In this document: positions 1 to 64,000 of the stretch, one piece after another | Numbering within the stretch: the stretch's first letter is position 1 | Layout of the letters: each line of letters starts with the position of its first letter | Origin: Armatimonas rosea | Lineage (GTDB): Bacteria > Armatimonadota > Armatimonadia > Armatimonadales > Armatimonadaceae | Direction of reading: 5' to 3' | DNA length: 64,000 nucleotides | Assembly (NCBI RefSeq): GCF_014202505.1 | Contig: NZ_JACHGW010000001.1 | Span: forward strand, 1,178,001 to 1,242,000 | Notes under the pieces: generated by a model | The model's database searches: none | What the model was told of the DNA's origin: nothing | Seen by the model: only the letters and a program-made list of their open reading frames with translations | Made by a program: the position numbers and the translations under genes

Positions 1-612
1 GGGGTGGCCCAGGAGGTGCAGGCACTCGGGCAGCCGGCACTGCTCAATGTGGACTTTACAGAGGAGCGCTGGCTGGAGAACCTGCAGAAAGAGAGGCTGG
101 ACATCTGCCACGTGGCGAGCCCCTTCAACCTTGTCGGCCCGGAGGGCGAGTGGGGCCTCCTGCTCGCCGATGGCAAGAAGCTCTCCTTGGAGCAGCTCCG
201 GCTCCTCCCGGCGGACCCACTCTCTAGCCTGAGCCTGCTGACCTTCTCGACCTTCCAGACACCGGCCCAAGACACCGAGCGTAGCCAAGGAGCGATCGAG
301 AGTATCGCGCAGCTTGCCCAGAGCAAGGGGGTCGCGGCGGTGCTGACCAACGTCTGGAGCGTGAGCGACTCGATCACGAGCGCCCTGATGGTGGACTTCT
401 ACCGGCGCTGGCGGCGCAACACCACCAAGTCCCTGGCCCTGCGCGATGCGCAGCTGGCGGTGCTCCGCGGTGAGACAAAACCGGGTGCCCAGCTCCGTAC
501 GGGGCCGATGGGGCGGCTTCCGACCCTCACCGCGCCGGCCTACCCCGCCTTGGAGCGCCGGCTCCACCCGTTCTACTGGGCGGGGTTCGCCCTCTACGGC
601 AACCCACGCTAG
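1..612 (+). CDS. CHAT-domain protein, C-terminal part (5' end outside window)
   Basis: This is the end of a caspase-like CHAT domain protein whose start lies before the window. The visible 203 residues carry the usual C-terminal CHAT pattern: a strand ending in a histidine (DICHVASP), a strand where the catalytic cysteine is expected (TFSTFQTPA), then a helix and strand (VAAVLTNVWSVSD), the AL-x-AQL helix and the closing FYWAGFALYGNP. CHAT proteins are caspase/separase-related proteases, often effectors in signalling or defence. Here the cysteine of the LSACxT-type motif appears to be phenylalanine, so peptidase activity is doubtful although the histidine is kept. No upstream context is available. 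The domain call is fairly sure; activity is not. Confidence 0.75.
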   Translation, partial: GVAQEVQALGQPALLNVDFTEERWLENLQKERLDICHVASPFNLVGPEGEWGLLLADGKKLSLEQLRLLPADPLSSLSLLTFSTFQTPAQDTERSQGAIESIAQLAQSKGVAAVLTNVWSVSDSITSALMVDFYRRWRRNTTKSLALRDAQLAVLRGETKPGAQLRTGPMGRLPTLTAPAYPALERRLHPFYWAGFALYGNPR

Positions 613-640
613 GTACAGCAGCTACTTTCTTGCAACTTTC

Positions 641-676
641 AAATCGTGAATTAAAATTCGTGATTTATGGTATAGT
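641..676 (+). promoter_or_regulatory. sbtA promoter with overlapping imperfect palindrome
   Basis: A TATAGT -10 hexamer at 671-676 is preceded by TGG, giving an extended -10 element. It ends only eight bases before the sbtA ATG, and no Shine-Dalgarno sequence is present, so the transcript is probably leaderless. The AT-rich stretch 641-666 is an imperfect inverted repeat (20 of 26 positions symmetric, half-site AAATCGTGAATT) covering the -35 region, as expected for a regulator site. The regulator is unknown. Confidence 0.5.
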
Positions 677-684
677 GCTCCGAG

Positions 685-1665
685 ATGCAATCTTGGGACT
701 TGGTTCGGGCGAACCTCACCTCGCCGATGGTACTGGCTTTTGTGATGGGGCTACTGGCGACTTGGCTGCGGAGCGACCTGAGGCTACCCGCCGAGCTCTA
801 CACAGTGCTCTCGTTCTATCTGCTTTTCTCCTTGGGGCTGAAGGGAGGGGAGGAGCTGGTACACACGCCCTTTTTGATGGTCTGGAAGCCGGCACTGGCG
901 ACTCTGGGGCTTGGGGTGACCGTGCCCCTGCTCGCTTACTTTCTGCTAAGACGGCTAGGGAAGCAGAGCGTGACGGATGCGGCGGCGATTGCGGCGCACT
1001 ACGGCTCGGTGAGTGTGGTGACATTCTCGGCGGCACAGACAATGCTCACGATGGGCGGCTTCAAGCCCGAGGGGTTCTTGCCGGCACTGGTCGCGCTCCT
1101 GGAAGCCCCTGCGATTATCGTCGCCCTGGGCCTGGCGCGGCTCCGAACCGGGCGTGCCAACGGTGAGGGGGTGCGTGAGGCACTGCGCGACCTGTTGACC
1201 GGGAAGAGTATCTTTGCTCTTGTCGGGGGGCTTCTGATCGGAGTGATCTGCGGCCCGGAGGGGGTCAAGCCCGTGACAGTCTTCTTTTTCGATCCGTTCA
1301 AAGGGGCTCTGACACTCTTTCTGCTGGAGCTGGGCATGGTCACTGCGCGACGCCTCCGTGACCTTCGCTCCGCGTCTCGTTTCCTCTGGATCTACGCGAT
1401 CCTGGGGCCGATTCTACACGGTAGTGTAGGGGTGCTACTGGGAACGTCCGTGGGGCTCTCGGTGGGAGGGAGTGCTGTCCTGGGGAGCATGGCGGCGAGT
1501 GCCTCCTATATTGCTGCCCCCGCTGCGGTGCGTGTGGCCCTACCCGATGCGAATCCGGGCTACTACCTGGGCATGTCACTGGGCATTACCTTCCCCTTCA
1601 ACCTGACACTGGGGATCCCACTCTACGCGGCTCTCTCGCTGTACCTACACGGAGGTCATGGATGA
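685..1665 (+). CDS. sbtA: Sodium-dependent bicarbonate transporter SbtA family
   Basis: This 326-residue inner-membrane protein has about ten hydrophobic segments and matches the SbtA (formerly DUF897) family, which imports bicarbonate with sodium in cyanobacteria and occurs in other bacteria. Recognisable features are LLFSLGLKGGEEL near residue 50, the AAHYGSVSVVTF segment near 105 and the matching second-half LGSMAASASYIAAPAAVR segment near 265, reflecting the inverted-repeat fold. Its stop overlaps the start of sbtB by four bases (ATGA), so the two are an operon, as in cyanobacteria. The start is fixed by the promoter lying directly upstream. In a presumably heterotrophic host it may feed bicarbonate to carboxylases. 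Confidence 0.88.
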   Translation: MQSWDLVRANLTSPMVLAFVMGLLATWLRSDLRLPAELYTVLSFYLLFSLGLKGGEELVHTPFLMVWKPALATLGLGVTVPLLAYFLLRRLGKQSVTDAAAIAAHYGSVSVVTFSAAQTMLTMGGFKPEGFLPALVALLEAPAIIVALGLARLRTGRANGEGVREALRDLLTGKSIFALVGGLLIGVICGPEGVKPVTVFFFDPFKGALTLFLLELGMVTARRLRDLRSASRFLWIYAILGPILHGSVGVLLGTSVGLSVGGSAVLGSMAASASYIAAPAAVRVALPDANPGYYLGMSLGITFPFNLTLGIPLYAALSLYLHGGHG

Positions 1666-1964
1666 ACCTGGTTGAGTTAAAGCGCATTACCATTATCAGT
1701 GAGGCCTTGCTGGAAGAGCGGCTCCTGGCCGATATCCGTCGCCTCGGGGCGCGTGGCTACACCGTAACCGAGGTTCGCGGAGAGGGCTCACGGGGAGTGC
1801 GCGCCAGCGAGTGGGAGGGCAACAATATCAAGATCGAGACCATCGTTGCCCCGGAGATCGCCCTGACCATCCTTGCTTGGCTCTCGGAGCGCTACTTTGT
1901 CAGCTATGCCGTGATCGCCTACCAGGAGACAGTCGAGGTGGTGCGCGGCGAGAAGTATGTCTAA
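1662..1964 (+). CDS. sbtB: SbtB-like PII signalling protein
   Basis: This 100-residue protein is a small PII-fold regulator of the SbtB type, encoded directly after SbtA with a four-base overlap. The EWEGNNIKIETIV segment near residues 50-62 corresponds to the T-loop/core region of SbtB. In cyanobacteria SbtB binds adenyl nucleotides, including cAMP and c-di-AMP, and gates SbtA. The C-terminal cysteine-containing R-loop (CGPEGC type) of cyanobacterial SbtB is absent: the chain ends at GEKYV. Redox control of nucleotide hydrolysis as described for cyanobacteria is therefore not expected. The stop codon overlaps the stop of the convergent kinase gene by two bases. Confidence 0.8.
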   Translation: MNLVELKRITIISEALLEERLLADIRRLGARGYTVTEVRGEGSRGVRASEWEGNNIKIETIVAPEIALTILAWLSERYFVSYAVIAYQETVEVVRGEKYV

Positions 1965-2866
1965 AGAGCCAGCGCAGCGGCCCCGATCAGAGGTGCATCG
2001 GTGCCCAGGCCGGCTCGCAGGATCGGGGTTTCTTTGACAGCGGGGAGGGCACGCTCGAAGAGCTCCGCACGGGCGTGGGCGAGCAGGAGCTCCCCGAAGC
2101 CGTCGATCACGCCGCCGCCCAGTAGAAACGCCTCGGGGCCGTAGATATTGGCGAGGGTCGCCAGCCCGATGCCGAGGTCACGGCCCACCGCGGCAAGGCA
2201 CGCAAGTGCTTGGGTGTCGCCTGCGTGGGCGAGCGCGGCCAGCTCCGGGCCGGTGAGGGTGGGGTCACCAAATCTCTCGAGGATCGCCGGGCCGCTGGTG
2301 AACTGCTCCAGACAACCGCGCGTCCCATTGGCGTAGGGCGGGGCATCGGGGTAGAGCACGAGGTGCCCCGGCTCGCTCCCCGCGCCCCTTGGCCCATGCA
2401 CGAGCTTGCCATCGTGGACCAGCGCCCCGCCGACCCCCGTTCCTAGCCCCAGATAGATCAAGTGGCGGTAGTCTTTCCCTGCGCCGTAGCGGCTCTCCCC
2501 AACTGCCAGCGCATTGACATCGTTGTCGGCGAAGGCGGGCAGTGCAAACGCCGCCTCAAACGCCGTCTTGAGCCGCTGCCCCTTCCAGCCGGGGAGGATC
2601 TCGGTGGCGTTGACCACGACCCCTGCGACCGGGTCGATCTGCCCCCCCGCCCCAATGCCGATTCCGGTCACCCCCGCCCCCTCGGCCCCCGCCGCACGGG
2701 GGAGAACTTGCTTTGCCAGCTCAATCGCACGTGCCAGGACCGATGCGCCGCCGTTTTCGGCTTCGGTGGGAATGCGGGCTTTGTAGAGCACTTGGCCTGT
2801 CGCCGCATCGACCAGCCCCACCGCGATCTTTGTTCCGCCAATATCCACCCCGAGAAGTATGCTCAT
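1961..2866 (-). CDS. ROK family sugar kinase (glucokinase-like)
   Basis: This 301-residue cytosolic kinase phosphorylates a hexose or N-acetylhexosamine with ATP. The ATP-binding GVDIGGTK motif is at residues 6-13, the substrate and catalytic segment ADNDVNA near 112-118, and LGLGTGVGGA near 140. The region that normally holds the ROK zinc motif reads EPGHLV followed by PPYANGTRGC: the histidine and one cysteine remain, but the CxCG cysteines are gone, so the classical zinc site is incomplete. The substrate cannot be told from sequence. It starts with ATG after a CATAAT -10-like hexamer seven bases upstream and lacks a ribosome binding site. It is convergent with sbtB, and the repeat/DUF559 unit begins just upstream. 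Confidence 0.88.
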   Translation of the reverse strand: MSILLGVDIGGTKIAVGLVDAATGQVLYKARIPTEAENGGASVLARAIELAKQVLPRAAGAEGAGVTGIGIGAGGQIDPVAGVVVNATEILPGWKGQRLKTAFEAAFALPAFADNDVNALAVGESRYGAGKDYRHLIYLGLGTGVGGALVHDGKLVHGPRGAGSEPGHLVLYPDAPPYANGTRGCLEQFTSGPAILERFGDPTLTGPELAALAHAGDTQALACLAAVGRDLGIGLATLANIYGPEAFLLGGGVIDGFGELLLAHARAELFERALPAVKETPILRAGLGTDAPLIGAAALAL

Positions 2867-2900
2867 GGTGAGTATTATGGCACTCCCCCCGCATATTTGG

Positions 2901-3007
2901 CACTCCCCCCGGCCTGCGCTCGTTCCTCGCTCTGGCCGACCCCCTCTCCCTCTGTTTCCGCGTTCCGCGGGAGGAGAGGGGGTGCCGAGGGACGAGGCGG
3001 GGGAGTG
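2901..3007 (+). repeat. Palindromic repeat family A, copy 1 (left flank of DUF559 gene)
   Basis: This is a 107-bp element bounded by CACTCCCCC and its complement GGGGGAGTG. It is internally dyad-symmetric: CGACCCCCTCTCC pairs roughly with GGAGAGGGGGTGCC around a short variable loop. Copies with the same arms lie at 3561-3666 (inverted) and 58014-58120. An extra 12-base piece of the terminus (GGCACTCCCCCC) occurs just outside at 2879-2890, and a second GGGGGAGTG follows at 3011-3019. Confidence 0.85.
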
Positions 3008-3078
3008 TCCGGGGGAGTGTCCGGGAGAAATTTTTCTTGGTTTTATCAGATTTTGGCATGCTCACCCGTTATAGGGGC

Positions 3079-3468
3079 ATGGAAGACAAGCGATACGAAC
3101 CCGGACGATTTCAGGGGTATCGGCACATGCGCGATGTGGCTCGTCGCCTGCGACATGAGGCAACCGATGCGGAGCGGGTGCTGTGGGAGCTCCTGCGCGG
3201 ACGACGTTGCTTTGGCTACCGTTTTCTGCGCCAGCGTGCCCTTGGTGTGTATGTGGTGGACTTTTACTGCCCCGCACTTCACCTTGCGGTCGAGGTGGAC
3301 GGGGGAGTGCACGAGCAAGAAGGCGTCTGGCAGAGGGACGCACACCGGGAGGCATGGCTCCTGGAGCGAGGAGTGACCGTGGTACACCTCACAAATGAGG
3401 AGGTTTTTGCGGGGGAGTCCGAGGCTCTCTACCGACAGCTGTTACTGGCGGTTGGAAAGTATGTTTAG
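3079..3468 (+). CDS. DUF559 (Vsr-like endonuclease fold) protein
   Basis: This 129-residue protein belongs to the DUF559 family, related by fold to very-short-patch-repair endonucleases and the PD-(D/E)xK superfamily. The signature runs LRHEATDAERVLWELLR, GYRFLRQ, VYVVDFYCPAL and LAVEVDGGVH; the D of VVDFYCP and E of AVEVDGG are the likely metal ligands. ATG 3079 is preferred over the in-frame 3037 codon because the conserved part begins just after it. The gene is alone between two inverted copies of repeat A. Biological roles of DUF559 proteins are poorly known; the flanking repeats suggest a nuclease linked to that repeat, which is inference. Confidence 0.85.
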   Translation: MEDKRYEPGRFQGYRHMRDVARRLRHEATDAERVLWELLRGRRCFGYRFLRQRALGVYVVDFYCPALHLAVEVDGGVHEQEGVWQRDAHREAWLLERGVTVVHLTNEEVFAGESEALYRQLLLAVGKYV

Positions 3469-3479
3469 CATCCCTCAGA

Positions 3480-3560
3480 CATCCCTCCCCCCAGCCCCCT
3501 CCCTTCGCCTGAAACCCTCGTTCCGAGGGGCGAAGGGAGGGGGAGATCAGAGAGGGGGGC
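3480..3560 (-). repeat. Repeat module B, copy 1
   Basis: This GC-rich hairpin has arms 3495-3509 (CCCCCTCCCTTCGCC) and 3529-3543 (its complement), and begins ATCCCTCCCCCCAGC. It adjoins repeat A copy 2. The same A-B pairing occurs at 58014-58196, so A and B can travel as one compound element; copy 1 of A at 2901 lacks module B. Confidence 0.75.
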
Positions 3561-3666
3561 CACTCCCCCGCCTCGTCCCTCGGCACCCCCTCTCCTCCCG
3601 ACGAAGGAGGAAAAGAGGGAGAGGGGGTCGGCCAGAGCGAGGAACGAGCGCAGGCCGGGGGGAGTG
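3561..3666 (-). repeat. Palindromic repeat family A, copy 2 (right flank, inverted)
   Basis: This is the inverted counterpart of 2901-3007. The outer end, read on the minus strand, is identical to copy 1 from TTTGGCACTCCCCCC through GACCCCCTCTCCCTCT. It ends eleven bases before the stop codon of the M28 peptidase gene. Confidence 0.85.
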
Positions 3667-3676
3667 CCAAAAAAAC

Positions 3677-5818
3677 TCACAGCCGCACACTTCGTCGCAC
3701 AATGCGCACATCCGTGCCCGAGTCCACCGACACAGGAATCCAGCCGGCGGGGCGCGGTGGAGCGTTTGGTGGCAAGCCAGGGAGCACCATATCCACGATC
3801 AGCATCCCTGCGGGCGGCCCTTCCACGGAGAGAGTCGCCGTCTTTGGGGGCCCAAACCAGCGCAGGTTGGTGAGCGTGGGGAGCTTCTTGCCTTCCAGTT
3901 CGAGTGAGGTGGGGCTATCGAAGCGCAGCATCAGCTCTGTGGCGCGTTCCGGGAGCGTGATCGTGATGCTTTGGCCATCGCGCGTGACGGTTGGAGTGGG
4001 GAGCTTGAGGCTTGGTGTGGGTGCGGAAAAGGCGGGGAAGTCGTCGAGCATTGTCGACGCAGGATTCTCGCCGAGCACGGATTTTGTCCAGGCATTGGGC
4101 TTTTGCAGGCTCACCCACTCTGCCTTGCTCGTATCGGTGTCTTCCCGGTAGAGCAGGGCGCTGGTGCGTGGGCCCGTCTGTTGCGTGCCGACTCCAAAGC
4201 ATAGCAGGCCCACGAGGAGAAGCGTCAGCGACGGCAGGAGCAAGAGGGGCTTGGTGGTCTCCTGGATGAGGGGCAGGAGTGGGAGCAGGCCAAAGGCGGC
4301 GAGTACACCCAAGAACGGCGGGAGCCCGAAGCCCAGGAGCAGTGCGAGGCTATGCCAGACGGGCGCAAGAAACACTAGGAGTGGCACGGCGGCGAGCCAG
4401 GGCTTGTCGAGGGCGAGGGCGGCGAGCGCGAAGACCAGCGGCCAGAGGAAGAGATAGGTCGCGCCGGGGAGGAGAGCGGAGGTGGCGAGGAGGGCCACGA
4501 CCCACCAGAAAAGCGCCCCGAGTGCGAGTAGCTTGCCTGTAAAGCGTCGCAGCACCGGCCCCCACTCCAGCCAGACAAAGGCCAGTGTTGCCACCAGGAG
4601 CGTCGCCTCGAACCAGCGGACACCGTACGGATCGCGGTTGGGGACGGACAGGCGGAAGGGGCCAACGGCAAAGCCCACCAGGGTGGCGATCAATGCGCCG
4701 GTGACGAGAGTTCCGAGCCCCATGCCAAGGCCTGTAAAGAATGCCTTTGGTGCGTCTGCTTCTTTTTTGTTGCGCCAGAGCAGACCGACGAAGAGTGCGA
4801 TGGCAACTAGCATGAGCGGCCACGTGAGGCTGGCGGGATAGGTCAGCTCAAGCCGGCCCAGCAGATCGAAGTAGAGCGCCTCACCTTGGTCGGGCTTGGT
4901 CAGTGCGGCCAGATCGGCGGTGAGAAAGCGCTTGCTCAGGGCCAGCGCACTGGCACCGTGCTGCTGAAGGCTGCGCTGGTCCAGGTTCTCGGGCGTGTCC
5001 AGCGCCGAGTGGTAGCTCTGCCAGCGCCCCACAAAGGCGAAGTTCAGGCCCGCCATCCCCGCCTTCTTAAACACCGTCAGGTCCGTGTCGTTGGGCAGGG
5101 TTTTATAGAGCGCGTACATCAGCGACGACGCATGGGGGCTGGGGCAGGTGGTAGCGAACTCACGGATGAGCGGCAGGTTGCCCTCGCTGGTCTCGAACAT
5201 GAAGACGGGGCCACCGCCGCCACGTGCCTCGAAGTTCAGCACAAGCGTTGGGGAGGTCTCGGGTTTCTCCGCGAGGCTGTCTACATAGCCCTGCGCCCCG
5301 AGCAGGCCGAGCTCCTCCGCATCGGTGAGGAGCACACGGAGGGTATTTTTAGAAGCCCCCGACCCAAGCGCCCGCATCGCCTCCAGCAGCGCTGCGACCC
5401 CGGCGGCATCGTCGCCCGCGCCGGGGCCACTGAGGTGCGAGTCGTAGTGCGCAGCGAGGAGTAGCGTGCCAGTCGGGGCCGTGCCGGGTCTCTCCGCGAC
5501 AATGTTCTCGACACTCGCCATGCGAAGCGCCCCGTCGTGCTCGTCCCGGTGCGCGAGGCGTCTTTGGACCGTCGTTTGAAAGCCGAGCTTGGTCAGCTCC
5601 GCCACCAGGTAGTCCCGCACCCGGTCGTGCTCCGGGGTCCCCGGCGGGTGCGGTGCCCGCGCGATCTGGCGAACGTGCACCATCGCCCGCTCTGCAGAGA
5701 ACACATGGGTGGGGGCACTCGCCGCCACGGGTGAAGGTGGCTCCTGCATCCACAGCACAAACGCCGTGATCAGTGCAAGCAGAGCCAAGATACCCAAGGG
5801 CCGCTGGAGCTTTTTCAT
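3677..5818 (-). CDS. M28 family membrane-anchored aminopeptidase
   Basis: This 713-residue protein has an N-terminal signal anchor (residues 7-24), an M28 zinc-peptidase domain (about 40-310) and a C-terminal half with about eight membrane segments (340-540), followed by a soluble tail. Zinc ligands and catalytic residues are visible: H124 in AAHYDSH, D136 in GAGDDAAG, E168/E169 in TDAEELGL, E197 in NFEARG and the late histidine in YHSALDTPENLD. The arrangement resembles ERMP1/Fxna-type peptidases. ATG at 5818 is chosen over an upstream codon because it directly precedes the signal anchor and lies six bases after a TACAAT -10 hexamer, implying a leaderless mRNA. The product probably degrades peptides outside the cytoplasmic membrane. 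Confidence 0.88.
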   Translation of the reverse strand: MKKLQRPLGILALLALITAFVLWMQEPPSPVAASAPTHVFSAERAMVHVRQIARAPHPPGTPEHDRVRDYLVAELTKLGFQTTVQRRLAHRDEHDGALRMASVENIVAERPGTAPTGTLLLAAHYDSHLSGPGAGDDAAGVAALLEAMRALGSGASKNTLRVLLTDAEELGLLGAQGYVDSLAEKPETSPTLVLNFEARGGGGPVFMFETSEGNLPLIREFATTCPSPHASSLMYALYKTLPNDTDLTVFKKAGMAGLNFAFVGRWQSYHSALDTPENLDQRSLQQHGASALALSKRFLTADLAALTKPDQGEALYFDLLGRLELTYPASLTWPLMLVAIALFVGLLWRNKKEADAPKAFFTGLGMGLGTLVTGALIATLVGFAVGPFRLSVPNRDPYGVRWFEATLLVATLAFVWLEWGPVLRRFTGKLLALGALFWWVVALLATSALLPGATYLFLWPLVFALAALALDKPWLAAVPLLVFLAPVWHSLALLLGFGLPPFLGVLAAFGLLPLLPLIQETTKPLLLLPSLTLLLVGLLCFGVGTQQTGPRTSALLYREDTDTSKAEWVSLQKPNAWTKSVLGENPASTMLDDFPAFSAPTPSLKLPTPTVTRDGQSITITLPERATELMLRFDSPTSLELEGKKLPTLTNLRWFGPPKTATLSVEGPPAGMLIVDMVLPGLPPNAPPRPAGWIPVSVDSGTDVRIVRRSVRL

Positions 5819-5848
5819 GGGGCTATTGTAGAGCAAAAAGGGGAGCGT

Positions 5849-6301
5849 TTACCGTTGGGTATGGCGGCGTATCGCGCGGACGATCTCTCGGTAGTCAAAG
5901 AAGCTGGTGGTGGACTGAGGGCCGGGCTCCAGGACCTTGAGCTTTTTGTCCAGGATCACCGTCACCGTGAATATCTCAACGGCTTGCTTTGAGCCACGCT
6001 GCGTCACGGGCATCACCCCACGGCCCGACCACACGTCCACGTAGTGCGTCGGCTCCTCTTCGTCGGGCTCTAGGAAAAATAGACACTCCCTCCCGGGTGA
6101 GAGCTCAAAGACACGGTTGCGATCTGTTCCAACGAAGAAGGGGAGATAACGCGCCGGTCTTCCTTTGAAGGCTTGTTTTACCTCGATCAAGGCAAGGCCC
6201 GAACTGGTCACGAGCTCGACTTGGCCGCGGAGAATAAAGGGGCTCAGCTTGACAAGCTCAGGGAACTCGACACGGCCAGGCTTCAGGTGGAGCTTTTTCA
6301 T
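5849..6301 (-). CDS. Hypothetical protein, 150 aa
   Basis: I do not recognise this family. The protein is soluble-looking with no signal peptide, rich in beta-forming stretches (LRGQVELVTSSGLALIEVKQ, AVEIFTVTVILDKKLKV) and ends in a basic IRRHTQR tail. It starts MKKLHLKPGRVEF at 6301. The bases before the start (TAGAATAGCCCC) repeat almost exactly the promoter/start layout of the M28 gene downstream (TACAATAGCCCC), so both appear to be transcribed from their own leaderless promoters. The gap to the M28 gene is only 30 bases. Confidence 0.6.
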   Translation of the reverse strand: MKKLHLKPGRVEFPELVKLSPFILRGQVELVTSSGLALIEVKQAFKGRPARYLPFFVGTDRNRVFELSPGRECLFFLEPDEEEPTHYVDVWSGRGVMPVTQRGSKQAVEIFTVTVILDKKLKVLEPGPQSTTSFFDYREIVRAIRRHTQR

Positions 6302-6315
6302 GGGGCTATTCTAAA

Positions 6316-6810
6316 TCAAAAAAGGGGATGGCTACGATTTTTTAGCTCTTCTCTCTGCAAATGGAGGAATTCGGTCAGTGAAGTGGCTTCCTCAGAGATC
6401 GTGCCTTCTTCGTCAAGGTGATAGATTTTGCCTCTGTTATTGCCGTCCATTGCAATGCAGTAGCAGTAGCTGTCGTCATAAAGAAAGGGAAAGAGTGCGG
6501 ATGCCGGGACTGGGGATTCAAGTAGGTCGGGATCGGCAGGGCAGAGATCACGTCGGGAGATATCGTGATGATAAAGCTGTATGAGAGTTGCCAGTGGGTA
6601 CCAGTGATAGAGACCATAGAGGCGAAAGCCATAGAACGCCTCGTTGCTCATGCCGTCGTAGCGTTGGTGGAGTGCCAGAAGCTCGGGAGGGACGGGCGTG
6701 TCTGGTGGTGCGGTGAGTCCCGGATTGAGGTGGCTTCGTGAGAGGCCGTGGGGCTCTAGGTCGGTGAGAAGCTGCTCGAAAATAGAGAGCATGTCGAGAT
6801 CACCAGGCAT
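6316..6810 (-). CDS. SMI1/KNR4 (SUKH) family protein
   Basis: This protein of about 164 residues resembles the SUKH superfamily: PPELLALHQRYDGM near the start, the FRLYGLYHWYPL strand, and FPFLYDDSYCYCIAMDG followed by GKIYHLDEEGT. SUKH proteins often act as immunity proteins for polymorphic toxins or bind partners in signalling. No toxin gene is adjacent. The start is uncertain: ATG 6810 overlaps the end of the SDR gene by 11 bases, and a second ATG at 6792 (MLSIFEQLL) is equally plausible. The overlap suggests co-transcription with the SDR gene. Confidence 0.65.
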   Translation of the reverse strand: MPGDLDMLSIFEQLLTDLEPHGLSRSHLNPGLTAPPDTPVPPELLALHQRYDGMSNEAFYGFRLYGLYHWYPLATLIQLYHHDISRRDLCPADPDLLESPVPASALFPFLYDDSYCYCIAMDGNNRGKIYHLDEEGTISEEATSLTEFLHLQREELKNRSHPLF

Positions 6811-8113
6811 AGGGTTCAAAGTCCTTGAGGAAGTGCCCAAAGCGGGGCTCGTCGGGGGAGGTCAGGCCCTGCGCGATAGGATCGTAGAGGCGCGCCATGC
6901 CGTCCACCGAGTCCAGCGGCGTATAGAAGTTTTTATCGTCGCGCAGGTGGGTCGCCTTCGGGTAGGGGTTTTCGTCGGTGATCCAGCCGGTATCGACCGC
7001 GTTCATGTAGATGCCCTCGCGTGCCCACTCCTGTGCGCTCGTGCGAACCAGCATATTGAGCGCCGCCTTTGCCATGTTGGTGTGCGGGTGCCGCTCGGTC
7101 TTGCTGGCGCGGTTGAACTGCCCCTCCATTGCCGATGCCTGGACCACAAAGCGCCGTGCGTGCGGCGAGCGCAGGAGGGCGGGCTTGAGGCGGCCGGTGA
7201 GCACAAAGGGCGCGGTGGCATTGACAAGCTGCACCTCCAAGAGCTCCAGCGTGCTCACTTCATGCAGGCTCAGTGCCCAGGAGTTGGTCGGGCGCTTGTC
7301 CAGCGGCTGGCCGTCGTAGTCCCGCTCCCCGGCGGGGAAGTAGCGCTCGACTCCGGGGAGGTTTCCGGTGTAGCCGCTCTGCGCCTCCAAGAGCCAGGGG
7401 GCGCTCTCTTTGGCGATCAGCTCCTGGTAGAACGCGCGTGGGCGCTTGACGGTCTGGGCGGCGTTGTTGACCAGGATATCCAGGTGTGGCAGGCGGGCGT
7501 TGAGGGCATCCGCGAAGGCCTCGACACCGGGCAGGTTGCGCAGGTCCAGCCCCTCCAGGGTCAGCCGCTCCCGCCAGAGCGCCACATCGGGCTCTTGGGC
7601 GAAGCGCTCGGCGGCATCGCGGGGAAAGCGGGTGGTGACAGTCACGCTGGCACCGTCGCGCAGTAGTCGCAGGGCGAGCTGGTAGCCAATCTTGATGCGC
7701 CCGCCGGTCACGAGGGCAAAACGCCCTGTCAAATCGACACTCTGGTGGCGCTTCTCCCAGCTCTTGGCGGCGCAGGTCGGGCAGAGGCGGTGGTAGAAAT
7801 GATGGAGCTGGGTGTAGGACTGCTTGCAGATGTAGCACGGCTGCGCCTTGGCCAGCACAGCACTGCCCTCACCCAGCAAGCGCGGCTCGTTGATTTGCTG
7901 CTGCTGGCGCACGAGCCCCGTCTGCGCCTGCGCCGCCCACGACTGCTCCCGCGCTGTTTCTCGTTGCGACTGCCGCTGCCCCCGCTTGCCCTCGCGGTGG
8001 ATCTTGGCGACCAATCCCTTGAAGCGCTCGTGCGCATCCATCACCGACGGGTCCTCGGCGATCTCTTGCAGTACGCGTAGCGTGGTCTCTAGCTCGTCAT
8101 CGGTAAAGGGCAT
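6800..8113 (-). CDS. SDR-family oxidoreductase with N-terminal zinc-finger-like extension
   Basis: This 437-residue protein has an unusual two-part layout. Residues 1-125 are basic and glutamine-rich and include CYIC at about 92 and LCPTC at about 109, a four-cysteine motif likely to bind zinc. The rest is a Rossmann-fold short-chain dehydrogenase: VTGGRIKIG (cofactor glycine loop), ILVNNAAQT, VVQASAMEG. At the YxxxK catalytic site the sequence reads HTNMAKAAL, so the lysine is kept but tyrosine is replaced by threonine. Long insertions separate the core strands. Substrate and activity are unknown; the tyrosine loss may mean a changed mechanism or a binding role. The tRNA block starts 12 bases upstream. 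Confidence 0.8.
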   Translation of the reverse strand: MPFTDDELETTLRVLQEIAEDPSVMDAHERFKGLVAKIHREGKRGQRQSQRETAREQSWAAQAQTGLVRQQQQINEPRLLGEGSAVLAKAQPCYICKQSYTQLHHFYHRLCPTCAAKSWEKRHQSVDLTGRFALVTGGRIKIGYQLALRLLRDGASVTVTTRFPRDAAERFAQEPDVALWRERLTLEGLDLRNLPGVEAFADALNARLPHLDILVNNAAQTVKRPRAFYQELIAKESAPWLLEAQSGYTGNLPGVERYFPAGERDYDGQPLDKRPTNSWALSLHEVSTLELLEVQLVNATAPFVLTGRLKPALLRSPHARRFVVQASAMEGQFNRASKTERHPHTNMAKAALNMLVRTSAQEWAREGIYMNAVDTGWITDENPYPKATHLRDDKNFYTPLDSVDGMARLYDPIAQGLTSPDEPRFGHFLKDFEPYAW

Positions 8114-8124
8114 GGCGATTGGGT

Positions 8125-8198
8125 GGAGAGAGGGAGGACTCGAACCTCCGACTTCCGGTTTTAGCGTAACCGGCCTCTTCCTACTGAGTTACTCCCCC
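8125..8198 (-). tRNA. tRNA-like gene A (non-canonical anticodon loop)
   Basis: On the minus strand 74 nt fold as acceptor GGGGGAG with CTCTCTC (two G-U pairs), a weak D arm, a 5-6 bp anticodon stem (CGGTT/AACCG), loop ACGCTAA, six variable bases and a perfect T arm (GGAGG, TTCGAGT, CCTCC). If the loop is read normally the anticodon is GCU (Ser), but base 33 is C instead of U and the long variable arm expected of tRNA-Ser is missing. A CCA end is not encoded at the expected place. First of a three-member block. Confidence 0.6.
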
Positions 8199-8216
8199 CA
8201 CAACCTTCAGGGATTG

Positions 8217-8285
8217 GAAAGCGGGCGGGATTCGAACCCGCAGCTCGATGTGGAGTCGTGTTACTTCCCTTGACACTACCGCTTT
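8217..8285 (-). tRNA. tRNA-like gene B (possible Trp CCA, degenerate)
   Basis: This 69-nt element has acceptor AAAGCGG/CCGCTTT, extendable outward by two more pairs, and a perfect T arm (GCGGG, TTCGAAT, CCCGC). The segment between the D stem (GTGT...ACAC) and the T stem is only 16 nt, too short for a normal anticodon arm plus variable loop. If the D arm is relaxed, a loop CTCCACA with anticodon CCA can be drawn on a stem with one mismatch. Identity is therefore uncertain. Confidence 0.5.
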
Positions 8286-8327
8286 CCACAGACTCTATCG
8301 TATGTACGTGCCGATTGTTAAAGACGA

Positions 8328-8429
8328 GGAGAGAGACGGGACTCGAACCCACACGTCCGCTACGCAAGCGGTGCGCTTCCGGCACCCGCAGGTACTCTGC
8401 GGCGCGCTTCCGTTACGCAACTCCCTCCC
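8328..8429 (-). tRNA. tRNA-like gene C with duplicated D and anticodon arms
   Basis: This 102-nt element keeps acceptor GGGAGGG/CTCTCTC and a T arm (GTGGG, TTCGAGT, CCCGT). Between them the motif GGAAGCGC followed by a CCGC hairpin occurs twice: first with CCGCA, loop GAGTACC, TGCGG, then with CCGC, loop TTGCGTA, GCGG. It therefore looks like D arm-anticodon arm-D arm-anticodon arm inside one acceptor. A class II tRNA-Tyr (GUA) with a long variable arm is an alternative, but base 33 would be A and the length is excessive. Confidence 0.5.
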
Positions 8430-8455
8430 GGCTCTTTATACCGTAAAATACGGGC
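8430..8455. promoter_or_regulatory. Divergent promoter between tRNA block 1 and paralog 1
   Basis: Only 26 bases separate the 5' end of tRNA-like gene C and the ATG of the plus-strand protein gene. On the plus strand TAAAAT (8444-8449) lies six bases before ATG; on the minus strand TATAAA lies about five bases before the tRNA. The two promoters overlap, so expression of both directions is probably interdependent. Confidence 0.45.
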
Positions 8456-9334
8456 ATGGACGAAAGGCTCGTGGCGCTTAAAGATCCGACCCTCCCCGTG
8501 GTACGCATTGAAGAGATCTGGCAGGGGATACGGACCCTCGACGGCCCTATTGCAGGAGCGATTCTTCTCCATCCCAACTGTTCGCCCACGCTCTTCTGGG
8601 AGCTTTTTCTGCACCATCCCGCGCTGGCGGCGAGCAACCCTTCGTTCTCGCTGCTTCTCTTGGAGTCCGAGAGCCTGACCCACCAGAGTGCCTGGACCCT
8701 ACACCATCTCCTCCGTCGCCCCGATATCCCCGCCTCCGTTTTGGAACTTCTCACCCACGCCGAAGCCCGAAAAGTAGCACAGGAGGCGCGTCACCATCAG
8801 GCATTCGCAGGGGAGGTCGTGGCGGGCTGGGAGGCTGAGCTGCTTCAGTTGCTTGCCAGCGAGCTCCATCGAGACCGACGCTTGGTCTGGCTCGCACGGG
8901 TGGGGGCGCTGCCGGAGGCGCTCAATGCTGCCTTGCCCTATCCCATCCGACCGACTCCGCTCCCACCTCGCTCTCCTCGGGGGATCCCGCCGTACGAGGA
9001 CTGGGAGCCGCGCTGGCAGTACAATGCTCGGCTTGGACAGCTTGTACTGGAAGACGGGCTAGCTCTCCCCGAGCGAGACCAGCGCCATGCGATCTTAACC
9101 TTCTTCGCCTGCAGCGACGGTGAGCTGGCGCCTTTTCTTGCCCTTGCCCAAGTTGCGGCACGGCGCTTGCTCACCAACGCGACTGTCGCTCCGGTTTGGT
9201 ACAAGCGCTTGGGAGCCGCCCTCAACCACCACTTGCCCACCTCCGCTCTCCCGCGCCTCACCGACGATGGCAACCGCTGGGTACGCGCCGTGGCCCAAAA
9301 ACGCCTCGCCGATCCGAAGTGGCGCTTATTTTGA
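8456..9334 (+). CDS. Paralog 1 of the tRNA-associated repeat-like protein family
   Basis: This 292-residue protein belongs to no family I can name with confidence. It shares with the proteins at 9799 and 11090 an N-terminal block (HPNCSPTLFWELFLHHPALAA then NPSFSLLLLE), a middle helix pair with RRLVWLARVGALPEALN, and a C-terminal signature DDGNRWVRAVAQKRLADPKW. Short leucine-rich helical units with NP and HPNCPP turns resemble leucine-rich-repeat-variant or HEAT-type solenoids, which bind proteins or nucleic acids. No signal peptide or membrane segment is seen. It begins 27 bases from tRNA-like gene C, divergently. A role connected with the tRNAs is suggested only by the threefold repetition of this arrangement. 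Confidence 0.8.
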   Translation: MDERLVALKDPTLPVVRIEEIWQGIRTLDGPIAGAILLHPNCSPTLFWELFLHHPALAASNPSFSLLLLESESLTHQSAWTLHHLLRRPDIPASVLELLTHAEARKVAQEARHHQAFAGEVVAGWEAELLQLLASELHRDRRLVWLARVGALPEALNAALPYPIRPTPLPPRSPRGIPPYEDWEPRWQYNARLGQLVLEDGLALPERDQRHAILTFFACSDGELAPFLALAQVAARRLLTNATVAPVWYKRLGAALNHHLPTSALPRLTDDGNRWVRAVAQKRLADPKWRLF

Positions 9335-9345
9335 CCCCACCCCAG

Positions 9346-9365
9346 CCTTCCCTGCCGCAGGGAGG
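9346..9365 (+). terminator. GC hairpin after paralog 1
   Basis: The hairpin CCTTCCCTG-CC-GCAGGGAGG lies 12 bases after the stop codon. There is no T-run, so it may only be a transcript-end stabiliser or a weak terminator. The following bases up to 9422 contain two copies of GGGTGGGTTC-type sequence resembling a broken T arm. Confidence 0.35.
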
Positions 9366-9422
9366 GTGGACGCGAGCTGTGCGAGTGGCCGGGTGGGTTC
9401 GAGCCGGGTGGGTTCTGCCGTA

Positions 9423-9494
9423 GAAAGCGGGCAGGATTTGCACCTGCACTTTGGGGTTATGAGCTCCCTTGTGCTTCTATTACACCACCGCTTT
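9423..9494 (-). tRNA. tRNA-like gene D (Met CAT anticodon)
   Basis: This 72-nt element has acceptor AAAGCGG/CCGCTTT (extendable with G-1:C73), D stem GTGT/GCAC and anticodon loop CTCATAA with U33, anticodon CAU and A37. The anticodon stem GGGAG/CCCCA has two mismatches. The T loop is TGCAAAT instead of TTCGAAT, an uncommon change at U55. It resembles tRNA-Met but is degenerate. Confidence 0.6.
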
Positions 9495-9513
9495 CCAGAG
9501 GCATTTTATCAAA

Positions 9514-9586
9514 GGAGAGAGACGGGAATCGAACCCGCATCTCCGGCTTGCAAACCGGCGTGGTTCCCTTCACACCACTCCCTCCC
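9514..9586 (-). tRNA. tRNA-like gene E (8-base anticodon loop)
   Basis: This 73-nt element has acceptor GGGAGGG/CTCTCTC, a perfect D stem TGGT/ACCA and a perfect T arm (GCGGG, TTCGATT, CCCGT). The anticodon arm is CCGG-TTTGCAAG-CCGG; no register gives a normal seven-base loop with a five-pair stem. The eight-base loop contains both UGC (Ala) and GCA (Cys). Eight-base loops are known from frameshift-suppressor tRNAs. Confidence 0.55.
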
Positions 9587-9601
9587 TGAGCTGGGCATTT
9601 G

Positions 9602-9674
9602 GAAAACGAACCAGAGTCGAACTGGTACCTCCCGACTGAGAATCGGGCATGCTTCCATTGAACACCACCGCTTT
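9602..9674 (-). tRNA. tRNA-Glu (CTC)
   Basis: This is the most regular member of the array. All 73 nt fold into a cloverleaf: acceptor AAAGCGG/TCGTTTT, D stem GTGT/GCAT, perfect anticodon stem CCCGA/TCGGG with loop TTCTCAG (U33, anticodon CUC, A37), and T arm ACCAG, TTCGACT, CTGGT. The acceptor can be extended by G-1:C73 and one more pair. The A1:U72 end is unusual for tRNA-Glu. Confidence 0.75.
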
Positions 9675-9706
9675 CCGGGGAGAGTGTACCTGAGAGAGTG
9701 CGAAGA

Positions 9707-9777
9707 GGAGGAAGGCGGGACTCGCACCCACATCTCCGCGATTGCAGTACGGCGTGTTTCTCTACACCACAACCTCC
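9707..9777 (-). tRNA. tRNA-like gene G (Cys GCA anticodon)
   Basis: The element is about 71 nt with D stem GTGT/ACAC, anticodon loop CTGCAAT (U33, GCA, A37) on stem CCGTA/CGCGG with one mismatch, and T arm GTGGG, TGCGAGT, CCCGC. The acceptor pairing is poor (GAGGTTG with CTTCCTC, five of seven). U55 of the T loop is G, as in gene D. Confidence 0.5.
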
Positions 9778-9798
9778 AAGGTATTTTATCAGTCAGGC
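9778..9798. promoter_or_regulatory. Divergent promoter between tRNA block 2 and paralog 2
   Basis: Twenty-one bases separate tRNA-like gene G from the ATG of paralog 2. Read on the minus strand, TAAAAT lies about five bases before the tRNA; its complement TATTTT serves as a possible -10 on the plus strand. The layout repeats that at 8430-8455. Confidence 0.4.
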
Positions 9799-10698
9799 AT
9801 GAATCTCTGGGGCCCTCTCCACAACCTTTCTACTAGCGGTGATGCGCTGGCACAGCTCTACTATGAGATACCCCGTCGGGGTGCACAAGGGGCGAGCTTG
9901 CTGGAGGCACTGGCGCGGCATCCGAACTGTCCCCCAAAGATTATTCGGCAGCTCTTGCTGTCGGTGCCACAGGCAGTGACGGAGAACCCTGCCTGGTGCT
10001 TGCTTATGCTGGAGGGAGGCATTCTAGGCGCACAAGAGCCCGTTCTTGAGCAACTTTGTGTGGGGAGTCTTCCCTATTCCTACTTAGAGCTACTCTGTCA
10101 GCATCCCAATGCTCAGGTGCGGGCACAGGTGGCGGAGCATGTCTCCTATGCGGGGAGCGTGTCGGGAGACCTTGATGAGGCACTCTTGCAGAAGCTGGGG
10201 ACGCTTCGGCGCGATGGACGGCTTGTCTGGCTGGCGCGGGAGGGATTTTTCCCCGCACGACTCCAAGACTATCTGCCACACCCCGTGGTCGTGTCCCCTG
10301 CCCATTGCCAGAGCTTTCGAGCGACGCGGCTAGACCCTTGGGTTGAGGTAATGGACTTACTGAGTGCCAAGAGTGGCCAAAAAGCCTCATCGGAAGAGAT
10401 GCTCATTCACTATGCCCGAACCCACGGCGAGCTGGTGCCGCTCCTTGCCCTCACTGTAACTCCCTCAAAGAGTGTCCTGCGCGAGCTTTATCGGAGTGTT
10501 CTGCCTTGGAAGCGGCTGGGAATCGCCTTAAATCCCCAAGCACGGTATGTCGAGAACTGGTACTACACGAGTCCATTGGATTCTGACACAGAAGATAGCG
10601 CCCGAAGTATCCTCGGCTACCTCGCCAACGACGGCAACCGCTGGGTGCGTGCGGTGGCCCGGCAGCGTCTCGCTGATCCCAGCTGGCGTTTGTTTTAA
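9799..10698 (+). CDS. Paralog 2 of the tRNA-associated repeat-like protein family
   Basis: This 299-residue protein is homologous along its whole length to the one at 8456. The shared blocks are HPNCPPKIIRQLLLSVPQAV with NPAWCLLMLEGG (residues about 38-75), RDGRLVWLAREGFFPARLQDYLPHPVVVSP in the middle, and NDGNRWVRAVARQRLADPSWRLF at the C-terminus. ATG 9799 is chosen because homology with the paralogs begins there; the in-frame codon at 9742 lies within the tRNA. The stop codon abuts tRNA-like gene H, whose 3' end starts at the next base. Function unknown; helical solenoid likely. Confidence 0.8.
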   Translation: MNLWGPLHNLSTSGDALAQLYYEIPRRGAQGASLLEALARHPNCPPKIIRQLLLSVPQAVTENPAWCLLMLEGGILGAQEPVLEQLCVGSLPYSYLELLCQHPNAQVRAQVAEHVSYAGSVSGDLDEALLQKLGTLRRDGRLVWLAREGFFPARLQDYLPHPVVVSPAHCQSFRATRLDPWVEVMDLLSAKSGQKASSEEMLIHYARTHGELVPLLALTVTPSKSVLRELYRSVLPWKRLGIALNPQARYVENWYYTSPLDSDTEDSARSILGYLANDGNRWVRAVARQRLADPSWRLF

Positions 10699-10769
10699 CG
10701 GAGCGGGCAGGAGTCGAACCTACACCTCTTCAATGCCGTTGAAGCGCGCTTCCATTGCGCCACCGCTCC
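10699..10769 (-). tRNA. tRNA-like gene H (GGC in loop, C33)
   Basis: This 71-nt element forms a near-perfect cloverleaf: acceptor GGAGCGG/CCGCTCC, D stem GCGC/GCGC, anticodon stem CTTCA/TGAAG, T arm GTAGG, TTCGACT, CCTGC. The loop ACGGCAT places GGC (Ala) at 34-36, but base 33 is C, not the almost invariant U, and the G3:U70 pair required by AlaRS is absent (A3:U70). It may therefore be structurally sound but not a standard elongator. Confidence 0.6.
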
Positions 10770-10983
10770 CCGTCCGCCGATTGGAAATCGGCGTCTGCAA
10801 TGGCGTTCCGCCACAAAGCCCGTGCACCCTCTGGGTGCGGGCTCCCCAATCTACCTTCCTTCGCGAAGCCGTGCCCACAGGGTGCACAAGTGGCCGAGTT
10901 CCACGAGGCCGAGGGAGGCAGCCTGGAACAGGCTTCGCGGCGCTTGCGCCACTGCTGACGCCCAATTCCATTGGGCGGACAAA
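10770..10983. repeat. Palindrome-rich spacer between tRNA-like genes H and I
   Basis: The spacer starts with a perfect hairpin (CGCCGATT-GGA-AATCGGCG, 10776-10794), whose core GATTGGAAATC recurs in the anticodon arm of tRNA-like gene I and in the repeats at 35.3 and 41.1 kb. Further short inverted repeats follow (GTGCACCCTCTGGGTGCGGG, TTCGCGAAG). I see no gene in it. Confidence 0.5.
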
Positions 10984-11054
10984 GAAGGCGGGCGGGAGTC
11001 GAACCCGCACTGCGAAGATTGGAAATCCAAGCCGCTTCCATTGCTTACCGCCTT
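10984..11054 (-). tRNA. tRNA-like gene I (Gly TCC anticodon)
   Basis: This 71-nt element has acceptor AAGGCGG/CCGCCTT (extendable with G-1:C73) and a perfect T arm (GCGGG, TTCGACT, CCCGC). The D arm is short. The anticodon loop TTTCCAA has U33, UCC and A37, but the stem TTGGA/TCTTC has only three pairs. The same bases can instead form the tight hairpin GATT-TCC-AATC that recurs elsewhere as a repeat core, so this arm may have been rebuilt by a repeat sequence. Confidence 0.5.
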
Positions 11055-11089
11055 CGGTGACATTGTATCTGCCTAAGGTATAAAAGCTC
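11055..11089. promoter_or_regulatory. Divergent promoter between tRNA block 3 and paralog 3
   Basis: On the plus strand TATAAA lies five bases before the paralog 3 ATG. On the minus strand TACAAT lies about six bases before the 5' end of tRNA-like gene I. This is the third repetition of the divergent layout. Confidence 0.45.
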
Positions 11090-11857
11090 ATGCGTAGCAC
11101 GGACCGAGAACTTCTGAAGCAAGCAGAGCTCAATAGCGACGAGATCAAGCGGCTCTACAGTCAGCTTGACACGCTCCACGGCTACGAGCGCACCGGAGTG
11201 ATTGAGACCTTAGTAGGGAGTCCGAACTGCCCGCCGGACATCTATACGGCACTCTTTCCGCTGGCACCAAACCAGGGGCTGCTGAATCCCGCGTGGCCTC
11301 TGTTTCTGATAGAAGGACAGTTTCTGCATGAGCTCGACCGCGCCTTTATTGCGACATGCCTGCGCCATGGCAACACAACTTCCACGTTTTTAGAGGCGCT
11401 CACCTCCCATCCTGTGGGCTGGATTGCCCGCGCGGCGCGCCAGCACGTGACTCTGGTGGGGGAGGCGAGCGCCGACTGGGAGCAGGAGCTTCTCGACGAT
11501 TTTACGACACGGCTCTGGCGCGATAGCTCGCTTGTCTGGGTGATGCGTGCCGGAGCGCTCCCCGATGCCATCAACCGACGACTACCGTATCCCCTCCAGC
11601 CGCAGCCGCTCTTGCCCGAGGGGGAGCGCCAGAAAGTGCTAGAGAAGATTGCTGGGCAGCGTGGGACGAGCCTGGCGACTGTGCTCGCCATTGCACACAT
11701 GCAAAATCCTCTCCAAAAATGGGCAGAGCACCCGCACTGGGAGCGGCGATTTGCCTTGGCTTTAAACCCGACGATAAAACTAATGAAGAAGCGGCTCCAG
11801 CAGGATGGGCATGTCTGGGTACGTGCGGCGGCACGAGGAAGTGAGGGGATTTTATGA
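11090..11857 (+). CDS. Paralog 3 of the tRNA-associated repeat-like protein family
   Basis: This 255-residue protein is a more diverged member of the family seen at 8456 and 9799. It keeps SPNCPPDIYTALFPLAPNQG and NPAWPLFLIEG near residues 45-75, the SSLVWVMRAGALPDAINRRLPYP block and the C-terminal DGHVWVRAAARG, but ends without the ADPxWRLF tail. Its stop overlaps the GH16 gene start by four bases (ATGA), so it is probably co-transcribed with that gene. No recognised domain. Confidence 0.75.
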   Translation: MRSTDRELLKQAELNSDEIKRLYSQLDTLHGYERTGVIETLVGSPNCPPDIYTALFPLAPNQGLLNPAWPLFLIEGQFLHELDRAFIATCLRHGNTTSTFLEALTSHPVGWIARAARQHVTLVGEASADWEQELLDDFTTRLWRDSSLVWVMRAGALPDAINRRLPYPLQPQPLLPEGERQKVLEKIAGQRGTSLATVLAIAHMQNPLQKWAEHPHWERRFALALNPTIKLMKKRLQQDGHVWVRAAARGSEGIL

Positions 11858-12630
11858 GAGTTTTCGGAGCGATTGCGCTGACATTGCTTGCTTCGGTGAG
11901 CTTTGCCCAGCGGCCCGCGCAGGGGCCGGTCTCGACCGTGCCGTTTGTGCCAGAGAAGGCGGGTTATGCGCTGGTCTGGGAGGATGAGTTTGAGGGAAGC
12001 AAGCTCGATTCCACCAAGTGGAAGGTGCGGGGTGTGGGGCCACGAGCGCTGGCATATGTCTCGGAGGAGGCGGTGGAGGTCAAGGACGGCTACCTCTGGC
12101 TCTGGGCGAAGAAGAAGGGCGAGCAGCTACTGGGGAGCGCGGTGGGGACAGAGGGGCTTTTTTCCTCCCGCTACGGCTACTACGAGTGCCGGGCGCAGGT
12201 GCAGAAGTCGCCGGGGGTGTGGGCGGCGTTCTGGATTCAGTCCACCGAGATCGCCAAGGGGGAGGACCCGGCGGTCTTTGGGGCGGAGATCGACATCATG
12301 GAGTGCTTCCGCAAGCTGGGCACCGATATTGTCTCCCACAATGTCCACTGGGCGTATGGCCCCAACCAGAAGACCACGCGCGGGATGCAGAGCTACCTCA
12401 AGGGAGTCGGGACGGGCTTTCACACCTTTGGGCTGGAGTGGACCCCGGAGAAGTATGTTTTTTATGTGGATGGCCTGAAGTTCTACGAGGTGACCCAGGG
12501 CATCTCCCAGATCAAGGAGTATCTGATCCTGAGCATGGAGTACCCCAGCAACCCCGCCGACATGACCCGCACCCTCTACCCCGATGCCTTTGTCGTGGAC
12601 TACGTCCGGGTCTGGCAGAAGAAGCCGTAG
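11854..12630 (+). CDS. GH16 family glycoside hydrolase, secreted
   Basis: This 258-residue protein is a beta-jelly-roll family 16 glycoside hydrolase. A signal peptide occupies residues 1-18 (cleavage after SFAQ). The catalytic ExDxxE motif is AEIDIMECF with nucleophile E145 and acid/base E150; the surrounding GYYECRAQV, WAAFWIQS and FHTFGLEWTPEKYVFYVDG are characteristic. Substrates in the family include laminarin, lichenin, agar and carrageenan; the exact one cannot be told. It starts inside the end of paralog 3 and is convergent with the DUF6785 gene, whose stop lies nine bases away. Confidence 0.9.
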   Translation: MRVFGAIALTLLASVSFAQRPAQGPVSTVPFVPEKAGYALVWEDEFEGSKLDSTKWKVRGVGPRALAYVSEEAVEVKDGYLWLWAKKKGEQLLGSAVGTEGLFSSRYGYYECRAQVQKSPGVWAAFWIQSTEIAKGEDPAVFGAEIDIMECFRKLGTDIVSHNVHWAYGPNQKTTRGMQSYLKGVGTGFHTFGLEWTPEKYVFYVDGLKFYEVTQGISQIKEYLILSMEYPSNPADMTRTLYPDAFVVDYVRVWQKKP

Positions 12631-12639
12631 TAGCCGCTC

Positions 12640-14631
12640 CTACCAGTTAATGGGGTAGACATTGATGCCGGAGAGGGCGCCCCAGGCGGTGGTGAGGCCC
12701 CCGCCAAGCAGGTCGCCGGCGATCAGGCCAAGGAAGAACGGGGCGAATTTTTTGTAGGTGTCCGCGCCGCCGTAGCGCAGAACCAAAATCTTGACGCCCC
12801 AGGCGATCAGAAACGGGAGCCAGGTGCTGGTCATGGTGTTGGTGTTTGCCATGGCGTAGCCGACCGGGTGCAGCGGCCACCAGAGGAAACGGGCGCGTAG
12901 GAACATCATCCCGGCCGTGAAGGCAAAGCCAAAGCCAATGGCGGCGAGGCCACGCAGGTCCGGGGCGGCGGGGTTGCGTAGCAGGGCGACTAGGTTGTCG
13001 AAGGGCTGGCGGCCCATGCTCGTACGCCAGGCATCGGTTTTTGCTTCGGCACCGTAGCCGTGCCAGAGCAGGAGGGCGATGGCAAACGACGAGATAAGCC
13101 CAATCACGGTGGCGATTGCGATGGCGACAAAAGTCTTGCGGCGGCTGGCCCCGACACTATCGGCCATCTTGAGCGCTTCGAGCTGGTGGGGCATGGGCAG
13201 GCAGCGCATGTCGAAGTTGCCCAGCACGGGGCGCATGAACGCGAGAACCGTGAGGTCGGCAGGGGTGAGCAGGCCAGTGCCGAGGGTGCGGGTGAGCATG
13301 TGGTTGACATCCACCTCGGGGCCAAAGAGCCAGGCATTGCCGGTCTCGGCGCGGATGCGGGTGGCGGCGACCATGTAGCAGAGGGCTAGGATCACCAGGA
13401 GGGCAGCGATCAGCGGCTGCATCCCGGCGACAATACAGAACGCGATCATGAGGCCCACTGAGACCAGCAGGCCAATCGCGGCGGCACGGTAGCTCAGGGC
13501 TTCGTCGGTGTCATCGAGCTCGCCTTTGGGGCCTCCAAAGGCCATCGTCACCACTTCTTTGACATAGCTACGGGCGAGCCAGAGCGGGACGAGCGCAAGG
13601 GCGAGAAACGCGCCGGCACCTTGCTGCCCGATAAAGGGAAAGGTCGCGCGCTGCGTCCCGGTCATACCGGCGTCGATATTGAGTGCCGCCCCGACCACGT
13701 TCTCGATGCGGGTGAGTAGGAAGAAAAACCAGCCGGAGAACGTCACCTCGACCGGAATAAAGTACGCTACCCCGATCACAAACGGGTAGAACGAGAGCGG
13801 CGTGCGCCCCATCGCGTTCCACGGTGGGCTGGAGACAATCGCGGGCATTTGTGCCAGGTCCGTGTCGGCGCGGAGGGAGACCAGCGGGAACTTGGGGTCG
13901 TTGAGGGCGAGGGTGTTGATGAGCGTGAGGACGAAGGGAAGCGCTAGGCCGGCCCAGAAGATCTTATTGCGAAAGAGCGAGCCCTTCCCATCGTCGGTGC
14001 CGGCTTCCACGAGGGCGAGGGGTAGTGCCACGGTGGGAAAACTAAGTTTCTCGCGATCGACCCACTGGCGGCGCATGAGTGAGACCAGGCAGAAAGTGGC
14101 AAACGTGAGGGTCAGGAGAAAGCCAATCCAGACAAGTAGTTGTGGCCCCCAGAGCCCCCACGGCGGCGTGGTCTTGCCCTTGTAGAAACCGTCGAGCACC
14201 TCCGGGTTGGTCTGTGCCAGCCAGTGCGGGACGAAGCGATGAAACGTGGAGGCCCAGGCGTTGGCATCGGTGGCGTAGTGGAACGAGGCGACAATGGTCG
14301 GGACCAGAAAGTGGAGCTGGCCCGACGAGCTGAGCACGGTCGAAGTCGTCACCATGACATAGACAATCAGCATCTCCGCTGCCGTCAGCATGGTCTGGGG
14401 GAGGAAGCGCTTGAGGAGCAGATTGACCCCCGCCACCCCAAAGATCAAGGTCACCGCCCCGACCGGAGTGGCGGTCGCCGCAATCGCCGAGTGGCCCTGG
14501 ACACCGCTCATGATCAGCTCGGCGTAGTGAATCCAGAGGTTGGTGAGCACGGTCAGCCCCAGCCCCAGCAAGACCGAGCGCACCGTCAGGCCCAGAGCCC
14601 GTGTCGTTTCCTGAGCCCGCGTGGTTTTCAT
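12640..14631 (-). CDS. DUF6785-type polytopic membrane protein
   Basis: This 663-residue integral membrane protein with about 14 hydrophobic segments matches the DUF6785/DUF6784 proteins common in Planctomycetes and Armatimonadota, which look like secondary transporters of unknown substrate. Conserved-looking parts include LPQTMLTAAEMLIVYVMV, REKLSFPTVALPLALVE, the RIRAETGNAWLFGPEVDVN segment and MPHQLEALKMAD. The start at 14631 lies six bases after a TAAAAT hexamer (leaderless). It overlaps nothing and appears monocistronic. Function is not known. Confidence 0.8.
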   Translation of the reverse strand: MKTTRAQETTRALGLTVRSVLLGLGLTVLTNLWIHYAELIMSGVQGHSAIAATATPVGAVTLIFGVAGVNLLLKRFLPQTMLTAAEMLIVYVMVTTSTVLSSSGQLHFLVPTIVASFHYATDANAWASTFHRFVPHWLAQTNPEVLDGFYKGKTTPPWGLWGPQLLVWIGFLLTLTFATFCLVSLMRRQWVDREKLSFPTVALPLALVEAGTDDGKGSLFRNKIFWAGLALPFVLTLINTLALNDPKFPLVSLRADTDLAQMPAIVSSPPWNAMGRTPLSFYPFVIGVAYFIPVEVTFSGWFFFLLTRIENVVGAALNIDAGMTGTQRATFPFIGQQGAGAFLALALVPLWLARSYVKEVVTMAFGGPKGELDDTDEALSYRAAAIGLLVSVGLMIAFCIVAGMQPLIAALLVILALCYMVAATRIRAETGNAWLFGPEVDVNHMLTRTLGTGLLTPADLTVLAFMRPVLGNFDMRCLPMPHQLEALKMADSVGASRRKTFVAIAIATVIGLISSFAIALLLWHGYGAEAKTDAWRTSMGRQPFDNLVALLRNPAAPDLRGLAAIGFGFAFTAGMMFLRARFLWWPLHPVGYAMANTNTMTSTWLPFLIAWGVKILVLRYGGADTYKKFAPFFLGLIAGDLLGGGLTTAWGALSGINVYPINW

Positions 14632-14657
14632 GGGGGTATTTTACCGTGATACGGCCC

Positions 14658-14740
14658 GGCCCCCTAACCCCCGCCTGGCGGGGGGACAACGAGGAAAGAA
14701 GCTCCTTGTATTCCCCCCGTTCGACGGGGGTTAGGGGGCC
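14658..14740. repeat. Repeat family C: long inverted repeat at trmJ end
   Basis: Sixteen-base perfect arms (14658-14673 GGCCCCCTAACCCCCG and 14725-14740) enclose smaller GC hairpins. The right arm supplies the last codons (PAP) and the stop of trmJ. A related palindrome lies inside the comB-like gene at 57772-57806. Confidence 0.8.
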
Positions 14741-15447
14741 GGCGGCAGGTTTTTATGCACCCGGCTAAAGAGCGCGAGCAGAACGCTTAGCTCATGGCGC
14801 GTGGGATCGCAGCGGCGCAGGAGGGACTTGACCAGCGCAGGAACCGGCGCGGGCGTCCCGGGGCGCACAAAGCCGCTCGCCGCCATCACGCCGTCGAGGT
14901 GCCGGTCGAGCTGGACGAACTCGTTTTCGGTGGGCGCATCGGCGAGAGTCGGGGCAAGCGCAAGACTTTCCGGCAGGCTGCGCGTGATCTCGTAGAGCGT
15001 CAGCAAGACCGACTGCGCGAGGTTGAAGCTCGGGTAGGCCGCCGTGGTGGGAATCCGCACGACCCAGCGGCAGAGATTCAGGTGCTCATGGCGCAGGTCG
15101 TCGTCCTCGGGGCCGAAGACCAGTGCGGTTGTGCGGTCAGCGCGCTGTGTTAATTTCTCCGACCACTGGGGCAGGCTGACATAGTGCGCGGGGTTCTCGC
15201 CTTTTCGCAGCGCCAGCCCGACCACTTCTTGCATCGGAGCAATCGCCTCGGTAAAGCTCTCGTGGATCGTCATCGTGTCGAGGAGCACCGACGCGTCCCG
15301 CGCGGTGACACAGGCTCGCTCCCGGTCGTAGCCGCGCGGCGCGACCAGATGCAGGTGTTCAAACCCCAGGTTCTGCATCGCCCGCGCCACCGAGCCGATA
15401 TTGAGGCTCTCCTGCGGCTCGATCAGGATGATGTGAAAGTTATTCAT
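14731..15447 (-). CDS. trmJ: TrmJ-like tRNA (Cm32/Um32) 2'-O-methyltransferase (SpoU fold)
   Basis: This 238-residue SPOUT-class methyltransferase probably methylates the ribose at tRNA position 32 with S-adenosylmethionine. Motif 1 is EPQESLNIGSVARAMQNLGF at residues 10-29; motif 2 TTALVFGPEDDDLRHEHL near 108; motif 3 IPTTAAYPSFNLAQSVLLTLYE near 135, forming the trefoil knot. The C-terminal 90 residues match the TrmJ extension rather than TrmH. In motif 2 the usual FGRE is FGPE, also seen in family members. The final residues come from repeat C. It lies about 4 kb from the tRNA-like array, with no sign of direct linkage. Confidence 0.85.
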   Translation of the reverse strand: MNNFHIILIEPQESLNIGSVARAMQNLGFEHLHLVAPRGYDRERACVTARDASVLLDTMTIHESFTEAIAPMQEVVGLALRKGENPAHYVSLPQWSEKLTQRADRTTALVFGPEDDDLRHEHLNLCRWVVRIPTTAAYPSFNLAQSVLLTLYEITRSLPESLALAPTLADAPTENEFVQLDRHLDGVMAASGFVRPGTPAPVPALVKSLLRRCDPTRHELSVLLALFSRVHKNLPPAP

Positions 15448-15457
15448 ATGCGTTCAC

Positions 15458-15589
15458 CGCCGGTTGGAGCGGCGGTGCTGGAGAGCGTCGCAGGCTCCGC
15501 TGCAAAGGCCGTTCCGGCCATACAAAATTATATGGGCGGCACGCCCTTCCCAGCCGGAGGCTCTCCAGCACCGCCGTTCTAATCGGCGG
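15458..15589. repeat. Repeat family D: 130-bp palindromic element between trmJ and Rid gene
   Basis: Thirty-base arms (15458-15487, CCGCCGGTTGGAGCGGCGGT, then GCTGGAGAGC; and 15560-15589) pair with a few mismatches around an AT-containing centre (ACAAAATTATATGGG). The right arm contains the stop codon and last three codons of the Rid gene. Confidence 0.75.
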
Positions 15590-15968
15590 GGCAAACCGCC
15601 AGCACCTTGATCTCCACATGGATCCCCCGCGGGAGCGCCGAGACCTGGATCGTGGTGCGGGCGGGGCGAATCTGGCCGAGGTACTCGGCGTAGATGGCGT
15701 TGTAGGTGGCGAAGTCGGTCTCTAAATCCGTGAGGAAGCCGGTGACATCGACCACGTTTTCGAGCCCGAGTCCGGCGGCTTCTAGGATGACTTTTAGATT
15801 ATAGAAGACCCCGTGGACTTCGTCGGCGAAGGTGGCGGGGAGCTCTCTCTCGCCACGCTTGTGGGGGCCGAGGCCGCTGATAAAGAGAAAGTTGCCGACC
15901 CGGCGGGCGTGGGGGTAGGCGGCGACAGGGTCCGGGCCGCCGTCGGCCATGAGTTCCGTTCCATTCAT
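15579..15968 (-). CDS. Rid (YjgF/YER057c/UK114) family protein
   Basis: This protein of about 129 residues belongs to the Rid family, trimeric enzymes that hydrolyse reactive enamine/imine intermediates or related compounds. Visible hallmarks are FLFISGLGPH, the VFYNLKVILEAAGLGLENVVDVTGFLTD stretch and ARTTIQVSALPRG, whose arginine is the substrate-carboxylate ligand in RidA. ATG 15968 is preferred to the upstream codon because MNGTELMADGGPDP matches the family start. The last codons and stop lie in the arm of repeat D. It is divergent from rplU. Subfamily is uncertain. Confidence 0.85.
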   Translation of the reverse strand: MNGTELMADGGPDPVAAYPHARRVGNFLFISGLGPHKRGERELPATFADEVHGVFYNLKVILEAAGLGLENVVDVTGFLTDLETDFATYNAIYAEYLGQIRPARTTIQVSALPRGIHVEIKVLAVCPAD

Positions 15969-16060
15969 GCCTGCCACCCTACAGATAAAATTTGATTTGC
16001 GCAAGTGTAGCGCCCGTGATAAACTCCGAGGGTTGTCTTGACAGAGGTTGACAAAAAATT

Positions 16061-16369
16061 ATGTATGCAGTGATTCGAACGGGCGGCAAACAATACCGTG
16101 TCGCAGAAAAAGATACTCTTGTTGTGGAAAAGCTGGATGGCGCTGAGGGCGACACCGTGGTCATCGACGATGTTCTCTTCGTCGGTGGGGACGCCCCCGT
16201 ATTCGGCACTCCGACCGTCGCCGGCGCGAAAGTGACCGCGACCATCGTGAGCCAGGGCAAGGGCAAGAAGATCAATGGCATCACCTACATCAAGGTGAAG
16301 AACCACCAGCGCCACTACGGCCACCGCCAGCTGGAGACCCGGCTTCGCATCGACTCCATCGCGGCGTAG
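16061..16369 (+). CDS. rplU: 50S ribosomal protein L21
   Basis: This 102-residue protein is bL21: it begins MYAVIRTGGKQYRVAEKDTL, has the internal GKGKKINGITYIKVKNHQRHYGHRQ and is of normal length. bL21 binds 23S rRNA near bL20. It starts the classic rplU-rpmA-obg cluster. Two TTGACA-like hexamers (16038, 16048) precede the start with no clear -10, and TTGTC...GACAA there forms a short palindrome, possibly a regulatory site. Confidence 0.97.
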   Translation: MYAVIRTGGKQYRVAEKDTLVVEKLDGAEGDTVVIDDVLFVGGDAPVFGTPTVAGAKVTATIVSQGKGKKINGITYIKVKNHQRHYGHRQLETRLRIDSIAA

Positions 16370-16399
16370 GCTCTTACAAAAGCAAGGAAGAAATAGAAA

Positions 16400-16681
16400 A
16401 TGGCACATAAAAAAGGGGTAGGTTCGTCCCGTAACGGCCGCGATTCCAATGCCCAGCGCCTGGGCGTCAAAGAGTACGCCGGGCAGTATGTCACCGCCGG
16501 TTCTATCTTGATCCGCCAGCGTGGCAGCGAGTTCGATCCGGGCAAGAATGTTGGCCAGGGCAGCGACTACACGCTCTTCGCCAAGATCGACGGTGTCGTG
16601 AAGTTTGAAGGCCACAAGCAGAATCGCCGTATCTCGGTGTACGCAGTGGCTCCGGTTGAGGAAGCGGTCGCCACCGCGTAA
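16400..16681 (+). CDS. rpmA: 50S ribosomal protein L27
   Basis: This 93-residue protein is bL27, which reaches the peptidyl-transferase centre with its N-terminus. [20 protein letters not shown] starts directly at the mature-type sequence with no cleavable Firmicutes-style leader. The core GSILIRQRG and the HxNRRISV end are typical. It lies 30 bases after rplU, with AAGGAAG upstream as ribosome binding site. Confidence 0.97.
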
Positions 16682-16704
16682 GCTTTCTCTCAAAAAGAAA
16701 CTCA

Positions 16705-16733
16705 GGCCCGGTCTGCTTGGCAGCCGGGCTTTT
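16705..16733 (+). terminator. Rho-independent terminator between rpmA and obg
   Basis: The hairpin GCCCGG (16706-16711) / CCGGGC (16724-16729) is followed by TTTT. It lies 16 bases before the obg start, so it either ends the ribosomal-protein transcript or attenuates read-through into obg. Confidence 0.65.
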
Positions 16734-16748
16734 GCTTTGGGGTACCCC

Positions 16749-18095
16749 ATGTTTATTGATGAAGTTGAGATCTGGCTGATGGCGGGCTCGGGAGGCAGCG
16801 GAGCGCTGACCTTCCGTACCGAAAAGCACGTCCCCCGTGGCGGTCCTGATGGCGGCGACGGCGGGCATGGGGGCTCCGTGGTCTTTGAGGTGGACTCCAA
16901 CCTCTCCACCCTGCTGGACTACCGCCCCGGCAAGAAGTACCGCGCCGAGCGGGGCGAGAACGGTATGGGCAAGCGCCAGTACGGCAAGAATGGCCCCGAC
17001 CTGGTGCTCAAAGTCCCCCCGGGAACCCAGGTCTTCGATGCCGAGAGCGGGGAGCTGCTCGCCGATCTCTCCCACGTGCCGCAGAAAGAAGTGCTGGCGG
17101 CGGGTGGGCGCGGCGGACGCGGCAATGTCCACTTTGTCACCAGTGTCCACCAGACCCCCAAGTTCGCCGAGAAAGGCGAGCCGGGCGAGGAGCGGCGGGT
17201 CAAGCTCTCGCTGAAGCTCCTGGCCGATGTGGGGCTCCTGGGCTTTCCCAATGTCGGCAAGTCCACGCTGCTCGCCGCGGTGAGCGCCGCGCGCCCCAAG
17301 ATCGCCGACTACCCGTTTACAACACTTGTCCCCAATCTCGGGGTCGTGCCGGCGGCGGACCACCATAACTTTGTCATGGCCGATGTGCCAGGGCTGATCG
17401 AGAACGCCAGCGAGGGCGCGGGGCTAGGGATTCAGTTCCTCAAGCACCTGGAGCGCACCCGCCTGCTCGTGCACCTGCTCGATGTCTCGGGCCTCTCCGG
17501 TCGCGACCCCTTGGAGGACTTTGGGATCATCAACCGCGAGCTCGATGCCTTCTCCGAGGACCTGGCCAAGCTCCCGCAGATCGTGGTCTTCTCCCGGATC
17601 GATGTGCTGGGCGACCGCACGGGCCTCGTGCCGCTACGGCAGTTCTTCGAGGCGCGTGGGCTGGAGGTCTTCCCGATCTCCGCGGTGACCGGCGAGGGCG
17701 TGCGCGACCTGATCCTGCATGTCTGGACCAAGCTGCAAGAGATTCCCAAGGAAGTTCCCAAGCTGAGCGGGGTGGTGCACATCACCAATAACAACCGCGC
17801 CGACGATGACCCGAAGCACTTTACGATCACCCGCGACGACGAAGGAGTGCTGGTGGTCTCGGGCAAGGCACTGGAGCGCGTGGTCGCCATGACCGACATG
17901 GGCAACGAGTACGCGGTTCGTCGCCTACAGCGCCAGCTGGAGCGCTGGGGAGTCTTCACCAAGCTCAAGACCTTTGGGGCACAAGAGGGCGACACGGTCC
18001 GTATCCGCACCACGGAGTTTGACTACGTGGACGAAGACGCTTGGGATGCCGAGGAAGTGGAAGACGACGAAGAGTTTGAGACGGATACGGTATAA
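16749..18095 (+). CDS. obg: GTPase Obg/CgtA
   Basis: This 448-residue ribosome-assembly and stress GTPase has three parts: the glycine-rich Obg fold (1-158, FRTEKHVPRGGPDGGDGGHGG), the G domain (G1 GFPNVGKST at 165-173, G2 region YPFTT, G3 DVPG, FSRID in place of NKxD at G4) and a C-terminal OCT domain with an acidic tail (EDDEEFETD). ATG 16749 is chosen because it begins the Obg fold at MFIDEVEIWL; the longer in-frame codon lies within rpmA. G4 reads FSRID rather than NKxD, a noticeable variant. rex follows nine bases later. Confidence 0.96.
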   Translation: MFIDEVEIWLMAGSGGSGALTFRTEKHVPRGGPDGGDGGHGGSVVFEVDSNLSTLLDYRPGKKYRAERGENGMGKRQYGKNGPDLVLKVPPGTQVFDAESGELLADLSHVPQKEVLAAGGRGGRGNVHFVTSVHQTPKFAEKGEPGEERRVKLSLKLLADVGLLGFPNVGKSTLLAAVSAARPKIADYPFTTLVPNLGVVPAADHHNFVMADVPGLIENASEGAGLGIQFLKHLERTRLLVHLLDVSGLSGRDPLEDFGIINRELDAFSEDLAKLPQIVVFSRIDVLGDRTGLVPLRQFFEARGLEVFPISAVTGEGVRDLILHVWTKLQEIPKEVPKLSGVVHITNNNRADDDPKHFTITRDDEGVLVVSGKALERVVAMTDMGNEYAVRRLQRQLERWGVFTKLKTFGAQEGDTVRIRTTEFDYVDEDAWDAEEVEDDEEFETDTV

Positions 18096-18107
18096 TTGTG
18101 AACAATG
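18091..18107 (+). promoter_or_regulatory. rex promoter with palindrome over the start site
   Basis: TATAAT (18091-18096) overlaps the obg stop codon. The palindrome ATTGT-GA-ACAAT (18095-18106) runs to the rex ATG. It contains TTGTGAA, which equals one half of the known Rex operator TTGTGAAnnnnTTCACAA, suggesting autoregulation of a leaderless rex transcript. Confidence 0.5.
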
Positions 18108-18773
18108 GTACAAACTCCCACAGAAGAATCGGCATCGCTTCCTAAAGTTCCGATCCCGACTCTGGAGCGCCTGACAACCTACCTGCGTTGTCTGGTCGAT
18201 CTGGGGGCAAGTGGAGTCCAGACAATCTCCTCAGCACAGATCGAGGAGCACACGCGCATCAGTGCCGCCCAGTTCCGAAAAGACCTCTCCTACTTTGGGG
18301 AGTTTGGCAAGCCCGGCGTGGGCTACCAGGTCTCGGAGCTGGAGGCGCGGATCGCGCGGATTCTCCAGATCCACAAGCTCCAGCCCATCCTGCTGATCGG
18401 GGCGGGGAACCTCGGGATGGCGCTCGCGGCCTACCCCGGCCTGGAAGAGCACAAGTTCCGCATTGTCGCTCTCTTTGACACCGACCCCCACAAGATCGGC
18501 AAGCGCGTCCACGGCATGGATATCATCGACTTCTCCCAGCTCGGCGAGATCAATGAGGTCCTCCAGGCGCAGATCGCGATCTTGGCAGTTCCCACGGGCG
18601 CGGCACAGGCCGCCGCAGACACCGCGATCCAAAACGGCGTGCGTGCGCTTCTGAACTTTGCTCCCGCGCCGCTGAAGGTGCCCGCCGGGGTGGTGGTGCG
18701 CAATGTCTCCTTCCTCCAGGAGCTTGCCGTGCTCTCCTACCACCTCACCGAGACTGAGAAGCGAGGCACCTAG
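18105..18773 (+). CDS. rex: Redox-sensing transcriptional repressor Rex
   Basis: This 222-residue repressor senses the NADH/NAD+ ratio. A winged-helix domain (residues 20-80, ISAAQFRKDLSYFGEFGKPGVGY) precedes a Rossmann domain with GAGNLGMALAAYPGL near 93, FDTDPHKIG and IAILAVPTGAAQ. All family hallmarks are present and the length is normal. It follows obg by nine bases and overlaps the next gene by one base. A half Rex operator covers its own start. Its targets elsewhere cannot be seen. Confidence 0.95.
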   Translation: MVQTPTEESASLPKVPIPTLERLTTYLRCLVDLGASGVQTISSAQIEEHTRISAAQFRKDLSYFGEFGKPGVGYQVSELEARIARILQIHKLQPILLIGAGNLGMALAAYPGLEEHKFRIVALFDTDPHKIGKRVHGMDIIDFSQLGEINEVLQAQIAILAVPTGAAQAAADTAIQNGVRALLNFAPAPLKVPAGVVVRNVSFLQELAVLSYHLTETEKRGT

Positions 18774-19660
18774 TGGCGCGGCACCGCCGCTGGGGACTGC
18801 TGGCACTCGTGCTCCTGCTAGGGGCGCTCTCGCTCGGGCTGGGCATCGCGCTCCGGCGGCCGTCGGGCGCCACAAGACTTCCTCCGCTCCCGCCCCGTGC
18901 CCTGATTGTCGCCTACCTCAAGGTGGGCCACGGCGAGGCTTCCTGGGTCAAGACCGCCGATGGCCGCTTCCTGGTGATCGGGGCGGGGCCGGTCGGCTCG
19001 GGGGCACATATCGCCGAGACGCTGCGCGCCGCGGGGGCAAAGCAGATCGACCTACTAGTCCTGCCCTATGCCTACAGCGAGGCCCTCGGGGGGGCGTTGG
19101 AGCTGGTGGCGCAGTTCCCGATCAAGGCGGCGCTCGAGGTGGGAGGCCCCCTGGTCAACCAGCGCCAGCGTGAGACCCGTGCGGCGCTTCTCCAGCGAAA
19201 GATCCCGGTGCAGGTGGCCCGTGCGGGGCATGCCTTCGACCTGGGGCACGGGGGGCGGCTCGATATTCTCTTTCCCCACGAGCCCTTGGTCTCTCGCACC
19301 CCGGTCGCGCCCAACAACGCGATTGTCCTGCGCCTCACCTGGGGCCAGACCCACTTCCTCTGGGAGGGGGGCTTGGAGGAGGCGGGGGAGCAGGCGTTCT
19401 TGGGGCTCGGCTACGAGCTCACGGCCGATGTGCTCCGGGTGGCCCGCTTCGGCAACGCTGGGGCCTCCACCCCCGAGCTGCTCCGTGAGGTCCAGCCACG
19501 CTTTGTGGTGATCAGCGCCGACGATAAAGACGGGGAGCTGCCGGCACCCGCGACCCTGGAGCGCCTGACCGCCACGGGGGCCACCCTCCTGCGCACCGAC
19601 CGCAGCCCTAGCGACCTCTTCTTCTTCTCCGATGGGCAGACCGTCGAGCAGGCACGCTAG
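18773..19660 (+). CDS. ComEC/Rec2-like metallo-beta-lactamase-fold protein, degenerate site
   Basis: This 295-residue protein has an N-terminal membrane anchor (residues 8-28) and then a domain that follows the ComEC C-terminal MBL domain in order: LKVGHGEASWVKT..LVIGAGP, LVLPYAYSEALGGA, NNAIVLRLTWGQTHFLWEGG. In active members the second block is LVLTHxHxDHxGG and the last ends TGD. Here the HxHxDH metal site is AYSEAL and the aspartate is G, so metal binding is lost. It may be a structural or binding protein of the envelope. The GTG start overlaps the rex stop; the two are co-transcribed. Confidence 0.75.
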   Translation: MARHRRWGLLALVLLLGALSLGLGIALRRPSGATRLPPLPPRALIVAYLKVGHGEASWVKTADGRFLVIGAGPVGSGAHIAETLRAAGAKQIDLLVLPYAYSEALGGALELVAQFPIKAALEVGGPLVNQRQRETRAALLQRKIPVQVARAGHAFDLGHGGRLDILFPHEPLVSRTPVAPNNAIVLRLTWGQTHFLWEGGLEEAGEQAFLGLGYELTADVLRVARFGNAGASTPELLREVQPRFVVISADDKDGELPAPATLERLTATGATLLRTDRSPSDLFFFSDGQTVEQAR

Positions 19661-19875
19661 GGGAGAGCCACGGTGGTGAGAAAGCCGACATGATCGAGGC
19701 GCGTCTGGATCGCCGCCACGGAGAGAAGCTCGGGATCGTGGAGGACCGTGACGGTCTTGCTACCCCTATCGACTCGTAGCTGCGCGAGCCCCTCGGTGCT
19801 GGCCAAGGCGCGCTGGATCGTCTGCACACCCGCGTCATCCTCCAACTCGGGAGCCCGTAGCGTTGTCTCTAACAT
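19657..19875 (-). CDS. Small HMA-like (ferredoxin-fold) protein lacking CxxC
   Basis: This 72-residue protein resembles heavy-metal-associated domains: beta-alpha-beta pattern with LRVDRGSKTVTVLHDPELLSVAAIQTRLDHVGFLTT, the usual second half of an HMA domain. The metal-binding CxxC loop near the N-terminus is missing (the stretch reads DDAGVQTIQRAL). Metal binding is therefore unlikely. ATG 19875 is preferred. It is convergent with the ComEC-like gene by a four-base overlap and has a terminator-like hairpin 17 bases upstream of its start. Confidence 0.6.
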   Translation of the reverse strand: MLETTLRAPELEDDAGVQTIQRALASTEGLAQLRVDRGSKTVTVLHDPELLSVAAIQTRLDHVGFLTTVALP

Positions 19876-19891
19876 GGCAGAGAGTCTACCC

Positions 19892-19922
19892 AAAAAAAAT
19901 CCCTGACCGGCACCGGCAGGGA
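19892..19922 (-). terminator. Minus-strand hairpin + T8 upstream of the HMA-like gene
   Basis: Read on the minus strand, TCCCTG-11 nt-CAGGGA is followed by eight T residues, a good intrinsic terminator. No minus-strand gene lies upstream before 20102, so it either ends a short RNA starting near 20030 or acts as an attenuator in the leader of the HMA-like gene. Confidence 0.6.
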
Positions 19923-20040
19923 TAGTGGAGAGAAGGATTTGAAGAGAAACGTCCCAGTGAAGGAAGCACTCTACAGGAGTACAAGCTCCGCAGAATAAAT
20001 GCCGCTTCGCCCTGGTAGCCCTGCGGGTTTATAGTAGATT
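19923..20040 (-). ncRNA. Candidate small RNA or regulatory leader
   Basis: Minus-strand -10-like hexamers (TACAAT and TATAAA, 20027-20045) precede about 110 nt without a reading frame, ending in the terminator at 19892-19922. Nothing matches an RNA family I know. The call rests only on the promoter-terminator arrangement. Confidence 0.25.
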
Positions 20041-20072
20041 GTACAACCGCCCCTTGGCGGACTATAATAGGA

Positions 20073-20093
20073 CGCGCTTCTTGCGCAAGGAGA
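20073..20093 (+). promoter_or_regulatory. Promoter and ribosome binding site of the Ycf46-like gene
   Basis: TATAAT at 20073-20078 is followed by a short leader containing AAGGAG (20088-20093), ten bases before the GTG start at 20103. This gene, unlike many neighbours, has a conventional Shine-Dalgarno leader. Confidence 0.55.
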
Positions 20094-20102
20094 ACGAACG
20101 CC

Positions 20103-21710
20103 GTGGCCCAGAACTGGTCCAAGCCTGTTGATGTGGAGCTGGAGACACTCATCCGTGCCCGCTACCCGATTATCTATGTCGTGTCCTGGGAGGAGCGACG
20201 TGTGGAGGAGACGCTCCGGGAGATCTGCCAGAAGCGTGGTAAGAAGCTGATCCAGTGGACGATCACCAGCGGCCTGGGGGGGAATGTGGCCTCGCGCGAC
20301 CCGCTGGCCGCCCTCGATCAAGTCCTCGCCGCCCCCGATCAGACGGTCTTCTTGCTCAAGGACTTCCACCCCTTCATGAACGACCACATGGTGGTCCGCA
20401 AGCTCCGCGACCTAGTCTACGCCCTCAAGACAAGCTTTAAGACCCTGATCCTCCTCTCGCCCACGCTGAAACTGCCGGTCGAGCTGGAGAAAGAGATCAC
20501 GGTCGTGGACTACCAGCTCCCGACGCCAAAAGACATCGACCGCCTGCTGGAGGGGATTATCCAGTCCGTGCGCTCCAACAACCAGATCGATGTGAACCTG
20601 ACTCCCCTGGAGCGCGAGCAGATCCTCAAAGCGGCATCGGGCCTCACCAGCAACGAGGCGGAGAATGTCTTTGCCAAGTCCCTGGTCGAGAAGCGCAAGT
20701 TCGATATCGACGTGATCCTCTCGGAGAAAGAGCAGATCATCCGCAAGTCTGGAATCCTGGAGTACTATCCCGCCAGCGAGGCCTTCTCCGATGTGGGAGG
20801 CATGGACCTCCTAAAAGAGTGGATGAGCCAGCGCACCGCCAGCTTCACCGATGCCGCGCGCCAGTACGGCCTCCCGGAGCCAAAAGGCGTCTTACTGCTC
20901 GGTGTGCAAGGCTGTGGTAAATCGCTTACAGCTAAAGCCATTGGTTCTCTCTGGAAATTACCTTTATTACGCCTAGATGTTGGTAAAATCTTCGGAGGAA
21001 TTGTTGGGCAGAGCGAAGAGAACATCCGAAAGGCGATCTCGACCGCGGAGTCCGTGGCCCCCTGTGTCCTCTGGATCGATGAGCTGGAAAAGGGCTTTTC
21101 GGGGACGCAAAGCTCGGGCTCTAGCGATGGAGGAACGACCAGTCGTGTCTTTGGGACGTTCTTGGCGTGGATGCAGGACAAGAAAGCGCCGGTGTTTGTG
21201 ATCGCGACCAGCAACGATGTCACGGCGCTTCCGGCGGAGCTTCTGCGAAAAGGGCGCTTCGATGAGATCTTCTTTGTGGACCTGCCGTCGAAGGCGGAGC
21301 GCAAGGAGATCTTCGATATCCACCTCAAGAAGCGTGGGCGCGATCCCAAGAACTTCAACACCGAGGAGCTCGGGCGGGTCTCCGTGGGGTTCTCGGGGGC
21401 GGAGATTGAGCAGGCGGTGGTCTCGGCACTCTTCTCCGCGTTTGCCGATAGCAAGAAAGACGCAAAGACGGGCGAGGAGACGATCCGTGAGGTGACGGTG
21501 GACGACCTGAAGCGCTCGATCAAGATCTCCGTGCCGCTCTCGGTGACCATGCAGGAGAGTATCGACCACCTGCGCAACTGGGCCGACGAGCGCGCCCGCC
21601 CGGTATCGTCGGTGCAGGCCGAGTCCGCACAGGAGATCCTAGACGCGGACGACGACGAGGACGATGCGCCCTACCGCATGGACAACCTCGACGACGACGA
21701 GTCGCACTAG
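20103..21710 (+). CDS. Ycf46-like AAA+ ATPase
   Basis: This 535-residue protein matches cyanobacterial/plastid Ycf46: an N-terminal divergent nucleotide-binding-like domain (residues 10-200, IIYVVSWEERRVEETL), then a classical AAA module with Walker A GVQGCGKS at 267-274, Walker B CVLWIDELEKG near 322, and the arginine-finger region LLRKGRFDEIFF near 390. The tail is strongly acidic (DADDDEDDAPYRMDNLDDDES). Ycf46 has been linked to inorganic carbon use and photosynthesis regulation in cyanobacteria; the role here is unknown. A patch over Walker A (20885-21005) has markedly lower G+C (about 44%) than the rest. GTG start with AAGGAG upstream. Confidence 0.88.
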   Translation: MAQNWSKPVDVELETLIRARYPIIYVVSWEERRVEETLREICQKRGKKLIQWTITSGLGGNVASRDPLAALDQVLAAPDQTVFLLKDFHPFMNDHMVVRKLRDLVYALKTSFKTLILLSPTLKLPVELEKEITVVDYQLPTPKDIDRLLEGIIQSVRSNNQIDVNLTPLEREQILKAASGLTSNEAENVFAKSLVEKRKFDIDVILSEKEQIIRKSGILEYYPASEAFSDVGGMDLLKEWMSQRTASFTDAARQYGLPEPKGVLLLGVQGCGKSLTAKAIGSLWKLPLLRLDVGKIFGGIVGQSEENIRKAISTAESVAPCVLWIDELEKGFSGTQSSGSSDGGTTSRVFGTFLAWMQDKKAPVFVIATSNDVTALPAELLRKGRFDEIFFVDLPSKAERKEIFDIHLKKRGRDPKNFNTEELGRVSVGFSGAEIEQAVVSALFSAFADSKKDAKTGEETIREVTVDDLKRSIKISVPLSVTMQESIDHLRNWADERARPVSSVQAESAQEILDADDDEDDAPYRMDNLDDDESH

Positions 21711-22493
21711 GTGAAGGAGCTTGCGGCGCTGGAGGCCAGCCTGGGGGGAGGAACTCTCGGGCTGGCGGCGACCTGTGCGGGGGAGAGCGTGCTCTACCAG
21801 GCCGAGACCCTCTTCCCCACAGCCAGCTCGATCAAGATCGCCATTGTCGAGGAGGTCTTTCGGCAGGGGCTCGACCTCGCGCAGCCCGTGCGGGTGACTG
21901 AGGCGGACTTCGTGGGCGGGAGCGGTGTCCTGGCGAGCCTCACGCCTGGTGTGGCCCTCCCCCTCGGGGACCTGGCGACTCTGGCGATCACGGTCTCGGA
22001 CAACACGGCGAGCAATCTCTGTCTGAGAGCCGTGGGAGGGCCGGAGGCGGTGAACGCGCGGCTGGCCGCGTGGGGCTGCACCCAGACCAAGGTCCACCGC
22101 CCGATCAAGTTCAAGCTTGAGGAGAGCGACCCACCGCACACCGCCACGGGAACCCCCGCCGACTTTCTGGCGATCCTAGCCCAGCTCGGGCCGGAGACCA
22201 AAAAACGCATGGCCCAGGTCAGCGATACCGCGATGCTTCCCCGGCTGCTCGGTGTCAATGCCTACGCCCGTGACCTGCGTCTCGCGCCGCCGCCCTTCAC
22301 GGTCGCGCACAAGCCGGGGGCCGTGAGCGGGGTTCGCAACGATGTCGGCTTTATCGAGCAGAACGGCAAGACCCTCACGGTTGCGGTCTTTACCAAGGGC
22401 TGCCCCGACCCGCGCTGGACGGTCGAGAACGCGGGGTGTCTTGCCGTGGCCCGCGCGGTCGAGCAGCTCGTGGAGCACTTCTTCCGTGGCTGA
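21711..22493 (+). CDS. Class A beta-lactamase-like serine hydrolase (cytoplasmic)
   Basis: This 260-residue protein follows the class A beta-lactamase order: SxxK (S39-SIK, residues 39-42), SDN within ITVSDNTASNL near 102, and a KxG triad reading HKPGAVSG near 208, where KTG is usual. No signal peptide is present; the protein begins MKELAALEASLGGG, so a periplasmic antibiotic-inactivating role is unlikely. The omega-loop glutamate is not obvious. A peptidase or esterase role is possible. The GTG start immediately follows the stop of the ATPase gene, and the end overlaps the next gene by eight bases. Confidence 0.75.
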   Translation: MKELAALEASLGGGTLGLAATCAGESVLYQAETLFPTASSIKIAIVEEVFRQGLDLAQPVRVTEADFVGGSGVLASLTPGVALPLGDLATLAITVSDNTASNLCLRAVGGPEAVNARLAAWGCTQTKVHRPIKFKLEESDPPHTATGTPADFLAILAQLGPETKKRMAQVSDTAMLPRLLGVNAYARDLRLAPPPFTVAHKPGAVSGVRNDVGFIEQNGKTLTVAVFTKGCPDPRWTVENAGCLAVARAVEQLVEHFFRG

Positions 22494-23772
22494 GTTCCGC
22501 TGGCGCTGGAAGGGGAGCGCTGCCCCGGAGGTCCGTGTCGCGCCCTTTCTCTACGGCAAGAGCTGGGCCTACTCCGTGGAGATCGACGACGGCCCGGCAT
22601 CGACCCTGGCAGTCTCGCTCCCGCTCTTGGCATCGTACTACTTCTCCGATGCGCCCCCTGGTGTTACGGGGGGCAAGCTCCTGCCGTTTGTGGGCGGCGC
22701 GGCGGTCTTTCCCCTGCGGGTGGGGACGGGAAGCCCGGCCTATCTGGAGACCGCGCAGCTCCAGCAGCTTGAGCGTGCGGGCTGGGCGGTGCTCAACCAC
22801 GGCTATGCCCATCGCGGCAATAGCTGGGAACCCGACGGTGCCCTCACGCCCGCCCAGCTCCGCGAGGAGCTCTTCTGGAGCCAGGTCGTTCTTGCCGCGA
22901 GCCGCGAGAGCCACCGGAGCCCCACGCACTTTGTCTACCCCAATGGCTACATGGCCTACCAGCAGCACCTCAGCGCGTTTGGGCTGGTGTCAGGCTCCCG
23001 TGTTGCGGGAAAGAAGCCCGGCCTCTCCACTCTCTCCGACCTCGACCGAAACTACCTCGATGAGAGTGTCTGGAGCAAGGCCAACGACCCCTTGGTGGGG
23101 CTCCCGCGGGTACCGCAGCCGGGGCAGTGGGTGATCGACTTTACGCACGGCATGGAGGCCGCGCCCTCCTCGCCCAACCACAAGCGCTGGCGGGAGCGCC
23201 TGGGGTTTATCGAGAGGCTCGGGGACGGGCTCTGGTGCGCACCCACCCCCGCCGTGGTCGCCTACCTCCAGGCCGCACGCGTCGCCAAGCTCAAGATCGA
23301 GCGCGATGGCCTCACGGTCACGCTCCCCGAGAGCCTCCCCGGAAGCCCGCTCACTCTTCAGCTCAAGGGGCTGCCTGCCGATGCCCCGACACCGCCCGGG
23401 GCAACTCTCTACCGCCAGGGGGAGACCGCCTGGCTCACCACACCGTTGCTCGGCAAGCCTGATGCCGCGCCGCCCGCTGCTCTGGAGTGCGTCTACTCCG
23501 GCCCCGTGCGCGAGCTCCGCTTCCCAAGACCGGTTCGGGTCGCAGGGGTGCGCCTGCTCCAGCGCGGCGAGACCCGCCCGGAGTTTCGTCTTAGCCTAGC
23601 GCTCACCACCTCAGGCGCGTCCCAAACCCTTGTCGATGGTCCCCTCAAGCCCGCGTGGGGAGTCTGGCTGCTCTATGCCCTCCTGCCCAACGCCAGTGCC
23701 ACCCTGGCCACAGGCCTCGTCCCCACCACCGACCCCGCCCTCACGACCATGGAGGTCTGGGTACAGCCCTAG
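22486..23772 (+). CDS. Polysaccharide deacetylase-like (NodB-fold) protein
   Basis: This 428-residue protein has a NodB-type deacetylase core: VEIDDGPAS near residue 32 (the TFDDG motif) and LNHGYAHRGN near 100 (the HxxxH metal motif). A longer middle segment follows (THFVYPNGYMAYQQHLSAFGLVSG), then a C-terminal beta-rich region (DGLTVTLPESLPGSPLTLQLKG). No signal peptide is evident from the GTG start at 22486, which overlaps the preceding gene by eight bases. It may act on sugars or be an extracellular protein with an unrecognised export route. The longer in-frame extension upstream is a shadow of the beta-lactamase-like gene. Confidence 0.75.
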   Translation: MAEFRWRWKGSAAPEVRVAPFLYGKSWAYSVEIDDGPASTLAVSLPLLASYYFSDAPPGVTGGKLLPFVGGAAVFPLRVGTGSPAYLETAQLQQLERAGWAVLNHGYAHRGNSWEPDGALTPAQLREELFWSQVVLAASRESHRSPTHFVYPNGYMAYQQHLSAFGLVSGSRVAGKKPGLSTLSDLDRNYLDESVWSKANDPLVGLPRVPQPGQWVIDFTHGMEAAPSSPNHKRWRERLGFIERLGDGLWCAPTPAVVAYLQAARVAKLKIERDGLTVTLPESLPGSPLTLQLKGLPADAPTPPGATLYRQGETAWLTTPLLGKPDAAPPAALECVYSGPVRELRFPRPVRVAGVRLLQRGETRPEFRLSLALTTSGASQTLVDGPLKPAWGVWLLYALLPNASATLATGLVPTTDPALTTMEVWVQP

Positions 23773-23839
23773 TGCTGAAAAACATGGCAAATTTTTAGGG
23801 TTTTCTTGTATAATCTCACACACAAGGGAGTCTTTAGGG

Positions 23840-24586
23840 ATGCGTCGAGGTTTCACTCTCACGGAGCTACTGGTCGTCATCGCCATTATCGCAATTCTGG
23901 CCGCGATTCTCTTCCCCGTCTTTGCCCAAGTACGTGGGAAGGCTCGTCAGAGTGTCTGTCTCACCAACATGAAGCAGCTTGCTCTCGCGCAGCTGATGTA
24001 CTCCCAAGACTATGATGAGACGCCTCCTGCGGTGTTCTTTGGCGAGGCGGATACGCCCCGTGGCTACACCTGGCGCTTCGCGCTTCACCCGTACGTGCGG
24101 TCTCACGAGGTGCATTTCTGTCCACAGGTGCGCCTACGCTCTTGGCGCCCGGATACCCGTCGCCGTGCCTTTCGGGTTCGTGTGGGGACCGATAGCGAGG
24201 GGCAGCCGCTCTACGATTTCGTCTTCTCCACCTTGGATTTTCGAGGGACAGCCGCCTACGCAGTGCCACGCGTCCACCGTTACCCAGGTGGTGCGACTCC
24301 GCTATTTGCCAATCTCGAGGAGGATGGAGTCTCCACCAGCTCCCTTGCGGCTGTTGCGGCTCCTGCCCAGACCGTGCTCTTGGTCGAGGCCCACTCGCTT
24401 TTTAGCGGTAGCTACCAGTGGGATCCCCGGCCCTCGGATAGCCATGGCCAGCGCCTAGGAGCCACGCGCCACACGAACGGCTCTAACTCTGCCTTTGCGG
24501 ATGGGCACGCCCGCTGGAGCGCCCGAGGACAGCTGGGGTGTGGCACGGGCGGCGGAGCAGATCGCTGCCCTTGGTCGATAGAATAG
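23840..24586 (+). CDS. Prepilin-like protein (DUF1559/H-x9-DG type), copy 1
   Basis: This 248-residue protein starts [20 protein letters not shown], a class III prepilin leader cleaved after G4, followed by the conserved CLTNMKQLALAQLMYSQDYDE and, at the end, TRHTNGSNSAFADGHARW (the H-x9-DG segment). Such proteins are abundant in Planctomycetes and Armatimonadota and are thought to form pseudopilus-like surface structures; individual functions are unknown. VRGKARQ replaces the usual AREKARS. TATAAT lies about 30 bases upstream and AAGGGAG 18 bases upstream of the start. Confidence 0.88.
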   Translation: MRRGFTLTELLVVIAIIAILAAILFPVFAQVRGKARQSVCLTNMKQLALAQLMYSQDYDETPPAVFFGEADTPRGYTWRFALHPYVRSHEVHFCPQVRLRSWRPDTRRRAFRVRVGTDSEGQPLYDFVFSTLDFRGTAAYAVPRVHRYPGGATPLFANLEEDGVSTSSLAAVAAPAQTVLLVEAHSLFSGSYQWDPRPSDSHGQRLGATRHTNGSNSAFADGHARWSARGQLGCGTGGGADRCPWSIE

Positions 24587-24589
24587 GCC

Positions 24590-25477
24590 ATGATTGTCTT
24601 TAGCGAGGCCTCCCCGCACCTGCCCCCGTCGGCGAGCCTGCGCGATATCACGGCCATGACCGAGGCGGCACAGCTTGTCGGGGCGCGGGTGTTCTCAATC
24701 CCTGAGGACTTTGAGACGTGTGGCGGTGCCGAGGCCGCGCTGGACTGGACTCCCGAGCAGTCGACGCCCATGCCTGCCGTCTGGATTGGCTACATTCCCT
24801 CCCCGGAGCGCTACGCCCAGCTCTACGCCGCTGCGAGCGCCAAGAACATCACGCTTCTCAACACCCTCGACCAGCACCTGAATGCCCAGGAGATGGACCG
24901 CTCGCTCCCGTGTCTGGGGGAGCTGACACCCGCCACGGTCTTTGTCACCGCGCCCGAGCAGGCACATGCCGCCGCAGAGCACCTAGGCTTCCCTGTCTTT
25001 GTCAAGGGAGCCGTTCAGTCCCGCAAGAGCCGTGGCTGGCAGGCCTGTGTGGCCGAGAGCCCCGAGGCGCTGGAGCGGCTCTGCACCGCCCTCTTCTCCC
25101 TGGAGGCACGCAGCCGAGGCCGTGTCGCGATCCGGCGCTTGCTCCGCCTCCGCCACGCCCGCACAGGGCCGGGAGCATTTCCCTTGGGACGGGAGTTTCG
25201 CTTCTTTGTCCTCCACGGCGAGCTCCTCGCGGGCGGCTACTACTGGGAGGGCGACGACCCCCTGGCACGCCTCACTCCCGACGAAGAACAAGCAGTCCAC
25301 GCACTGGTCCGAGAAGCCGCCCAGCGCGTCGGGACTCCCTACCTCACGGTCGATATCGGGCAGGACGAAGACAGCCGCTGGTGGGTGATCGAGACCGGCG
25401 ATGCCCAGTTCTCCGGCCTCAGCCAGACCCCAAGACTCACGCTCTGGAACCAGCTTCGGGTACGCTTAGGGGCATGA
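24590..25477 (+). CDS. ATP-grasp domain protein (DUF4343-like)
   Basis: This 295-residue protein resembles ATP-grasp ligases of the DUF4343 type: FPVFVKGAVQSRKSRGWQA near residues 140-158 (ATP-binding strand and lysine), EFRFFVLHGELLAGGYYW near 208, and the metal-binding end VDIGQDEDSRWWVIETGDAQFSGL near 258. It probably ligates a carboxylate to an amine or similar nucleophile; the substrate is unknown. It starts six bases after a TAGAAT hexamer (leaderless) and overlaps the next gene by four bases. Confidence 0.75.
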   Translation: MIVFSEASPHLPPSASLRDITAMTEAAQLVGARVFSIPEDFETCGGAEAALDWTPEQSTPMPAVWIGYIPSPERYAQLYAAASAKNITLLNTLDQHLNAQEMDRSLPCLGELTPATVFVTAPEQAHAAAEHLGFPVFVKGAVQSRKSRGWQACVAESPEALERLCTALFSLEARSRGRVAIRRLLRLRHARTGPGAFPLGREFRFFVLHGELLAGGYYWEGDDPLARLTPDEEQAVHALVREAAQRVGTPYLTVDIGQDEDSRWWVIETGDAQFSGLSQTPRLTLWNQLRVRLGA

Positions 25478-25869
25478 CACCCGAACTCAAGCTACGTATC
25501 GCGCGGCCCACGGACCATTGGGACGAGCTCCTGCGCTTCTACCGTGAGGGCCTTGGGCTGGAGCTGCTCGGCTCGTTTGAAGACCACGACGGCTTCGACG
25601 GAATGATGCTCGGCGCTCCGGGTGCGCCGTATCACTTCGAGTTCACCCGCCAGAAGGGCCACACGGTCGGGCCCGCGCCATCGCAGGACAACTTAGTCGT
25701 GTTCTATCTCCCGGACACCGCGCAGTGGCAAGTCGCCGTCGCCCGCATGGAGGCACACGGCTTCGCCCCGGTGCCGTCGTACAACCCGTACTGGGACCGG
25801 ATGGGCAAGACCTTCGAGGACCCCGACGGCTACCGGGTCGTGCTACAAAACGCCACGTGGCCGCGTTAA
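25474..25869 (+). CDS. VOC (glyoxalase/dioxygenase) superfamily protein
   Basis: This 131-residue single-domain VOC protein reads LKLRIARPTDHWDELLRFYREGLGLELLGSF at the start, HFEFTRQKGH in the middle and the typical end KTFEDPDGYRVVLQN. VOC proteins include glyoxalases, resistance proteins and dioxygenases; the metal ligands here are not all clear. The ATG overlaps the ATP-grasp stop (ATGA), so the two are co-expressed. Confidence 0.85.
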   Translation: MTPELKLRIARPTDHWDELLRFYREGLGLELLGSFEDHDGFDGMMLGAPGAPYHFEFTRQKGHTVGPAPSQDNLVVFYLPDTAQWQVAVARMEAHGFAPVPSYNPYWDRMGKTFEDPDGYRVVLQNATWPR

Positions 25870-25900
25870 ATTTCACGCCGCTGTGCGAATGATACTGTAG

Positions 25901-26482
25901 ATGACCACGCGCACCACTTTTGCCCTGCCCTGGAGACGTACGCGGGCTGTGGAGCGCCTGACACCCGGTGAGCTGCCCACGCGCTATCTGGCAACGGTGG
26001 TGCGCTACACATCGGCGCGGCTCGGTCCCGGTGCCGAGGCGGAAGATGTGGCGGCGGAGGTCTTTGCCGCCGCGTTTGCAAGCTGGAAGCACTGCCCGAC
26101 TCCCGCCGCTGAAGCTACCGACCACGACCCGGTGCGTGCCTGGCTCTTTGGAATCGCCCGCCGGAAAGTCGTGGATGCCCTGCGCCGTCGCCAGCGCCAC
26201 CCCGAGTCTGAGCTGAGCGAGGCGCAGACAAAAATAGGAGCGGGCTCACCTGAGTTGGAGCTTTTGGGCGATGAAGCGCTGGGCCAGCTCAAGGCCGTCC
26301 TCGCCACCCTCCCCGAGGACCAGCGGGAGGCGCTACGGCTTAAGTATGTCGAGGAGCTGAGCTTAGTGGAGATAGGGATCATTCTCAGGCGCTCCCCGGC
26401 GGCGGTGGGCCAGCTTCTGCACCGTGCCCGCGCCGCCGCACGAGCCAAGGGAAGCGCGTACTTTGAGGAGACGGAGCTATGA
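25901..26482 (+). CDS. ECF-type RNA polymerase sigma factor
   Basis: This 193-residue protein has sigma region 2 (residues 25-90, DVAAEVFAAAFASWKH and VRAWLFGIARRKVVDALRRRQRH) and sigma region 4 (130-185, LPEDQREALRLKYVEELSLVEIGIILRRSPAAVGQLLHRAR). Regions 3 and 1.1 are absent, as in extracytoplasmic-function sigma factors. The next gene starts within its stop (ATGA) and encodes a membrane-anchored protein likely to be its anti-sigma factor. Target promoters cannot be assigned. Confidence 0.92.
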   Translation: MTTRTTFALPWRRTRAVERLTPGELPTRYLATVVRYTSARLGPGAEAEDVAAEVFAAAFASWKHCPTPAAEATDHDPVRAWLFGIARRKVVDALRRRQRHPESELSEAQTKIGAGSPELELLGDEALGQLKAVLATLPEDQREALRLKYVEELSLVEIGIILRRSPAAVGQLLHRARAAARAKGSAYFEETEL

Positions 26483-27930
26483 GCAGAGAGAGAAAAACAG
26501 ACACACTCATCGAAGCGATGCAGCGCATCCACCCGACTTCAGAGCCCAGTGAGGCCTTGGCGCTCAAAGTCTCACAGCTCGCTGAGGCCAAAGCCTCGGA
26601 GTCAAAATGGCGTGAAGCCGTGGTGCAGAGAAAGATGGAGAGAGCCCTGAAGCTTCGCCGTGTGTTGCTGAGTGTGATCGTCGCTGGATTTCTTGGAGTT
26701 GGGATTGCCGTGGGCCCTCGGGTATTCTATGGCGTCTCTCTTTGGCAGGCGGCGCAGAGGCTGGACGAAGCCCCCTTCCTTCAAGCAACCTCGTACCGAG
26801 TCTTGCCAGATGGAACACAGCGTCGCGTGAGTGAGTTTTATAGGCGACACGTAGGCACGACGATCCAAGCAAGGCTGGAGCGCGACGAGCTCCTGGCAAT
26901 CTGGAACGATAGGACACTTCATCTCAGCCAGCCCGGAAGCCCGTTTGTCGAGCAAGGGGAATCGTCACTTGGAGACGAGAACCCCGTCAATAGGGTTCAG
27001 CTAGCTGCGATGGAGAGTGGTGTGTTTTGGCTCAGCCATAGCGCTCGGCTAGGGCGTCTCCCCGATGGGAGGTTGATCTCGCAGCACTCCAATCGAGATC
27101 AGCGTCTACTGATTCAACAAGCCACAAATGGAGCGGTGACGGCGCTAGAGCTTCAGGTACGGGAGCGTGGCACCTGGAAACCGTTTCTGCGCACCACGTT
27201 TCGAACCGGTCTACCAAATCGTCCAGAGCTTTTTGACACGCGCTTCCCCGGCAAGAAGATTCTCAATCAAGATTGGATCGGCTCTCTCTTTGAAAATAGC
27301 TTCCTAGGAACCAAGACCACACTACGCTATGCCTTTGTGAATGCGCAGGGTGAGGTCTATGTTTGCCTGGGAATCCCCTACACAGGCTCGCAGGAGGAAG
27401 ACCCGACCCTGGAGCTGACCGATGAGCAAGGCCGCCGCTATGTCTCGACCGGAAAGCTTGTCACACCGAATGCACAGTGGTTTTTTCCGACAAGCTCCGG
27501 CCACCCCGCACAGAAACTACAGCTGACGGTTCGTCGTAAGGGAAAGCCCGAGCTGCGGCTCACGAAGTCTGTGACTACCTCGCAACGACGGCTCCCACAG
27601 TACCCCTGGTACCACGATACGGTTCGTGAGTTGCTGGATCAAAAAAACGCACGCTTGCTGTCGTTCTTAGAGGATGCCAAGCGACAAGGGCACTGGCGAC
27701 GTGTGCTAGAGCTAACCGACGACGGACAAAAACTGCGCGAACAACACGGCGAGATCATGGGACGAATGACCTCAGCGACAGCTCTCTACCTCTACCGCAC
27801 CGAGGCACTCCGTGAGCTAGGGCAGCAAGAGGAGGCCCGTGAGGCTCTGGCGCACGTCCGCCGGGATCAGATGGCACCGCAACAACGCGCGTGGCTGGAG
27901 CAGGAAGAAAAGCTGCTGCGCCCGAAATAG
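26479..27930 (+). CDS. Membrane-anchored protein, putative anti-sigma partner
   Basis: This 483-residue protein has a 70-residue cytosolic N-terminus, one membrane segment (about 58-78, RVLLSVIVAGFLGVGIAVG) and a large extracytoplasmic part with beta-rich sequence ending in a helical TPR-like tail (SATALYLYRTEALRELGQQEEAREAL). No zinc-binding anti-sigma motif (HxxxCxxC) is present. Its overlap with the ECF sigma gene is the main reason to call it an anti-sigma or signal-sensing partner. Codon usage is less GC-biased than its neighbours. Confidence 0.65.
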   Translation: MSRERKTDTLIEAMQRIHPTSEPSEALALKVSQLAEAKASESKWREAVVQRKMERALKLRRVLLSVIVAGFLGVGIAVGPRVFYGVSLWQAAQRLDEAPFLQATSYRVLPDGTQRRVSEFYRRHVGTTIQARLERDELLAIWNDRTLHLSQPGSPFVEQGESSLGDENPVNRVQLAAMESGVFWLSHSARLGRLPDGRLISQHSNRDQRLLIQQATNGAVTALELQVRERGTWKPFLRTTFRTGLPNRPELFDTRFPGKKILNQDWIGSLFENSFLGTKTTLRYAFVNAQGEVYVCLGIPYTGSQEEDPTLELTDEQGRRYVSTGKLVTPNAQWFFPTSSGHPAQKLQLTVRRKGKPELRLTKSVTTSQRRLPQYPWYHDTVRELLDQKNARLLSFLEDAKRQGHWRRVLELTDDGQKLREQHGEIMGRMTSATALYLYRTEALRELGQQEEAREALAHVRRDQMAPQQRAWLEQEEKLLRPK

Positions 27931-27935
27931 CGGCC

Positions 27936-28403
27936 ATGACTTCTGAAAGACGCCTGCGGCGCATTCGTCTCTGGCTGGCGGTGTTTATTGTCGGGCTGGT
28001 GCTCTCGGGGGTGACGGCGTTTCTGCTGACCTGGGAGCTGGGGCTCTTGGTGCGCTGGTTTGGGCAGGGGGATAGCGCGCTGGCGGAGTGGCTTCGCACG
28101 GTGCACACGGGGCTGGTGGAGACCGACAGGCACTACCCATTTCTGGCCTACGGCACGGACTGGCTGGCCTTTGCCCATCTGGTGATCGCGGTCGCGTTTA
28201 TCGGGCCGTGGCGCGACCCAGTGAAGAATATCTGGGTGATTGAGTTTGGGCTGATCGCCTGCGCGATGGTGCTGCCGCTGGCGCTGATCGCCGGGCCACT
28301 GCGGGGAATTCCCTTTGGCTGGCGGCTGATCGACTGCGCGTTTGGTGTCTTTGGCGCGATTCCTCTGTGGGTTATTCGACAGGAAATACGGCAACTTTAC
28401 TAG
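27936..28403 (+). CDS. Four-helix membrane protein, function unknown
   Basis: This 155-residue protein has four predicted membrane helices (about residues 12-34, 65-88, 100-120, 126-145) and a conserved-looking YPFLAYGTDWLAFAHLVIAVAFIGPWRDP stretch resembling DUF-type proteins found beside bacterial sigma/anti-sigma pairs. It lies five bases after the anti-sigma-like gene and probably belongs to that operon. No function can be assigned. Confidence 0.7.
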   Translation: MTSERRLRRIRLWLAVFIVGLVLSGVTAFLLTWELGLLVRWFGQGDSALAEWLRTVHTGLVETDRHYPFLAYGTDWLAFAHLVIAVAFIGPWRDPVKNIWVIEFGLIACAMVLPLALIAGPLRGIPFGWRLIDCAFGVFGAIPLWVIRQEIRQLY

Positions 28404-28458
28404 ATGGCTCTAAAATCCGCTCCTACCAAATATCAGAGAGTTAAGGAGCTGGACGACG

Positions 28459-28566
28459 ATGTTAAACGTAGTATGGGTCGCTTTAGTTTTGATGGTTGTT
28501 GCACTGATTACGAATGAAGTGCAGGCGCGCCGCAATGAAGAGTGGCCAACCGATAAGACGCTCTAA
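28459..28566 (+). CDS. Small single-pass membrane protein, 35 aa
   Basis: A short frame encodes MLNVVWVALVLMVVALITNE followed by a hydrophilic 15-residue tail ending KTL. It is preceded by AAGGAG at a good distance (about ten bases), which few genes here have. One membrane helix spans nearly the whole N-terminus. Small proteins of this shape often modify transporters or respiratory complexes. No homologue is recognised; the ribosome binding site is the best support. Confidence 0.5.
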   Translation: MLNVVWVALVLMVVALITNEVQARRNEEWPTDKTL

Positions 28567-28601
28567 GAGGGATAAGGGGATGCTCCCCCGAATCTTAGGG
28601 C

Positions 28602-29618
28602 ATGCATGTACTATTTCTAGGAGGCACGGGCCTCATCTCAACAGCGATTGCGCGTAAGCTGCTCCAGCGTGGCGAGCAGGTGACGTGCTTCAACCGAGGG
28701 CGGAGTGAGAACCGGCTAGAGGCACACCCCAACCTGACGATTCTGAACGGGGACCGGAGCGACCGCGCGGCGTTTGAGGCGCTCTTTGAGGGCAAGCACT
28801 TCGATGTCGTGGTAGACATGATCTGCTTCAGCCCCGACGATGCCGCGTCGAGCATCCGCGCCTTCAAGGGCCGCTGCGAGCACTTTCTCTTCTGCTCGAC
28901 CGTCTGCGTGTACTCGGGGCCGCCGGTGACCATCCCGACCCCCGAGAGCGAGCCCTACCACTCGATCGGGGGCTACGGCAAGAACAAGGCGGCCTGTGAG
29001 CAGCTCTTCCTGAGCGAGCCCGACTTCCCTGCCACGGTCCTGCGGCCATCGCACAGCTACGGCGAGGGCGGGATGCTCATCCGGCCCGTGGGCGGCTGGG
29101 GCTCCTTTGGCACCTTCCCGGACCGCCTGCGCAAGGGCCTCCCCGTGATTGTCCCCGGCGATGGCACCAATGTCTGGGCGAGCTGCCATGTCGATGATGT
29201 CGCGGAGGGCTTTATCTCCGTGATGGGCAAGTCGGCCGCCATTGGGGAGTGCTTCAATATCACCGGCGAGGAGAATGTCACCTGGAACCGCTACCATGAG
29301 ATTGTCGCGGAGGTGGTCGGGGGGACATTTAATCCCGTCTACATTCCCACCACGGTGCTCGCCAAGCTCGCCAAGCCGGACTGGACCGGTGGCCTGCGCG
29401 AGATCTTCGCCTGGCCCAGTATCTTCACCACCGACAAGATCAAGGCAATCGGCGGCTACCCCGGCCAGAGCATCTCCTGGGCGGCGGGCGCGGCGCGGAC
29501 CATCGCCTGGATGGAGGCCAATGGCAAGGCTCAGCCCGCGGAGAGCGATACCTACGAAGACCGCCTGATCGCCGCTTGGCAGGAGCTCGTGGGCGCGCTC
29601 CCGCAGCTGGAGGCATAG
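28602..29618 (+). CDS. NAD-dependent epimerase/dehydratase (extended SDR)
   Basis: This 338-residue protein has the extended-SDR pattern: GGTGLISTAIARKLL at residues 7-21 (NAD binding), VVVDMICFSPDD, the catalytic FCSTVCVYSG and YGKNK at about 126-130 (YxxxK), and the C-terminal substrate region with FNITGEENVTWNRYHEIVAE. It resembles RNA-binding-protein-like/epimerase family proteins acting on sugars. It opens a cluster with an MFS transporter and a kelch protein, spaced by three bases and then overlapping, consistent with uptake and conversion of one sugar. Confidence 0.85.
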   Translation: MHVLFLGGTGLISTAIARKLLQRGEQVTCFNRGRSENRLEAHPNLTILNGDRSDRAAFEALFEGKHFDVVVDMICFSPDDAASSIRAFKGRCEHFLFCSTVCVYSGPPVTIPTPESEPYHSIGGYGKNKAACEQLFLSEPDFPATVLRPSHSYGEGGMLIRPVGGWGSFGTFPDRLRKGLPVIVPGDGTNVWASCHVDDVAEGFISVMGKSAAIGECFNITGEENVTWNRYHEIVAEVVGGTFNPVYIPTTVLAKLAKPDWTGGLREIFAWPSIFTTDKIKAIGGYPGQSISWAAGAARTIAWMEANGKAQPAESDTYEDRLIAAWQELVGALPQLEA

Positions 29619-29621
29619 GGC

Positions 29622-30860
29622 ATGCCCGACGGGCGCAAGCCGCACCTGCTCTGGTGGGTGGTGTTTCTGCTTGCGCCTGTCGCGCTCCTCAACTACCTCG
29701 ACCGCCAGATGCTCTCGGCGATGAAGTTCTCGGTGATGGGCGAGCTGCGCGACATTGGCAGCGACACCCGCTGGGGGATCATGCTGGCGCAGTTCAAGTG
29801 GGTCTATGCCTGCCTGAGCCCGGTCGGGGGCTACCTGGCGGACCGCTTCAGCCGCCGGGGGATCATTGTGGGGAGCCTTGCGGTCTGGTCCGCGATCACC
29901 TGGTGGACCGGGCAGGCGACCAGCTACTCGGAGCTCCTCTGGGCACGCACCCTGATGGGAGTGAGCGAGGCTTTCTACATCCCCGCCGCGCTCGCCCTCC
30001 TCATGGACTACCACACGGGGGCCACCAAGTCCCGCGCGACCGGCATCCACATGGCCGCGATCTATCTGGGCGTCATTCTTGGGGGCTTTGCCGGCTATGT
30101 CGCCGATGCGCCCGGACTAGGCTGGCGCTGGGCGTTTCACACGGCGGGAGCCGTGGGGATTGTCTACGCGCTCCCGCTTTGGCTTTTGCTCAAGGACCCG
30201 CCGCGCACGGGAGAGAGCGCTCCCAGAAACTCCCCGCTCGGGGCGCTCAAGCAGCTACTCCGTAACCCGTCGTTTCTACTCCTGACGCTCTACTTTGCGC
30301 TGATCGCCTGGCCGGGCTGGATGATGAAAGACTGGATGCCCGCGATGCTCAAGTCCCAGTTCGAGCTGAGCCAGGGGCGGGCGGGGGTCTCGGCGGGGCT
30401 CTACGTGAACCTGGCGGGCTTTGTGGGGCTGTTTTTAGGTGGGCTCTGGGCCGACCGCTGGGTGCGAAAGAGTGTCCGCGGGCGCACCACCGTGAGCGCG
30501 ATCGGGATGGGGCTAATTATTCCCGCTCTCTTTGGCCTTGGCTACTCGCCCAGCATTGGGGTGGCAATCGGGTTTCTGGCGCTCTTTGGGCTGGGCTTTG
30601 GGCTCTTCGATGGCAACAACATGCCCATCCTCTCCCAGCTCGTCCGCCCCGATCTCCGCGCGACCGGCTATGGCGTGATGAACTTTGTGAGCGTCAGCCT
30701 GGGGGGCTTTGCCGATATCGGGGTGGGGCGGCTCCGCGACTCGGGGGCGAGCTTCGCGGGGATTCTTAGTTTGACGGCGTGCGCGGTGGCGGTCAATGTC
30801 CTGCTGGTGCTGCTGATCCGGCCCCGCCCGGAGCTCACCCCGGAGCTAGAGCGCGTATGA
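29622..30860 (+). CDS. MFS transporter (anion:cation symporter-like)
   Basis: This 412-residue inner-membrane protein has 12 transmembrane segments. The first carries LLNYLDRQMLS, typical of hexuronate/sialic-acid/phthalate-type ACS family members, followed by GGYLADRFSRRG (MFS signature loop) and ARTLMGVSEAFYIPAALALL. It starts three bases after the epimerase gene and overlaps the kelch gene by four bases. The combination points to uptake of an acidic or amino sugar, an inference from context. Confidence 0.88.
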   Translation: MPDGRKPHLLWWVVFLLAPVALLNYLDRQMLSAMKFSVMGELRDIGSDTRWGIMLAQFKWVYACLSPVGGYLADRFSRRGIIVGSLAVWSAITWWTGQATSYSELLWARTLMGVSEAFYIPAALALLMDYHTGATKSRATGIHMAAIYLGVILGGFAGYVADAPGLGWRWAFHTAGAVGIVYALPLWLLLKDPPRTGESAPRNSPLGALKQLLRNPSFLLLTLYFALIAWPGWMMKDWMPAMLKSQFELSQGRAGVSAGLYVNLAGFVGLFLGGLWADRWVRKSVRGRTTVSAIGMGLIIPALFGLGYSPSIGVAIGFLALFGLGFGLFDGNNMPILSQLVRPDLRATGYGVMNFVSVSLGGFADIGVGRLRDSGASFAGILSLTACAVAVNVLLVLLIRPRPELTPELERV

Positions 30861-31822
30861 ACTGGCAAAAACTCCCCAACCTCCCCGACCGTGAGGGCTT
30901 TGCGGGCTCGTTTGCGGGGACAAGCCACGGGGCGCTGCTGGTCGCGGGCGGCGCGAACTTCCCGGAGAAGCGGCCCTGGGAGGGAGGCACCAAGGTCTGG
31001 ACCGACTCCGTCTTTGGGCTGGAGCGCCCCGGCGGCACCTGGCGCACGCTAGGCAGGCTCCCCGGTCCGCGCGGCTATGGGGTGAGTGTGTCGTTTGAGG
31101 ACAGCCTGCTCTGTGTGGGGGGGAGCGACTCGACCCGGCACTATCCCGACACGTTTGCGCTGGAGTGGCGCGACGGCAAGCTAGCGATCCATACCCTGCC
31201 TCCCCTGCCGATCCCGCTGGCGAACGCCTGCGGCACGCGGGTGGACGACCAGCTCTTTGTGGTGGGGGGGCAGGAGGCTCCGGGGAGCACGAGCGCCAGC
31301 AACCGGGCTTTCTGCCTGACTCTCTCTCGGAGCGCGGCGGGCTGGAGCGAGCTGCCGCCCTTGCCCGGCCCCGGGCGGATTCTAGCCACCGCGGCGGCGC
31401 ACGAGGGGAGCCTCTGGGTCTTTGGCGGGGCGGAGCTCTTTGCCAAGGACGATGGCACGGTGCTGCGGCGCTACCTGCGCGATGCCTACCAGTACGCCCC
31501 CAAAACGGGCTGGCGGCGGCTGGCCGACCTACCCGCCCCCGCGGTGGCGGCACCGACCCCCGCCCCGACATCGGCGATGGGAATCTACCTGCTGGGCGGC
31601 GACGATGGCCAGCGCGCGGGCTTGCCGCAGCAGACGCACCCGGGTTTTTCCAAGACCCTGCTGCGCTACGAGCCCGCGACCGATCAGTGGCGACGCGTGG
31701 GGGAGCTCAGGGTGGCGCGGGTGACGGTCCCCGTGGTGCACTGGGAGGACCGCTGGGTGATCGCTGGGGGGGAGGCCCGGCCCGGTGTGCGCTCCCCCGA
31801 GGTCTGGGCGGTGCGGCCCTAG
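30857..31822 (+). CDS. Kelch-repeat protein, N-acetylneuraminate epimerase-like
   Basis: This 321-residue beta-propeller resembles NanM/YjhT-type sialic-acid mutarotases: WQKLPNLPDREGFAGSFAGTS, LLVAGGANFPEKRPWEGG and a further kelch motif (LFVVGGQEAPGS, LWVFGGAELFA, WVIAGGEARPG). NanM proteins are usually periplasmic; no signal peptide is visible here, so it may work in the cytosol. The ATG overlaps the MFS stop. Together with the transporter, the sugar handled may be N-acetylneuraminate or a related acid, unproven. Confidence 0.8.
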   Translation: MNWQKLPNLPDREGFAGSFAGTSHGALLVAGGANFPEKRPWEGGTKVWTDSVFGLERPGGTWRTLGRLPGPRGYGVSVSFEDSLLCVGGSDSTRHYPDTFALEWRDGKLAIHTLPPLPIPLANACGTRVDDQLFVVGGQEAPGSTSASNRAFCLTLSRSAAGWSELPPLPGPGRILATAAAHEGSLWVFGGAELFAKDDGTVLRRYLRDAYQYAPKTGWRRLADLPAPAVAAPTPAPTSAMGIYLLGGDDGQRAGLPQQTHPGFSKTLLRYEPATDQWRRVGELRVARVTVPVVHWEDRWVIAGGEARPGVRSPEVWAVRP

Positions 31823-32466
31823 CGGAAGACAGCGTAGAGGCGTGCCGCGACAGTGGTGCCAAGACAGGGCCCCAGCAGATAGATCCACCCGTGTGTCAGC
31901 GCTGCTCCTCCCGAGACCAGTGCAGGCCCAAGCGAGCGGGCCGGGTTCATCGAGCCCCCCGTGAGTGGCCCCCCGATCCAGACCAAAAAGACCACGCACA
32001 GGCCAATCGCTACCCCTGCAACGGGAGTGGAGGCCCGTGGGTCGGTGGCGACCGCCAGAATCAGGAGCATGAGCAAGCAGGCAAGAGTCGCCTCCAGCAC
32101 GAGACAAGAGAGCACCGAAGCCCCGACTGCGGGAACATGGGTCCCATGGGCACCGGCACCAAAGATCAGCGCGGTCAGGCCCGCCGCCAGAGTCGCTCCA
32201 AGTACTTGCGCCACGACATAGCCGGGGACCTGCTTCCACGGGAACTTGCCCGAGACCGCAAAGCCCAGAGTGACCGCGGGGTTGAAGTGCGCCGCGCTGA
32301 TATGCCCAAAGGCGGTGATCATCGCCAGCACCGCCAGCCCCGAGACCCAGGCTGCCGCCGCCAGCGAGCTGTCGCCGCCGTGGAGCTTCCCCGATGCCGA
32401 GAGCGCGACAGGCGCAAAGACAATCCCAAACGTGCCGAGCAGCTCCGCGAGAAACTTCTGTTTCAT
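31819..32466 (-). CDS. Aquaglyceroporin-type channel of the ars operon (AqpS-like)
   Basis: This 215-residue six-helix MIP channel carries both NPA boxes (HFNPAVT near residue 60 and SMNPARS near 172). It ends the arsenic operon, overlapping arsC by four bases. In Sinorhizobium, AqpS replaces an arsenite pump and lets arsenite made by ArsC leave the cell down its gradient; the same job is likely here because no ArsB/Acr3 gene is present. It overlaps the kelch gene by four bases, tail to tail. Confidence 0.88.
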   Translation of the reverse strand: MKQKFLAELLGTFGIVFAPVALSASGKLHGGDSSLAAAAWVSGLAVLAMITAFGHISAAHFNPAVTLGFAVSGKFPWKQVPGYVVAQVLGATLAAGLTALIFGAGAHGTHVPAVGASVLSCLVLEATLACLLMLLILAVATDPRASTPVAGVAIGLCVVFLVWIGGPLTGGSMNPARSLGPALVSGGAALTHGWIYLLGPCLGTTVAARLYAVFR

Positions 32467-32867
32467 GCAAGCTCTGCCAGGAGGGTCTCAACACGGGCCT
32501 TTATCTGGTCCCGAATCTCGCGCACCTTCTCGATCGGCTGGCCCTTGGGATCGTCTAGGCCCCAGTCCTCGGTGAAGAAGATGCGTGCGGGACAGGCATC
32601 CGCGTCCACTCCACAGCCCATCGTGATCTTCTTGTCCGCCCGATCTGCGAGCTCTTGGGTGAGCTGCTTGGGGCTCTGAGCGGCCATGGAGATACCGAGC
32701 TCCGCCATGACCTCGACAGCAACCGGGTTGATCTGGGTCCCCGCCACCGTTCCCGCCGACTCACCCACCACCGCGAGGCCACGCTCCTTGGCGTAGTGAT
32801 TGACAAAGGCCTCCGCCATCTGGGAGCGTCCGGCGTTGTGGACACAGACAAAGAGCACGGTCTTCAT
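32463..32867 (-). CDS. arsC: Arsenate reductase ArsC, low-molecular-weight phosphatase type
   Basis: This 134-residue enzyme reduces arsenate to arsenite. The phosphatase P-loop VCVHNAGRSQMAEA is at residues 8-21 (C9, R15), with the redox cysteines in TMGCGVDADACPARIF near 83-91 and the aspartate loop DWGLDDPKGQ near 100, as in thioredoxin-coupled ArsC. ATG 32867 is chosen; an in-frame upstream extension is a shadow of arsI. It overlaps its neighbours on both sides by four bases. Confidence 0.93.
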   Translation of the reverse strand: MKTVLFVCVHNAGRSQMAEAFVNHYAKERGLAVVGESAGTVAGTQINPVAVEVMAELGISMAAQSPKQLTQELADRADKKITMGCGVDADACPARIFFTEDWGLDDPKGQPIEKVREIRDQIKARVETLLAELA

Positions 32868-33355
32868 GAGCAGCCACACCCCGTCTTTGCCATCGTCAGG
32901 CTCAGCCCACGTGCCTGGGGAGTACAGCACCCTGCGGGCTCCGCCCCTGCCTGAGGAGGTGCCTCAAAAGCGCCGTCCATCATGTCGTCCAGGATCGTGT
33001 AGATCTCCCAGGAATTGCCATCGGGGTCCTGTGCCCAGACCTTTTCTTGGCGGGCATGGCAGCAGACAGTGTCCCCCTCATCCAGGGAGACGAGCCCGGC
33101 AGCGGTCAGGCGCTCTCGGGCGGCCTGCACCGCCTCCACCGAGTCTAGGACCACACCCAGGTGGTTGAGGGCACCGCCTGTAGCAGGGAGTGCGCTCTGG
33201 TTGAGAGCCAGCTTGAGTGCTGGGGTCTCCAGGTCAAAGTTGGCGTAGCCGGGGCGGATTTTATGGGCAGGGACACCAAAAAACGCCTCGTAGAAAGCGA
33301 CCGATCGTATCACATCGCTCACATTGAGCGAGACATGGGTCTTAGCAGCAGCCAT
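32864..33355 (-). CDS. arsI: ArsI-type VOC protein (C-As lyase family)
   Basis: This 163-residue protein is of the ArsI/CadI VOC family: THVSLNVSDV with metal-ligand H7, LNHLGVVLD, the vicinal cysteine pair in GDTVCCHARQEKVWAQDPDGNSWEIY, and a cysteine-rich tail (GCC, GCGC). ArsI is a non-haem iron dioxygenase that cleaves the C-As bond of trivalent organoarsenicals, releasing arsenite. It lies second in the ars operon, overlapping arsR by 14 bases and arsC by four. Confidence 0.88.
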   Translation of the reverse strand: MAAAKTHVSLNVSDVIRSVAFYEAFFGVPAHKIRPGYANFDLETPALKLALNQSALPATGGALNHLGVVLDSVEAVQAARERLTAAGLVSLDEGDTVCCHARQEKVWAQDPDGNSWEIYTILDDMMDGAFEAPPQAGAEPAGCCTPQARGLSLTMAKTGCGCS

Positions 33356-33677
33356 GGGGTTTTTCTCCTAGAAATGCGGCAAGCGCCGCGACGGTTGAGG
33401 GATTGAGGGCACAGACAACAAACTTGCCACGCTTCTCCATCGTGATAAGCCCCGCGAGCCGTAGCTCCTTAAGATGGGCCGAGACCGTGGAGGTGATCTT
33501 CTCCGCACCGGTGATCTTGCAGCAGACCTCACCGACTGTGGGGCCGACCGTGGGACGAATCCCGCCATCTTCCTCTATGGCGGCGGTTGGGCAGCAGTCG
33601 CGCAGGCACTGAAAGATCGCCAAGCGGGTCGGGTCCCCGAGGGCTTTAAAGGCGGTGGTAAGCTGTTCGTCTGTCAT
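33342..33677 (-). CDS. arsR: ArsR-family arsenic-responsive repressor
   Basis: This 111-residue winged-helix repressor reads ALGDPTRLAIFQCLRDCCP and, in the recognition helix, TSTVSAHLKELRLAGLITMEKRGKFVV. Metal-sensing cysteines appear as CC pairs near residues 28 and 52 and at the C-terminus (HGCC), not in the classical ELCVCDL position. An in-frame acidic insertion follows the first pair. It is the first gene of the operon and probably represses it through the palindrome at 33686-33697. Confidence 0.9.
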   Translation of the reverse strand: MTDEQLTTAFKALGDPTRLAIFQCLRDCCPTAAIEEDGGIRPTVGPTVGEVCCKITGAEKITSTVSAHLKELRLAGLITMEKRGKFVVCALNPSTVAALAAFLGEKPHGCC

Positions 33678-33685
33678 GATGTTTT

Positions 33686-33712
33686 ATTTCGCGAAATGAC
33701 GAAATAATTCTA
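33686..33712 (-). promoter_or_regulatory. ars operon promoter and operator
   Basis: Minus-strand -10 TAGAAT (33707-33712) is followed by a perfect 12-base palindrome ATTTCGCGAAAT (33686-33697) near the expected start site, and a partial ATTTCGTC copy in between. The placement over the transcription start suits ArsR repression. Confidence 0.6.
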
Positions 33713-33735
33713 CCCCCGTCTCGCACAAGGCGCAA

Positions 33736-33767
33736 GAAAAAAAATCGCGGCCCGGGTGGGCCGCGAT
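33736..33767 (-). terminator. Terminator of the di-haem peroxidase gene
   Basis: On the minus strand ATCGCGGCCC-ACCC-GGGCCGCGAT is followed by eight T residues, 24 bases after the peroxidase stop codon. Confidence 0.85.
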
Positions 33768-33790
33768 AGAGTGGGTGGTTAGAGAGCGTG

Positions 33791-35215
33791 CTACTTCTTG
33801 AACGGATTGGAGAACTTGGGATCGCTGAGGATGGAGTTGTCGGTCAGCGTGCGCAGGAACGCGATCAGCGCATCCCTGTCCTCCCCGGAGATATTCAGGC
33901 GCTGTGGGACGCCCCCCGGCCCCTTGAGCCGGTTGTCGAGCGCGGGACCGTCTTTTACCCCCCCGATATAGTGGTCCACCACCTGCCCGAGAGTGGTGAA
34001 GCGCCCATCGTGCATGTAGGGGCCGGTGACCGCGATGTTCTTCAGCGACGGCGACTTAAAGATGCGGGTCTCGCCGGCATCGAGGCCATTGCTGCGCGAG
34101 TTGGCGGTAAGCGAGAAGGTCGGGATCGTGTGGCAGCCCGCACAGCCCGCCCCACCCTGGTTGGGTGCGAGGAGATAGACCTGCTTGCCGCGCTCCTCTT
34201 GGTCGGTGTAGCCCGTGAAGCGCGCCCCGATATTGGCATTGGGTTGCCCCGGGTTGAAGACCTTGGCGAACTCCGTGTCGAAGCGGCTATTCACCGAGAC
34301 CATGCTGCGCTCGTACTGGGCGATGGCGCGCTGGATACGGTCCTCCGTGATAGTGCTATCGCCAAAGACCCACTTGAAGAGCTCGGGGTAGTAGGGGAGG
34401 GTGTTCATCTTGGTGATGAGCGCGGACATTCCTCCGTTGGCGGTATCGAAGCCCATCTCGACCGAGTTCTGGATCGGCTGGGTGGCCTGGGCCTCCAGGC
34501 TGGCGGCGCGCTTGTCCCAGAACATCTGCATCCCGGTGTAGAAGCGTGCATTGGCGATCCGCATGGCGTGCGCCCCTGTCTGGCCGCCCTCGAAGCCCGT
34601 GCTGAGTGTCTTGTTGTCGGTGAAGCCTTGGTTTTGGCTGTGGCAGGTGGCACAGGCGACCGTGTTGTTGCGGCTCAGGCGGGGATCGAAGAAGAGGACG
34701 CGTCCCAGAGTCGCGCCCCGGTCGGTGAGCTGGTTGTTGGCGGGCGTGTTGTTCTGCCCCTGCACAGTGGCATCGTAGTGCACCGGGTAGGTGGGGTTGG
34801 CGTAGTTAAAGAGGTTCGTCACGTCGATCGTCGTGTACTCTTTGGTCCCCGCAAACGGGTCTGGCGTGGGGGTGGGAGTAGGAGTCGGCGTGGGCGTTGG
34901 GGTCGGCGTCGGTGTTGGGGTGGGAGTTGGCGTCGGCGTCGGTGTCGGACTTGGGGTGGGAGTCGGGGTTGGCGTCGGCGTGGGGGTGGGCGTGCCGCCC
35001 GGGTCCGGTGTGGGCGTGGGTGTCGCGGTGGCTCCCGGTGTCGGGGTGGGGCTCGGTGTCGCGGTTGGAGCGGCCGTGGGGGCAGGAGTGGGCGTCGCCG
35101 CCGTCCCACCGCCCCCGCCACAGCCGCCCGTGGCAACGAGAGCAAAGGCTTGCAGGGTAAAGAGCAGAGAGAGGACGCGTCGCCGCCGAGGGGTGAGCAA
35201 GTCTTTTGATTCCAT
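33791..35215 (-). CDS. Di-haem cytochrome c peroxidase (CCP/MauG family) lipoprotein
   Basis: This 474-residue exported protein has an N-terminal signal with a lipobox (VATGGC near residue 32), a Thr-Pro repeat linker (about 40-118), and a CCP-type catalytic domain. Two haem sites are CATCH (near 187) and CAGCH (near 330), and [18 protein letters not shown] near 395 is the family end motif. Such proteins reduce hydrogen peroxide or oxidise partner proteins. ATG 35215 is chosen because the signal follows it directly; the longer frame upstream reads through a repeat. The linker probably holds the enzyme off the membrane. Confidence 0.9.
34858..35100 (-). repeat. Thr-Pro coding microsatellite
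   Basis: About 240 bases of GGXGTX hexamers encode (TP)n with occasional A, S, G and D. The reverse frame reads poly-(GV), a translation shadow. The array is likely to vary in length between strains. Confidence 0.85.
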
Positions 35216-35268
35216 AGTGGCCTCAGGGTAAATCTTAGTCGTGAAGAAGTCATGAAGCGTGGCATATT

Positions 35269-35395
35269 GGCGGGGATTGGAAATCCCCGCCTCCCGAAAA
35301 GAGCGTCCCGAGGACGCGGGAAATGCTCGGCCTCTGCGCGTCCTCGGGACGCTCCCCAAACTCGGAGACGGGGATTTCCAATCCCCGTCTCCGAG
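35269..35395. repeat. Repeat family E, copy 1 (full palindrome)
   Basis: Nested inverted repeats: an outer hairpin pair with cores GGGGATTGGAAATCCCC and GGGGATTTCCAATCCCC, and an inner pair GAGCGTCCCGAGGACGCG with its complement CGCGTCCTCGGGACGCTC. It fills the divergent gap between the peroxidase and NIPSNAP genes. Related copies lie at 41141-41270 and 58917-58974. Confidence 0.85.
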
Positions 35396-35414
35396 TTTGT
35401 GCTAGAATTGCCTC

Positions 35415-36119
35415 ATGAACGACAAGCGCTGCTACGAGCTTCGCATCTACACGGCGGGGGAGGGCAAGCTCGATGCCCTCAATGCCCGCTTCCGCAACCA
35501 CACGCTGGGGCTCTTTAAGAAACATGGCATGACCAATGTAGGCTACTGGATGCCGCTGGAGAACCCGGAGCGCAAGCTCTATTACATCCTCTCGTTCCCC
35601 AGCCGGGAGTTTCGGGATGCCGCCTTCAAGGCCTTCGGTGCCGACCCCGAGTGGCAGGCGGTCTACAAAGAGTCCGAAAAAGACGGCCGGCTCGCTGTTA
35701 AGGTGGAGTCGCAGTTTCTGCACACGCTGGATTTCTCGCCCAAGCTCCCTGCCAAGTCCGCACGCCAGCCACGGGCCTTTGAGCTCCGGACCTACTTTGC
35801 CTCGCCGGGGAATCTGGCGCGGCTCCAGAACCGCTTTCGGCAGCACACGCTCAAGCTCTTTGAGAAGCACAAGATGACCAATATCGCCTACTGGGAGCTC
35901 GACCCGGATCAAAAAGGCGCGGACAACACCCTGGTCTATCTCATGGCCTACCCCAATGAAGCCGCCCGAAAAGCATCGTGGGACACCTTCCGCACCGACC
36001 CGGCCTGGCTCGCGGCGCGGGAGGCATCGGAGAGAGAGGCGGGCGGGATGCTGACCCTCAAAGACGGTGGCGTGGTCTCGGTGCCGCTTGCTCCTACGGA
36101 CTACTCACCCCTCCAGTAA
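35415..36119 (+). CDS. NIPSNAP family protein, two tandem domains
   Basis: This 234-residue protein consists of two NIPSNAP (dimeric alpha-beta barrel) repeats: YELRIYTAGEGKLDALNARFRNHTLGLFKKHGMTNVGYW at residues 6-44 and FELRTYFASPGNLARLQNRF with HKMTNIAYW around 120-158. Bacterial members are of unknown catalytic role; some may be oxygenases or heme-binding. TAGAAT lies six bases before ATG, so the mRNA is probably leaderless. It stands alone. Confidence 0.88.
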   Translation: MNDKRCYELRIYTAGEGKLDALNARFRNHTLGLFKKHGMTNVGYWMPLENPERKLYYILSFPSREFRDAAFKAFGADPEWQAVYKESEKDGRLAVKVESQFLHTLDFSPKLPAKSARQPRAFELRTYFASPGNLARLQNRFRQHTLKLFEKHKMTNIAYWELDPDQKGADNTLVYLMAYPNEAARKASWDTFRTDPAWLAAREASEREAGGMLTLKDGGVVSVPLAPTDYSPLQ

Positions 36120-36456
36120 TAGGCCGCGATGCCGCCCTATTTATCGGAGAGGCGGCGTTATTTCCTACTTCCCACAATTTAATGCCTCGGCAGTAAGCAT
36201 TGATGAACCCGGTAGGGAGTGTTGATGAACGCGCTGGAGGCGTTGATGAGCCCGCTGCTCAGGATAACAGACGAGCTGGCCGGAGAGTAAGCTGGGGGCT
36301 CCCCTCCCATGTCCTGTCTCTCTAATCTCTGCCGGTGAGGATGTAGCAGGATCGCTTAAGTTTTGCGCGTCCTCGACGTAGAACAGCCCGGCGGAATGTG
36401 CTAGAATTCAAGCATATTCCGTGCGGGCTCCGCCCGCTTCGCCGAAGAGGGAAAAG
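36120..36456. other. Intergenic region upstream of the PSD1 gene
   Basis: I see no gene here. It contains a hairpin GCCGCC...GGCGGC after the NIPSNAP stop, three degenerate direct repeats of TTGATGAAC/TTGATGAGC at 36200, 36222 and 36243 (period 21-22 bases, about two helical turns), and the PSD1 promoter (TAGAAT near 36401-36406) with a leader holding a small GCGGGC hairpin and AGAGGGAAAAG before the start. Confidence 0.5.
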
Positions 36457-39400
36457 ATGCGCAGAACCGTTTGGGGAGTTGGCATGGGGGCCGGGCTGCT
36501 GGCCGCCTCGTTTGCAGTAGGAGCCGCGCCAGGGACACAGAAACCAGCGGCACCGGTGGTGGGCAAGCTATCCTACAACAAAGACATCCGGCCGATCTTG
36601 GCGGAGAACTGCTTCCCCTGCCACGGCCCAGACTCAGCCGCGCGCAAAGCCAGCCTGCGCCTGGATCGGCTGGCGGATGCGCGGGCGCGGGGGGCGATCG
36701 TCCCGGGAGACCCCCTGGCGAGCGAGATACTGCGCCGGGTGCGGCTTCCCCAGAGCGATGCCCTCACCATGCCCCCCGCCGCGGGCCACAAGCGCCTGAC
36801 ACCCGAGCAAGTCACGCTCCTGACCCGCTGGATCGGGGAGGGCGCACCGTACGAGCAGCACTGGAGCTACCTGCCGCCCAGGCCCCAGACCCCGCCCAAG
36901 GTGAAGAATGCCGCCTGGGTAAGGAACCCCATCGATGCCTTTGTGCTGGCCAAGCTGGAGGAGAAGGGGCTCTCGCCCGCACCGGAAGCCGACCGGCGGA
37001 CCCTGGCGCGGCGGCTCTCGCTGGACCTGACGGGCCTGCCGCCCGAGCCCGCCGATGTCGAGGCGTTTGTGGCCGATAGAGCGCCCAATGCCTACGAGAA
37101 GCTGGTGGATAAGCTCATGGCGACCCCGCAGTGGGGCGAGCACCGCGGGCGCTACTGGCTCGATGCGGCACGCTACGCCGACACGCACGGGATTCACTTC
37201 GACAACTACCGCGAGATGTGGGCCTACCGGGACTGGGTGATCAATGCCTTCAACCAGAACATGCGCTTCGACCAGTTCACCATCGAGCAACTCGCCGGCG
37301 ACTTACTCCCAGAACCCACTCTCGATCAGCGGATCGCCACGGGCTTCACGCGCTGCAACATCACCACCAACGAGGGCGGCTCGATCGACGAAGAAGTCAA
37401 GGTGATGTACACCCGGGACCGCACCGAGACCGCGGCGCAGGTCTGGCTGGGGAGCACGGCGGGCTGCGCGGTCTGCCACGACCATAAGTTCGACCCGATT
37501 AGCCAGAAAGATTTCTATAGCCTCTCCGCGTTCTTTAACAACACGACCCAGAACGCCATGGACGGCAATATCAAGGACACGCCGCCCATTATCCAGGTGC
37601 CGGTCAATGCGGACCGCCCACGCTTTATGGCGCTCCAGCGGGAGCTGGCCGAGGCGAAAAAAGCGACCGAGGCGCGCAAGGCCACCGCAAAAGCCGACTT
37701 CGACAAGTGGCTGACCTCCACGACACGCACCGCGCTGGCCGCTCCGACCGAGGGTCTGGTCTTCCAGGCGAAGCTCGATGAGGGCAAGGGCAAAGAACTC
37801 GCCGCGATCCGTGATGGACAGCCCGCAAAGTACCCCATCCTAGGTGGAGGCGCGAGCTGGGGCGACGGGCAGCTTGCCGAGAAGGCGTTTGTCAAGAAGC
37901 CCGGTGGCCCCGTCGAGCTCCCCGAGGTGGGCGACTTTGAGAACAACCAGGCGTTCACTTGCTCGGCGTGGATCAAGCTGCCACAGGGCAACTCCGGTGG
38001 TGCGATCATGGCGCGCATGGACGATGGCAATGACTACCGGGGCTGGGACCTGTGGGTCGAGGGCAATAAAGTGGGGAGCCATATCATCCATAAGTGGCCC
38101 GACGATGCCCTGAAAGTGGTCACGCAGGAGGCGCTCACGGTCGGAGTCTGGCACCTGGTGACCTTGACCTACGACGGTAGCCTGAAGCGCTCGGGGATGA
38201 AGGTCTATGTCGATGGTATCGAGAAAGCCACCGATGCCCAGGCCGAGAACCTAAAGGGAAGTATCAAGACGACTGTCCCCTTTAAGCTGGCCCAGCGCCA
38301 CAACACCGCCCCGATCGAGGGACTGGCACTCCAGGACCTGCGGCTCTACAAGCGCGCACTCGCTGCCAACGAGGTTGCGGCGCTCCTGGCACTGCGCTCG
38401 GACTACCTGCTGGCGCTGGGCAGCGACAAGCTCAAGCCGGCACAACGCGACGAGCTGTTCTCGGGCTGGCTGGCATCGGGCGACCCGGTCTACAAGCAGC
38501 TCTCCAGCAAGCTCGCCAGCCTGCAGAGCGAGGAGGCGGCGATCAAGGGACGCGGAACCGTGGCCCATGTCGCCAATGAGAAGCCGGGGATGCCCGAGGC
38601 CTATGTGCTCTTCCGAGGAGAGTACGACAAGCGCCGCGATAAGGTGACCCCGATGACCCCGGCCGCGCTCCCCGCGATGAGCCCTGCGCTCCCCAAGAAC
38701 CGTCTGGGGCTGGCCAAGTGGCTGCTCGCGCCGGGGCATCCGCTGACCGCGCGCGTGACGGTCAACCGCTACTGGCAGGAGCTCTTTGGCACTGGCCTGG
38801 TTAAGACCGCAGGCGACTTTGGGATCACCGGCGAGCTGCCCAGCCACCCTGAGCTTCTGGACTGGCTCGCCCTGGATTTCCAGCGCGACTGGAATGTCAA
38901 GCGCTTCTTCAAGCAGCTGGTGATGAGCAGTACCTACCGCCAGGCCGCGCTCCTCACGCCGGAGAAACGCGCCAAAGACCGCGACAACCGCCTGCTCTCC
39001 CGTGGCCCGCGCTTCCGCATGGACGGTGAGATGGTGCGCGACTACGCGCTAGCGACCAGTGGTCTCTTGGTCAAGAAGATCGGGGGCGCGAGCGTGAAGC
39101 CCTACCAGCCCGATGGGGTCTGGGAGGCGGTGGCGATGATCGGCTCCAACACCCGCGACTATCGAAGAGATACCGGCGAGAATCTCTACCGCCGCTCGAT
39201 GTACACCCTCTGGAAGCGCGCCGCCCCGCCGGCATCGATGGAGCTCTTCAACGCCCCCAACCGCGAGACCTGCACCGTCAAGCGCGAGCGTACCAACACG
39301 CCCCTGCAAGCCCTCGTGACCCTCAACGACATCCAGTTTGTGGAGGCGGCGCGGCAGCTTGCGACCAACTCGCTCAAGAGCGGCAATGCGCTGGACTATC

Positions 39401-39627
39401 TCTCTCACCGCCTGCTGGCCCGCCCGCTCACAGCCACAGAGCGCGTCATCACGGAGACAAGCCTAGATGAGCTCAAAGCCCACTACGACTCCCACCCGAA
39501 AGAAGCGCGGGAGCTCATCACCTTCGGCGAGTCCAAGCCCGACCCGAGCCTCAACACGGCCCAGCTCGCCGCCTGGACCATGCTCGCCAATCAGATGCTC
39601 AACCTAGATGAGGTACTAAACAAATGA
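36457..39627 (+). CDS. PSD1/DUF1549-DUF1553 planctomycete-type cytochrome c protein with LamG domain
   Basis: This 1,056-residue exported protein starts with a signal peptide (MRRTVWGVGMGAGLLAASFA) and has a planctomycete cytochrome c domain with ENCFPCHGPD near residue 51, DUF1549 (about 150-330, RYWLDAARYADTHGIHFDNYREMW, CAVCHDHKFDPIS), a concanavalin/LamG-like domain (about 430-640, CSAWIKLPQGNSGGAIM), and DUF1553 (about 740-1040, LAKWLLAPGHPLTARVTVNRYWQ). Proteins of this kind pair with DUF1501 proteins and are linked to polysaccharide or sulfated-glycan use in Planctomycetes. The DUF1501 gene follows with an ATGA overlap. ATG 36457 is chosen by signal peptide and ribosome-binding position. 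Confidence 0.92.
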   Translation: MRRTVWGVGMGAGLLAASFAVGAAPGTQKPAAPVVGKLSYNKDIRPILAENCFPCHGPDSAARKASLRLDRLADARARGAIVPGDPLASEILRRVRLPQSDALTMPPAAGHKRLTPEQVTLLTRWIGEGAPYEQHWSYLPPRPQTPPKVKNAAWVRNPIDAFVLAKLEEKGLSPAPEADRRTLARRLSLDLTGLPPEPADVEAFVADRAPNAYEKLVDKLMATPQWGEHRGRYWLDAARYADTHGIHFDNYREMWAYRDWVINAFNQNMRFDQFTIEQLAGDLLPEPTLDQRIATGFTRCNITTNEGGSIDEEVKVMYTRDRTETAAQVWLGSTAGCAVCHDHKFDPISQKDFYSLSAFFNNTTQNAMDGNIKDTPPIIQVPVNADRPRFMALQRELAEAKKATEARKATAKADFDKWLTSTTRTALAAPTEGLVFQAKLDEGKGKELAAIRDGQPAKYPILGGGASWGDGQLAEKAFVKKPGGPVELPEVGDFENNQAFTCSAWIKLPQGNSGGAIMARMDDGNDYRGWDLWVEGNKVGSHIIHKWPDDALKVVTQEALTVGVWHLVTLTYDGSLKRSGMKVYVDGIEKATDAQAENLKGSIKTTVPFKLAQRHNTAPIEGLALQDLRLYKRALAANEVAALLALRSDYLLALGSDKLKPAQRDELFSGWLASGDPVYKQLSSKLASLQSEEAAIKGRGTVAHVANEKPGMPEAYVLFRGEYDKRRDKVTPMTPAALPAMSPALPKNRLGLAKWLLAPGHPLTARVTVNRYWQELFGTGLVKTAGDFGITGELPSHPELLDWLALDFQRDWNVKRFFKQLVMSSTYRQAALLTPEKRAKDRDNRLLSRGPRFRMDGEMVRDYALATSGLLVKKIGGASVKPYQPDGVWEAVAMIGSNTRDYRRDTGENLYRRSMYTLWKRAAPPASMELFNAPNRETCTVKRERTNTPLQALVTLNDIQFVEAARQLATNSLKSGNALDYLSHRLLARPLTATERVITETSLDELKAHYDSHPKEARELITFGESKPDPSLNTAQLAAWTMLANQMLNLDEVLNK

Positions 39628-41138
39628 CGTACGAAAAAGAACCGATCGATCCGCTGATTGCGGAGTGGGTGCGCCTGGAGACCCGGCGGCAGTTTCTGCG
39701 CCAGGGAGCCAATGCGCTCGGAATGGCCGCGCTGGCGGCGCTAGGCGGCGAGGCCTTTGCAAAACCGCAAATTTCCCCCACGCGTGGGGGCCAGGGGGCG
39801 AAGTACAAAACGGTGCCAGGGGCGCTGCCCAAGCTGCACTTCGCGCCCAAGGCCAAGCATGTCATCTACCTGCACATGGTCGGGGGGCCGCCGCAGATGG
39901 ACCTCTTTGACTACAAGCCGGAGATGGTCAAGATGTACGACAAGGACCTCCCCGAGTCGATCCGCAAGGGCCAGCGCCTCACCACTATGACCAGTGGACA
40001 GGCACGCTTCCCGATCGCGCCCAGCAAGTTCGCCTTTAAGCAGCACGGCAAGAGCGGGATGTGGCTCTCGGAGCTACTGCCGAACCTGGCGACTAAGGTC
40101 GATGACATCTGCTTCATCCGCTCGATGCACACCGAGGCGATCAACCACGAGCCCGCGATTACCTACATGCAGACCGGCAACCAGGTGACCGGGCGGCCGT
40201 GTCTGGGGGCGTGGACCAGCTACGGGCTGGGCTCGATGAACTCGGACCTGCCGACCTTTGTGGTGCTGGTGGCGCAGCCCAGCAACACCGACCAGGTGCA
40301 GGCGATCTCCGCGCGGCTCTGGCAGTCGGGCTACCTGCCGGGCGAGCACGCGGCCTGCTCGTTTCGGGCGGCGGGGGACCCGATCCTCTACATCAACAAC
40401 CCGCCTGGAGTCGATCCCACGGTGCGCCGCCAGACCCTCAATGGCCTCAAGGCGCTCAACCAGCTGACCTACCAGACAGTCGGGGACGAGGAGACCCACA
40501 CCCGGATCGCGCAGTACGAGCTGGCGTTTCGCATGCAGGCATCGGTCCCCGAGCTCACCGACATGAAGAACGAGCCCGAGAGCACCTACCAGCTCTACGG
40601 CGATGCCGCCAAGAAGCCGGGGAGCTTTGCCTACACCGCTCTGATGGCCCGCCGCATGGTCGAGCGAGGCGTCCGCTTTGTCCAGGTCTACCTCAACAAC
40701 TGGGACACCCACGCCAATGTCGCTGGCCGGCTTCCGAGCCAGTGCAAGGATATCGACCAGGCTTGCGCAGGGCTGATCCAGGACCTCAAGAACCGGGGCC
40801 TCTTCGACGAGACCCTGATTATCTGGGGCGGGGAGTTCGGGCGGACGATCTACTCTCAGGGCGGGCTCTCGAAGGAGAACTACGGCCGTGACCACCACCC
40901 GCGCTGCTTCACGATGTGGATGGCGGGCGGCGGCTCGAAGGGCGGGACTGTCTACGGCGAGACCGACGACTTCTCCTACAATATCGTCAAAGACCCCTGC
41001 GATGTCCACGACTTCCACGCCACAGTGCTAAGATTGCTCGGCATCGACCACGAGCGCTTTACCTACAAGTACCAGGGGCTGGACCAGCGGCTCACAGGCG
41101 TGGAGCCCGCCAAGGTCATCAAAGAGCTGATTGCGTGA
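39624..41138 (+). CDS. DUF1501 family exported protein
   Basis: This 504-residue protein belongs to DUF1501, an alkaline-phosphatase/sulfatase-fold family. Its N-terminus ETRRQFLRQGANALGMAALAAL is a Tat-type signal (RRQFL). Recognisable segments are VIYLHMVGGPPQMDLFDYKP near 82, the RSMHTEAINHEPA motif near 170, DTHANVAGRLPSQCKDIDQA near 375, and WGGEFGRTIYSQGG near 412. It is encoded with PSD1 (four-base overlap), the usual pairing, and they probably act together outside the cytoplasm on a glycan. No SusD or TonB gene is nearby. Confidence 0.92.
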   Translation: MTYEKEPIDPLIAEWVRLETRRQFLRQGANALGMAALAALGGEAFAKPQISPTRGGQGAKYKTVPGALPKLHFAPKAKHVIYLHMVGGPPQMDLFDYKPEMVKMYDKDLPESIRKGQRLTTMTSGQARFPIAPSKFAFKQHGKSGMWLSELLPNLATKVDDICFIRSMHTEAINHEPAITYMQTGNQVTGRPCLGAWTSYGLGSMNSDLPTFVVLVAQPSNTDQVQAISARLWQSGYLPGEHAACSFRAAGDPILYINNPPGVDPTVRRQTLNGLKALNQLTYQTVGDEETHTRIAQYELAFRMQASVPELTDMKNEPESTYQLYGDAAKKPGSFAYTALMARRMVERGVRFVQVYLNNWDTHANVAGRLPSQCKDIDQACAGLIQDLKNRGLFDETLIIWGGEFGRTIYSQGGLSKENYGRDHHPRCFTMWMAGGGSKGGTVYGETDDFSYNIVKDPCDVHDFHATVLRLLGIDHERFTYKYQGLDQRLTGVEPAKVIKELIA

Positions 41139-41140
41139 TG

Positions 41141-41270
41141 CCGCCGGGGATTGGAAATCCCCGTCTGGCGTTTTAGGGGAGCGTCCCGAGGACGCGCGGA
41201 GCCATTGTGCTCCTGCGTCCCCAGGACGCTCTTTTCGTGAGGCGGGGGATTTTCAATCCCCGCCGCTGGC
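41141..41270. repeat. Repeat family E, copy 2
   Basis: Same nested plan as 35269-35395: GGGGATTGGAAATCCCCGTC at one end, GCGTCCCGAGGACGC and GCGTCCCCAGGACGC inside, and GGGGGATTTTCAATCCCCG at the other end. It begins three bases after the DUF1501 stop codon. Confidence 0.85.
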
Positions 41271-41323
41271 CTCCCTGGGAAGAGATCGGCTATAATGGCC
41301 GGAACTCTTCCAAGGATAAAATC

Positions 41324-42421
41324 ATGCGTCTTCGTCTTGTACGCCTCGGAGTTCCCCTTCTTGTCTGTCTGGGGCTAGCCAGCACGGCGCATGCCCAGCT
41401 GGTCTTTAACTTTATCGACCCCAACAATATCCAGGCAAGTGCTCCCCAGGCCTACAATGGGTTTGTCCAGGCCGCCAGCCGCTGGTCCGCGCTGTTTACC
41501 GACAATGTCACGGTGAACCTGCAGATTGGCTACCAGGCCATGAGCTCGCTGGGCGTCACCAGCACCACCGATGTGTCGTTTAGCTACGCCAGTGTGCGGA
41601 GCGCTCTGGGCAGCGATGCCCTCTCCATCACCGATGCGCTGGCCGTGGCGAACCTGCCCAATGTGAGCGGCGGGACCGCCTTCAACCTGATGCTCAACTA
41701 CACCAACAACAACCCCAATGGGGTGGGCAGCCCGACCGCGTACCTAGACAACGATGGCGATGCCAACAACACCACTATCCTCATGACCAAGGCAAACGCC
41801 AAGGCACTGGGGCTCCTGCCGGGAACCAATAGCGCGGTCGATGGCACGATCCTGTTTAGTAGCTCCTTCACCTTTGACTTCGATCCTAGCGATGGAGTCA
41901 CCGCAGGGGCCTACGACTTTGTGGGGATCGCGACCCACGAGATCGGGCATGCCCTGGGGTTTTTCAGTGGAGTCGATGAACTGGACACCCGCAGCACGGG
42001 GACCTTCCACGACGATGACTTCTTTCAGTATGTCTACCCTCTGGACCTCTACCGCCGCTCGGCGCTGAGCCTCTCCACGGGGGGCAACTCGACCATAGAC
42101 TTTACCGCGGGTGCCTCGAACGCCTACTTTTCCCTCGACGGCGGCGTCACCAACCAGGGGCTCTTCTCCACCGGGCGCATCCACGGCGATGGGCGGCAGG
42201 CGAGCCACTGGAAAGATAGTTTGGGATTGGGGATCATGGACCCCACCGCGGCACAGGGCGAGCTGCTGGCGATCACCGGGCGCGATATCCAGGCCTTTGA
42301 TGCCATCGGCTGGAACCTCTCTCCCGCCGCCAGTGCCCCCGAGCCGGGAGCGCTGGCGCTGGCGCTGCTAGGGGCCTCGGGGCTACTGGTCATGCGGCGC
42401 GTGCGACGAGCTGGACGATAA
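41324..42421 (+). CDS. PEP-CTERM metalloprotease-like protein, copy 1
   Basis: This 365-residue exported protein has a signal peptide (residues 1-24, cleavage after AHA), a zinc-metallopeptidase motif THEIGHALGFFSGVD near 205, and a C-terminal PEP-CTERM sorting tail (APEPGALALALLG then RRVRR). It resembles the NF038122-type putative metalloproteases. The tail would be processed by an exosortase, not present in this window. A paralog lies at 45536. TATAAT (41291-41296) precedes a leader of about 20 bases. The end overlaps the convergent oxidoreductase gene by 32 bases, unusually long. Confidence 0.88.
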   Translation: MRLRLVRLGVPLLVCLGLASTAHAQLVFNFIDPNNIQASAPQAYNGFVQAASRWSALFTDNVTVNLQIGYQAMSSLGVTSTTDVSFSYASVRSALGSDALSITDALAVANLPNVSGGTAFNLMLNYTNNNPNGVGSPTAYLDNDGDANNTTILMTKANAKALGLLPGTNSAVDGTILFSSSFTFDFDPSDGVTAGAYDFVGIATHEIGHALGFFSGVDELDTRSTGTFHDDDFFQYVYPLDLYRRSALSLSTGGNSTIDFTAGASNAYFSLDGGVTNQGLFSTGRIHGDGRQASHWKDSLGLGIMDPTAAQGELLAITGRDIQAFDAIGWNLSPAASAPEPGALALALLGASGLLVMRRVRRAGR

Positions 42422-44657
42422 CCGACTTGCTGGTGGGGGTCTTGGACTTCTCGGCGTGGCTGCGGAGTGGGATCAGGACATTGGCCTCCGGGAAGTAGGT
42501 CGCGCAGCAGCGGCGGGGGATGGCGTAGGCAACCACCACGAAGCTCTCCGCGCGGCGCTCCTCGCCCTCAAAGACACTCACGATATCCACGAGCTGGCCC
42601 TGCTGGAAACCCGCTTGCGCGAGATCGTCGGGGTGGAGTAGCACCACGCGGCGGCCCTCGTAGATACCCCGGTAGCGGTCGTCGTTGCCGTAGACCGTCG
42701 TGTTGAACTGGTCGTGGGTGCGAATGGTCATCATCAGCCACTCGCTCTCGCAGAGGTGCCACTTGGGGACGGCATGGACCGTGAACAGCGCCTTGCCGCT
42801 GGGCGTGCGGAACTCGCGCTCACGGGGAGGGTTGGGCAGGATAAAGCCGCCGGGGACGCGCACGCGGGCATTGAATTCCTCAAAGCCCGGCACGACCGCG
42901 GCGATCTTGTCGCGAATCCGATCGTAGTCGCTGATAAAGCCCGACCAGTCCTCGCCAAGAGTCGCCTGCGCCACGCCGGCAACAATGGCGGGCTCACTCT
43001 TGAGGTGGGGCGAGGCGGGCTCCAGGCTCCCCCGTGACGCATGCACATTGCAGACCGAGTCCTCGACCGTCACAAACTGCTCGCCCGTGCTCTGGAGATC
43101 GCGCTCCGTGCGGCCCAGGCAGGGGAGGATCAGGGCGGTCTCGCCGGTCACCAGGTGGCTCCGGTTGAGCTTGGTCGAGACCTGCACCGTCAGCGCACAC
43201 TGGCGCAGCGCCTCCGCCGTGACCTCGGTATCGGGGGTGGCTGAGAGGAAGTTGCCGCCCAGCGCAAAGAAGACACGCGCCTTGCCGTCGAGCATCGCCT
43301 GGATCGCCTCGACCGTGTCGTAGCCGTGCTTGCGTGGGGGCGTGAAGCCAAAGACAGCACCAAGCCGGTCGAGCCAGGAATCGGGCATCTTCTCGTAGAT
43401 TCCCATCGTGCGGTCGCCCTGGACATTGCTGTGGCCACGGACACACATCAGCCCGCCACCGTCCTTGCCCAGCATTCCCCGGAGCAGGGCTAGGTTGACC
43501 AGGTACTGCACATTGGCGACCCCGTTCTTGTGCTGCGTCAGCCCCATCGCCCAGCAGAGCACCAGCCGCTTGGCCTGGCTCGCGAGCTCCCCGGCACGGC
43601 GTAGCTCCGCCTCACTCACCCCGCAGCTCTCCGTGAGCTCCTGCCAGCTTGTCGCCTCCAGATCGGCCAGAAAGGCATCGTAGCCCACGGTGTGCGCCGC
43701 GATAAAGGCACTGTCCTGTGCCCCCGCCTCCAGCACGGCCTTGCAGAGCCCCTTGAGCAGCGCCACATCGCCGTTGATACGGACGGGCAGGTGCAGGCAG
43801 GCGAGGGGCGTGGGCTGGTCGAGCATCCCCAGCGGCTCTTGCGGGTGGGCAAACGCCGTCAGGCCCGCCTCGGGGAGGGGGTTGACGGAGACCAACCTTG
43901 CGCCGCCTCGGACCGCTTTTTGTAGGCTCGTGAGCATCCGCGGATGATTGGTGCCAGGGTTCTGCCCAAAGACAAAGATCGTGTCGGCGCTCTCTAGCTC
44001 CGCGAGGGTGACCGTGGACTTGCCAAAGCCAATGCTCTCGCTCAGGCCCACCCCCGACGACTCATGGCACATGTTGGAGCAGTCCGGGAGGTTGTTGGTG
44101 CCAAAGCGGCGCACAAAGAGCTGGTAGAGAAACGCTGCCTCGTTGCTCGCCCGCCCCGATGTGTAGAAGATCGCTTCGTCGGGGGAGACGAGCGCCTTGA
44201 GGTGCTCCCCGATCAGCGCAAAGGCAGCGTCCCAGGCGATGGGCTCGTAGTGGTTGCTCCCGGGGCGTAGCACGAGCGGCTCGGTGAGGCGGCCCTGGCG
44301 GTCCAGCCAGAGGTCGGAGTTTTGTGCGAGTGCTTGCACGGAGTGCGCGGCGAAGAACTCCCGCCCGATCCGCTTGCTGGTGGCCTCGCTGGCGATCGCC
44401 TTGGCACCGTTCTCGCAGAACTCAAAGCGGCTCCGGTGCTCCAGCGGGTCGGGCCAGGCGCACGACGGGCAGTCGAAGCCCTCTTTCTGGTTGACCGTGA
44501 GCCAGGTCTTGACTCCCCTTGCCCAGCCCTGCTCCCGGCTCATCGCCTCGGTGGCCTTGAGGACCGCATTCTTTCCCCCGGCGAAGTCCTTGCGCTCCCC
44601 TAGGCGGACATGGGTCTCGATAGGCGGCTGGGCCGCCGCTTTTTCTCTAGAAGACAA
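42390..44657 (-). CDS. FdhF/YdeP-family molybdopterin oxidoreductase
   Basis: This 755-residue cytosolic protein matches the YdeP/FdhF-like branch of bis-MGD molybdenum enzymes: GFDCPSCAWPDP near residue 60 and FEFCENGAKA, then SGRASNEAAFLYQLFVRRFGTNNLPDCSNMCHESSG (cofactor-binding), MGLTQHKNGVANVQYLVNLALLRGMLGKDGGG, and a C-terminal dinucleotide-binding beta-barrel. E. coli YdeP takes part in acid resistance; enzymatic activity of the group is unclear. It overlaps fdhD by 11 bases, which supplies the sulfur needed for such cofactors, supporting an active molybdenum site. Confidence 0.9.
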   Translation of the reverse strand: MSSREKAAAQPPIETHVRLGERKDFAGGKNAVLKATEAMSREQGWARGVKTWLTVNQKEGFDCPSCAWPDPLEHRSRFEFCENGAKAIASEATSKRIGREFFAAHSVQALAQNSDLWLDRQGRLTEPLVLRPGSNHYEPIAWDAAFALIGEHLKALVSPDEAIFYTSGRASNEAAFLYQLFVRRFGTNNLPDCSNMCHESSGVGLSESIGFGKSTVTLAELESADTIFVFGQNPGTNHPRMLTSLQKAVRGGARLVSVNPLPEAGLTAFAHPQEPLGMLDQPTPLACLHLPVRINGDVALLKGLCKAVLEAGAQDSAFIAAHTVGYDAFLADLEATSWQELTESCGVSEAELRRAGELASQAKRLVLCWAMGLTQHKNGVANVQYLVNLALLRGMLGKDGGGLMCVRGHSNVQGDRTMGIYEKMPDSWLDRLGAVFGFTPPRKHGYDTVEAIQAMLDGKARVFFALGGNFLSATPDTEVTAEALRQCALTVQVSTKLNRSHLVTGETALILPCLGRTERDLQSTGEQFVTVEDSVCNVHASRGSLEPASPHLKSEPAIVAGVAQATLGEDWSGFISDYDRIRDKIAAVVPGFEEFNARVRVPGGFILPNPPREREFRTPSGKALFTVHAVPKWHLCESEWLMMTIRTHDQFNTTVYGNDDRYRGIYEGRRVVLLHPDDLAQAGFQQGQLVDIVSVFEGEERRAESFVVVAYAIPRRCCATYFPEANVLIPLRSHAEKSKTPTSKSVIVQLVARAA

Positions 44658-45408
44658 TGCGCCACTCTCCTGAGTAGATATTGTAGCGCTCTCCCCGCAG
44701 AAATCCCACCAGGGTGATATCCGCCTCCTGGCACATCGCGACCGCCAGCGACGAGGGTGCGCCTACGGCAACGAGGGCGGGAATCCCGGCACGCGCGGCT
44801 TTCTGCACCAGCTCGTAGCTGACCCGCCCACTGAGAAAGAGCAGGTGGCTGGTCAGGGGCACGTGCCCGTTCTGGAGCGCCCAGCCGATCACTTTATCGA
44901 CCGCATTGTGACGCCCGATATCTTCTCGCAAGCACAGCAGGGTGCCGTCTTGTGCGAAGAGCGCGGCGGCGTGGAGTCCGCCGGTGGTCTCAAAGATCGC
45001 CTGGGCGGCCCGGACCTGGGGATCGAGGGTGCGAAAGAGTGCCTCTGGAAAGAGGGGGCCGCCCTTGCGTGCGGGGGGCTCGGTGGCGTGAGGTAGGCTC
45101 GTGCGCCCACAGACCCCACAGGCAGCGTGGGTGGGAAAGCGGCGCAGGGGAGGGGGAAGCGGGATGCCAGGAGCGAGGGTGATATCGCCGCCTTGGAGCT
45201 GGAGGTAGTCGGTGGGGCGTGGGAGAATCCCCTCGCCGTAGAGGAAGCCTAGGGTGAGCTCTTCATCCTCGCCCGGTGTGCGCATGGTCACCGAGAGTAT
45301 CTCCCCATTTACCCGGATGGTGAGAGGCTCCTCTACCGCCAGGCAGTCCTCGTAAGGGGTGCGCTTCCCCGCCTCGCTGCGGAGAAGGGTGGTGGTGCTG
45401 GTTCGCAT
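44647..45408 (-). CDS. fdhD: Formate dehydrogenase accessory sulfurtransferase FdhD
   Basis: This 253-residue protein transfers sulfur from IscS to the molybdenum cofactor. The key loop is HAACGVCGRTSL near 98-106 (cysteines that carry the persulfide). Further family segments are LREDIGRHNAVDKVIGWAL near 165 and FLSGRVSYELVQKAARAGIPALVAVGAPSSLA near 190. ATG 45408 is chosen because it lies seven bases after a TACAAT hexamer. It is transcribed with the oxidoreductase gene as one operon. Confidence 0.93.
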   Translation of the reverse strand: MRTSTTTLLRSEAGKRTPYEDCLAVEEPLTIRVNGEILSVTMRTPGEDEELTLGFLYGEGILPRPTDYLQLQGGDITLAPGIPLPPPLRRFPTHAACGVCGRTSLPHATEPPARKGGPLFPEALFRTLDPQVRAAQAIFETTGGLHAAALFAQDGTLLCLREDIGRHNAVDKVIGWALQNGHVPLTSHLLFLSGRVSYELVQKAARAGIPALVAVGAPSSLAVAMCQEADITLVGFLRGERYNIYSGEWRIVF

Positions 45409-45535
45409 ACTGGCGATTGTACCCCCTCGCAAAAAATGTTTCCTCGGCGCGTTAGGGGATAGCTGAAGTTGCTATAATGTGCCAAACCTCTGTACCCGAT
45501 GTCAGGGCAGGGGAACTCTCTACTAAGGGAAATGT

Positions 45536-46618
45536 ATGCGCAATCTCAATGGTCTCTCACGCACTCGGCTTGGACTCTCCGCTCTGACTCTGATTAGTCT
45601 GATCGGAACCTCCCATGCCCTTACCTTCAACTTCACACCCGTCCCGGGCACGAGCCAGCAAGCCATCGATGGCTTCGCCGCCGCTGGTGCCCGCTGGTCG
45701 GCGCTCTTCACCGACAATGTCACCGTCAATTTGACGATTGGCTTCTCCGCGCTGGGGTCAGGGATTCTGGCACAGGCAGGTAGCACCCAAAATACCTATA
45801 CCTACACCAATGTCCGCAACGCTCTGATCAACGATGCAAGCTCGGCGACGGATGCGGCCGCGATCGCGCAGCTCCCGAACCGTAATGGAGGCACCTCCTT
45901 TGGTGTGATGATCAACCGCACGACCGATAACCCCAACGGGGCCAACAGTGCCACTCCTTTTCTGGACACGACTGGAAACAACACCACCACGGTTCGTATG
46001 AGCAATGCCAATGCTAAGGCACTTGGGCTTCTGTCGGGTAACAATGCTGCAACCGATGCCAGTATTACCTTCAGCACTGCCTTTAGCTGGGACTTCGATC
46101 CCAGCAATGGAATCACCGCGGGAAACTTCGATTTTATCGGGATTGCGACCCATGAGATCGGGCACTCGCTTGGTTTTATCAGTGGCGTCGATACCTTGGA
46201 TGGCAATCCCACGGGGTTCAGCAGCAATGCGTTTACCTTTGTCTCCACCCTGGATCTCTTCCGACGCTCGGCCTTGAGTCTTGCCAATGGGGGAAATGAC
46301 ACCATTGACTGGGCTGCAGATAACCGCGACAAGTACTTCTCGCTGGATGGGGGCACTACCAACCTGGGGCTCTTCTCCAATGGGCAAACCTTTGGCGATG
46401 GTCAGCAGGCAAGCCACTGGAAGGACAACCTGGGGCTGGGCGTGATGGACCCGACGGCGGGTACGGGCGAGCTACTGACCATCACTGCGCGTGATATTCA
46501 AGCGTTCGATGCCATCGGCTGGACACTGGCCGCGACAAGTGCCCCCGAGCCCGGGACACTAGCACTGGCGCTGCTCGGGATTCCCGCTATCGCCGTGCTT
46601 CGCCGTCGCAGAGCGTAG
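45536..46618 (+). CDS. PEP-CTERM metalloprotease-like protein, copy 2
   Basis: This 360-residue paralog of the protein at 41324 has a signal peptide (residues 1-27), THEIGHSLGFISGVD near 205, QASHWKDNLGLGVMDPTAGTGELLTIT near 300 and a C-terminal APEPGTLALALLG sorting tail ending RRRRA. A TATAAT hexamer at 45473 gives a leader of about 55 bases, unlike most genes here. Substrate unknown; both are likely surface or matrix proteases after exosortase processing. Confidence 0.88.
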   Translation: MRNLNGLSRTRLGLSALTLISLIGTSHALTFNFTPVPGTSQQAIDGFAAAGARWSALFTDNVTVNLTIGFSALGSGILAQAGSTQNTYTYTNVRNALINDASSATDAAAIAQLPNRNGGTSFGVMINRTTDNPNGANSATPFLDTTGNNTTTVRMSNANAKALGLLSGNNAATDASITFSTAFSWDFDPSNGITAGNFDFIGIATHEIGHSLGFISGVDTLDGNPTGFSSNAFTFVSTLDLFRRSALSLANGGNDTIDWAADNRDKYFSLDGGTTNLGLFSNGQTFGDGQQASHWKDNLGLGVMDPTAGTGELLTITARDIQAFDAIGWTLAATSAPEPGTLALALLGIPAIAVLRRRRA

Positions 46619-46634
46619 CGACGAGCCATGCAAA

Positions 46635-46668
46635 CAAAAAAGCCCCGGCCAGCTGGCCGGGGCTTTTT
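46635..46668. terminator. Bidirectional terminator between metalloprotease copy 2 and glnII
   Basis: A perfect 12-bp stem AGCCCCGGCCAG/CTGGCCGGGGCT is flanked by A-run (46635-46641) and T-run (46664-46668), so it serves both convergent genes. Confidence 0.9.
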
Positions 46669-46677
46669 GATTTACGC

Positions 46678-47709
46678 TTAGATCTCTGCGGACTTGACCG
46701 TCTTGATGATCCGTGCGGCCACCTTGTAGGGATCGGCGGCGGAGTTGGGACGGCGGTCTTCCAGCCAGCCCTTCCAGCCACGCTGCACGGCTCCGATGGG
46801 GATGCGGATCGACGCGCCCCGGTCGGAGACACCGTAGGAGAACTTGTTCCACGGTGCGGTCTCGTGCTTGCCGGTCAGGCGCAGGTGGTTGTCCGGTCCA
46901 TAGACATCGATATGGGCCATGATGATCTCCTCAGGAGCAAACGCCTGGCAGATCGCATCGTAGACTTCCTTCTTACCCGCGGTGCGCAGGGCGGTGTTGG
47001 AGAAGTTGGCGTGCATGCCCGAGCCGTTCCAGTCGGTATCGCCCAGCGGCTTGCAGTGCCAGTTCACCCAGACATCGTACTCCTCGCCGATGCGCTCCAG
47101 GAGGTAGCGTGCGATCCAGATCTGGTCGCCGGCCTCTTTGGCACCCTTGGCGAAGATCTGAAACTCCCACTGACCCGTGGCGACCTCGGCGTTGATGCCC
47201 TCGACATTCAGGCCTGCCTGAAGGCACTGCTCCAGGTGCTCCTCGACAATGCTACGTCCAAAGGCATTGCGTGCACCCACCGAGCAGTAGTAGGGACCCT
47301 GCGGACCCGGGTAGCCGCGCTCCGGGAAGCCCAGGGGCTTGTTGGTGGAACCGGCGTAGAGGAAGTACTCCTGCTCAAAGCCAAACCAGAAATCGTTGTC
47401 GTCGTCCTCGATTGTCGCGCGGCCATTGGAGCGGTGGGGCATGCCGTAGGCATCGAGAACCTCACACATCACCAGGTAGGCGGGGGTGCCCAGCTTGGAG
47501 CGCTCCGGATCGGGGCAGATAAAGACCGGCTTGAGCTGGCAGTCCGACGAGCCGCCGGGAGCCTGCTCCGTCGAGGAGCCGTCGAACGACCAGATCTCAC
47601 AGTCCTCCAGCTTACCACTGAAGTCGTTCTCAATCTTGGTCTTGCTGCGAAGGCTCTGCATGGGCTGATAGCCGTCGAGCCAGATATATTCCAGTTTTGC
47701 TTTTGCCAT
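46678..47709 (-). CDS. glnII: Glutamine synthetase type II (GSII)
   Basis: This 343-residue enzyme makes glutamine from glutamate, ammonia and ATP. It is of the short GSII type, not the 450-residue bacterial GSI: LEYIWLDGYQPMQSLRSKTK, WSFDGSSTEQAPGGSSDCQLKP near 41, FGFEQEYFLY near 108, GINAEVATGQWEFQI near 170 and DRGASIRIP near 298. GSII is typical of eukaryotes and occurs in some bacteria. No adenylylation-site region exists in GSII. The transcript ends at the shared terminator downstream. No nitrogen regulator gene is adjacent. Confidence 0.94.
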   Translation of the reverse strand: MAKAKLEYIWLDGYQPMQSLRSKTKIENDFSGKLEDCEIWSFDGSSTEQAPGGSSDCQLKPVFICPDPERSKLGTPAYLVMCEVLDAYGMPHRSNGRATIEDDDNDFWFGFEQEYFLYAGSTNKPLGFPERGYPGPQGPYYCSVGARNAFGRSIVEEHLEQCLQAGLNVEGINAEVATGQWEFQIFAKGAKEAGDQIWIARYLLERIGEEYDVWVNWHCKPLGDTDWNGSGMHANFSNTALRTAGKKEVYDAICQAFAPEEIIMAHIDVYGPDNHLRLTGKHETAPWNKFSYGVSDRGASIRIPIGAVQRGWKGWLEDRRPNSAADPYKVAARIIKTVKSAEI

Positions 47710-47804
47710 AATTCGTTACCGTTTTGAGGAGGTTTAGAAGTCGCTCCTCGGGGGAATCGTCGCAGAAATTCTACCCTTTTTTATGTTTCCATTCGGTTTC
47801 CAAA

Positions 47805-47834
47805 CAAAAAAAGCCCCGCCGTAACCGGCGAGGC
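47805..47834 (-). terminator. Terminator of prepilin-like gene copy 2
   Basis: On the minus strand the stem GCCTCGCCG...CGGCGGGGC (one mismatch) is followed by a run of T. It lies 19 bases after the prepilin stop codon and before the glnII leader. Confidence 0.8.
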
Positions 47835-47852
47835 TTCTCGGGGAGTCTTGCT

Positions 47853-48752
47853 CTAGGGGCAGGCGACTGTGTCCTCTGAGTCGAAGATGGGACCACCGGG
47901 GATACCATGGAAGTCGTTGTAGGGATCGGCGGCGGTGCTCACCGTGGAGGCAGGGTTCTCCAGCGCCGTTCCCTTGACCGGGGTCGCGATTCCGGTGCGC
48001 CAGCCGTAGATTGGGGTGCCTGCAGGGCGGCCATTGACCGCAGTCGTGGTGACCTGGTTGGGCGCGGGATTGGCCCCGTAGCGGAACCACTTGGCATGCC
48101 CATCGGAGAAGTTGACATTCACACCGTCGTTGTGGCGCGCATCTGCCAGGAAGTTCTGTGCCCCCAGCTTGACCGTGGGAGCGGCGGCTTCGTTGCGGTG
48201 TGAGCCATCAAAGAACATAATGGTCTCCGCGGGGAAGGCTGCGGCGGCAATGGAGGTCACGGGGGTGTAGGCTCCCTTGAGTGCAGGCATGCCGCCTCCA
48301 CCGCAGAGATTGTCACCAAACAGGCCAAAGTTGGGGACGATTCCCACGTAGCGGAAGACACCCGACCAGAGGGGCCCGAGGCGGCTGTACCAGTCCAGAC
48401 CCGGCTTGTAGCTGGGGCAGTTGAAGATATCGACATTCTTCATGTAGGGCTGCATCAGGTCATAGATCGTGATGACGGAAGGGCCGCCCGCAGGAAGCGC
48501 GACAGGGGTCGTGGTGGCTAAGGGACGAGGCCCCATGTAGGCGGCGGGGGGGAAGGTCTCGTCGTAGTCCTGGACATACTGGAGAACCGCCAGGCCGATC
48601 TGCTTCTGGTTGGAGAGACAGGAGGCGGAGCGCGCTTTTTCCCGTGCCTGGGCAAAGACGGGGAAGAGAATGGCTGCCAGGATGGCGATAATGGCGATTA
48701 CCACGAGGAGCTCGATGAGGGTAAACCCGGTGGCACGGCACTTTCTAGTCAT
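47853..48752 (-). CDS. Prepilin-like protein (DUF1559/H-x9-DG type), copy 2
   Basis: This 299-residue protein has a prepilin leader [20 protein letters not shown] with cleavage after G9, [21 protein letters not shown], and the closing [26 protein letters not shown] 48752 is preferred over an upstream in-frame codon because AAGGAT lies about 13 bases before it and the leader length is then typical. It is one of four such genes in the window, transcribed alone. Confidence 0.88.
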
Positions 48753-49201
48753 AGAAAAAGAAATCCTTATTGATTTAGCTAGCGAGATCTTACCCTGATT
48801 TCTCAGGGCCATCGCACGTGCAGTAAGACAGAGCTGCGGCGTATTAGGTTCCCAATCGTATCATAATTTGTTAATGATTATCAAGGTATATAAGCCCCAT
48901 TGGCTCCCCCCAGGTGCAGTGCGAGGATCGCCTTGCGGCTTGTACAGGCCTGGAAGGAGATCGGGAGCCGGAACTCAGATCACTGCGGGCTAAGGGACGC
49001 GGAGCCACTCCTGCGGAGCAGATCGCTCTCACGAAGGATCGTATTTACCGCAGGGCACTGATCGGCGTGCTCGGTGAGGTGTCGCACAAGCCCTTTGCGC
49101 TACTTTATTGACGACGGTTGGGGATACATGGGCAGCAGCTCTGGATGCCCATGTATCACGAGACAGACCCTGGAAGAGAGCCCTGTTTTATCGAAGGAGC
49201 C
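48753..49201. other. Long intergenic region with 12-bp perfect inverted repeat
   Basis: The first 150 bases are AT-rich and hold the prepilin promoter. A short plus-strand frame (48914-49111, 65 codons) is preceded by TATATAA but resembles nothing known to me and is not called as a gene. The striking feature is a perfect inverted repeat, GATACATGGGCA at 49123-49134 and TGCCCATGTATC at 49146-49157, with an 11-base loop and no T-run. Confidence 0.5.
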
Positions 49202-49873
49202 CTAATTTGTCGCGGTCATCAGGGTGCTTAGCCGGCGTGGGTTGCGGGATGCCAAGGAGGCGGACTCATTGCTCGGAGGCACGGCAACCACAACAACCTC
49301 AGGCTCCTTCGCTTCGGGAGTTTCTTGCGATGGAACTTGGCTTACGGGGGAGCTAGTGTCTACCAGGAGGGAGATCAGCTGATCGAGCTGCTCACTCGAC
49401 TGGGTTAGATGCCACTGCTTCTGCTTCGAGTCTTCCTGAAGCTGGTCCCGTAGGTTCCAAAGCCGGTCTATCTCCGCATTGATCTCCGCGACAGAGGCTT
49501 CTGACTCCTCAGCGGACTGCTTGATCTCTTGCATGAGGTGTGCCTTGCGCTTGGAGGCTTCGACTAAGACCTGATCGATATCACCGTCACTCTGCTGGAG
49601 GATCGATTGCTGGCAGATTTGCTGCTTGATCTCTCTTGGAATATTGTCCGTAAAGGTGCTGACGAGAGAAATCGCGTTTTCTAAGACTTTGCTATAGTTG
49701 GTTTCTGATTTTTTTGTGGGGAGTATTAGCTCGTCATAGTGCTTATTATATTTTATGCTGGTATGGCCGTTTTTCTTCGGGGTGGGCTCTGTGCTTAGCA
49801 TAGATTCCGTGTTCGATTTTGAATCCGCGAATATATTGCTGAAAAAAGAAGGTCGTTTAGGTTTTGGTTCCAT
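49202..49873 (-). CDS. Coiled-coil protein of low G+C, function unknown
   Basis: This 223-residue hydrophilic protein has a long central helix with coiled-coil character (residues about 100-170, EASKRKAHLMQEIKQSAEESEASVAEINAEIDRLW as a run of heptads) between disordered Ser/Thr/Pro-rich ends. Its DNA is visibly AT-richer than its neighbours, with codons such as AAA, ATT and TCT. No family is recognised. It may be of foreign origin or a fast-evolving scaffold protein. TATAAA lies close to the start. Confidence 0.6.
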   Translation of the reverse strand: MEPKPKRPSFFSNIFADSKSNTESMLSTEPTPKKNGHTSIKYNKHYDELILPTKKSETNYSKVLENAISLVSTFTDNIPREIKQQICQQSILQQSDGDIDQVLVEASKRKAHLMQEIKQSAEESEASVAEINAEIDRLWNLRDQLQEDSKQKQWHLTQSSEQLDQLISLLVDTSSPVSQVPSQETPEAKEPEVVVVAVPPSNESASLASRNPRRLSTLMTATN

Positions 49874-50015
49874 GGTTTTATACCCGTAGATTAAGAGTTG
49901 CTTATGCCCTAAAGTATTGGCGGCGCTTAGGAATTCGTTTAGGGAAGTCGCTACAAACCGGTAGAACTACGAGTTTAAGCTTGGGAGCATTTTGGGGAGA
50001 TAAAACTTTGCTATA

Positions 50016-50927
50016 TCAGGATAACGCACGGAGAAGCTCGGTCACCTTCTTTCCCTCTGTACCCGTCACATGGCCCGGCTCCTGGTTGACTAAGGCCTGC
50101 ACGAAAGGCAGGTGGGTGGGGGCTGGGGTCTCAAAGCGGTGCTCGACCCCGTTGAGAGTGAACGCGGTGCCGTCGAAGGGATCACAGGTGAGGGTGCCGT
50201 CGGTGCCAAACAGCTCTAGGACATCCCGGCTAGGACGGGTCGCAAAGTGAAAGCATGCAGAGGCCACGACACCGCTGGCGAACTGAAGCGCAAAGACACT
50301 GTCGTTCTCCGCGGCGTGGTGCCCGAGGCGATTGGCGGCAAAGCCGTGGACCGCGGTGATATCGCCTAGCAGATAGAGGAGCATGTCGAGACGGTGTGAG
50401 CCGACATCCACCACATGGCCCCCGCCCGAGATCGCCGGGTCCACCCGCCAGCCGCTCGCCGGAGCTTTGGTGCAGAGCTGGAGCCGTGCCCCAAGGACGG
50501 TTCCTAGTGCCCCTGCCTCCAGGGCTGCCTTGATCGCCTGGAACTTGGGCCAGTAGCGCCGGTAGTAGGCGACATGGAGCGAGACCCCCGCCGCCGCGCA
50601 GGCCGCGATCATCTGGTCGCACTCCGCCACGGTGAGCGCCATGGGCTTCTCGACCAAGACATGCTTGCCCGCCGCCGCCGCTTGGAGCGTCTGCTCACAG
50701 TGTAGGTGGGGCGGCGTGGCAATATAGACCGCATCAACCTCGGGGTCCGAGAGCAGCCCCTCGACGGTTGCATAGGCCCGTCTTGCTCCGTGCCGCCGCG
50801 CGAAGTCCTGGGCTTTCTCCAAGTCCCGACGCATCACCGCGATGAGCGCGGAGCCCTCTGCTTGGTAGAGCGCCGGGCCGCCCTTCTTCTCCGCCACATC
50901 GCCACAGCCTAAAATTCCCCAACGCAT
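50016..50927 (-). CDS. Gfo/Idh/MocA family oxidoreductase 1
   Basis: This 303-residue NAD(P)-dependent oxidoreductase reads WGILGCGDVAEKKGGPAL at the start (Rossmann loop GxGxxA), DAVYIATPPHLHCEQTLQAAAAGKHVLVEKPMALTVAECD (EKP motif near 94), and GGGHVVDVGSHRLDMLLYLLGD near 168 (the GGGxxxDxGxHxxD catalytic motif). Members act on sugars, inositols or related polyols. A TAGAGT hexamer lies six bases before ATG. It is monocistronic; the substrate is unknown. Confidence 0.92.
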   Translation of the reverse strand: MRWGILGCGDVAEKKGGPALYQAEGSALIAVMRRDLEKAQDFARRHGARRAYATVEGLLSDPEVDAVYIATPPHLHCEQTLQAAAAGKHVLVEKPMALTVAECDQMIAACAAAGVSLHVAYYRRYWPKFQAIKAALEAGALGTVLGARLQLCTKAPASGWRVDPAISGGGHVVDVGSHRLDMLLYLLGDITAVHGFAANRLGHHAAENDSVFALQFASGVVASACFHFATRPSRDVLELFGTDGTLTCDPFDGTAFTLNGVEHRFETPAPTHLPFVQALVNQEPGHVTGTEGKKVTELLRALS

Positions 50928-51043
50928 GCCACTACTCTACCAGGATCAGGGCAAAACTTCACACAAAGTTAATCTTTGATTCGCGAATAATAATACAGGT
51001 ATTTTGTTTCATGTGATATTCTCTTGGCGGAGAAATGATAGTT

Positions 51044-51901
51044 ATGAAACGACACGCCTTTACATTAATTGAGCTGCTAGTGGTGATTGCCATTATTGCC
51101 ATTCTAGCTGCGATTCTCTTCCCTGTCTTTGCCCAAGCACGCGAGAAAGCACGCTCCGCTTCCTGTCTCTCAAATATGAAGCAGATCGGAATTGCTGCGA
51201 TGATGTATTTGCAGGACTACGACGAGCGAATGCCCTCGGATGCAGGGGTCGCTCGCCCTGCCTGTCCGGCTGCACTCGACGGCGACTGGGGTAAGGACTT
51301 CTGGGTCTTTCACTTCTATCCCTACATCAAGCAGCGGGCGGGAAATATTCAGCAACAGGGTGCGAGCATCTTCAACTGCCCCAGTGGCTCGTCGCTCCAT
51401 GAGATGGATATGCCGGGAGACTATGTCTGCTACGGCTTTACGCCCCAGTGGCTCCAGCAGAACTGGAACCTGGTGCCCCGCGCCAATGGGAGCTTCGCTT
51501 GGTACAACTCCTACGCCATCAACGAGCACCTCTGCGATGCGGAGTTCCCCAACGAAGGGCCGGAGCTGGCTCGCTGGGAAGAGCCTGCCAACTCGTACAT
51601 GATCCTGGAGGCCAATAAGTCCGAGCTGGAGGGGGACGAGCTCTCCCGCACGCCTGGAACCTTCGCCAAAAATAACTGGATTGGTGCGCAGGTGCGCCAT
51701 AGTGAGGGAATGAACATTACCTACCTCGACGGTCACGCAAAGTGGCTTCGGGTGAGCTACGGAACCCTCTCCAGCTCGTCGGCAACACGCGCTAACTGGA
51801 TCTCTCCTCCGGGAGCCGCTAACTCCCAGTTCGACTGTGGCCCTTGGACAGCACCAGGCAATGACAACGTGCGCTTTGACAACGGCCAGCCCTGTAAATA
51901 A
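51044..51901 (+). CDS. Prepilin-like protein (DUF1559/H-x9-DG type), copy 3
   Basis: This 285-residue protein begins [20 protein letters not shown], with [33 protein letters not shown] 51044 rather than 51035 because GGAG at 51029-51032 is then at the right distance. It ends with [24 protein letters not shown]. Leader peptidase cleavage would follow A5 unless an adjacent glycine is used, slightly unusual since most have G. It is followed after six bases by the phytase-like gene, suggesting co-transcription. Confidence 0.87.
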
Positions 51902-51907
51902 GCACGT

Positions 51908-52846
51908 ATGCATATCATAGAACTCAAGCCCACTGTCGCCACCGAGCCAGTGGGCACCGACCCTGATGACCCCGCGATCTGGATGCATCCCCACCAACCT
52001 GAGAGGAGCCTGATCCTGGGGACAAATAAGACGTCCGCAGCGGAGGGCGGGGCACTCTATGTGTTTGGGCTTGATGGGAAAGTCCGCCAGATTTTTGGCG
52101 GACTTGATCGTCCCAACAATGTCGCTGTGCGTGGCTCACTGGCAGCGGTCACAGAGCGCCTGAGGTCCCAGCTTCACTTCTTCCGCATCGCCGATACGGC
52201 CAAGCCGCTCACGGACGCAGGAGTGCTGCCGGTTTTTGTCGGGGAGAAAGACGACTTCGCGGCCCCGATGGGGATCGACTTTTACCTTCGCCCCCGCGAT
52301 AAGGCCCTCTTTGTGATCGTCAGCCGCAAGAGTGGCCCCGCGACAGGCTACTTAGAGCAGTGGCGTCTCCAGACGAGAGGCACGAACGTCACCGGGACAC
52401 TTGTCCGGCGCTTTGGTAGCTACTCCGGCAAGAAAGAGATCGAGTCGGTGGCGGTGGACGATGCAGCCGATCTGGTGTACTACAGCGACGAGGGCTTTGG
52501 AGTTCGTTGCTGGCCCGCCGACCCCGATGCGCCTCAGGCAAATCGAGAGCGGGCGGTCTTTGCGCGCACAGGCTGGAAGGGCGATCACGAAGGAATCGCG
52601 CTCTGGGGGAACTACGTGGTCTGCACCGATCAGATCGTTGGGGGCAGTCTCTACTATGGATTCAAAAAAGAGAGCCCTGATACTCCGCACTTCGTGATCC
52701 GTGGCGGCGCAGATGAGACCGATGGAATTGAGATGGTAGGCAAGCCGCTGGGCAAGCGCTTCCCCCACGGTATCTTGGTGGCCATGAATAGTAATACTAA
52801 GAATTTTTTATGCTATTCACTGCCGCATACTCGCTCGGTGAGGTGA
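51908..52846 (+). CDS. Beta-propeller phytase-like protein
   Basis: This 312-residue protein matches beta-propeller 3-phytases: VGTDPDDPAIWMHPHQPERSLILGTNK near residues 15-42, GGALYVFGLDGKVRQ and KEIESVAVDDAADLVYYSDEGFGVR near 178, and DGIEMVGKPLGKRFPHGILVAMNS at the end. These enzymes use calcium to release phosphate from phytate and are normally secreted, yet no signal peptide is visible here. It lies six bases after prepilin copy 3. Cytosolic location or an alternative substrate is possible. Confidence 0.85.
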   Translation: MHIIELKPTVATEPVGTDPDDPAIWMHPHQPERSLILGTNKTSAAEGGALYVFGLDGKVRQIFGGLDRPNNVAVRGSLAAVTERLRSQLHFFRIADTAKPLTDAGVLPVFVGEKDDFAAPMGIDFYLRPRDKALFVIVSRKSGPATGYLEQWRLQTRGTNVTGTLVRRFGSYSGKKEIESVAVDDAADLVYYSDEGFGVRCWPADPDAPQANRERAVFARTGWKGDHEGIALWGNYVVCTDQIVGGSLYYGFKKESPDTPHFVIRGGADETDGIEMVGKPLGKRFPHGILVAMNSNTKNFLCYSLPHTRSVR

Positions 52847-52907
52847 AAATGGCGGCTTAAACATAAATTAATCATACTGTAACCTCAGCTTAATAAAGGC
52901 GTTGCTC

Positions 52908-52930
52908 ATAGCCCCTAACATGGGGGCTAT
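52908..52930 (+). promoter_or_regulatory. Hairpin covering the start of prepilin copy 4
   Basis: ATAGCCCC (52908-52915) and GGGGCTAT (52923-52930) form an eight-bp stem with a seven-base loop. One candidate ATG lies at the loop-stem edge (52920) and the other (52929) in the 3' arm, so translation may depend on opening the hairpin. Confidence 0.5.
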
Positions 52931-53759
52931 GAAACGTGCTTTTACATTAATTGAATTATTGGTAGTTATTGCTATTATCGCCATCTTGGCCGCCATTCTC
53001 TTTCCTGTCTTCGCACAGGCGCGTGAGAAGGCACGCCAGACCTCCTGCCTCTCGAACATGAAGCAGCTGGGCCTAGGGCTGATGATGTACGCGCAGGACT
53101 ACGACGAGACCTTGATGCAGACGACCTGGGAGATTCCGACCTGGAAGGTGCACTGGTCCTATGTCCTCCAGCCCTATGTCAAGAACGAGCGTGTCTTTGT
53201 CTGCCCCTCCGATCCCGCTCCGGTCAAGCCCAACGCGCCTTGTGCCGCGGGACAGGTAGTGGGGGTGAGCTGCGACGGCCAGGTGCCCGCCTTCTCCTAC
53301 ATCAATAACTACAACGTCATCCCTGCCCACGACTGGCTGGCCCCCAGTGCTGCCGCCATCGAGGCACCCGCCAACCTGATCGCCCTCGCCGAGCGCCGCG
53401 ATAAGCTGACCAGCGGCGCCGTGGTTGGTCAGTGGAAGGGGATGAGCGGGCTCGTGGCTACCAGCACGGCACGTGGGTCGTCCTCAGGAGGCGGCCAGAT
53501 CTGTCCCGGCGATACCTGGAGGCTAGTCACCAAGGCCGATGCCGATGCAGGACTGCTGGCCGCCAACGACAAGAAACCTGAGCTGATCCGTGTCAAGTGG
53601 GATCGGCACAACCAGGGGGCGAACTACACCTTCGCCGATGGCCATGCCAAGTGGTTGCGTGTCGAGCAGACAATCGATCCCAATAGCTTCCTCTGGGGCG
53701 ATAGGTTCCTGCCCACTCCCTTTGTTCCCAACCCGCTGGGCGCACCGCCCTGTAACTAG
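52929..53759 (+). CDS. Prepilin-like protein (DUF1559/H-x9-DG type), copy 4
   Basis: This 276-residue protein starts [20 protein letters not shown] and continues [31 protein letters not shown]; the end is [20 protein letters not shown]. It is closest to copies 2 and 3. The start may be 52929 or 52920; both lie in a hairpin and no Shine-Dalgarno sequence is apparent. Cysteine-containing insertions differ between copies (here [11 protein letters not shown]), suggesting divergent surface parts on a common pilin core. Confidence 0.85.
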
Positions 53760-53793
53760 GGCCTGCCTGCTCTGCGTGGTACCATAACGCTCG

Positions 53794-54303
53794 ATGATCT
53801 CTGAGACTTTAGGGGCGGTAGCGGCGGCGATCACCGCCGCCTGGGAGCCCACTGCTAAGAAGACCGCCGCGCAGGAGAGCCGCCCTCGGACCCTCGTTCT
53901 CGCTGCGGTCAACCCGCCCCGCACCCTGGGGCTCTGGGAGCGCGAGCTACTCATCGCCGCCGGAGCAACGGGGCTGGCCAACCCTGAGGCGCACGACCTG
54001 ACCGCTGCGGAGCTCACCGCCTTCGCCCCCGAGGTGATCGTGATCGTCGGCGAGGACACCGAGGGGCTTACGGAGCTGGAGGGCTGGTTTGCGCTCCCCG
54101 CGGTCACGGAGCACGAGGTCTATTTAGTGGAGCCCGCCTATATCAGCGAGGTGGGGGAGGGACTGGCGGAGGCCGCGCGTGTCTTGGCAACCATCCTCCA
54201 CCCGGATATCTTTACCCAGATGCTCCCCTCGTTCTCGGTCCAGCTCGCCCCGCTGGAGCTCTTCACACCTCCGAGCCCCGACGATGCTGAATCTGACGGA
54301 TGA
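53794..54303 (+). CDS. Half B12/metal-receptor-fold protein, function unknown
   Basis: This 169-residue protein lacks a signal peptide. The stretch WERELLIAAGATGLANPEAHDLTAAELTAFAPEVIVIVGED and later VYLVEPAYISEVGEGLAEAARVLATILHPDIF resembles the C-terminal lobe of BtuF/FecB-type receptors (PF01497 pattern: 'll.l.PDvivv', then a strand and end helix), but the N-terminal lobe is missing. The gene directly after it encodes a full-length receptor-like protein and overlaps by 20 bases. Ligand unknown. Confidence 0.5.
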   Translation: MISETLGAVAAAITAAWEPTAKKTAAQESRPRTLVLAAVNPPRTLGLWERELLIAAGATGLANPEAHDLTAAELTAFAPEVIVIVGEDTEGLTELEGWFALPAVTEHEVYLVEPAYISEVGEGLAEAARVLATILHPDIFTQMLPSFSVQLAPLELFTPPSPDDAESDG

Positions 54304-55060
54304 TCTAGGGCGTCGGCTTATCCTCACGCAGCCCGCTCGGCGCATCCTCTCCCTCTCCCCCGCCACGACCGAGAACCTCTTTGCCATCGGTGCCGGAAGT
54401 GCCGTTGTCGGGGCGACGAGTGCTTGTGACTTTCCGGTAGAGGCTCAGAAGCTCCCACGAGTCGGGGACTTTACGCGGCCCTCCTACGAGAAGATCCTCG
54501 CGCTCAAGCCGGATCTCATTGTCTTTGACTCCGCGACCGTGAAAAAGCCCGCGGTCGAGAGCCTCGCCGCCCGGGTGCGTGTCCCCGTGTTTGTCCAGCG
54601 CTCCGAGAAAGCTGCCGATGTCCCTCATCACTTGGAGGCGCTGGGGCAGCTGACGGGCAAGTCCGCCACGGCTCTCGCGGCCCAGGTGCGCCGTGCGCTC
54701 GCCACTCCGCCGCAGGGCAAGCCGGTCCCGGTCCTGGTGCAGATCAGCGCCTCGCCGCTGTTCGTGGTTGGGCCGGGCTCGTTTGTGGACGACCTGATTC
54801 GGGTGGCAGGTGGCCAGAATGTCATCACAACCGGCGACTCATTTCCGCAACTCACCAGAGAGAGGCTCCTCACGCTCAAGCCCCAGCTCTATGTCATCGC
54901 CACCTACCCCGGCCAGCCGGAGACACCGCCCGCTCTCCGCAATATTCCCATGGCCCGAATCCCCGCCGACCTGCTCTTTCGCCCCACCCCTCGCCTGCGC
55001 GAGGGGCTACGGCTCCTGACGACGGCGCTTCGAGCGGCTGTCAAGAGTTCTGAAGATTAG
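54284..55060 (+). CDS. BtuF/FecB-like periplasmic-binding-fold protein without signal peptide
   Basis: This 258-residue protein has the cobalamin/iron-siderophore receptor fold: PARRILSLSPATTENLFAIGAGSAVVGATSACDFP near residue 18, VGDFTRPSYEKILALKPDLIVF near 60, and VDDLIRVAGGQNVIT with LTRERLLTLKPQLYVI later. Such proteins normally feed an ABC importer from the periplasm; no signal peptide, permease or ATPase gene is present here. It may be a cytosolic corrinoid-binding or sensing protein. Start ATG 54284 follows from homology and lies within the preceding gene. Confidence 0.8.
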   Translation: MLNLTDDLGRRLILTQPARRILSLSPATTENLFAIGAGSAVVGATSACDFPVEAQKLPRVGDFTRPSYEKILALKPDLIVFDSATVKKPAVESLAARVRVPVFVQRSEKAADVPHHLEALGQLTGKSATALAAQVRRALATPPQGKPVPVLVQISASPLFVVGPGSFVDDLIRVAGGQNVITTGDSFPQLTRERLLTLKPQLYVIATYPGQPETPPALRNIPMARIPADLLFRPTPRLREGLRLLTTALRAAVKSSED

Positions 55061-55337
55061 ACGGATGGAGGATCGAAAAGCCGCGCCATTCGTCGGGGCG
55101 GAGATCGTCGATCATCAGGTTTGGCTTGGGAAGAAATCCCACAAAGCAATCCGCGATTCCCAGCTCCTCGGCGGACTGCCTTGCGTATTCTCCGCCCCCG
55201 GCACTCCAGCAGTACAGCCCCCAACCGTCGTTTTTGAGGGTTCTGACATGCTCAATCGTACGCACCATGGGAATCCGTTTTGTCCCCACGGAGCGCACCA
55301 GCGTGTCATCGACATCCACAAACGCAACACGGGCCAT
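55041..55337 (-). CDS. Small HAD-superfamily phosphatase-like protein
   Basis: This 98-residue protein is a minimal HAD domain: ARVAFVDVDDTLVRS at residues 2-16 holds the DxDxT motif, YCWSAGGGEYARQSAEEL supplies the motif II serine and helix, and PKPNLMIDDLRPDEW the DD of motif IV. A cap domain is absent. ATG 55337 is preferred over an upstream codon. It overlaps the BtuF-like gene tail to tail by 20 bases. Substrate unknown. Confidence 0.78.
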   Translation of the reverse strand: MARVAFVDVDDTLVRSVGTKRIPMVRTIEHVRTLKNDGWGLYCWSAGGGEYARQSAEELGIADCFVGFLPKPNLMIDDLRPDEWRGFSILHPSNLQNS

Positions 55338-55342
55338 CGCGA

Positions 55343-56323
55343 TTATCCGCCCGAGGATTCCCCGCCCAGCCGTTTTTCGTACATGATCCAAGCCGGTTGT
55401 TTTTCAAAGCCAAGTGCCTCGTTGATAGAGAGCATCGCGCGGTTGCTCTGGGCGTTGTCGGTGCGGATCTCGGGGACTCCCTTTGCCTTGGCGTACTCGA
55501 CTGCCATGCACTTGAGCGCCAGCGCGATCCCCTTGCGGCGGTAGGCGCGCCGGACCCCGGTGAGGCCAGTGCTGAGGTAGTCGCCGATCTTGGGGGGGAA
55601 GAGCATCGAGATGCCGGCGTACTGGCCGTCGGGGGCGACCGCGATAAACTGGCACTCCGGGGTGAAGCGGACACTCTTGCGGATCATCTCCCGCCAGGCA
55701 TCGTAGGTCATCGGGGTATGCTTCTCGCCCTCGGGGAGCGGGACATCGGCATCGCACTCCATCTCCATATCGTGGAGCTTGACATAGGCGTCTTCTCCCT
55801 CTTCCTCCAGGAGGGTGGCCAGATCCACCAGGCGCAGGCCGTGTGCCAGCGGTTTTTGGCGTGCCTCCGCGAAGGGAGCGAGGTCCACCGACGCCACGTT
55901 CAGGCGAGACTCCCAGGCGCGCATGCACTCAACAAAGCCGTGCTTGGCAAGAAAGCCCAGCGACTCGGGCTTGTCCTCGCGGGTATCGGCCCCGTACTGG
56001 ATCGGGTTGGTATCGGCGACCTTCTCCTCCAGCGCGGCGAGTAGGAGCTTCCCGATCCCGCGCTGGCGGAAGTCCGGGTGGACATCGACTCCCATGTAGA
56101 ACTTCTGGGGATGGTAGGTCCACGACGACTGCCCGATCCGGCCCTGCGCGACCACGTGGCCATCTTTTTCTACCAAGAGACGGTGGTGGCGGAGCTTGGC
56201 CTCGCGCTGGGCATCGCTGGACTGGAGCTCCTCAACCGTGACAGGATAGTCCGGCCAGACGGCATTATGGAGGGCGGCGAGCTTTTCGTAGTCCTGCTCG
56301 GGGTTAAAGTCACGGAGGGTCAT
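55343..56323 (-). CDS. GNAT acetyltransferase, two-domain, copy 1
   Basis: This 326-residue protein has two GNAT domains in tandem. The first has VHPDFRQRGIGKLLLAALEE near residue 82 (acetyl-CoA loop RxxGxG); the second VRRAYRRKGIALALKCMAVEYAKAKGVPEIRTDNAQSNRAMLSINEALGF near 258-305. It resembles mycothiol-synthase-like double GNATs but the substrate is unknown. The neighbouring gene is a paralog, overlapping by four bases, so the pair arose by tandem duplication. Confidence 0.88.
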   Translation of the reverse strand: MTLRDFNPEQDYEKLAALHNAVWPDYPVTVEELQSSDAQREAKLRHHRLLVEKDGHVVAQGRIGQSSWTYHPQKFYMGVDVHPDFRQRGIGKLLLAALEEKVADTNPIQYGADTREDKPESLGFLAKHGFVECMRAWESRLNVASVDLAPFAEARQKPLAHGLRLVDLATLLEEEGEDAYVKLHDMEMECDADVPLPEGEKHTPMTYDAWREMIRKSVRFTPECQFIAVAPDGQYAGISMLFPPKIGDYLSTGLTGVRRAYRRKGIALALKCMAVEYAKAKGVPEIRTDNAQSNRAMLSINEALGFEKQPAWIMYEKRLGGESSGG

Positions 56324-57294
56324 TTGGTTTCGTCTTTCAGGTTCTTCTCGTAGCTGATCCAGGCGGGGATCTTCTCAAAGCCAAGTGCCTCGTTGATAGA
56401 GAGCATGGCGCGGTTCTGCTGGGCGTTCCAGGTGCGGATCTCCCGGATGCCGGCGTCCTTGGCCCACTGCACCGCCGCAAGCTTAAGAGCCGTGGCGATT
56501 CCCTTGCGCCGGTACTCCCGCCGGACTCCCGTCACTCCGACATAGAGCACGTCCGGCTCGCCCGCGCTCTTCCAGAGCGCGCTCTCGCCCACCCAGTGGT
56601 CGCCGTCGGAGTCAATGGCGATAAACCAGGCCTCGGGGAGGAAGTCGGGGTTGCTCAGGGTGGTCTTCTCGAAGTGCTCGAAGCCGGGGTCGGTGAGGAC
56701 ATCGGTGGCGGGGATATCGAGTGTGAGGGTCCAGTCCAGCTCCTTGAGCCGCTGCTTCCAGTCCGGGACCGCCTTGGCAAGCTCACCGACACTCTGCACC
56801 GTGATGCCGGCGTCGGTGGCCTTCCGTGCGGCCTCGACAAAGGGGGCAGGGTCGAAGGTCTGGGTAGCGAGGCGGCTCTCCCACTCGCGCATCGCCTCGG
56901 TGAAGCCCCGGTCGGTGAGGAAGCGCAGCGCACGGGGCTTGTCCTCGCGGGCGTTGCTACGGAGCAAGATCGGGTCGTGGGGGGCGAGGGCATCCAGGAG
57001 ATGGGCATAGAGCGCCTTACCAATTCCTTGGCCCTCGTGCTCGGGTAGAACGGAGATACTGATCCCGAACTTCTGCGGGTGGTACATGTCGGTGCTCTGG
57101 CTGTAGCCTCCCGCGGCGATCACCTTGCCGTCGCGCTCCACCAGAAACCGTGCCCACTTGATCTTGGGGTCGCGATTGGCATCGGAGAAGCGCATCTCTT
57201 CGATGGTCTCGACATAGTCGGGATAGCAGGCGTGGGAGATCGCGATCCGCGCGGCGTAGTCCGCCTCGCTGAGAGTGTCGGGTCGAATGGTCAT
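56320..57294 (-). CDS. GNAT acetyltransferase, two-domain, copy 2
   Basis: This 324-residue protein is the tandem paralog of the previous gene: LPEHEGQGIGKALYAHLLDAL near 83 and VRREYRRKGIATALKLAAVQWAKDAGIREIRTWN near 258, with the shared end NRAMLSINEALGFEKIPAWISYEKN. It precedes copy 1 in the same transcript and overlaps the comB-like gene by four bases. Both domains keep the CoA-binding loop; in the first the RxxGxG loop reads EHEGQGIG. Confidence 0.88.
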   Translation of the reverse strand: MTIRPDTLSEADYAARIAISHACYPDYVETIEEMRFSDANRDPKIKWARFLVERDGKVIAAGGYSQSTDMYHPQKFGISISVLPEHEGQGIGKALYAHLLDALAPHDPILLRSNAREDKPRALRFLTDRGFTEAMREWESRLATQTFDPAPFVEAARKATDAGITVQSVGELAKAVPDWKQRLKELDWTLTLDIPATDVLTDPGFEHFEKTTLSNPDFLPEAWFIAIDSDGDHWVGESALWKSAGEPDVLYVGVTGVRREYRRKGIATALKLAAVQWAKDAGIREIRTWNAQQNRAMLSINEALGFEKIPAWISYEKNLKDETK

Positions 57295-57998
57295 GACAGT
57301 GTCCTATCGTCTGAGGGAATGCAATTGCTAAAAATGCCGTCGGTGAGTCGTGGCGCAACGGAGAGGGAGCTGAGCTGGGCCGCGTAGTGGATATCGGCCT
57401 CGTGCCCCTTGTCGATCAGCTCGATCCCGCTTCCGCAGGCGAGTAGCCGGGCGAGGAGCTGCTTCTTCGCGCCCAGAAACGCGGCGCGTGCGGCCTTAGC
57501 CTCGGGCGACGATCTCAGATTGGGGAGCGCGGCGACAATCGCCCCCGCGCCCAACAAATCCTCGATGGCAAAGCGTAGGGAGCTGTCGGGCCAGCGCTCG
57601 CCACAGGCAAGCACGGTGGTGGGGGAGGCGAGCTCTTGCACGACAGCGGCGACCGCACGGGCATTGACTAGAGCCCCCGCAAAGACCGCGCTCGCTCCCG
57701 CTTCGCTCGCCGCCCGGCAGCACATCGCGCCATTGGGCGAGGCAAGGGCGATCGGCCCCCCAGCCCCCGCGTCCCCCCTAGCCCCCGCGGAGCGGGGGGA
57801 CAGTAACGATGTGTCCGAGCCGTCTTTCCAGTGACGCGGCTCGACCGTGGCTCCCGCCGCCAGATGCGCCGCGACTGTGGTAGAGAAGCGTAGCGTATCC
57901 ACAATCACCACCACATCGCCACGGGCACCGGCACGCGCCGCGCCGTCTTGGCCCCAGTCAAACCGCAGGGCGTAGCCCGCTTGCTCAAACCAGCTCAT
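57291..57998 (-). CDS. comB: ComB-like 2-phosphosulfolactate phosphatase family protein
   Basis: This 235-residue protein belongs to the ComB phosphatase family: VVVIVDTLRFSTTVAAHLAAGA near residue 29, LASPNGAMCCRAASEAG near 85, FAGALVNARAVAAVV near 105, VLACGERWPDSSLRFAIEDLLGAGAIVAAL near 125. In archaea it acts in coenzyme M synthesis; in bacteria its role is often unclear. An insert (LSPRSAGARGDAGAGG) is encoded by a palindromic repeat. ATG 57998 is chosen; the longer frame upstream runs through repeat A. It leads an operon with the two GNAT genes and HAD. Confidence 0.82.
   Translation of the reverse strand: MSWFEQAGYALRFDWGQDGAARAGARGDVVVIVDTLRFSTTVAAHLAAGATVEPRHWKDGSDTSLLSPRSAGARGDAGAGGPIALASPNGAMCCRAASEAGASAVFAGALVNARAVAAVVQELASPTTVLACGERWPDSSLRFAIEDLLGAGAIVAALPNLRSSPEAKAARAAFLGAKKQLLARLLACGSGIELIDKGHEADIHYAAQLSSLSVAPRLTDGIFSNCIPSDDRTLS
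57772..57806. repeat. Repeat family C palindrome inside the comB-like gene
   Basis: CCCCTAGCCCCCGC-GGA-GCGGGGGGACAG matches the half-element at 14661-14690 (CCCCTAACCCCCGCC-TGGCGGGGGGACA). It is in frame and adds about 12-16 residues to the protein in a loop between the second strand and the ASPNG motif. Confidence 0.7.
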
Positions 57999-58872
57999 TA
58001 GTACTCTCCCGGACACTCCCCCCGGCCTCCGCTCGTTCCTCGCTCTGGCCGACCCCCTCTCCCTCTGTTTCCTCCTTCGTCGGGAGGAGAGGGGGTGCCG
58101 AGGGACGAGGCGGGGGAGTGCCCCCTCTGACTCCCCCTCCCTTCCCCCCAACGAAGTTGGGTCTCAGGGGAAGGGAGGGGGCCGGGGGGAGGGATGCCAA
58201 AAGGCATGCCGAGGCAAAACAAAGCCCCTCGGGGAGAAGCTTCTCGGGGGCGAACTCCAGGTGCAAGATCCGGCGGTGGCTCGGGCTCTGGGCGGGCGAC
58301 GAGGCATGCAAGAGCAGGGGGGACATCACGACCGCGCTTCCCACCGGGCCGGTGCAGATTACTTCGGCGGTTTGTTCTCGGAGCGCCGCGATCTGCTCGC
58401 TGCTTAAAATCCCCTGGCGGTGCGAGCCAGGCAGGACGCGGAGCGGGCCATTGGTCTCGTCGCAGGGATCGAGGTGCAGGCGCACGGTGACCATCTTCTC
58501 CAAGATCTCCGCGGGAGGCAGCACGTGCAAGACACCCGCCTTGGTGCTCCACGGCCCCCAGCCCGGCAATTCGATGCGCTCCGTGACCGCGATGGCACGG
58601 TCCTGGTGCCACCCGACATGCCAGTTGGCCCCCGGAACTTTATCAAAGAAGATCGCCCGTGTAAGGGTGGTTGCCGCGCCCGTGAGCGCCAAGACACGCG
58701 GATCGGCGGCGACCGCTTGGACCTCGGGGAGGACGAGGATATTGCGCCGGGCGTAGACACTCTCCCCACGCTGCGAGCTCTCGCCGGCACTCTCCAAGGC
58801 CACACGCAGGCGCTCCACCGTGGAGAGCCCCAGTACGTCCGTGACCAGAAGATAGCCCGCTTCGTCAAACAT
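57985..58872 (-). CDS. Phytanoyl-CoA dioxygenase (PhyH)-like protein with repeat-encoded C-terminus
   Basis: This 295-residue protein is a PhyH-type Fe(II)/2-oxoglutarate oxygenase: WHVGWHQDRAIAV near residue 90 (HxD metal ligands), TVRLHLDPCDETNGPLRVLPGSHRQGIL near 128-155 and SPLLLHASSPAQSPSHRRILHLEF near 190 (distal histidine and RxxxHxxF). Homology ends at about EFAPEKLLPEGLCFASA; the last 65 or so residues, rich in P, G and S, are translated from repeat modules B and A (58014-58196). ATG 58872 lies seven bases after a TATACT hexamer; the longer upstream frame is antisense to the next gene. The stop lies inside the comB-like start. Confidence 0.82.
   Translation of the reverse strand: MFDEAGYLLVTDVLGLSTVERLRVALESAGESSQRGESVYARRNILVLPEVQAVAADPRVLALTGAATTLTRAIFFDKVPGANWHVGWHQDRAIAVTERIELPGWGPWSTKAGVLHVLPPAEILEKMVTVRLHLDPCDETNGPLRVLPGSHRQGILSSEQIAALREQTAEVICTGPVGSAVVMSPLLLHASSPAQSPSHRRILHLEFAPEKLLPEGLCFASACLLASLPPAPSLPLRPNFVGGKGGGVRGGTPPPRPSAPPLLPTKEETEGEGVGQSEERAEAGGSVRESTNELV
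58014..58196 (+). repeat. Compound repeat A+B, copy 3
   Basis: Module A (58014-58120) matches 2901-3007 with a few changes. Module B (58121-58196) has hairpin arms CCCCCTCCCTTCCCC and GGGGAAGGGAGGGGGC. It forms the 3' end of the PhyH-like reading frame and lies just upstream of the comB-like start. No DUF559 gene is present here. Confidence 0.85.
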
Positions 58873-58916
58873 CCGTGTGAGTATACCCCATCGGCTAAAA
58901 AAATAATCCAGGAGCC

Positions 58917-58974
58917 CGGTGCGTCCTCGGGACGCTATTTCCCGCGAGGCGTGGGTTTTCAACCCACGCAGCGG
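58917..58974. repeat. Repeat family E, half copy
   Basis: GTGCGTCCTCGGGACGC followed by a perfect hairpin GCGTGGGTT-TTC-AACCCACGC. It matches one half of the elements at 35.3 and 41.1 kb. The TATAAT of the following oxidoreductase gene begins directly at its edge. Confidence 0.65.
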
Positions 58975-58986
58975 TATAATGCCGCC

Positions 58987-60051
58987 GTGCTGGAGAATTT
59001 GCGAGGAACCGCATTGATTGGCTGTGGCGGGATGGCGAGCCACTACCGCGGGGTCTATGCCCGCTACCCACACGCCCCCTTTCAGCTGGTAGTCGATGTC
59101 GCTGCCGAGGTCGCCCAGCGTGTCGCGGCTGAGCTGGGAGTTGCCCGCTGGTCCACGGACTGGCGCGAGGCCCTCGCCGACGATATCGACGTGGTGGATA
59201 TCTCGACTCCTAACCACCTCCATGAAGAGCAGGCAGTCGCGCTGCTGGAGGCGGGGAAGCACGTGATCTTGCAGAAGCCCCTCGCCCCGAGTGTGGCGGC
59301 GTGCCAGCGGATTGTCGCGGCGGCACAAAAGAGCGGCACGACAGCAGGAGTCTACCTCTCCGATCTAGAGGACCCAGCGGTCTGGGACCTGCGAGCCATG
59401 GTCGCGCAGGGGCACTTGGGGAGAGTCACCGGCATCCGCGCACGCTACGCCCACCGCGGCGGCCTCACCACGGCCCCGAGCGCGTGGCGCGGCTCGGCGG
59501 AGAAGACCGGCGGCGGCTCGTTTATCCAGCTGGCGATCCACCATACCAACTTGGCGTCGTTTCTGTTAGGGGAAGAGATTGTCTCGGTGATGGGCTACGC
59601 CAAGAACCTGATGTGCGAAAATATCGGCGGCGATGATACCGCGGCGTGTGTGGCGGAGTTTTCGGGGGGGGCAATCGGGGTCTTTGAGTCGGCGTGGAAT
59701 GCGGAGGGAACCTGCTTCCAGCTCTATGGGTCAGAAGGAAGCGTGACGATTCACGGAACCGAGGGCGCACAGCTTACCGGGCGGATTCGGGGGCAGTTCC
59801 AAGGAAGCGTGCTCCAGACCGACCCTGAGGGCAATTTTACGCGGCCTGCGGTGGGGGGCAATACCCTGCGCGGCTCCGGCGGGGAGTTCGACCAGCATCT
59901 CGCGTTCTTAGAGAGCGTGCGCCACGGACGCCCGCCCGTGGTGCCGGTGGAGGTCGGCTGCACCGATGTGGCGGTCTGCAAGGCTGTGGTACGCTCGGCA
60001 GAGACTGGCCGCCGTGTCATGATTCAGGAGATTCTAGAGGAAGCGCTATGA
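58987..60051 (+). CDS. Gfo/Idh/MocA family oxidoreductase 2
   Basis: This 354-residue NAD(P)-dependent protein begins VLENLRGTALIGCGGMASHYRGVYARY (Rossmann loop GCGGMA), has DVVDISTPNHLHEEQAVALLEAGKHVILQKPLA (QKP instead of EKP near 96) and GGGSFIQLAIHHTNLASFLLGEE near 175. QKP instead of EKP is known in family members. GTG 58987 lies six bases after TATAAT (58975-58980), so the transcript is leaderless from a GTG start. It leads an operon with the PQQ-type propeller and the sugar isomerase, each overlapping. Confidence 0.9.
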   Translation: MLENLRGTALIGCGGMASHYRGVYARYPHAPFQLVVDVAAEVAQRVAAELGVARWSTDWREALADDIDVVDISTPNHLHEEQAVALLEAGKHVILQKPLAPSVAACQRIVAAAQKSGTTAGVYLSDLEDPAVWDLRAMVAQGHLGRVTGIRARYAHRGGLTTAPSAWRGSAEKTGGGSFIQLAIHHTNLASFLLGEEIVSVMGYAKNLMCENIGGDDTAACVAEFSGGAIGVFESAWNAEGTCFQLYGSEGSVTIHGTEGAQLTGRIRGQFQGSVLQTDPEGNFTRPAVGGNTLRGSGGEFDQHLAFLESVRHGRPPVVPVEVGCTDVAVCKAVVRSAETGRRVMIQEILEEAL

Positions 60052-61181
60052 TGTTGCTCGCACTACTCGCTCTGGGGCAGTTCACGCCCCTGCCCGGCAA
60101 GAAGCCCCCCGTGATCGCGCCCAAGCCGCCCGTGGCAACCCCGACCCCGGCTCCTCAAGGAGGACAGGCGCTCCCCAGTGACACTACCCCTTGGCAGCCG
60201 ACCCTGCTCTGGCGGACATCGGTCAAGCGCGGTGAGGGAACCGCTGCCGTGGGCAAAGAGGCGGCCTATGTCGCCGGTGGGAGCGCGGTCCACCGCTTCA
60301 ATAGCGAGGGCCGCACCGACTGGTCCACCGAGATCGGGCCGACTGCTGCGGAGGTGACGCTGGACGCCCGCCGGGTCTACGTGGGCTCGGAGCGGGGGAC
60401 GGTCTACGCGCTGGACCGCGCCAATGGGGCCGTCGCCTGGAAAGCCACTCTGGGGAGCACGGTGCGCATGGCTCCGGCGGTGGTTGGGGACCGGCTCGTG
60501 GTGGAGTGCCTCGACAACTATGTCTACGGGCTAGAGCTGCTCACGGGGACGATCAAGTGGAAGTTCTACCGCCCCGATGGCTCCTTGGGCTACGCCGCCC
60601 CGGCCGCAGGGCCCGCGGGGAGTGTCCTGGTCTGTGGGGAGAGCACGGTCTATCGTCTCAGTGCCACCACGGGCGAGGAGACCTGGCGCACGCCACTAGG
60701 AGGCAAGGCGCTGGGGACCCCCGTGCTCAGCGGCGAGCGTGTCTATGTCGCGGGCGATGGCGCGGGCGTGGTCGCGCTGGATGCCGAGACCGGCGAGCGG
60801 CGCTGGCGCTTCCGGGTCGGGGATGAGAAGACCGGCCCAGACTGGTTTGGTGCCCCCCTCGTGGTGGGCAAGACCCTCTATGTCTCCAGCTACCGGCGCA
60901 ATGTCTACGCGCTGGATACCACGAGTGGAAAGGTGAAGTGGTCCACCAAGGTGCTCGGCCCCGCCCTGGCCCGGCCCGCGCTCGATGAGAAGCGCAACGT
61001 GCTCTATCTCAGCAGCCTCACCTACAAGGACAACCCCACCCTGACCGCTCTCAATGCCCGGACCGGTGTTTCGGTCTGGGACTACAAGCTCGGCTCTCTC
61101 CAGGCCGCACCCGCACTGGCGGGCGGGCGGCTCTATCTCGCATCAACGAACGGATACTTTTATGCATTTTCAATCCAATAA
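60048..61181 (+). CDS. PQQ-like beta-propeller repeat protein, exported
   Basis: This 377-residue protein has a short hydrophobic N-terminus (MMLLALLALGQF) and a Pro-rich linker, then seven or eight tandem blades with the DxxTGxxxW pattern: YALDRANGAVAWKATLG, YGLELLTGTIKWKFYRP, YRLSATTGEETWRTPLG, VALDAETGERRWRFRVG, YALDTTSGKVKWSTKV, TALNARTGVSVWDYKLG. PQQ-binding catalytic residues are not evident, so it is more likely a BamB-like binding scaffold. ATGA overlap with the oxidoreductase gene; end overlaps the next gene by 20 bases. Confidence 0.87.
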   Translation: MMLLALLALGQFTPLPGKKPPVIAPKPPVATPTPAPQGGQALPSDTTPWQPTLLWRTSVKRGEGTAAVGKEAAYVAGGSAVHRFNSEGRTDWSTEIGPTAAEVTLDARRVYVGSERGTVYALDRANGAVAWKATLGSTVRMAPAVVGDRLVVECLDNYVYGLELLTGTIKWKFYRPDGSLGYAAPAAGPAGSVLVCGESTVYRLSATTGEETWRTPLGGKALGTPVLSGERVYVAGDGAGVVALDAETGERRWRFRVGDEKTGPDWFGAPLVVGKTLYVSSYRRNVYALDTTSGKVKWSTKVLGPALARPALDEKRNVLYLSSLTYKDNPTLTALNARTGVSVWDYKLGSLQAAPALAGGRLYLASTNGYFYAFSIQ

Positions 61182-61980
61182 CACGATCACGGCGCCAAAG
61201 ATTGGCGGGTTCTGGCTTGGCTGCCAGGCATGGACTTTCAACCGACGGACGGTCGCGGAGGCGATCCAGCTCACGGCGAAGGCGGGCGGTAAGACAATCG
61301 AGTTCTTCCCCGGCCAGAAGCTTGAGGCAGACTCCAAAGAGGGGCTTGGCCCGGACAACTCCGATGCGACCATCGCCAAGGTCAAGGACTGGTGCCAGAA
61401 GGCAGGGATCACGCCCGTGGCCTTCGGTGTCACGGGCTTTGCCGCCAACGAGGCCGATGCCCGCAAGCTAGCCACGTTTGCCAAGAAGCTGGGAATCCGC
61501 ACGATTGTCACCGAGTCGGGGGCGGCGGAGCTCAAGGTGATGGAGCCCTTCCTCAAGGACATGGACCTCTACCTGGCGATCCACAACCACCCGCGCCAGC
61601 CCAAGAACCCCAACTACAAGGTCTGGGACCCCAAGTATGTTCTGGAGCTGGTCTCCCCGTTTGACAAGCGGATCGGCTCCTGCGCCGACACGGGGCACTG
61701 GGTACGCAGCGGGGTCAAGCCGGTCGATGCCATGAAGATCCTCAAGGGGCGCATCCATGGCTCCCACCTCAAGGACCTCAGCTCCTTTGGTGAGCCCCAC
61801 GGCCACGATGTCCCCTACGGCACCGGGGTCAGCGATATCCCCGCCATCTTGGAGGAGTTCCGCAAGCAGAACTACCAAGGGCACCTCTCCATTGAGTACG
61901 AGATCAACGGCGATGGCCCCCTCGACGAAGTGGCGTCCTGTATCGGTTTTGTGCGCGGCCTCGGCTACAGCAAGAAGTAA
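61162..61980 (+). CDS. Sugar phosphate isomerase/epimerase (AP2EC TIM barrel)
   Basis: This 272-residue protein is a xylose-isomerase-like TIM barrel: GFWLGCQAWTFNRRTVAEAIQLTAKAGGKTIEFFPG at the start, YLAIHNHPRQP near 137, GSCADTGHWVRSGVKPVDAMKILKGRIHGSHLKDLSSFGEPHGHDVPYGTG near 175-225 and LSIEYEINGDGP near 245, giving the H, D, H and E metal ligands. With the Gfo/Idh oxidoreductase it suggests oxidation and isomerisation of a sugar or inositol. ATG 61162 is chosen by homology. Confidence 0.9.
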   Translation: MHFQSNNTITAPKIGGFWLGCQAWTFNRRTVAEAIQLTAKAGGKTIEFFPGQKLEADSKEGLGPDNSDATIAKVKDWCQKAGITPVAFGVTGFAANEADARKLATFAKKLGIRTIVTESGAAELKVMEPFLKDMDLYLAIHNHPRQPKNPNYKVWDPKYVLELVSPFDKRIGSCADTGHWVRSGVKPVDAMKILKGRIHGSHLKDLSSFGEPHGHDVPYGTGVSDIPAILEEFRKQNYQGHLSIEYEINGDGPLDEVASCIGFVRGLGYSKK

Positions 61981-61993
61981 CGGTCAAAGAAAA

Positions 61994-62027
61994 AAGAAGC
62001 GTCTGCGAGAGCGGGCGCTTTTCTTTT
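61994..62027 (+). terminator. Terminator after the sugar isomerase gene
   Basis: AAGCG...CGCTT with an internal GC-rich part is preceded by A-rich and followed by TTCTTTTTC. It lies about 16 bases after the stop codon and directly before the promoter of the next gene. Confidence 0.7.
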
Positions 62028-62029
62028 TC

Positions 62030-62058
62030 TTGACTATTTCCAAAAATGGAAATATAAT
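62030..62058 (+). promoter_or_regulatory. Promoter and palindromic operator of the HTH regulator gene
   Basis: TTGACT (62030-62035) and TATAAT (62053-62058) are spaced by 17 bases. Between them lies a perfect palindrome ATTTCCAAAAATGGAAAT (62036-62053; central AAAA excepted). The -10 ends seven bases before ATG (leaderless). The site is ideally placed for autorepression. Confidence 0.7.
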
Positions 62059-62064
62059 CACGTC

Positions 62065-62628
62065 ATGCCTGGACGCTCTCCTCGTGCTCGTGCCTTGCTC
62101 CATCCGATTCGTGTGCGGATTGTCACCGCGCTCCAGGACCGGCAGCTCACCCCGCGCCAGCTCTCTGTCTTTCTAGACGATGTTCCGCTGACGACACTCT
62201 ACCGGCATATCAACCTGCTCCTCGAGGCGGGGCTCCTGGAGGTGGTCGCGGAGCGTCGTGTGCACGGGACGGTCGAGCGGGTCTTTACCGTGGTCGAGGC
62301 CGCGACCTACCTAAACGACGAGGACCGTGCCTCACTGACCGCCGAGGACATCACGGGCCTCGTCGGGGCCCTGACAGGAGCGGTTCAAGAGGTCTTTCAC
62401 CGCTATGTCCGCCACGCCCCTCTGCCCCCGCCCGAGGGAGATGTCTCCTTTCTGGTGCGCTCCCTGACGCTCTCGGAGGAACGCTACCTGGCCCTCCGCC
62501 AGTATCTTCTTGAGCTGATGCGCGCCGAGTCGTGCGAAGCGCCGCAAGCGGGTGAGCCGCGCCGGATGATCGCCTTCTTCTCTGCGCCGGACTTCGAGCC
62601 GGAGAAAAAAAATAGCGACGAGTCGTAA
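62065..62628 (+). CDS. ArsR/PadR-like winged-helix transcriptional regulator
   Basis: This 187-residue regulator has an N-terminal winged helix (residues 5-70: RALLHPIRVRIVTALQDRQLTPRQLSVFLDDVPLTTLYRHINLLLEAGLLEVV) followed by a helical domain with LSEERYLALRQYLLELMRAE, resembling HTH_20/YjbQ-type regulators with a C-terminal effector part. No metal-binding cysteine cluster is present. Its promoter and the start of the following S41 peptidase gene both carry the same 18-base palindrome, so it probably represses both genes. Confidence 0.85.
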   Translation: MPGRSPRARALLHPIRVRIVTALQDRQLTPRQLSVFLDDVPLTTLYRHINLLLEAGLLEVVAERRVHGTVERVFTVVEAATYLNDEDRASLTAEDITGLVGALTGAVQEVFHRYVRHAPLPPPEGDVSFLVRSLTLSEERYLALRQYLLELMRAESCEAPQAGEPRRMIAFFSAPDFEPEKKNSDES

Positions 62629-62665
62629 CTTTTTTTGCCGTGCTCAGTCTCTAAATTACAGAGCC

Positions 62666-62683
62666 AATTCCAAAAATGAAAAT
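62666..62683 (+). promoter_or_regulatory. Second operator-like site over the S41 peptidase start
   Basis: AATTCCAAAAATGAAAAT matches the palindrome at 62036-62053 in 16 of 18 positions and contains the start codon of the peptidase gene (ATG 62676). This suggests the adjacent regulator binds here. Confidence 0.6.
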
Positions 62684-63905
62684 ATCACAAAAAGAACTTG
62701 ATCCACGAACCCGCCAGCAGGTCTTTGAGGCTGTCTGGAACCGGGTGAATGTCTCCCACTTCGACCCGACCTTTGGCGGTGTCAACTGGCCGGCGATGAA
62801 GAAAAAGTACGCCCCCTTGGTCGCCAAGGCCAAGAACAATGCGGAGCTGTACACGCTTCTCAACCAGCTGATCGGGGAGCTCAAGCAGAGCCACTTCTCG
62901 ATCCTGCCTCCCGAGGCCTACACCATGGGAGATGCTGTCGGCAAGGACGAGCGCGGGGAGGGGAGCAGTGGCCTGACCCTGGGCCTGATCGCCGGAGCCC
63001 CGACCGTGTTCGCGGTCGCCGCCGACTCCGCCGCGCAGCAAGCCGGGGTGCTTCCCGGAGCCCAGCTCGAGGCAATCGATGGCAAGCCGCTCACCACGCT
63101 CCTGGCACGCCTGACACCCGAGCAGCTCAAGTCAGGCTTCCTGCCACGCGCCCTCCTCAACCGCGCCGTGGGTGGCAATGAAGGCCAGAAGCGAGTGCTC
63201 GCCCTCCGGGAGCCCGATGGCAGCACGCGCGAGGTTGCCGTTGTCCTCGGGGCCGGGCCGAAGAAGCGGGACAATGTCCTCCCGGGCTTCCCGCCCTATC
63301 CTGCGGAGCTAGAGAGCAAGCGCCTCGACGGCGATATCGGCTACGTCCGCTTCTCGCTCTTTACCGCGCTGCTCATGGACGATCTCCGAAAGGCGATCAA
63401 AGAACACGCTAGCGCCGCAGGGCTGATCCTCGATCTCCGGGGCAATCCCGGTGGACTGGCACCGGTCACCTACGCCATCGCGGGGATGCTGAGCCAAAAG
63501 CCGGGGACCCTGGGGACGATGAAGCAACGGACTGTCACGGTCCAGTTTCCCATCCTGCCGCAGGCACCGCGCTACGCCGGCCCGGTAGCTGTCCTCACCG
63601 ATGAGCTCTCGGCATCGTGCTCCGAGATCCTGGCGGGAGGGCTGCAAGAGCTCAAGCGCGCCGTGGTGATCGGCCGCAAGACCCCCGGGATGGTGCTTCC
63701 CTCCGCGATCGATAAGCTCCCCGGTGGGGTCCGCTTCCAGTACGCCTTCGCAGACTTCAAGACCCCCCGCGGTGTCCTCCTGGAGGGCAAGGGAGTCACC
63801 CCCGATATTCCGGTCGTCCTGACCCCACAGTCGCTACGCTCACTAGGCGATCCCGATATCGCCGCGGCACGGACCTACTTTCAAACACAATTGGAGAAGA
63901 AATAG
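62676..63905 (+). CDS. S41 family (C-terminal processing-like) peptidase, no signal peptide
   Basis: This 409-residue protein has an N-terminal helical part (1-75), a PDZ-like domain (about 95-180, AAQQAGVLPGAQLEAIDGKPL) and an S41 core with DGDIGYVRFSLFTALLMDDLRKAI near 222, LILDLRGNPGG near 250 and VLTDELSASCSEILAGGLQELKRAVVIG near 303, including the catalytic serine and the lysine region. S41 proteases normally act outside the membrane; here no signal peptide is seen, though a distant start cannot be excluded. It is probably controlled by the adjacent regulator. Confidence 0.88.
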   Translation: MKISQKELDPRTRQQVFEAVWNRVNVSHFDPTFGGVNWPAMKKKYAPLVAKAKNNAELYTLLNQLIGELKQSHFSILPPEAYTMGDAVGKDERGEGSSGLTLGLIAGAPTVFAVAADSAAQQAGVLPGAQLEAIDGKPLTTLLARLTPEQLKSGFLPRALLNRAVGGNEGQKRVLALREPDGSTREVAVVLGAGPKKRDNVLPGFPPYPAELESKRLDGDIGYVRFSLFTALLMDDLRKAIKEHASAAGLILDLRGNPGGLAPVTYAIAGMLSQKPGTLGTMKQRTVTVQFPILPQAPRYAGPVAVLTDELSASCSEILAGGLQELKRAVVIGRKTPGMVLPSAIDKLPGGVRFQYAFADFKTPRGVLLEGKGVTPDIPVVLTPQSLRSLGDPDIAAARTYFQTQLEKK

Positions 63906-64000
63906 ATGAATCGCTACGGTTTTTTACTGCTCGCCGCCGCCTGTGCGGCACCGGTTGTCGCTCAGGCGCCCAAGCCCACGGGCGCGCAGATCCTCGATAA
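63906..64000 (+). CDS. Exported protein, N-terminal fragment (continues beyond window)
   Basis: The gene starts at the base after the S41 stop codon. The 31 visible residues are a signal peptide (MNRYGFLLLAAACAAPVVAQ) and the beginning of the mature protein (APKPTGAQILD). A family cannot be assigned from so little. The spacing suggests an operon with the peptidase. Confidence 0.7.
   Translation, partial: MNRYGFLLLAAACAAPVVAQAPKPTGAQILD

Follow-up and report, generated by a model that had tools for sequence, protein, structure and literature searches.

The window analysed here, a 64,000-nucleotide stretch of the Armatimonas rosea genome, carries nine tRNA-like elements (e1 to e9), all on the minus strand and grouped in blocks of three (8125-8427), four (9423-9776) and two (10699-11054). 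They lie among three plus-strand genes coding for helical solenoid proteins (P-A, P-B and P-C) and next to a minus-strand gene of an atypical short-chain dehydrogenase (SDR). The features are listed below in order of position; R1 is a covariance model described in the following paragraph.

6800-8113, minus strand: atypical SDR (Pfam adh_short, 8e-17) with a basic N-terminal helix, a CxxC...CxxC Zn ribbon and an SDR domain
8125-8198, minus strand: tRNA-like element e1; loop ACGCTAA (GCT, C33), short variable loop, G-1:C73
8217-8285, minus strand: tRNA-like element e2; degenerate anticodon arm, G-1:C73; Rfam tRNA 30.4, tRNA-Sec 25.6 and R1 58.3 bits
8328-8427, minus strand: tRNA-like element e3; second anticodon arm (insert of ~30 nt), G-1:C73; from R1 (54.1 bits) and sequence
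8456-9334, plus strand: P-A, helical solenoid (LRV/HEAT-like) of 292 aa; Pfam LRV, E=0.71
9423-9494, minus strand: tRNA-like element e4; loop CTCATAA (CAT)
9514-9584, minus strand: tRNA-like element e5; 6-nt anticodon loop TTGCAA
9602-9674, minus strand: tRNA-like element e6; loop TTCTCAG (CTC)
9707-9776, minus strand: tRNA-like element e7; loop CTGCAAT (GCA)
9799-10698, plus strand: P-B, paralogue of P-A by sequence comparison, 299 aa
10699-10769, minus strand: tRNA-like element e8; loop ACGGCAT (GGC, C33), A3:U70 and not G3:U70; abuts the P-B stop codon
10984-11054, minus strand: tRNA-like element e9; loop TTCCAAT, D and anticodon stems weak
11090-11857, plus strand: P-C, paralogue by sequence comparison, 255 aa

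The nine elements and their division into blocks, first proposed in a sequence-only reading, were borne out by ARAGORN, which called seven of the nine, by the Rfam model RF00005, which matched seven in the window at E<=0.013 (six above the gathering score and one just below), and by R1. In a genome-wide search, e2 scored above the RF00005 gathering score (30.4 bits). R1, which was trained on 18 elements with e3 left out, recovers all nine, including e3; by itself, it fails to tell the elements from canonical tRNAs of the same genome. The 5′ ends of the three blocks are 28, 22 and 35 bases away from the ATGs at 8456, 9799 and 11090, in agreement with the gap of 21-35 bases claimed earlier. The overlapping divergent promoters that had also been claimed were not substantiated, with one sigma-70-like match found versus 0.8 expected by chance.

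The three solenoid-like proteins are indeed paralogous (E values of 2e-36, 1e-30 and 3e-25), and the AlphaFold model of P-A is all-helical. Matches of P-A and P-B to LRV (PF01816) are below the cut-off and P-C is unmatched; homologues at locus C8 of the same genome and in genome G020 are above it. Neither a PDB profile search nor Foldseek returned a confident match for the solenoid protein. No match to P-A at E<=1e-10 was found outside its own genome in 291 genomes of the phylum, and there was none in collections of genome contigs, plasmids or phages; its kin in G008, G009 and G020 were reached only by profile search.

The suggestion that a tRNA block and a protein gene form a repeated unit stands in part. 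Such a unit does recur: a fourth one is present elsewhere in the same genome, at C8, and in G020 (locus L068) a tRNA-like gene (5314-5385) and an LRV gene (5499-7025) form a divergent pair. Solenoid-type neighbours (LRR, LRR-DUF6745 or LRV) are found at L106, L107, L109, L113 and L068, as well as in the window. However, no ARAGORN tRNA adjoins the LRV homologues found in this genome at C4, C7 and C3, or those at C206 of G008 and C364 of G009. Since solenoid homologues also exist without tRNAs, an observation that the sequence-only reading had named as one that would speak against it, the link between solenoids and tRNA-like genes is loose.

The unit extends beyond position 8125, and the SDR, which was absent from the earlier reading, is its more conserved, stable partner. 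The SDR start codon is located 10 nt after e1, on the same strand. The catalytic YxxxK motif is replaced by TxxxK (T345-N-M-A-K349), with T345 and K349 nearly invariant over 30 sequences. The AF2 model (pLDDT 89.6) matches SDR folds with Z of about 26; the comparison with tropinone reductase gives a Z of 26.1 and an rmsd of 2.4 over 231 residues. Downstream, a gene for an SMI1/KNR4 (SUKH-1) protein (6316-6840, minus strand; Pfam 3.5e-06) overlaps the 3′ end of the SDR gene, and its membership in the unit is uncertain.

Genes for tRNA-like elements are located upstream of the gene for this SDR, on the same strand and with spacers mostly of 10-60 nt, in Armatimonadota, Cyanobacteria, Actinomycetota, Pseudomonadota, SAR324, Desulfobacterales and Holophagae and, in one case, on a Deinococcus plasmid. 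As can be seen from the SDR tree, one clan, to which the SDR of the window belongs, has an upstream element in 15 of its 25 members, versus none of 40 in the other (p=1.6e-8; branch support 100/99). The remaining 10 members of the RNA-linked clan have no upstream element and, as described above, some LRV homologues lack the RNAs; therefore, neither link is obligatory. The TxxxK motif is common to both clans and is thus not tied to the RNAs. The basic N-terminus was considered as a feature of RNA-linked SDRs and rejected, with basicity equal in both clans. In 19 genomes of the order, all pattern matches that fold into a tRNA-like structure lie beside an SDR or solenoid gene, except for three canonical-looking Gly/Ile tRNAs. 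A phage or plasmid tRNA array, one of the origins suggested earlier, is disfavoured by the lack of P-A matches in those collections and by the conservation of the RNAs with chromosomal SDR genes across phyla. No description of a tRNA-like/SDR linkage was found in the open-access literature.

Other neighbours were rejected as partners. A UDG gene lies beside the C8 unit, but no tRNA is present at the corresponding loci in G008, G018 and G009, and the UDG neighbour in G020 is a canonical CCA-ending tRNA-Glu and not an element. DUF6745 adjoins elements at L113 and L177; as an anchor it was rejected, Armatimonadota DUF6745 loci having no elements within 1.5 kb. The array beside the Deinococcus DUF6745 gene (L191) has normal anticodons.

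The position of the elements could mean that they act in cis as 5′ leaders, a tRNA-like fold being cut by tRNA-processing enzymes and thereby setting the 5′ end and level of SDR mRNA. In many phyla the elements do share the strand of the SDR gene and lie shortly before its start (10 nt in the window and 14-60 nt in most cases), and they also precede DUF6745 in L177 and unknown paralogues in L109. However, many elements in the window, at C8 and in G020 are divergent from or located behind solenoid genes, which they cannot lead, and arrays of two to four exceed the need of a leader. We consider this explanation quite unlikely.

The cloverleaf itself is conserved. The covariation score was 0.711 versus 0.266 for shuffled controls in a MAFFT alignment, which is not structure-fitted (100 versus 33 double-changed cells), and 0.825 versus 0.265 in a structure-fitted one. 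All four stems are kept by compensatory changes across phyla, the 5-bp T stem is present in 99.5% of alignment cells, and the elements have a TTCRANY T-loop, from which few deviate.

Compared with canonical tRNAs, for which the A. rosea genome was the only source (the Fisher tests in this analysis all ignore shared ancestry), the elements more often have a D-loop ending in GGAA (27 of 40 versus 3 of 61) and G:C or C:G at -1:73 (22 of 40 versus 3 of 57), and less often a 7-nt anticodon loop with U33 (21 of 37 versus 60 of 61). U33 or the 7-nt loop is thus often lost, and about half of the elements pass the canonical-loop criterion. In A. rosea alone, 9 of 10 elements have G:C or C:G at -1:73, the three canonical exceptions being two tRNA-His genes and the family-like C6 gene. 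The combinations seen at this position among the elements are GC, CG, UA, AU, GU and UG; when any standard pair is accepted as the criterion of an 8-bp acceptor stem at the level of gene sequence, 33 of 40 elements qualify, but this count discriminates poorly, since a chance T:A is frequent in the canonical genes of this genome, and separation is good only with G:C/C:G. Variable loops are 3-7 nt long, with no long variable arm.

These deviations might mean that the elements are normal tRNA genes in decay that happen to lie beside the protein genes. Scores with tRNA models are low (27-58 bits versus mostly 50-78 for the rest), the anticodon arms of e2 and e9 are weak, and canonical copies exist. 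Such decay is nevertheless hard to reconcile with compensatory changes that hold all four stems across phyla, with the -1:73 pair and GGAA loop as shared signatures and with recurrence beside one SDR clan, and we regard it as improbable.

Canonical Ala, Glu, Ser, Cys, Trp and Met tRNAs are encoded elsewhere in the genome, and the anticodons of the elements are redundant with the cell's own tRNAs. Identity features are altered: the Ala-like e8 and c8 have A3:U70 in place of the G3:U70 of the three canonical Ala tRNAs, and the Ser-like e1 has a short variable loop without the long arm of canonical tRNA-Ser. The lack of G3:U70 in the Ala-like elements examined and of a long variable arm in the Ser-like ones counts against dedicated non-proteinogenic tRNAs, i.e., charged RNAs that feed amino acids to a tRNA-dependent enzyme, even though the anticodons are concentrated on Ala, Glu, Ser, Gly, Asp and Cys, G-1:C73, a hallmark of tRNA-His, is present in 9 of 10 elements of the genome, and a paired -1:73 would, judging by tRNA-Sec, disfavour EF-Tu. 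In some phyla -1:73 is a pair other than G:C, and among the annotated neighbours no aminoacyl-transferase was seen; we give this possibility little credence.

Alternatively, the elements may be decoys or sensors of anticodon damage, their loops, which are those of real tRNAs (Ala, Glu, Ser, Met, Cys, Trp, Gly, Asp), titrating or reporting an anticodon nuclease and the proteins acting on the result. The c8 loop ATGGCAT is that of the genome's tRNA-Ala(GGC) and the e6 loop TTCTCAG that of tRNA-Glu(CTC), with acceptor identity lost, and ACGGCAT, ATGGCAT or ATTGCAT recur across phyla (window, C8, L106, L109 and L189). For the RNA YrlA, competitive inhibition of an anticodon nuclease has been proposed (PMC7790460), and a cyclic-phosphodiesterase gene adjoins the SDR in L110. 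L110 itself, however, has no tRNA-like element, the loops of several elements are 5-6 nt long or cannot be recognised, and no nuclease was found in the loci examined; we consider the decoy model unlikely.

With similar RNAs located directly before the same unusual SDR in many phyla, the elements look like components of an undescribed RNA-protein system and not like surplus tRNAs or debris. Our preferred reading, to which we assign a probability of about 0.45, is that they are a widespread class of tRNA-mimic noncoding RNAs made together with the atypical SDR and also, in the lineage studied here, with solenoids of the LRV/HEAT type, and that they serve outside translation as folded ligands or scaffolds of a ribonucleoprotein. 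Cloverleaf covariation, altered identity features, redundant anticodons and the SDR linkage fit best with the non-translational use that had been among the earlier suggestions. The elements would be co-transcribed with the SDR and then cut out at their tRNA-like ends; the Zn ribbon and N-terminal helix of the SDR, the solenoids, or both, could bind them; and the complex may sense or handle tRNA-related RNA, by analogy with Ro60 and Y RNA, a pair in which an RNA bearing a tRNA-like domain is bound by a protein of helical repeats. A point against this reading is that about half of the elements keep plausible anticodon loops, a feature that a pure scaffold could do without. It may also be that the elements are old tRNA genes on which selection has been relaxed.

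If the tRNA-mimic reading is true, programs that search for tRNAs have been mislabelling members of a conserved noncoding RNA class as unusual or duplicated tRNAs, and a family of dehydrogenase-like proteins would acquire an RNA partner. Culturable hosts (cyanobacteria, actinomycetes and a Deinococcus, with Tychonema, Catellatospora, Actinomadura terrae and Deinococcus sp. KNUC1210 among the carriers) would then allow a direct test of whether tRNA-shaped RNA has a role outside translation, as Y RNAs and irregular tRNA polycistrons have long suggested. Should the RNAs turn out to act as leaders or decoys, their conserved association with the SDR would still have to be explained.

Several known systems bear comparison. 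tRNA-Sec has a long, 8-bp acceptor stem, as is predicted for the elements through the -1:73 pair; unlike it, they have neither a long variable arm nor a UCA anticodon. SDR5C1, a subunit of mitochondrial RNase P, provides a precedent for an SDR within a tRNA-binding complex; it has the SDR fold in common with the protein described here, and no TRMT10C or PRORP partner was seen. Ro60 is a helical-repeat protein. YrlA, an RNA with a tRNA-like domain, is encoded beside an RNA-binding protein (PMC7790460), and this pairing with Rsr/Ro60 resembles the arrangement found here, whereas the elements are whole cloverleaves and their partner is an SDR; no Rsr/Ro60 (TROVE) match was found in the part of the neighbouring proteins that was scanned, and no Rfam Y RNA matched the elements. 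A further parallel is offered by allo-tRNAs and irregular tRNA polycistrons (Mukai 2017, reviewed in PMC7609411), in which, as here, irregular tRNA-like genes of bacteria carry a variety of anticodons; some of these RNAs have an additional -1 base, and some could not be aminoacylated by E. coli enzymes. Allo-tRNAs have 8/4 or 9/3 structures with a long variable arm, whereas the elements are 7/5 with a -1:73 pair and a short variable loop and, unlike allo-tRNAs, are tied to a specific SDR.

Nine tRNA-like elements (e1-e9) had been read from sequence alone on the minus strand, grouped as three, four and two, and ARAGORN, Rfam and a covariance model confirmed them. The closeness of each block to one of three plus-strand proteins also held, with 22-35 bases between element 5′ ends and the ATGs, as did the paralogy of these proteins (27-36% identity). 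The proposed overlapping divergent promoters were not borne out, consensus promoters being at chance level.

6800-8113, minus strand, atypical short-chain dehydrogenase-like gene (SDR)
8125-11054, minus strand, elements e1-e9
8456-9334, plus strand, helical-solenoid (LRV/HEAT-like) protein P-A
9799-10698, plus strand, paralogue P-B
11090-11857, plus strand, paralogue P-C

ARAGORN called seven of the nine elements, and the Rfam tRNA model matched most of them at 27-58 bits vs mostly 50-78 for the other tRNAs of this genome (G000). The covariance model, trained on 18 elements, found all nine, including e3, which has a second anticodon arm and was recovered though outside the training set. The predicted structure of P-A is an all-helical chain (pLDDT 72.7).

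The SDR gene, a partner overlooked in the sequence-only reading, starts 10 nt after e1. Its predicted structure (pLDDT 89.6, Z 26.1) is clearly an SDR fold; it carries a Zn ribbon, and its YxxxK motif has T in place of the catalytic Y (T345, K349). In genomes G020 and G017 the SDR homologue likewise has an element immediately upstream. A search of genome contigs with an SDR alignment gave 80 loci, and ARAGORN detected tRNA-like genes directly upstream of the SDR, on the same strand, in two cyanobacteria, PMG_196, Parabeggiatoa, SAR324, three actinomycetes and one Desulfobacterales; in a Holophagae genome they are farther upstream, at 450-830 nt, and a small gene intervenes; a further case is on a Deinococcus plasmid. 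Spacers between element and SDR start are mostly 10-60 nt. A single G009 contig carries the solenoid protein, the SDR and four consecutive elements, the elements downstream of the SDR.

In a maximum-likelihood tree of 65 SDRs, element-linked SDRs were confined to one clan (branch 100/99), where 15 of 25 had an element, counting that of G009 just downstream, vs 0/40 in the other clan (Fisher 1.6e-8, kinship ignored). Element presence required 7 changes on the tree vs 13.7 shuffled (0/500 shuffles).

Neighbours at the SDR loci included LRR proteins (L106, L107, L109, L112) and LRR-DUF6745 or DUF6745 (L113, L177). At L109 (1236-3804) two paralogous proteins with no Pfam family stand behind element arrays, the first following a run of four tRNA-like elements, the second a T-arm remnant. 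Alike small proteins (RHGDVL..GEASGH.HR) occur near elements and SDR at L177 (3610-3936, Holophagae) and L113 (2052-2396, SAR324). At L110 (2065-2565, Aureispira MAG) 10 nt separate the SDR from the end of a preceding gene for a cyclic-phosphodiesterase of the 2H family, and STM4011-STM4015 radical-SAM clusters adjoin DUF6745 genes at L195, L190, L191 and L194 (Deinococcus and Methylobacterium plasmids).

The claimed tRNA/solenoid pairing stood in part. It recurs as a fourth unit on contig C8, where an element (L017 4545-4615, minus) faces a homologue (4649-5455), and in G020, of another family, where a divergent element (L068 5314-5385) faces an LRV protein whose gene precedes MoxR and a DUF2201 VWA gene, but LRV homologues at C4, C7, C3, G008 C206 and G009 C364 have no nearby ARAGORN tRNA. 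The link is thus real, not obligatory. Since the UDG locus of G008 (same genus) that matches the C8 unit's neighbour is without tRNA, and its contig has no LRV homologue, the gain or loss of the C8 unit took place within the genus. At L016 (4409-7643, C4) tandem LRV paralogues lie immediately 5′ of MoxR and DUF2201 VWA genes, as in G020, but tRNA-like elements are absent.

Compensatory change holds the element cloverleaf: covariation was 0.711 vs 0.266 shuffled in a plain MAFFT alignment, where it was lost when pairing partners were slid, and 0.825 vs 0.265 shuffled for 43 model-aligned sequences, three of them non-family rows. With the canonical tRNAs of G000 alone as control, the D-loop ended in GGAA in 27/40 elements, against GGAA in 3/61 canonical tRNAs, and a G:C or C:G pair joined -1 and 73 in 22/40 elements vs 3/57; within G000, 9/10 elements have this pair, the only other carriers being two tRNA-His and a family-like gene on contig C6. 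A 7-nt anticodon loop with U33 occurs in 21/37 elements vs 60/61 canonical tRNAs.

The pattern GGAA...GTTCRANTC gave many chance matches in 19 genomes of the order; those recognised as tRNA-like were elements of the window, C8, G009, G017 and G020, and three tRNAs of G000 whose anticodon loops are canonical (Gly TCC, Ile GAT and, on C6, Gly GCC). The last (L238 4445-4517; C6:28444-28516) has the GGAA D-loop. Because it overlaps a HEAT-like ORF at the end of that ORF and has acceptor AAAGCGG and G-1:C73 in common with e2, e4 and e6, it may be a further family member.

The Ala-like e8 and c8 (the C8 element) lack G3:U70, present in all three canonical Ala tRNAs of G000, and e1 has a Ser anticodon yet no long variable arm; given what is established for AlaRS, SerRS and EF-Tu, RNAs of this kind would be expected to serve translation poorly. 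Canonical tRNAs elsewhere in G000 also cover their anticodons.

Two other G000 tRNA loci are unusual. At L020 (4860-5310; C1:962-964 kb), a normal tRNA array contains an ORF of ~130 aa, flanked by a 5′ fragment of tRNA-Asn and a complete tRNA-Asn, that resembles an insertion of a homing-type endonuclease; at L021 (4460-4590, minus; C8:146.5 kb) the D arm of a tRNA gene whose anticodon arm is CAT-like is followed by a long insertion that may be an intron. A REP-like palindromic repeat, GGCGTCTGCA...GCCGATTTCCAATCGGCG, lies genome-wide near tRNAs and genes:

Window 10775-10990, palindromic repeat
L018 about 6080-6140, palindromic repeat
L020 5925-5970, palindromic repeat

The most likely reading, with a probability of about 0.45, is that the RNAs are non-translational tRNA mimics working with the SDR and repeat proteins. 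A decoy or sensor for anticodon damage is unlikely, a 5′ leader quite unlikely, and a role as amino-acid donors, or the decay of tRNA genes, very unlikely. No description of the SDR/tRNA-like linkage was found in the open-access literature, outside which most subscription papers lie, so its novelty is provisional. The neighbouring proteins scanned included no TROVE protein. Allo-tRNAs (PMC7609411) differ from window-type elements in arm lengths and variable arm; the closest known system in concept is the Y RNA YrlA (PMC7790460).
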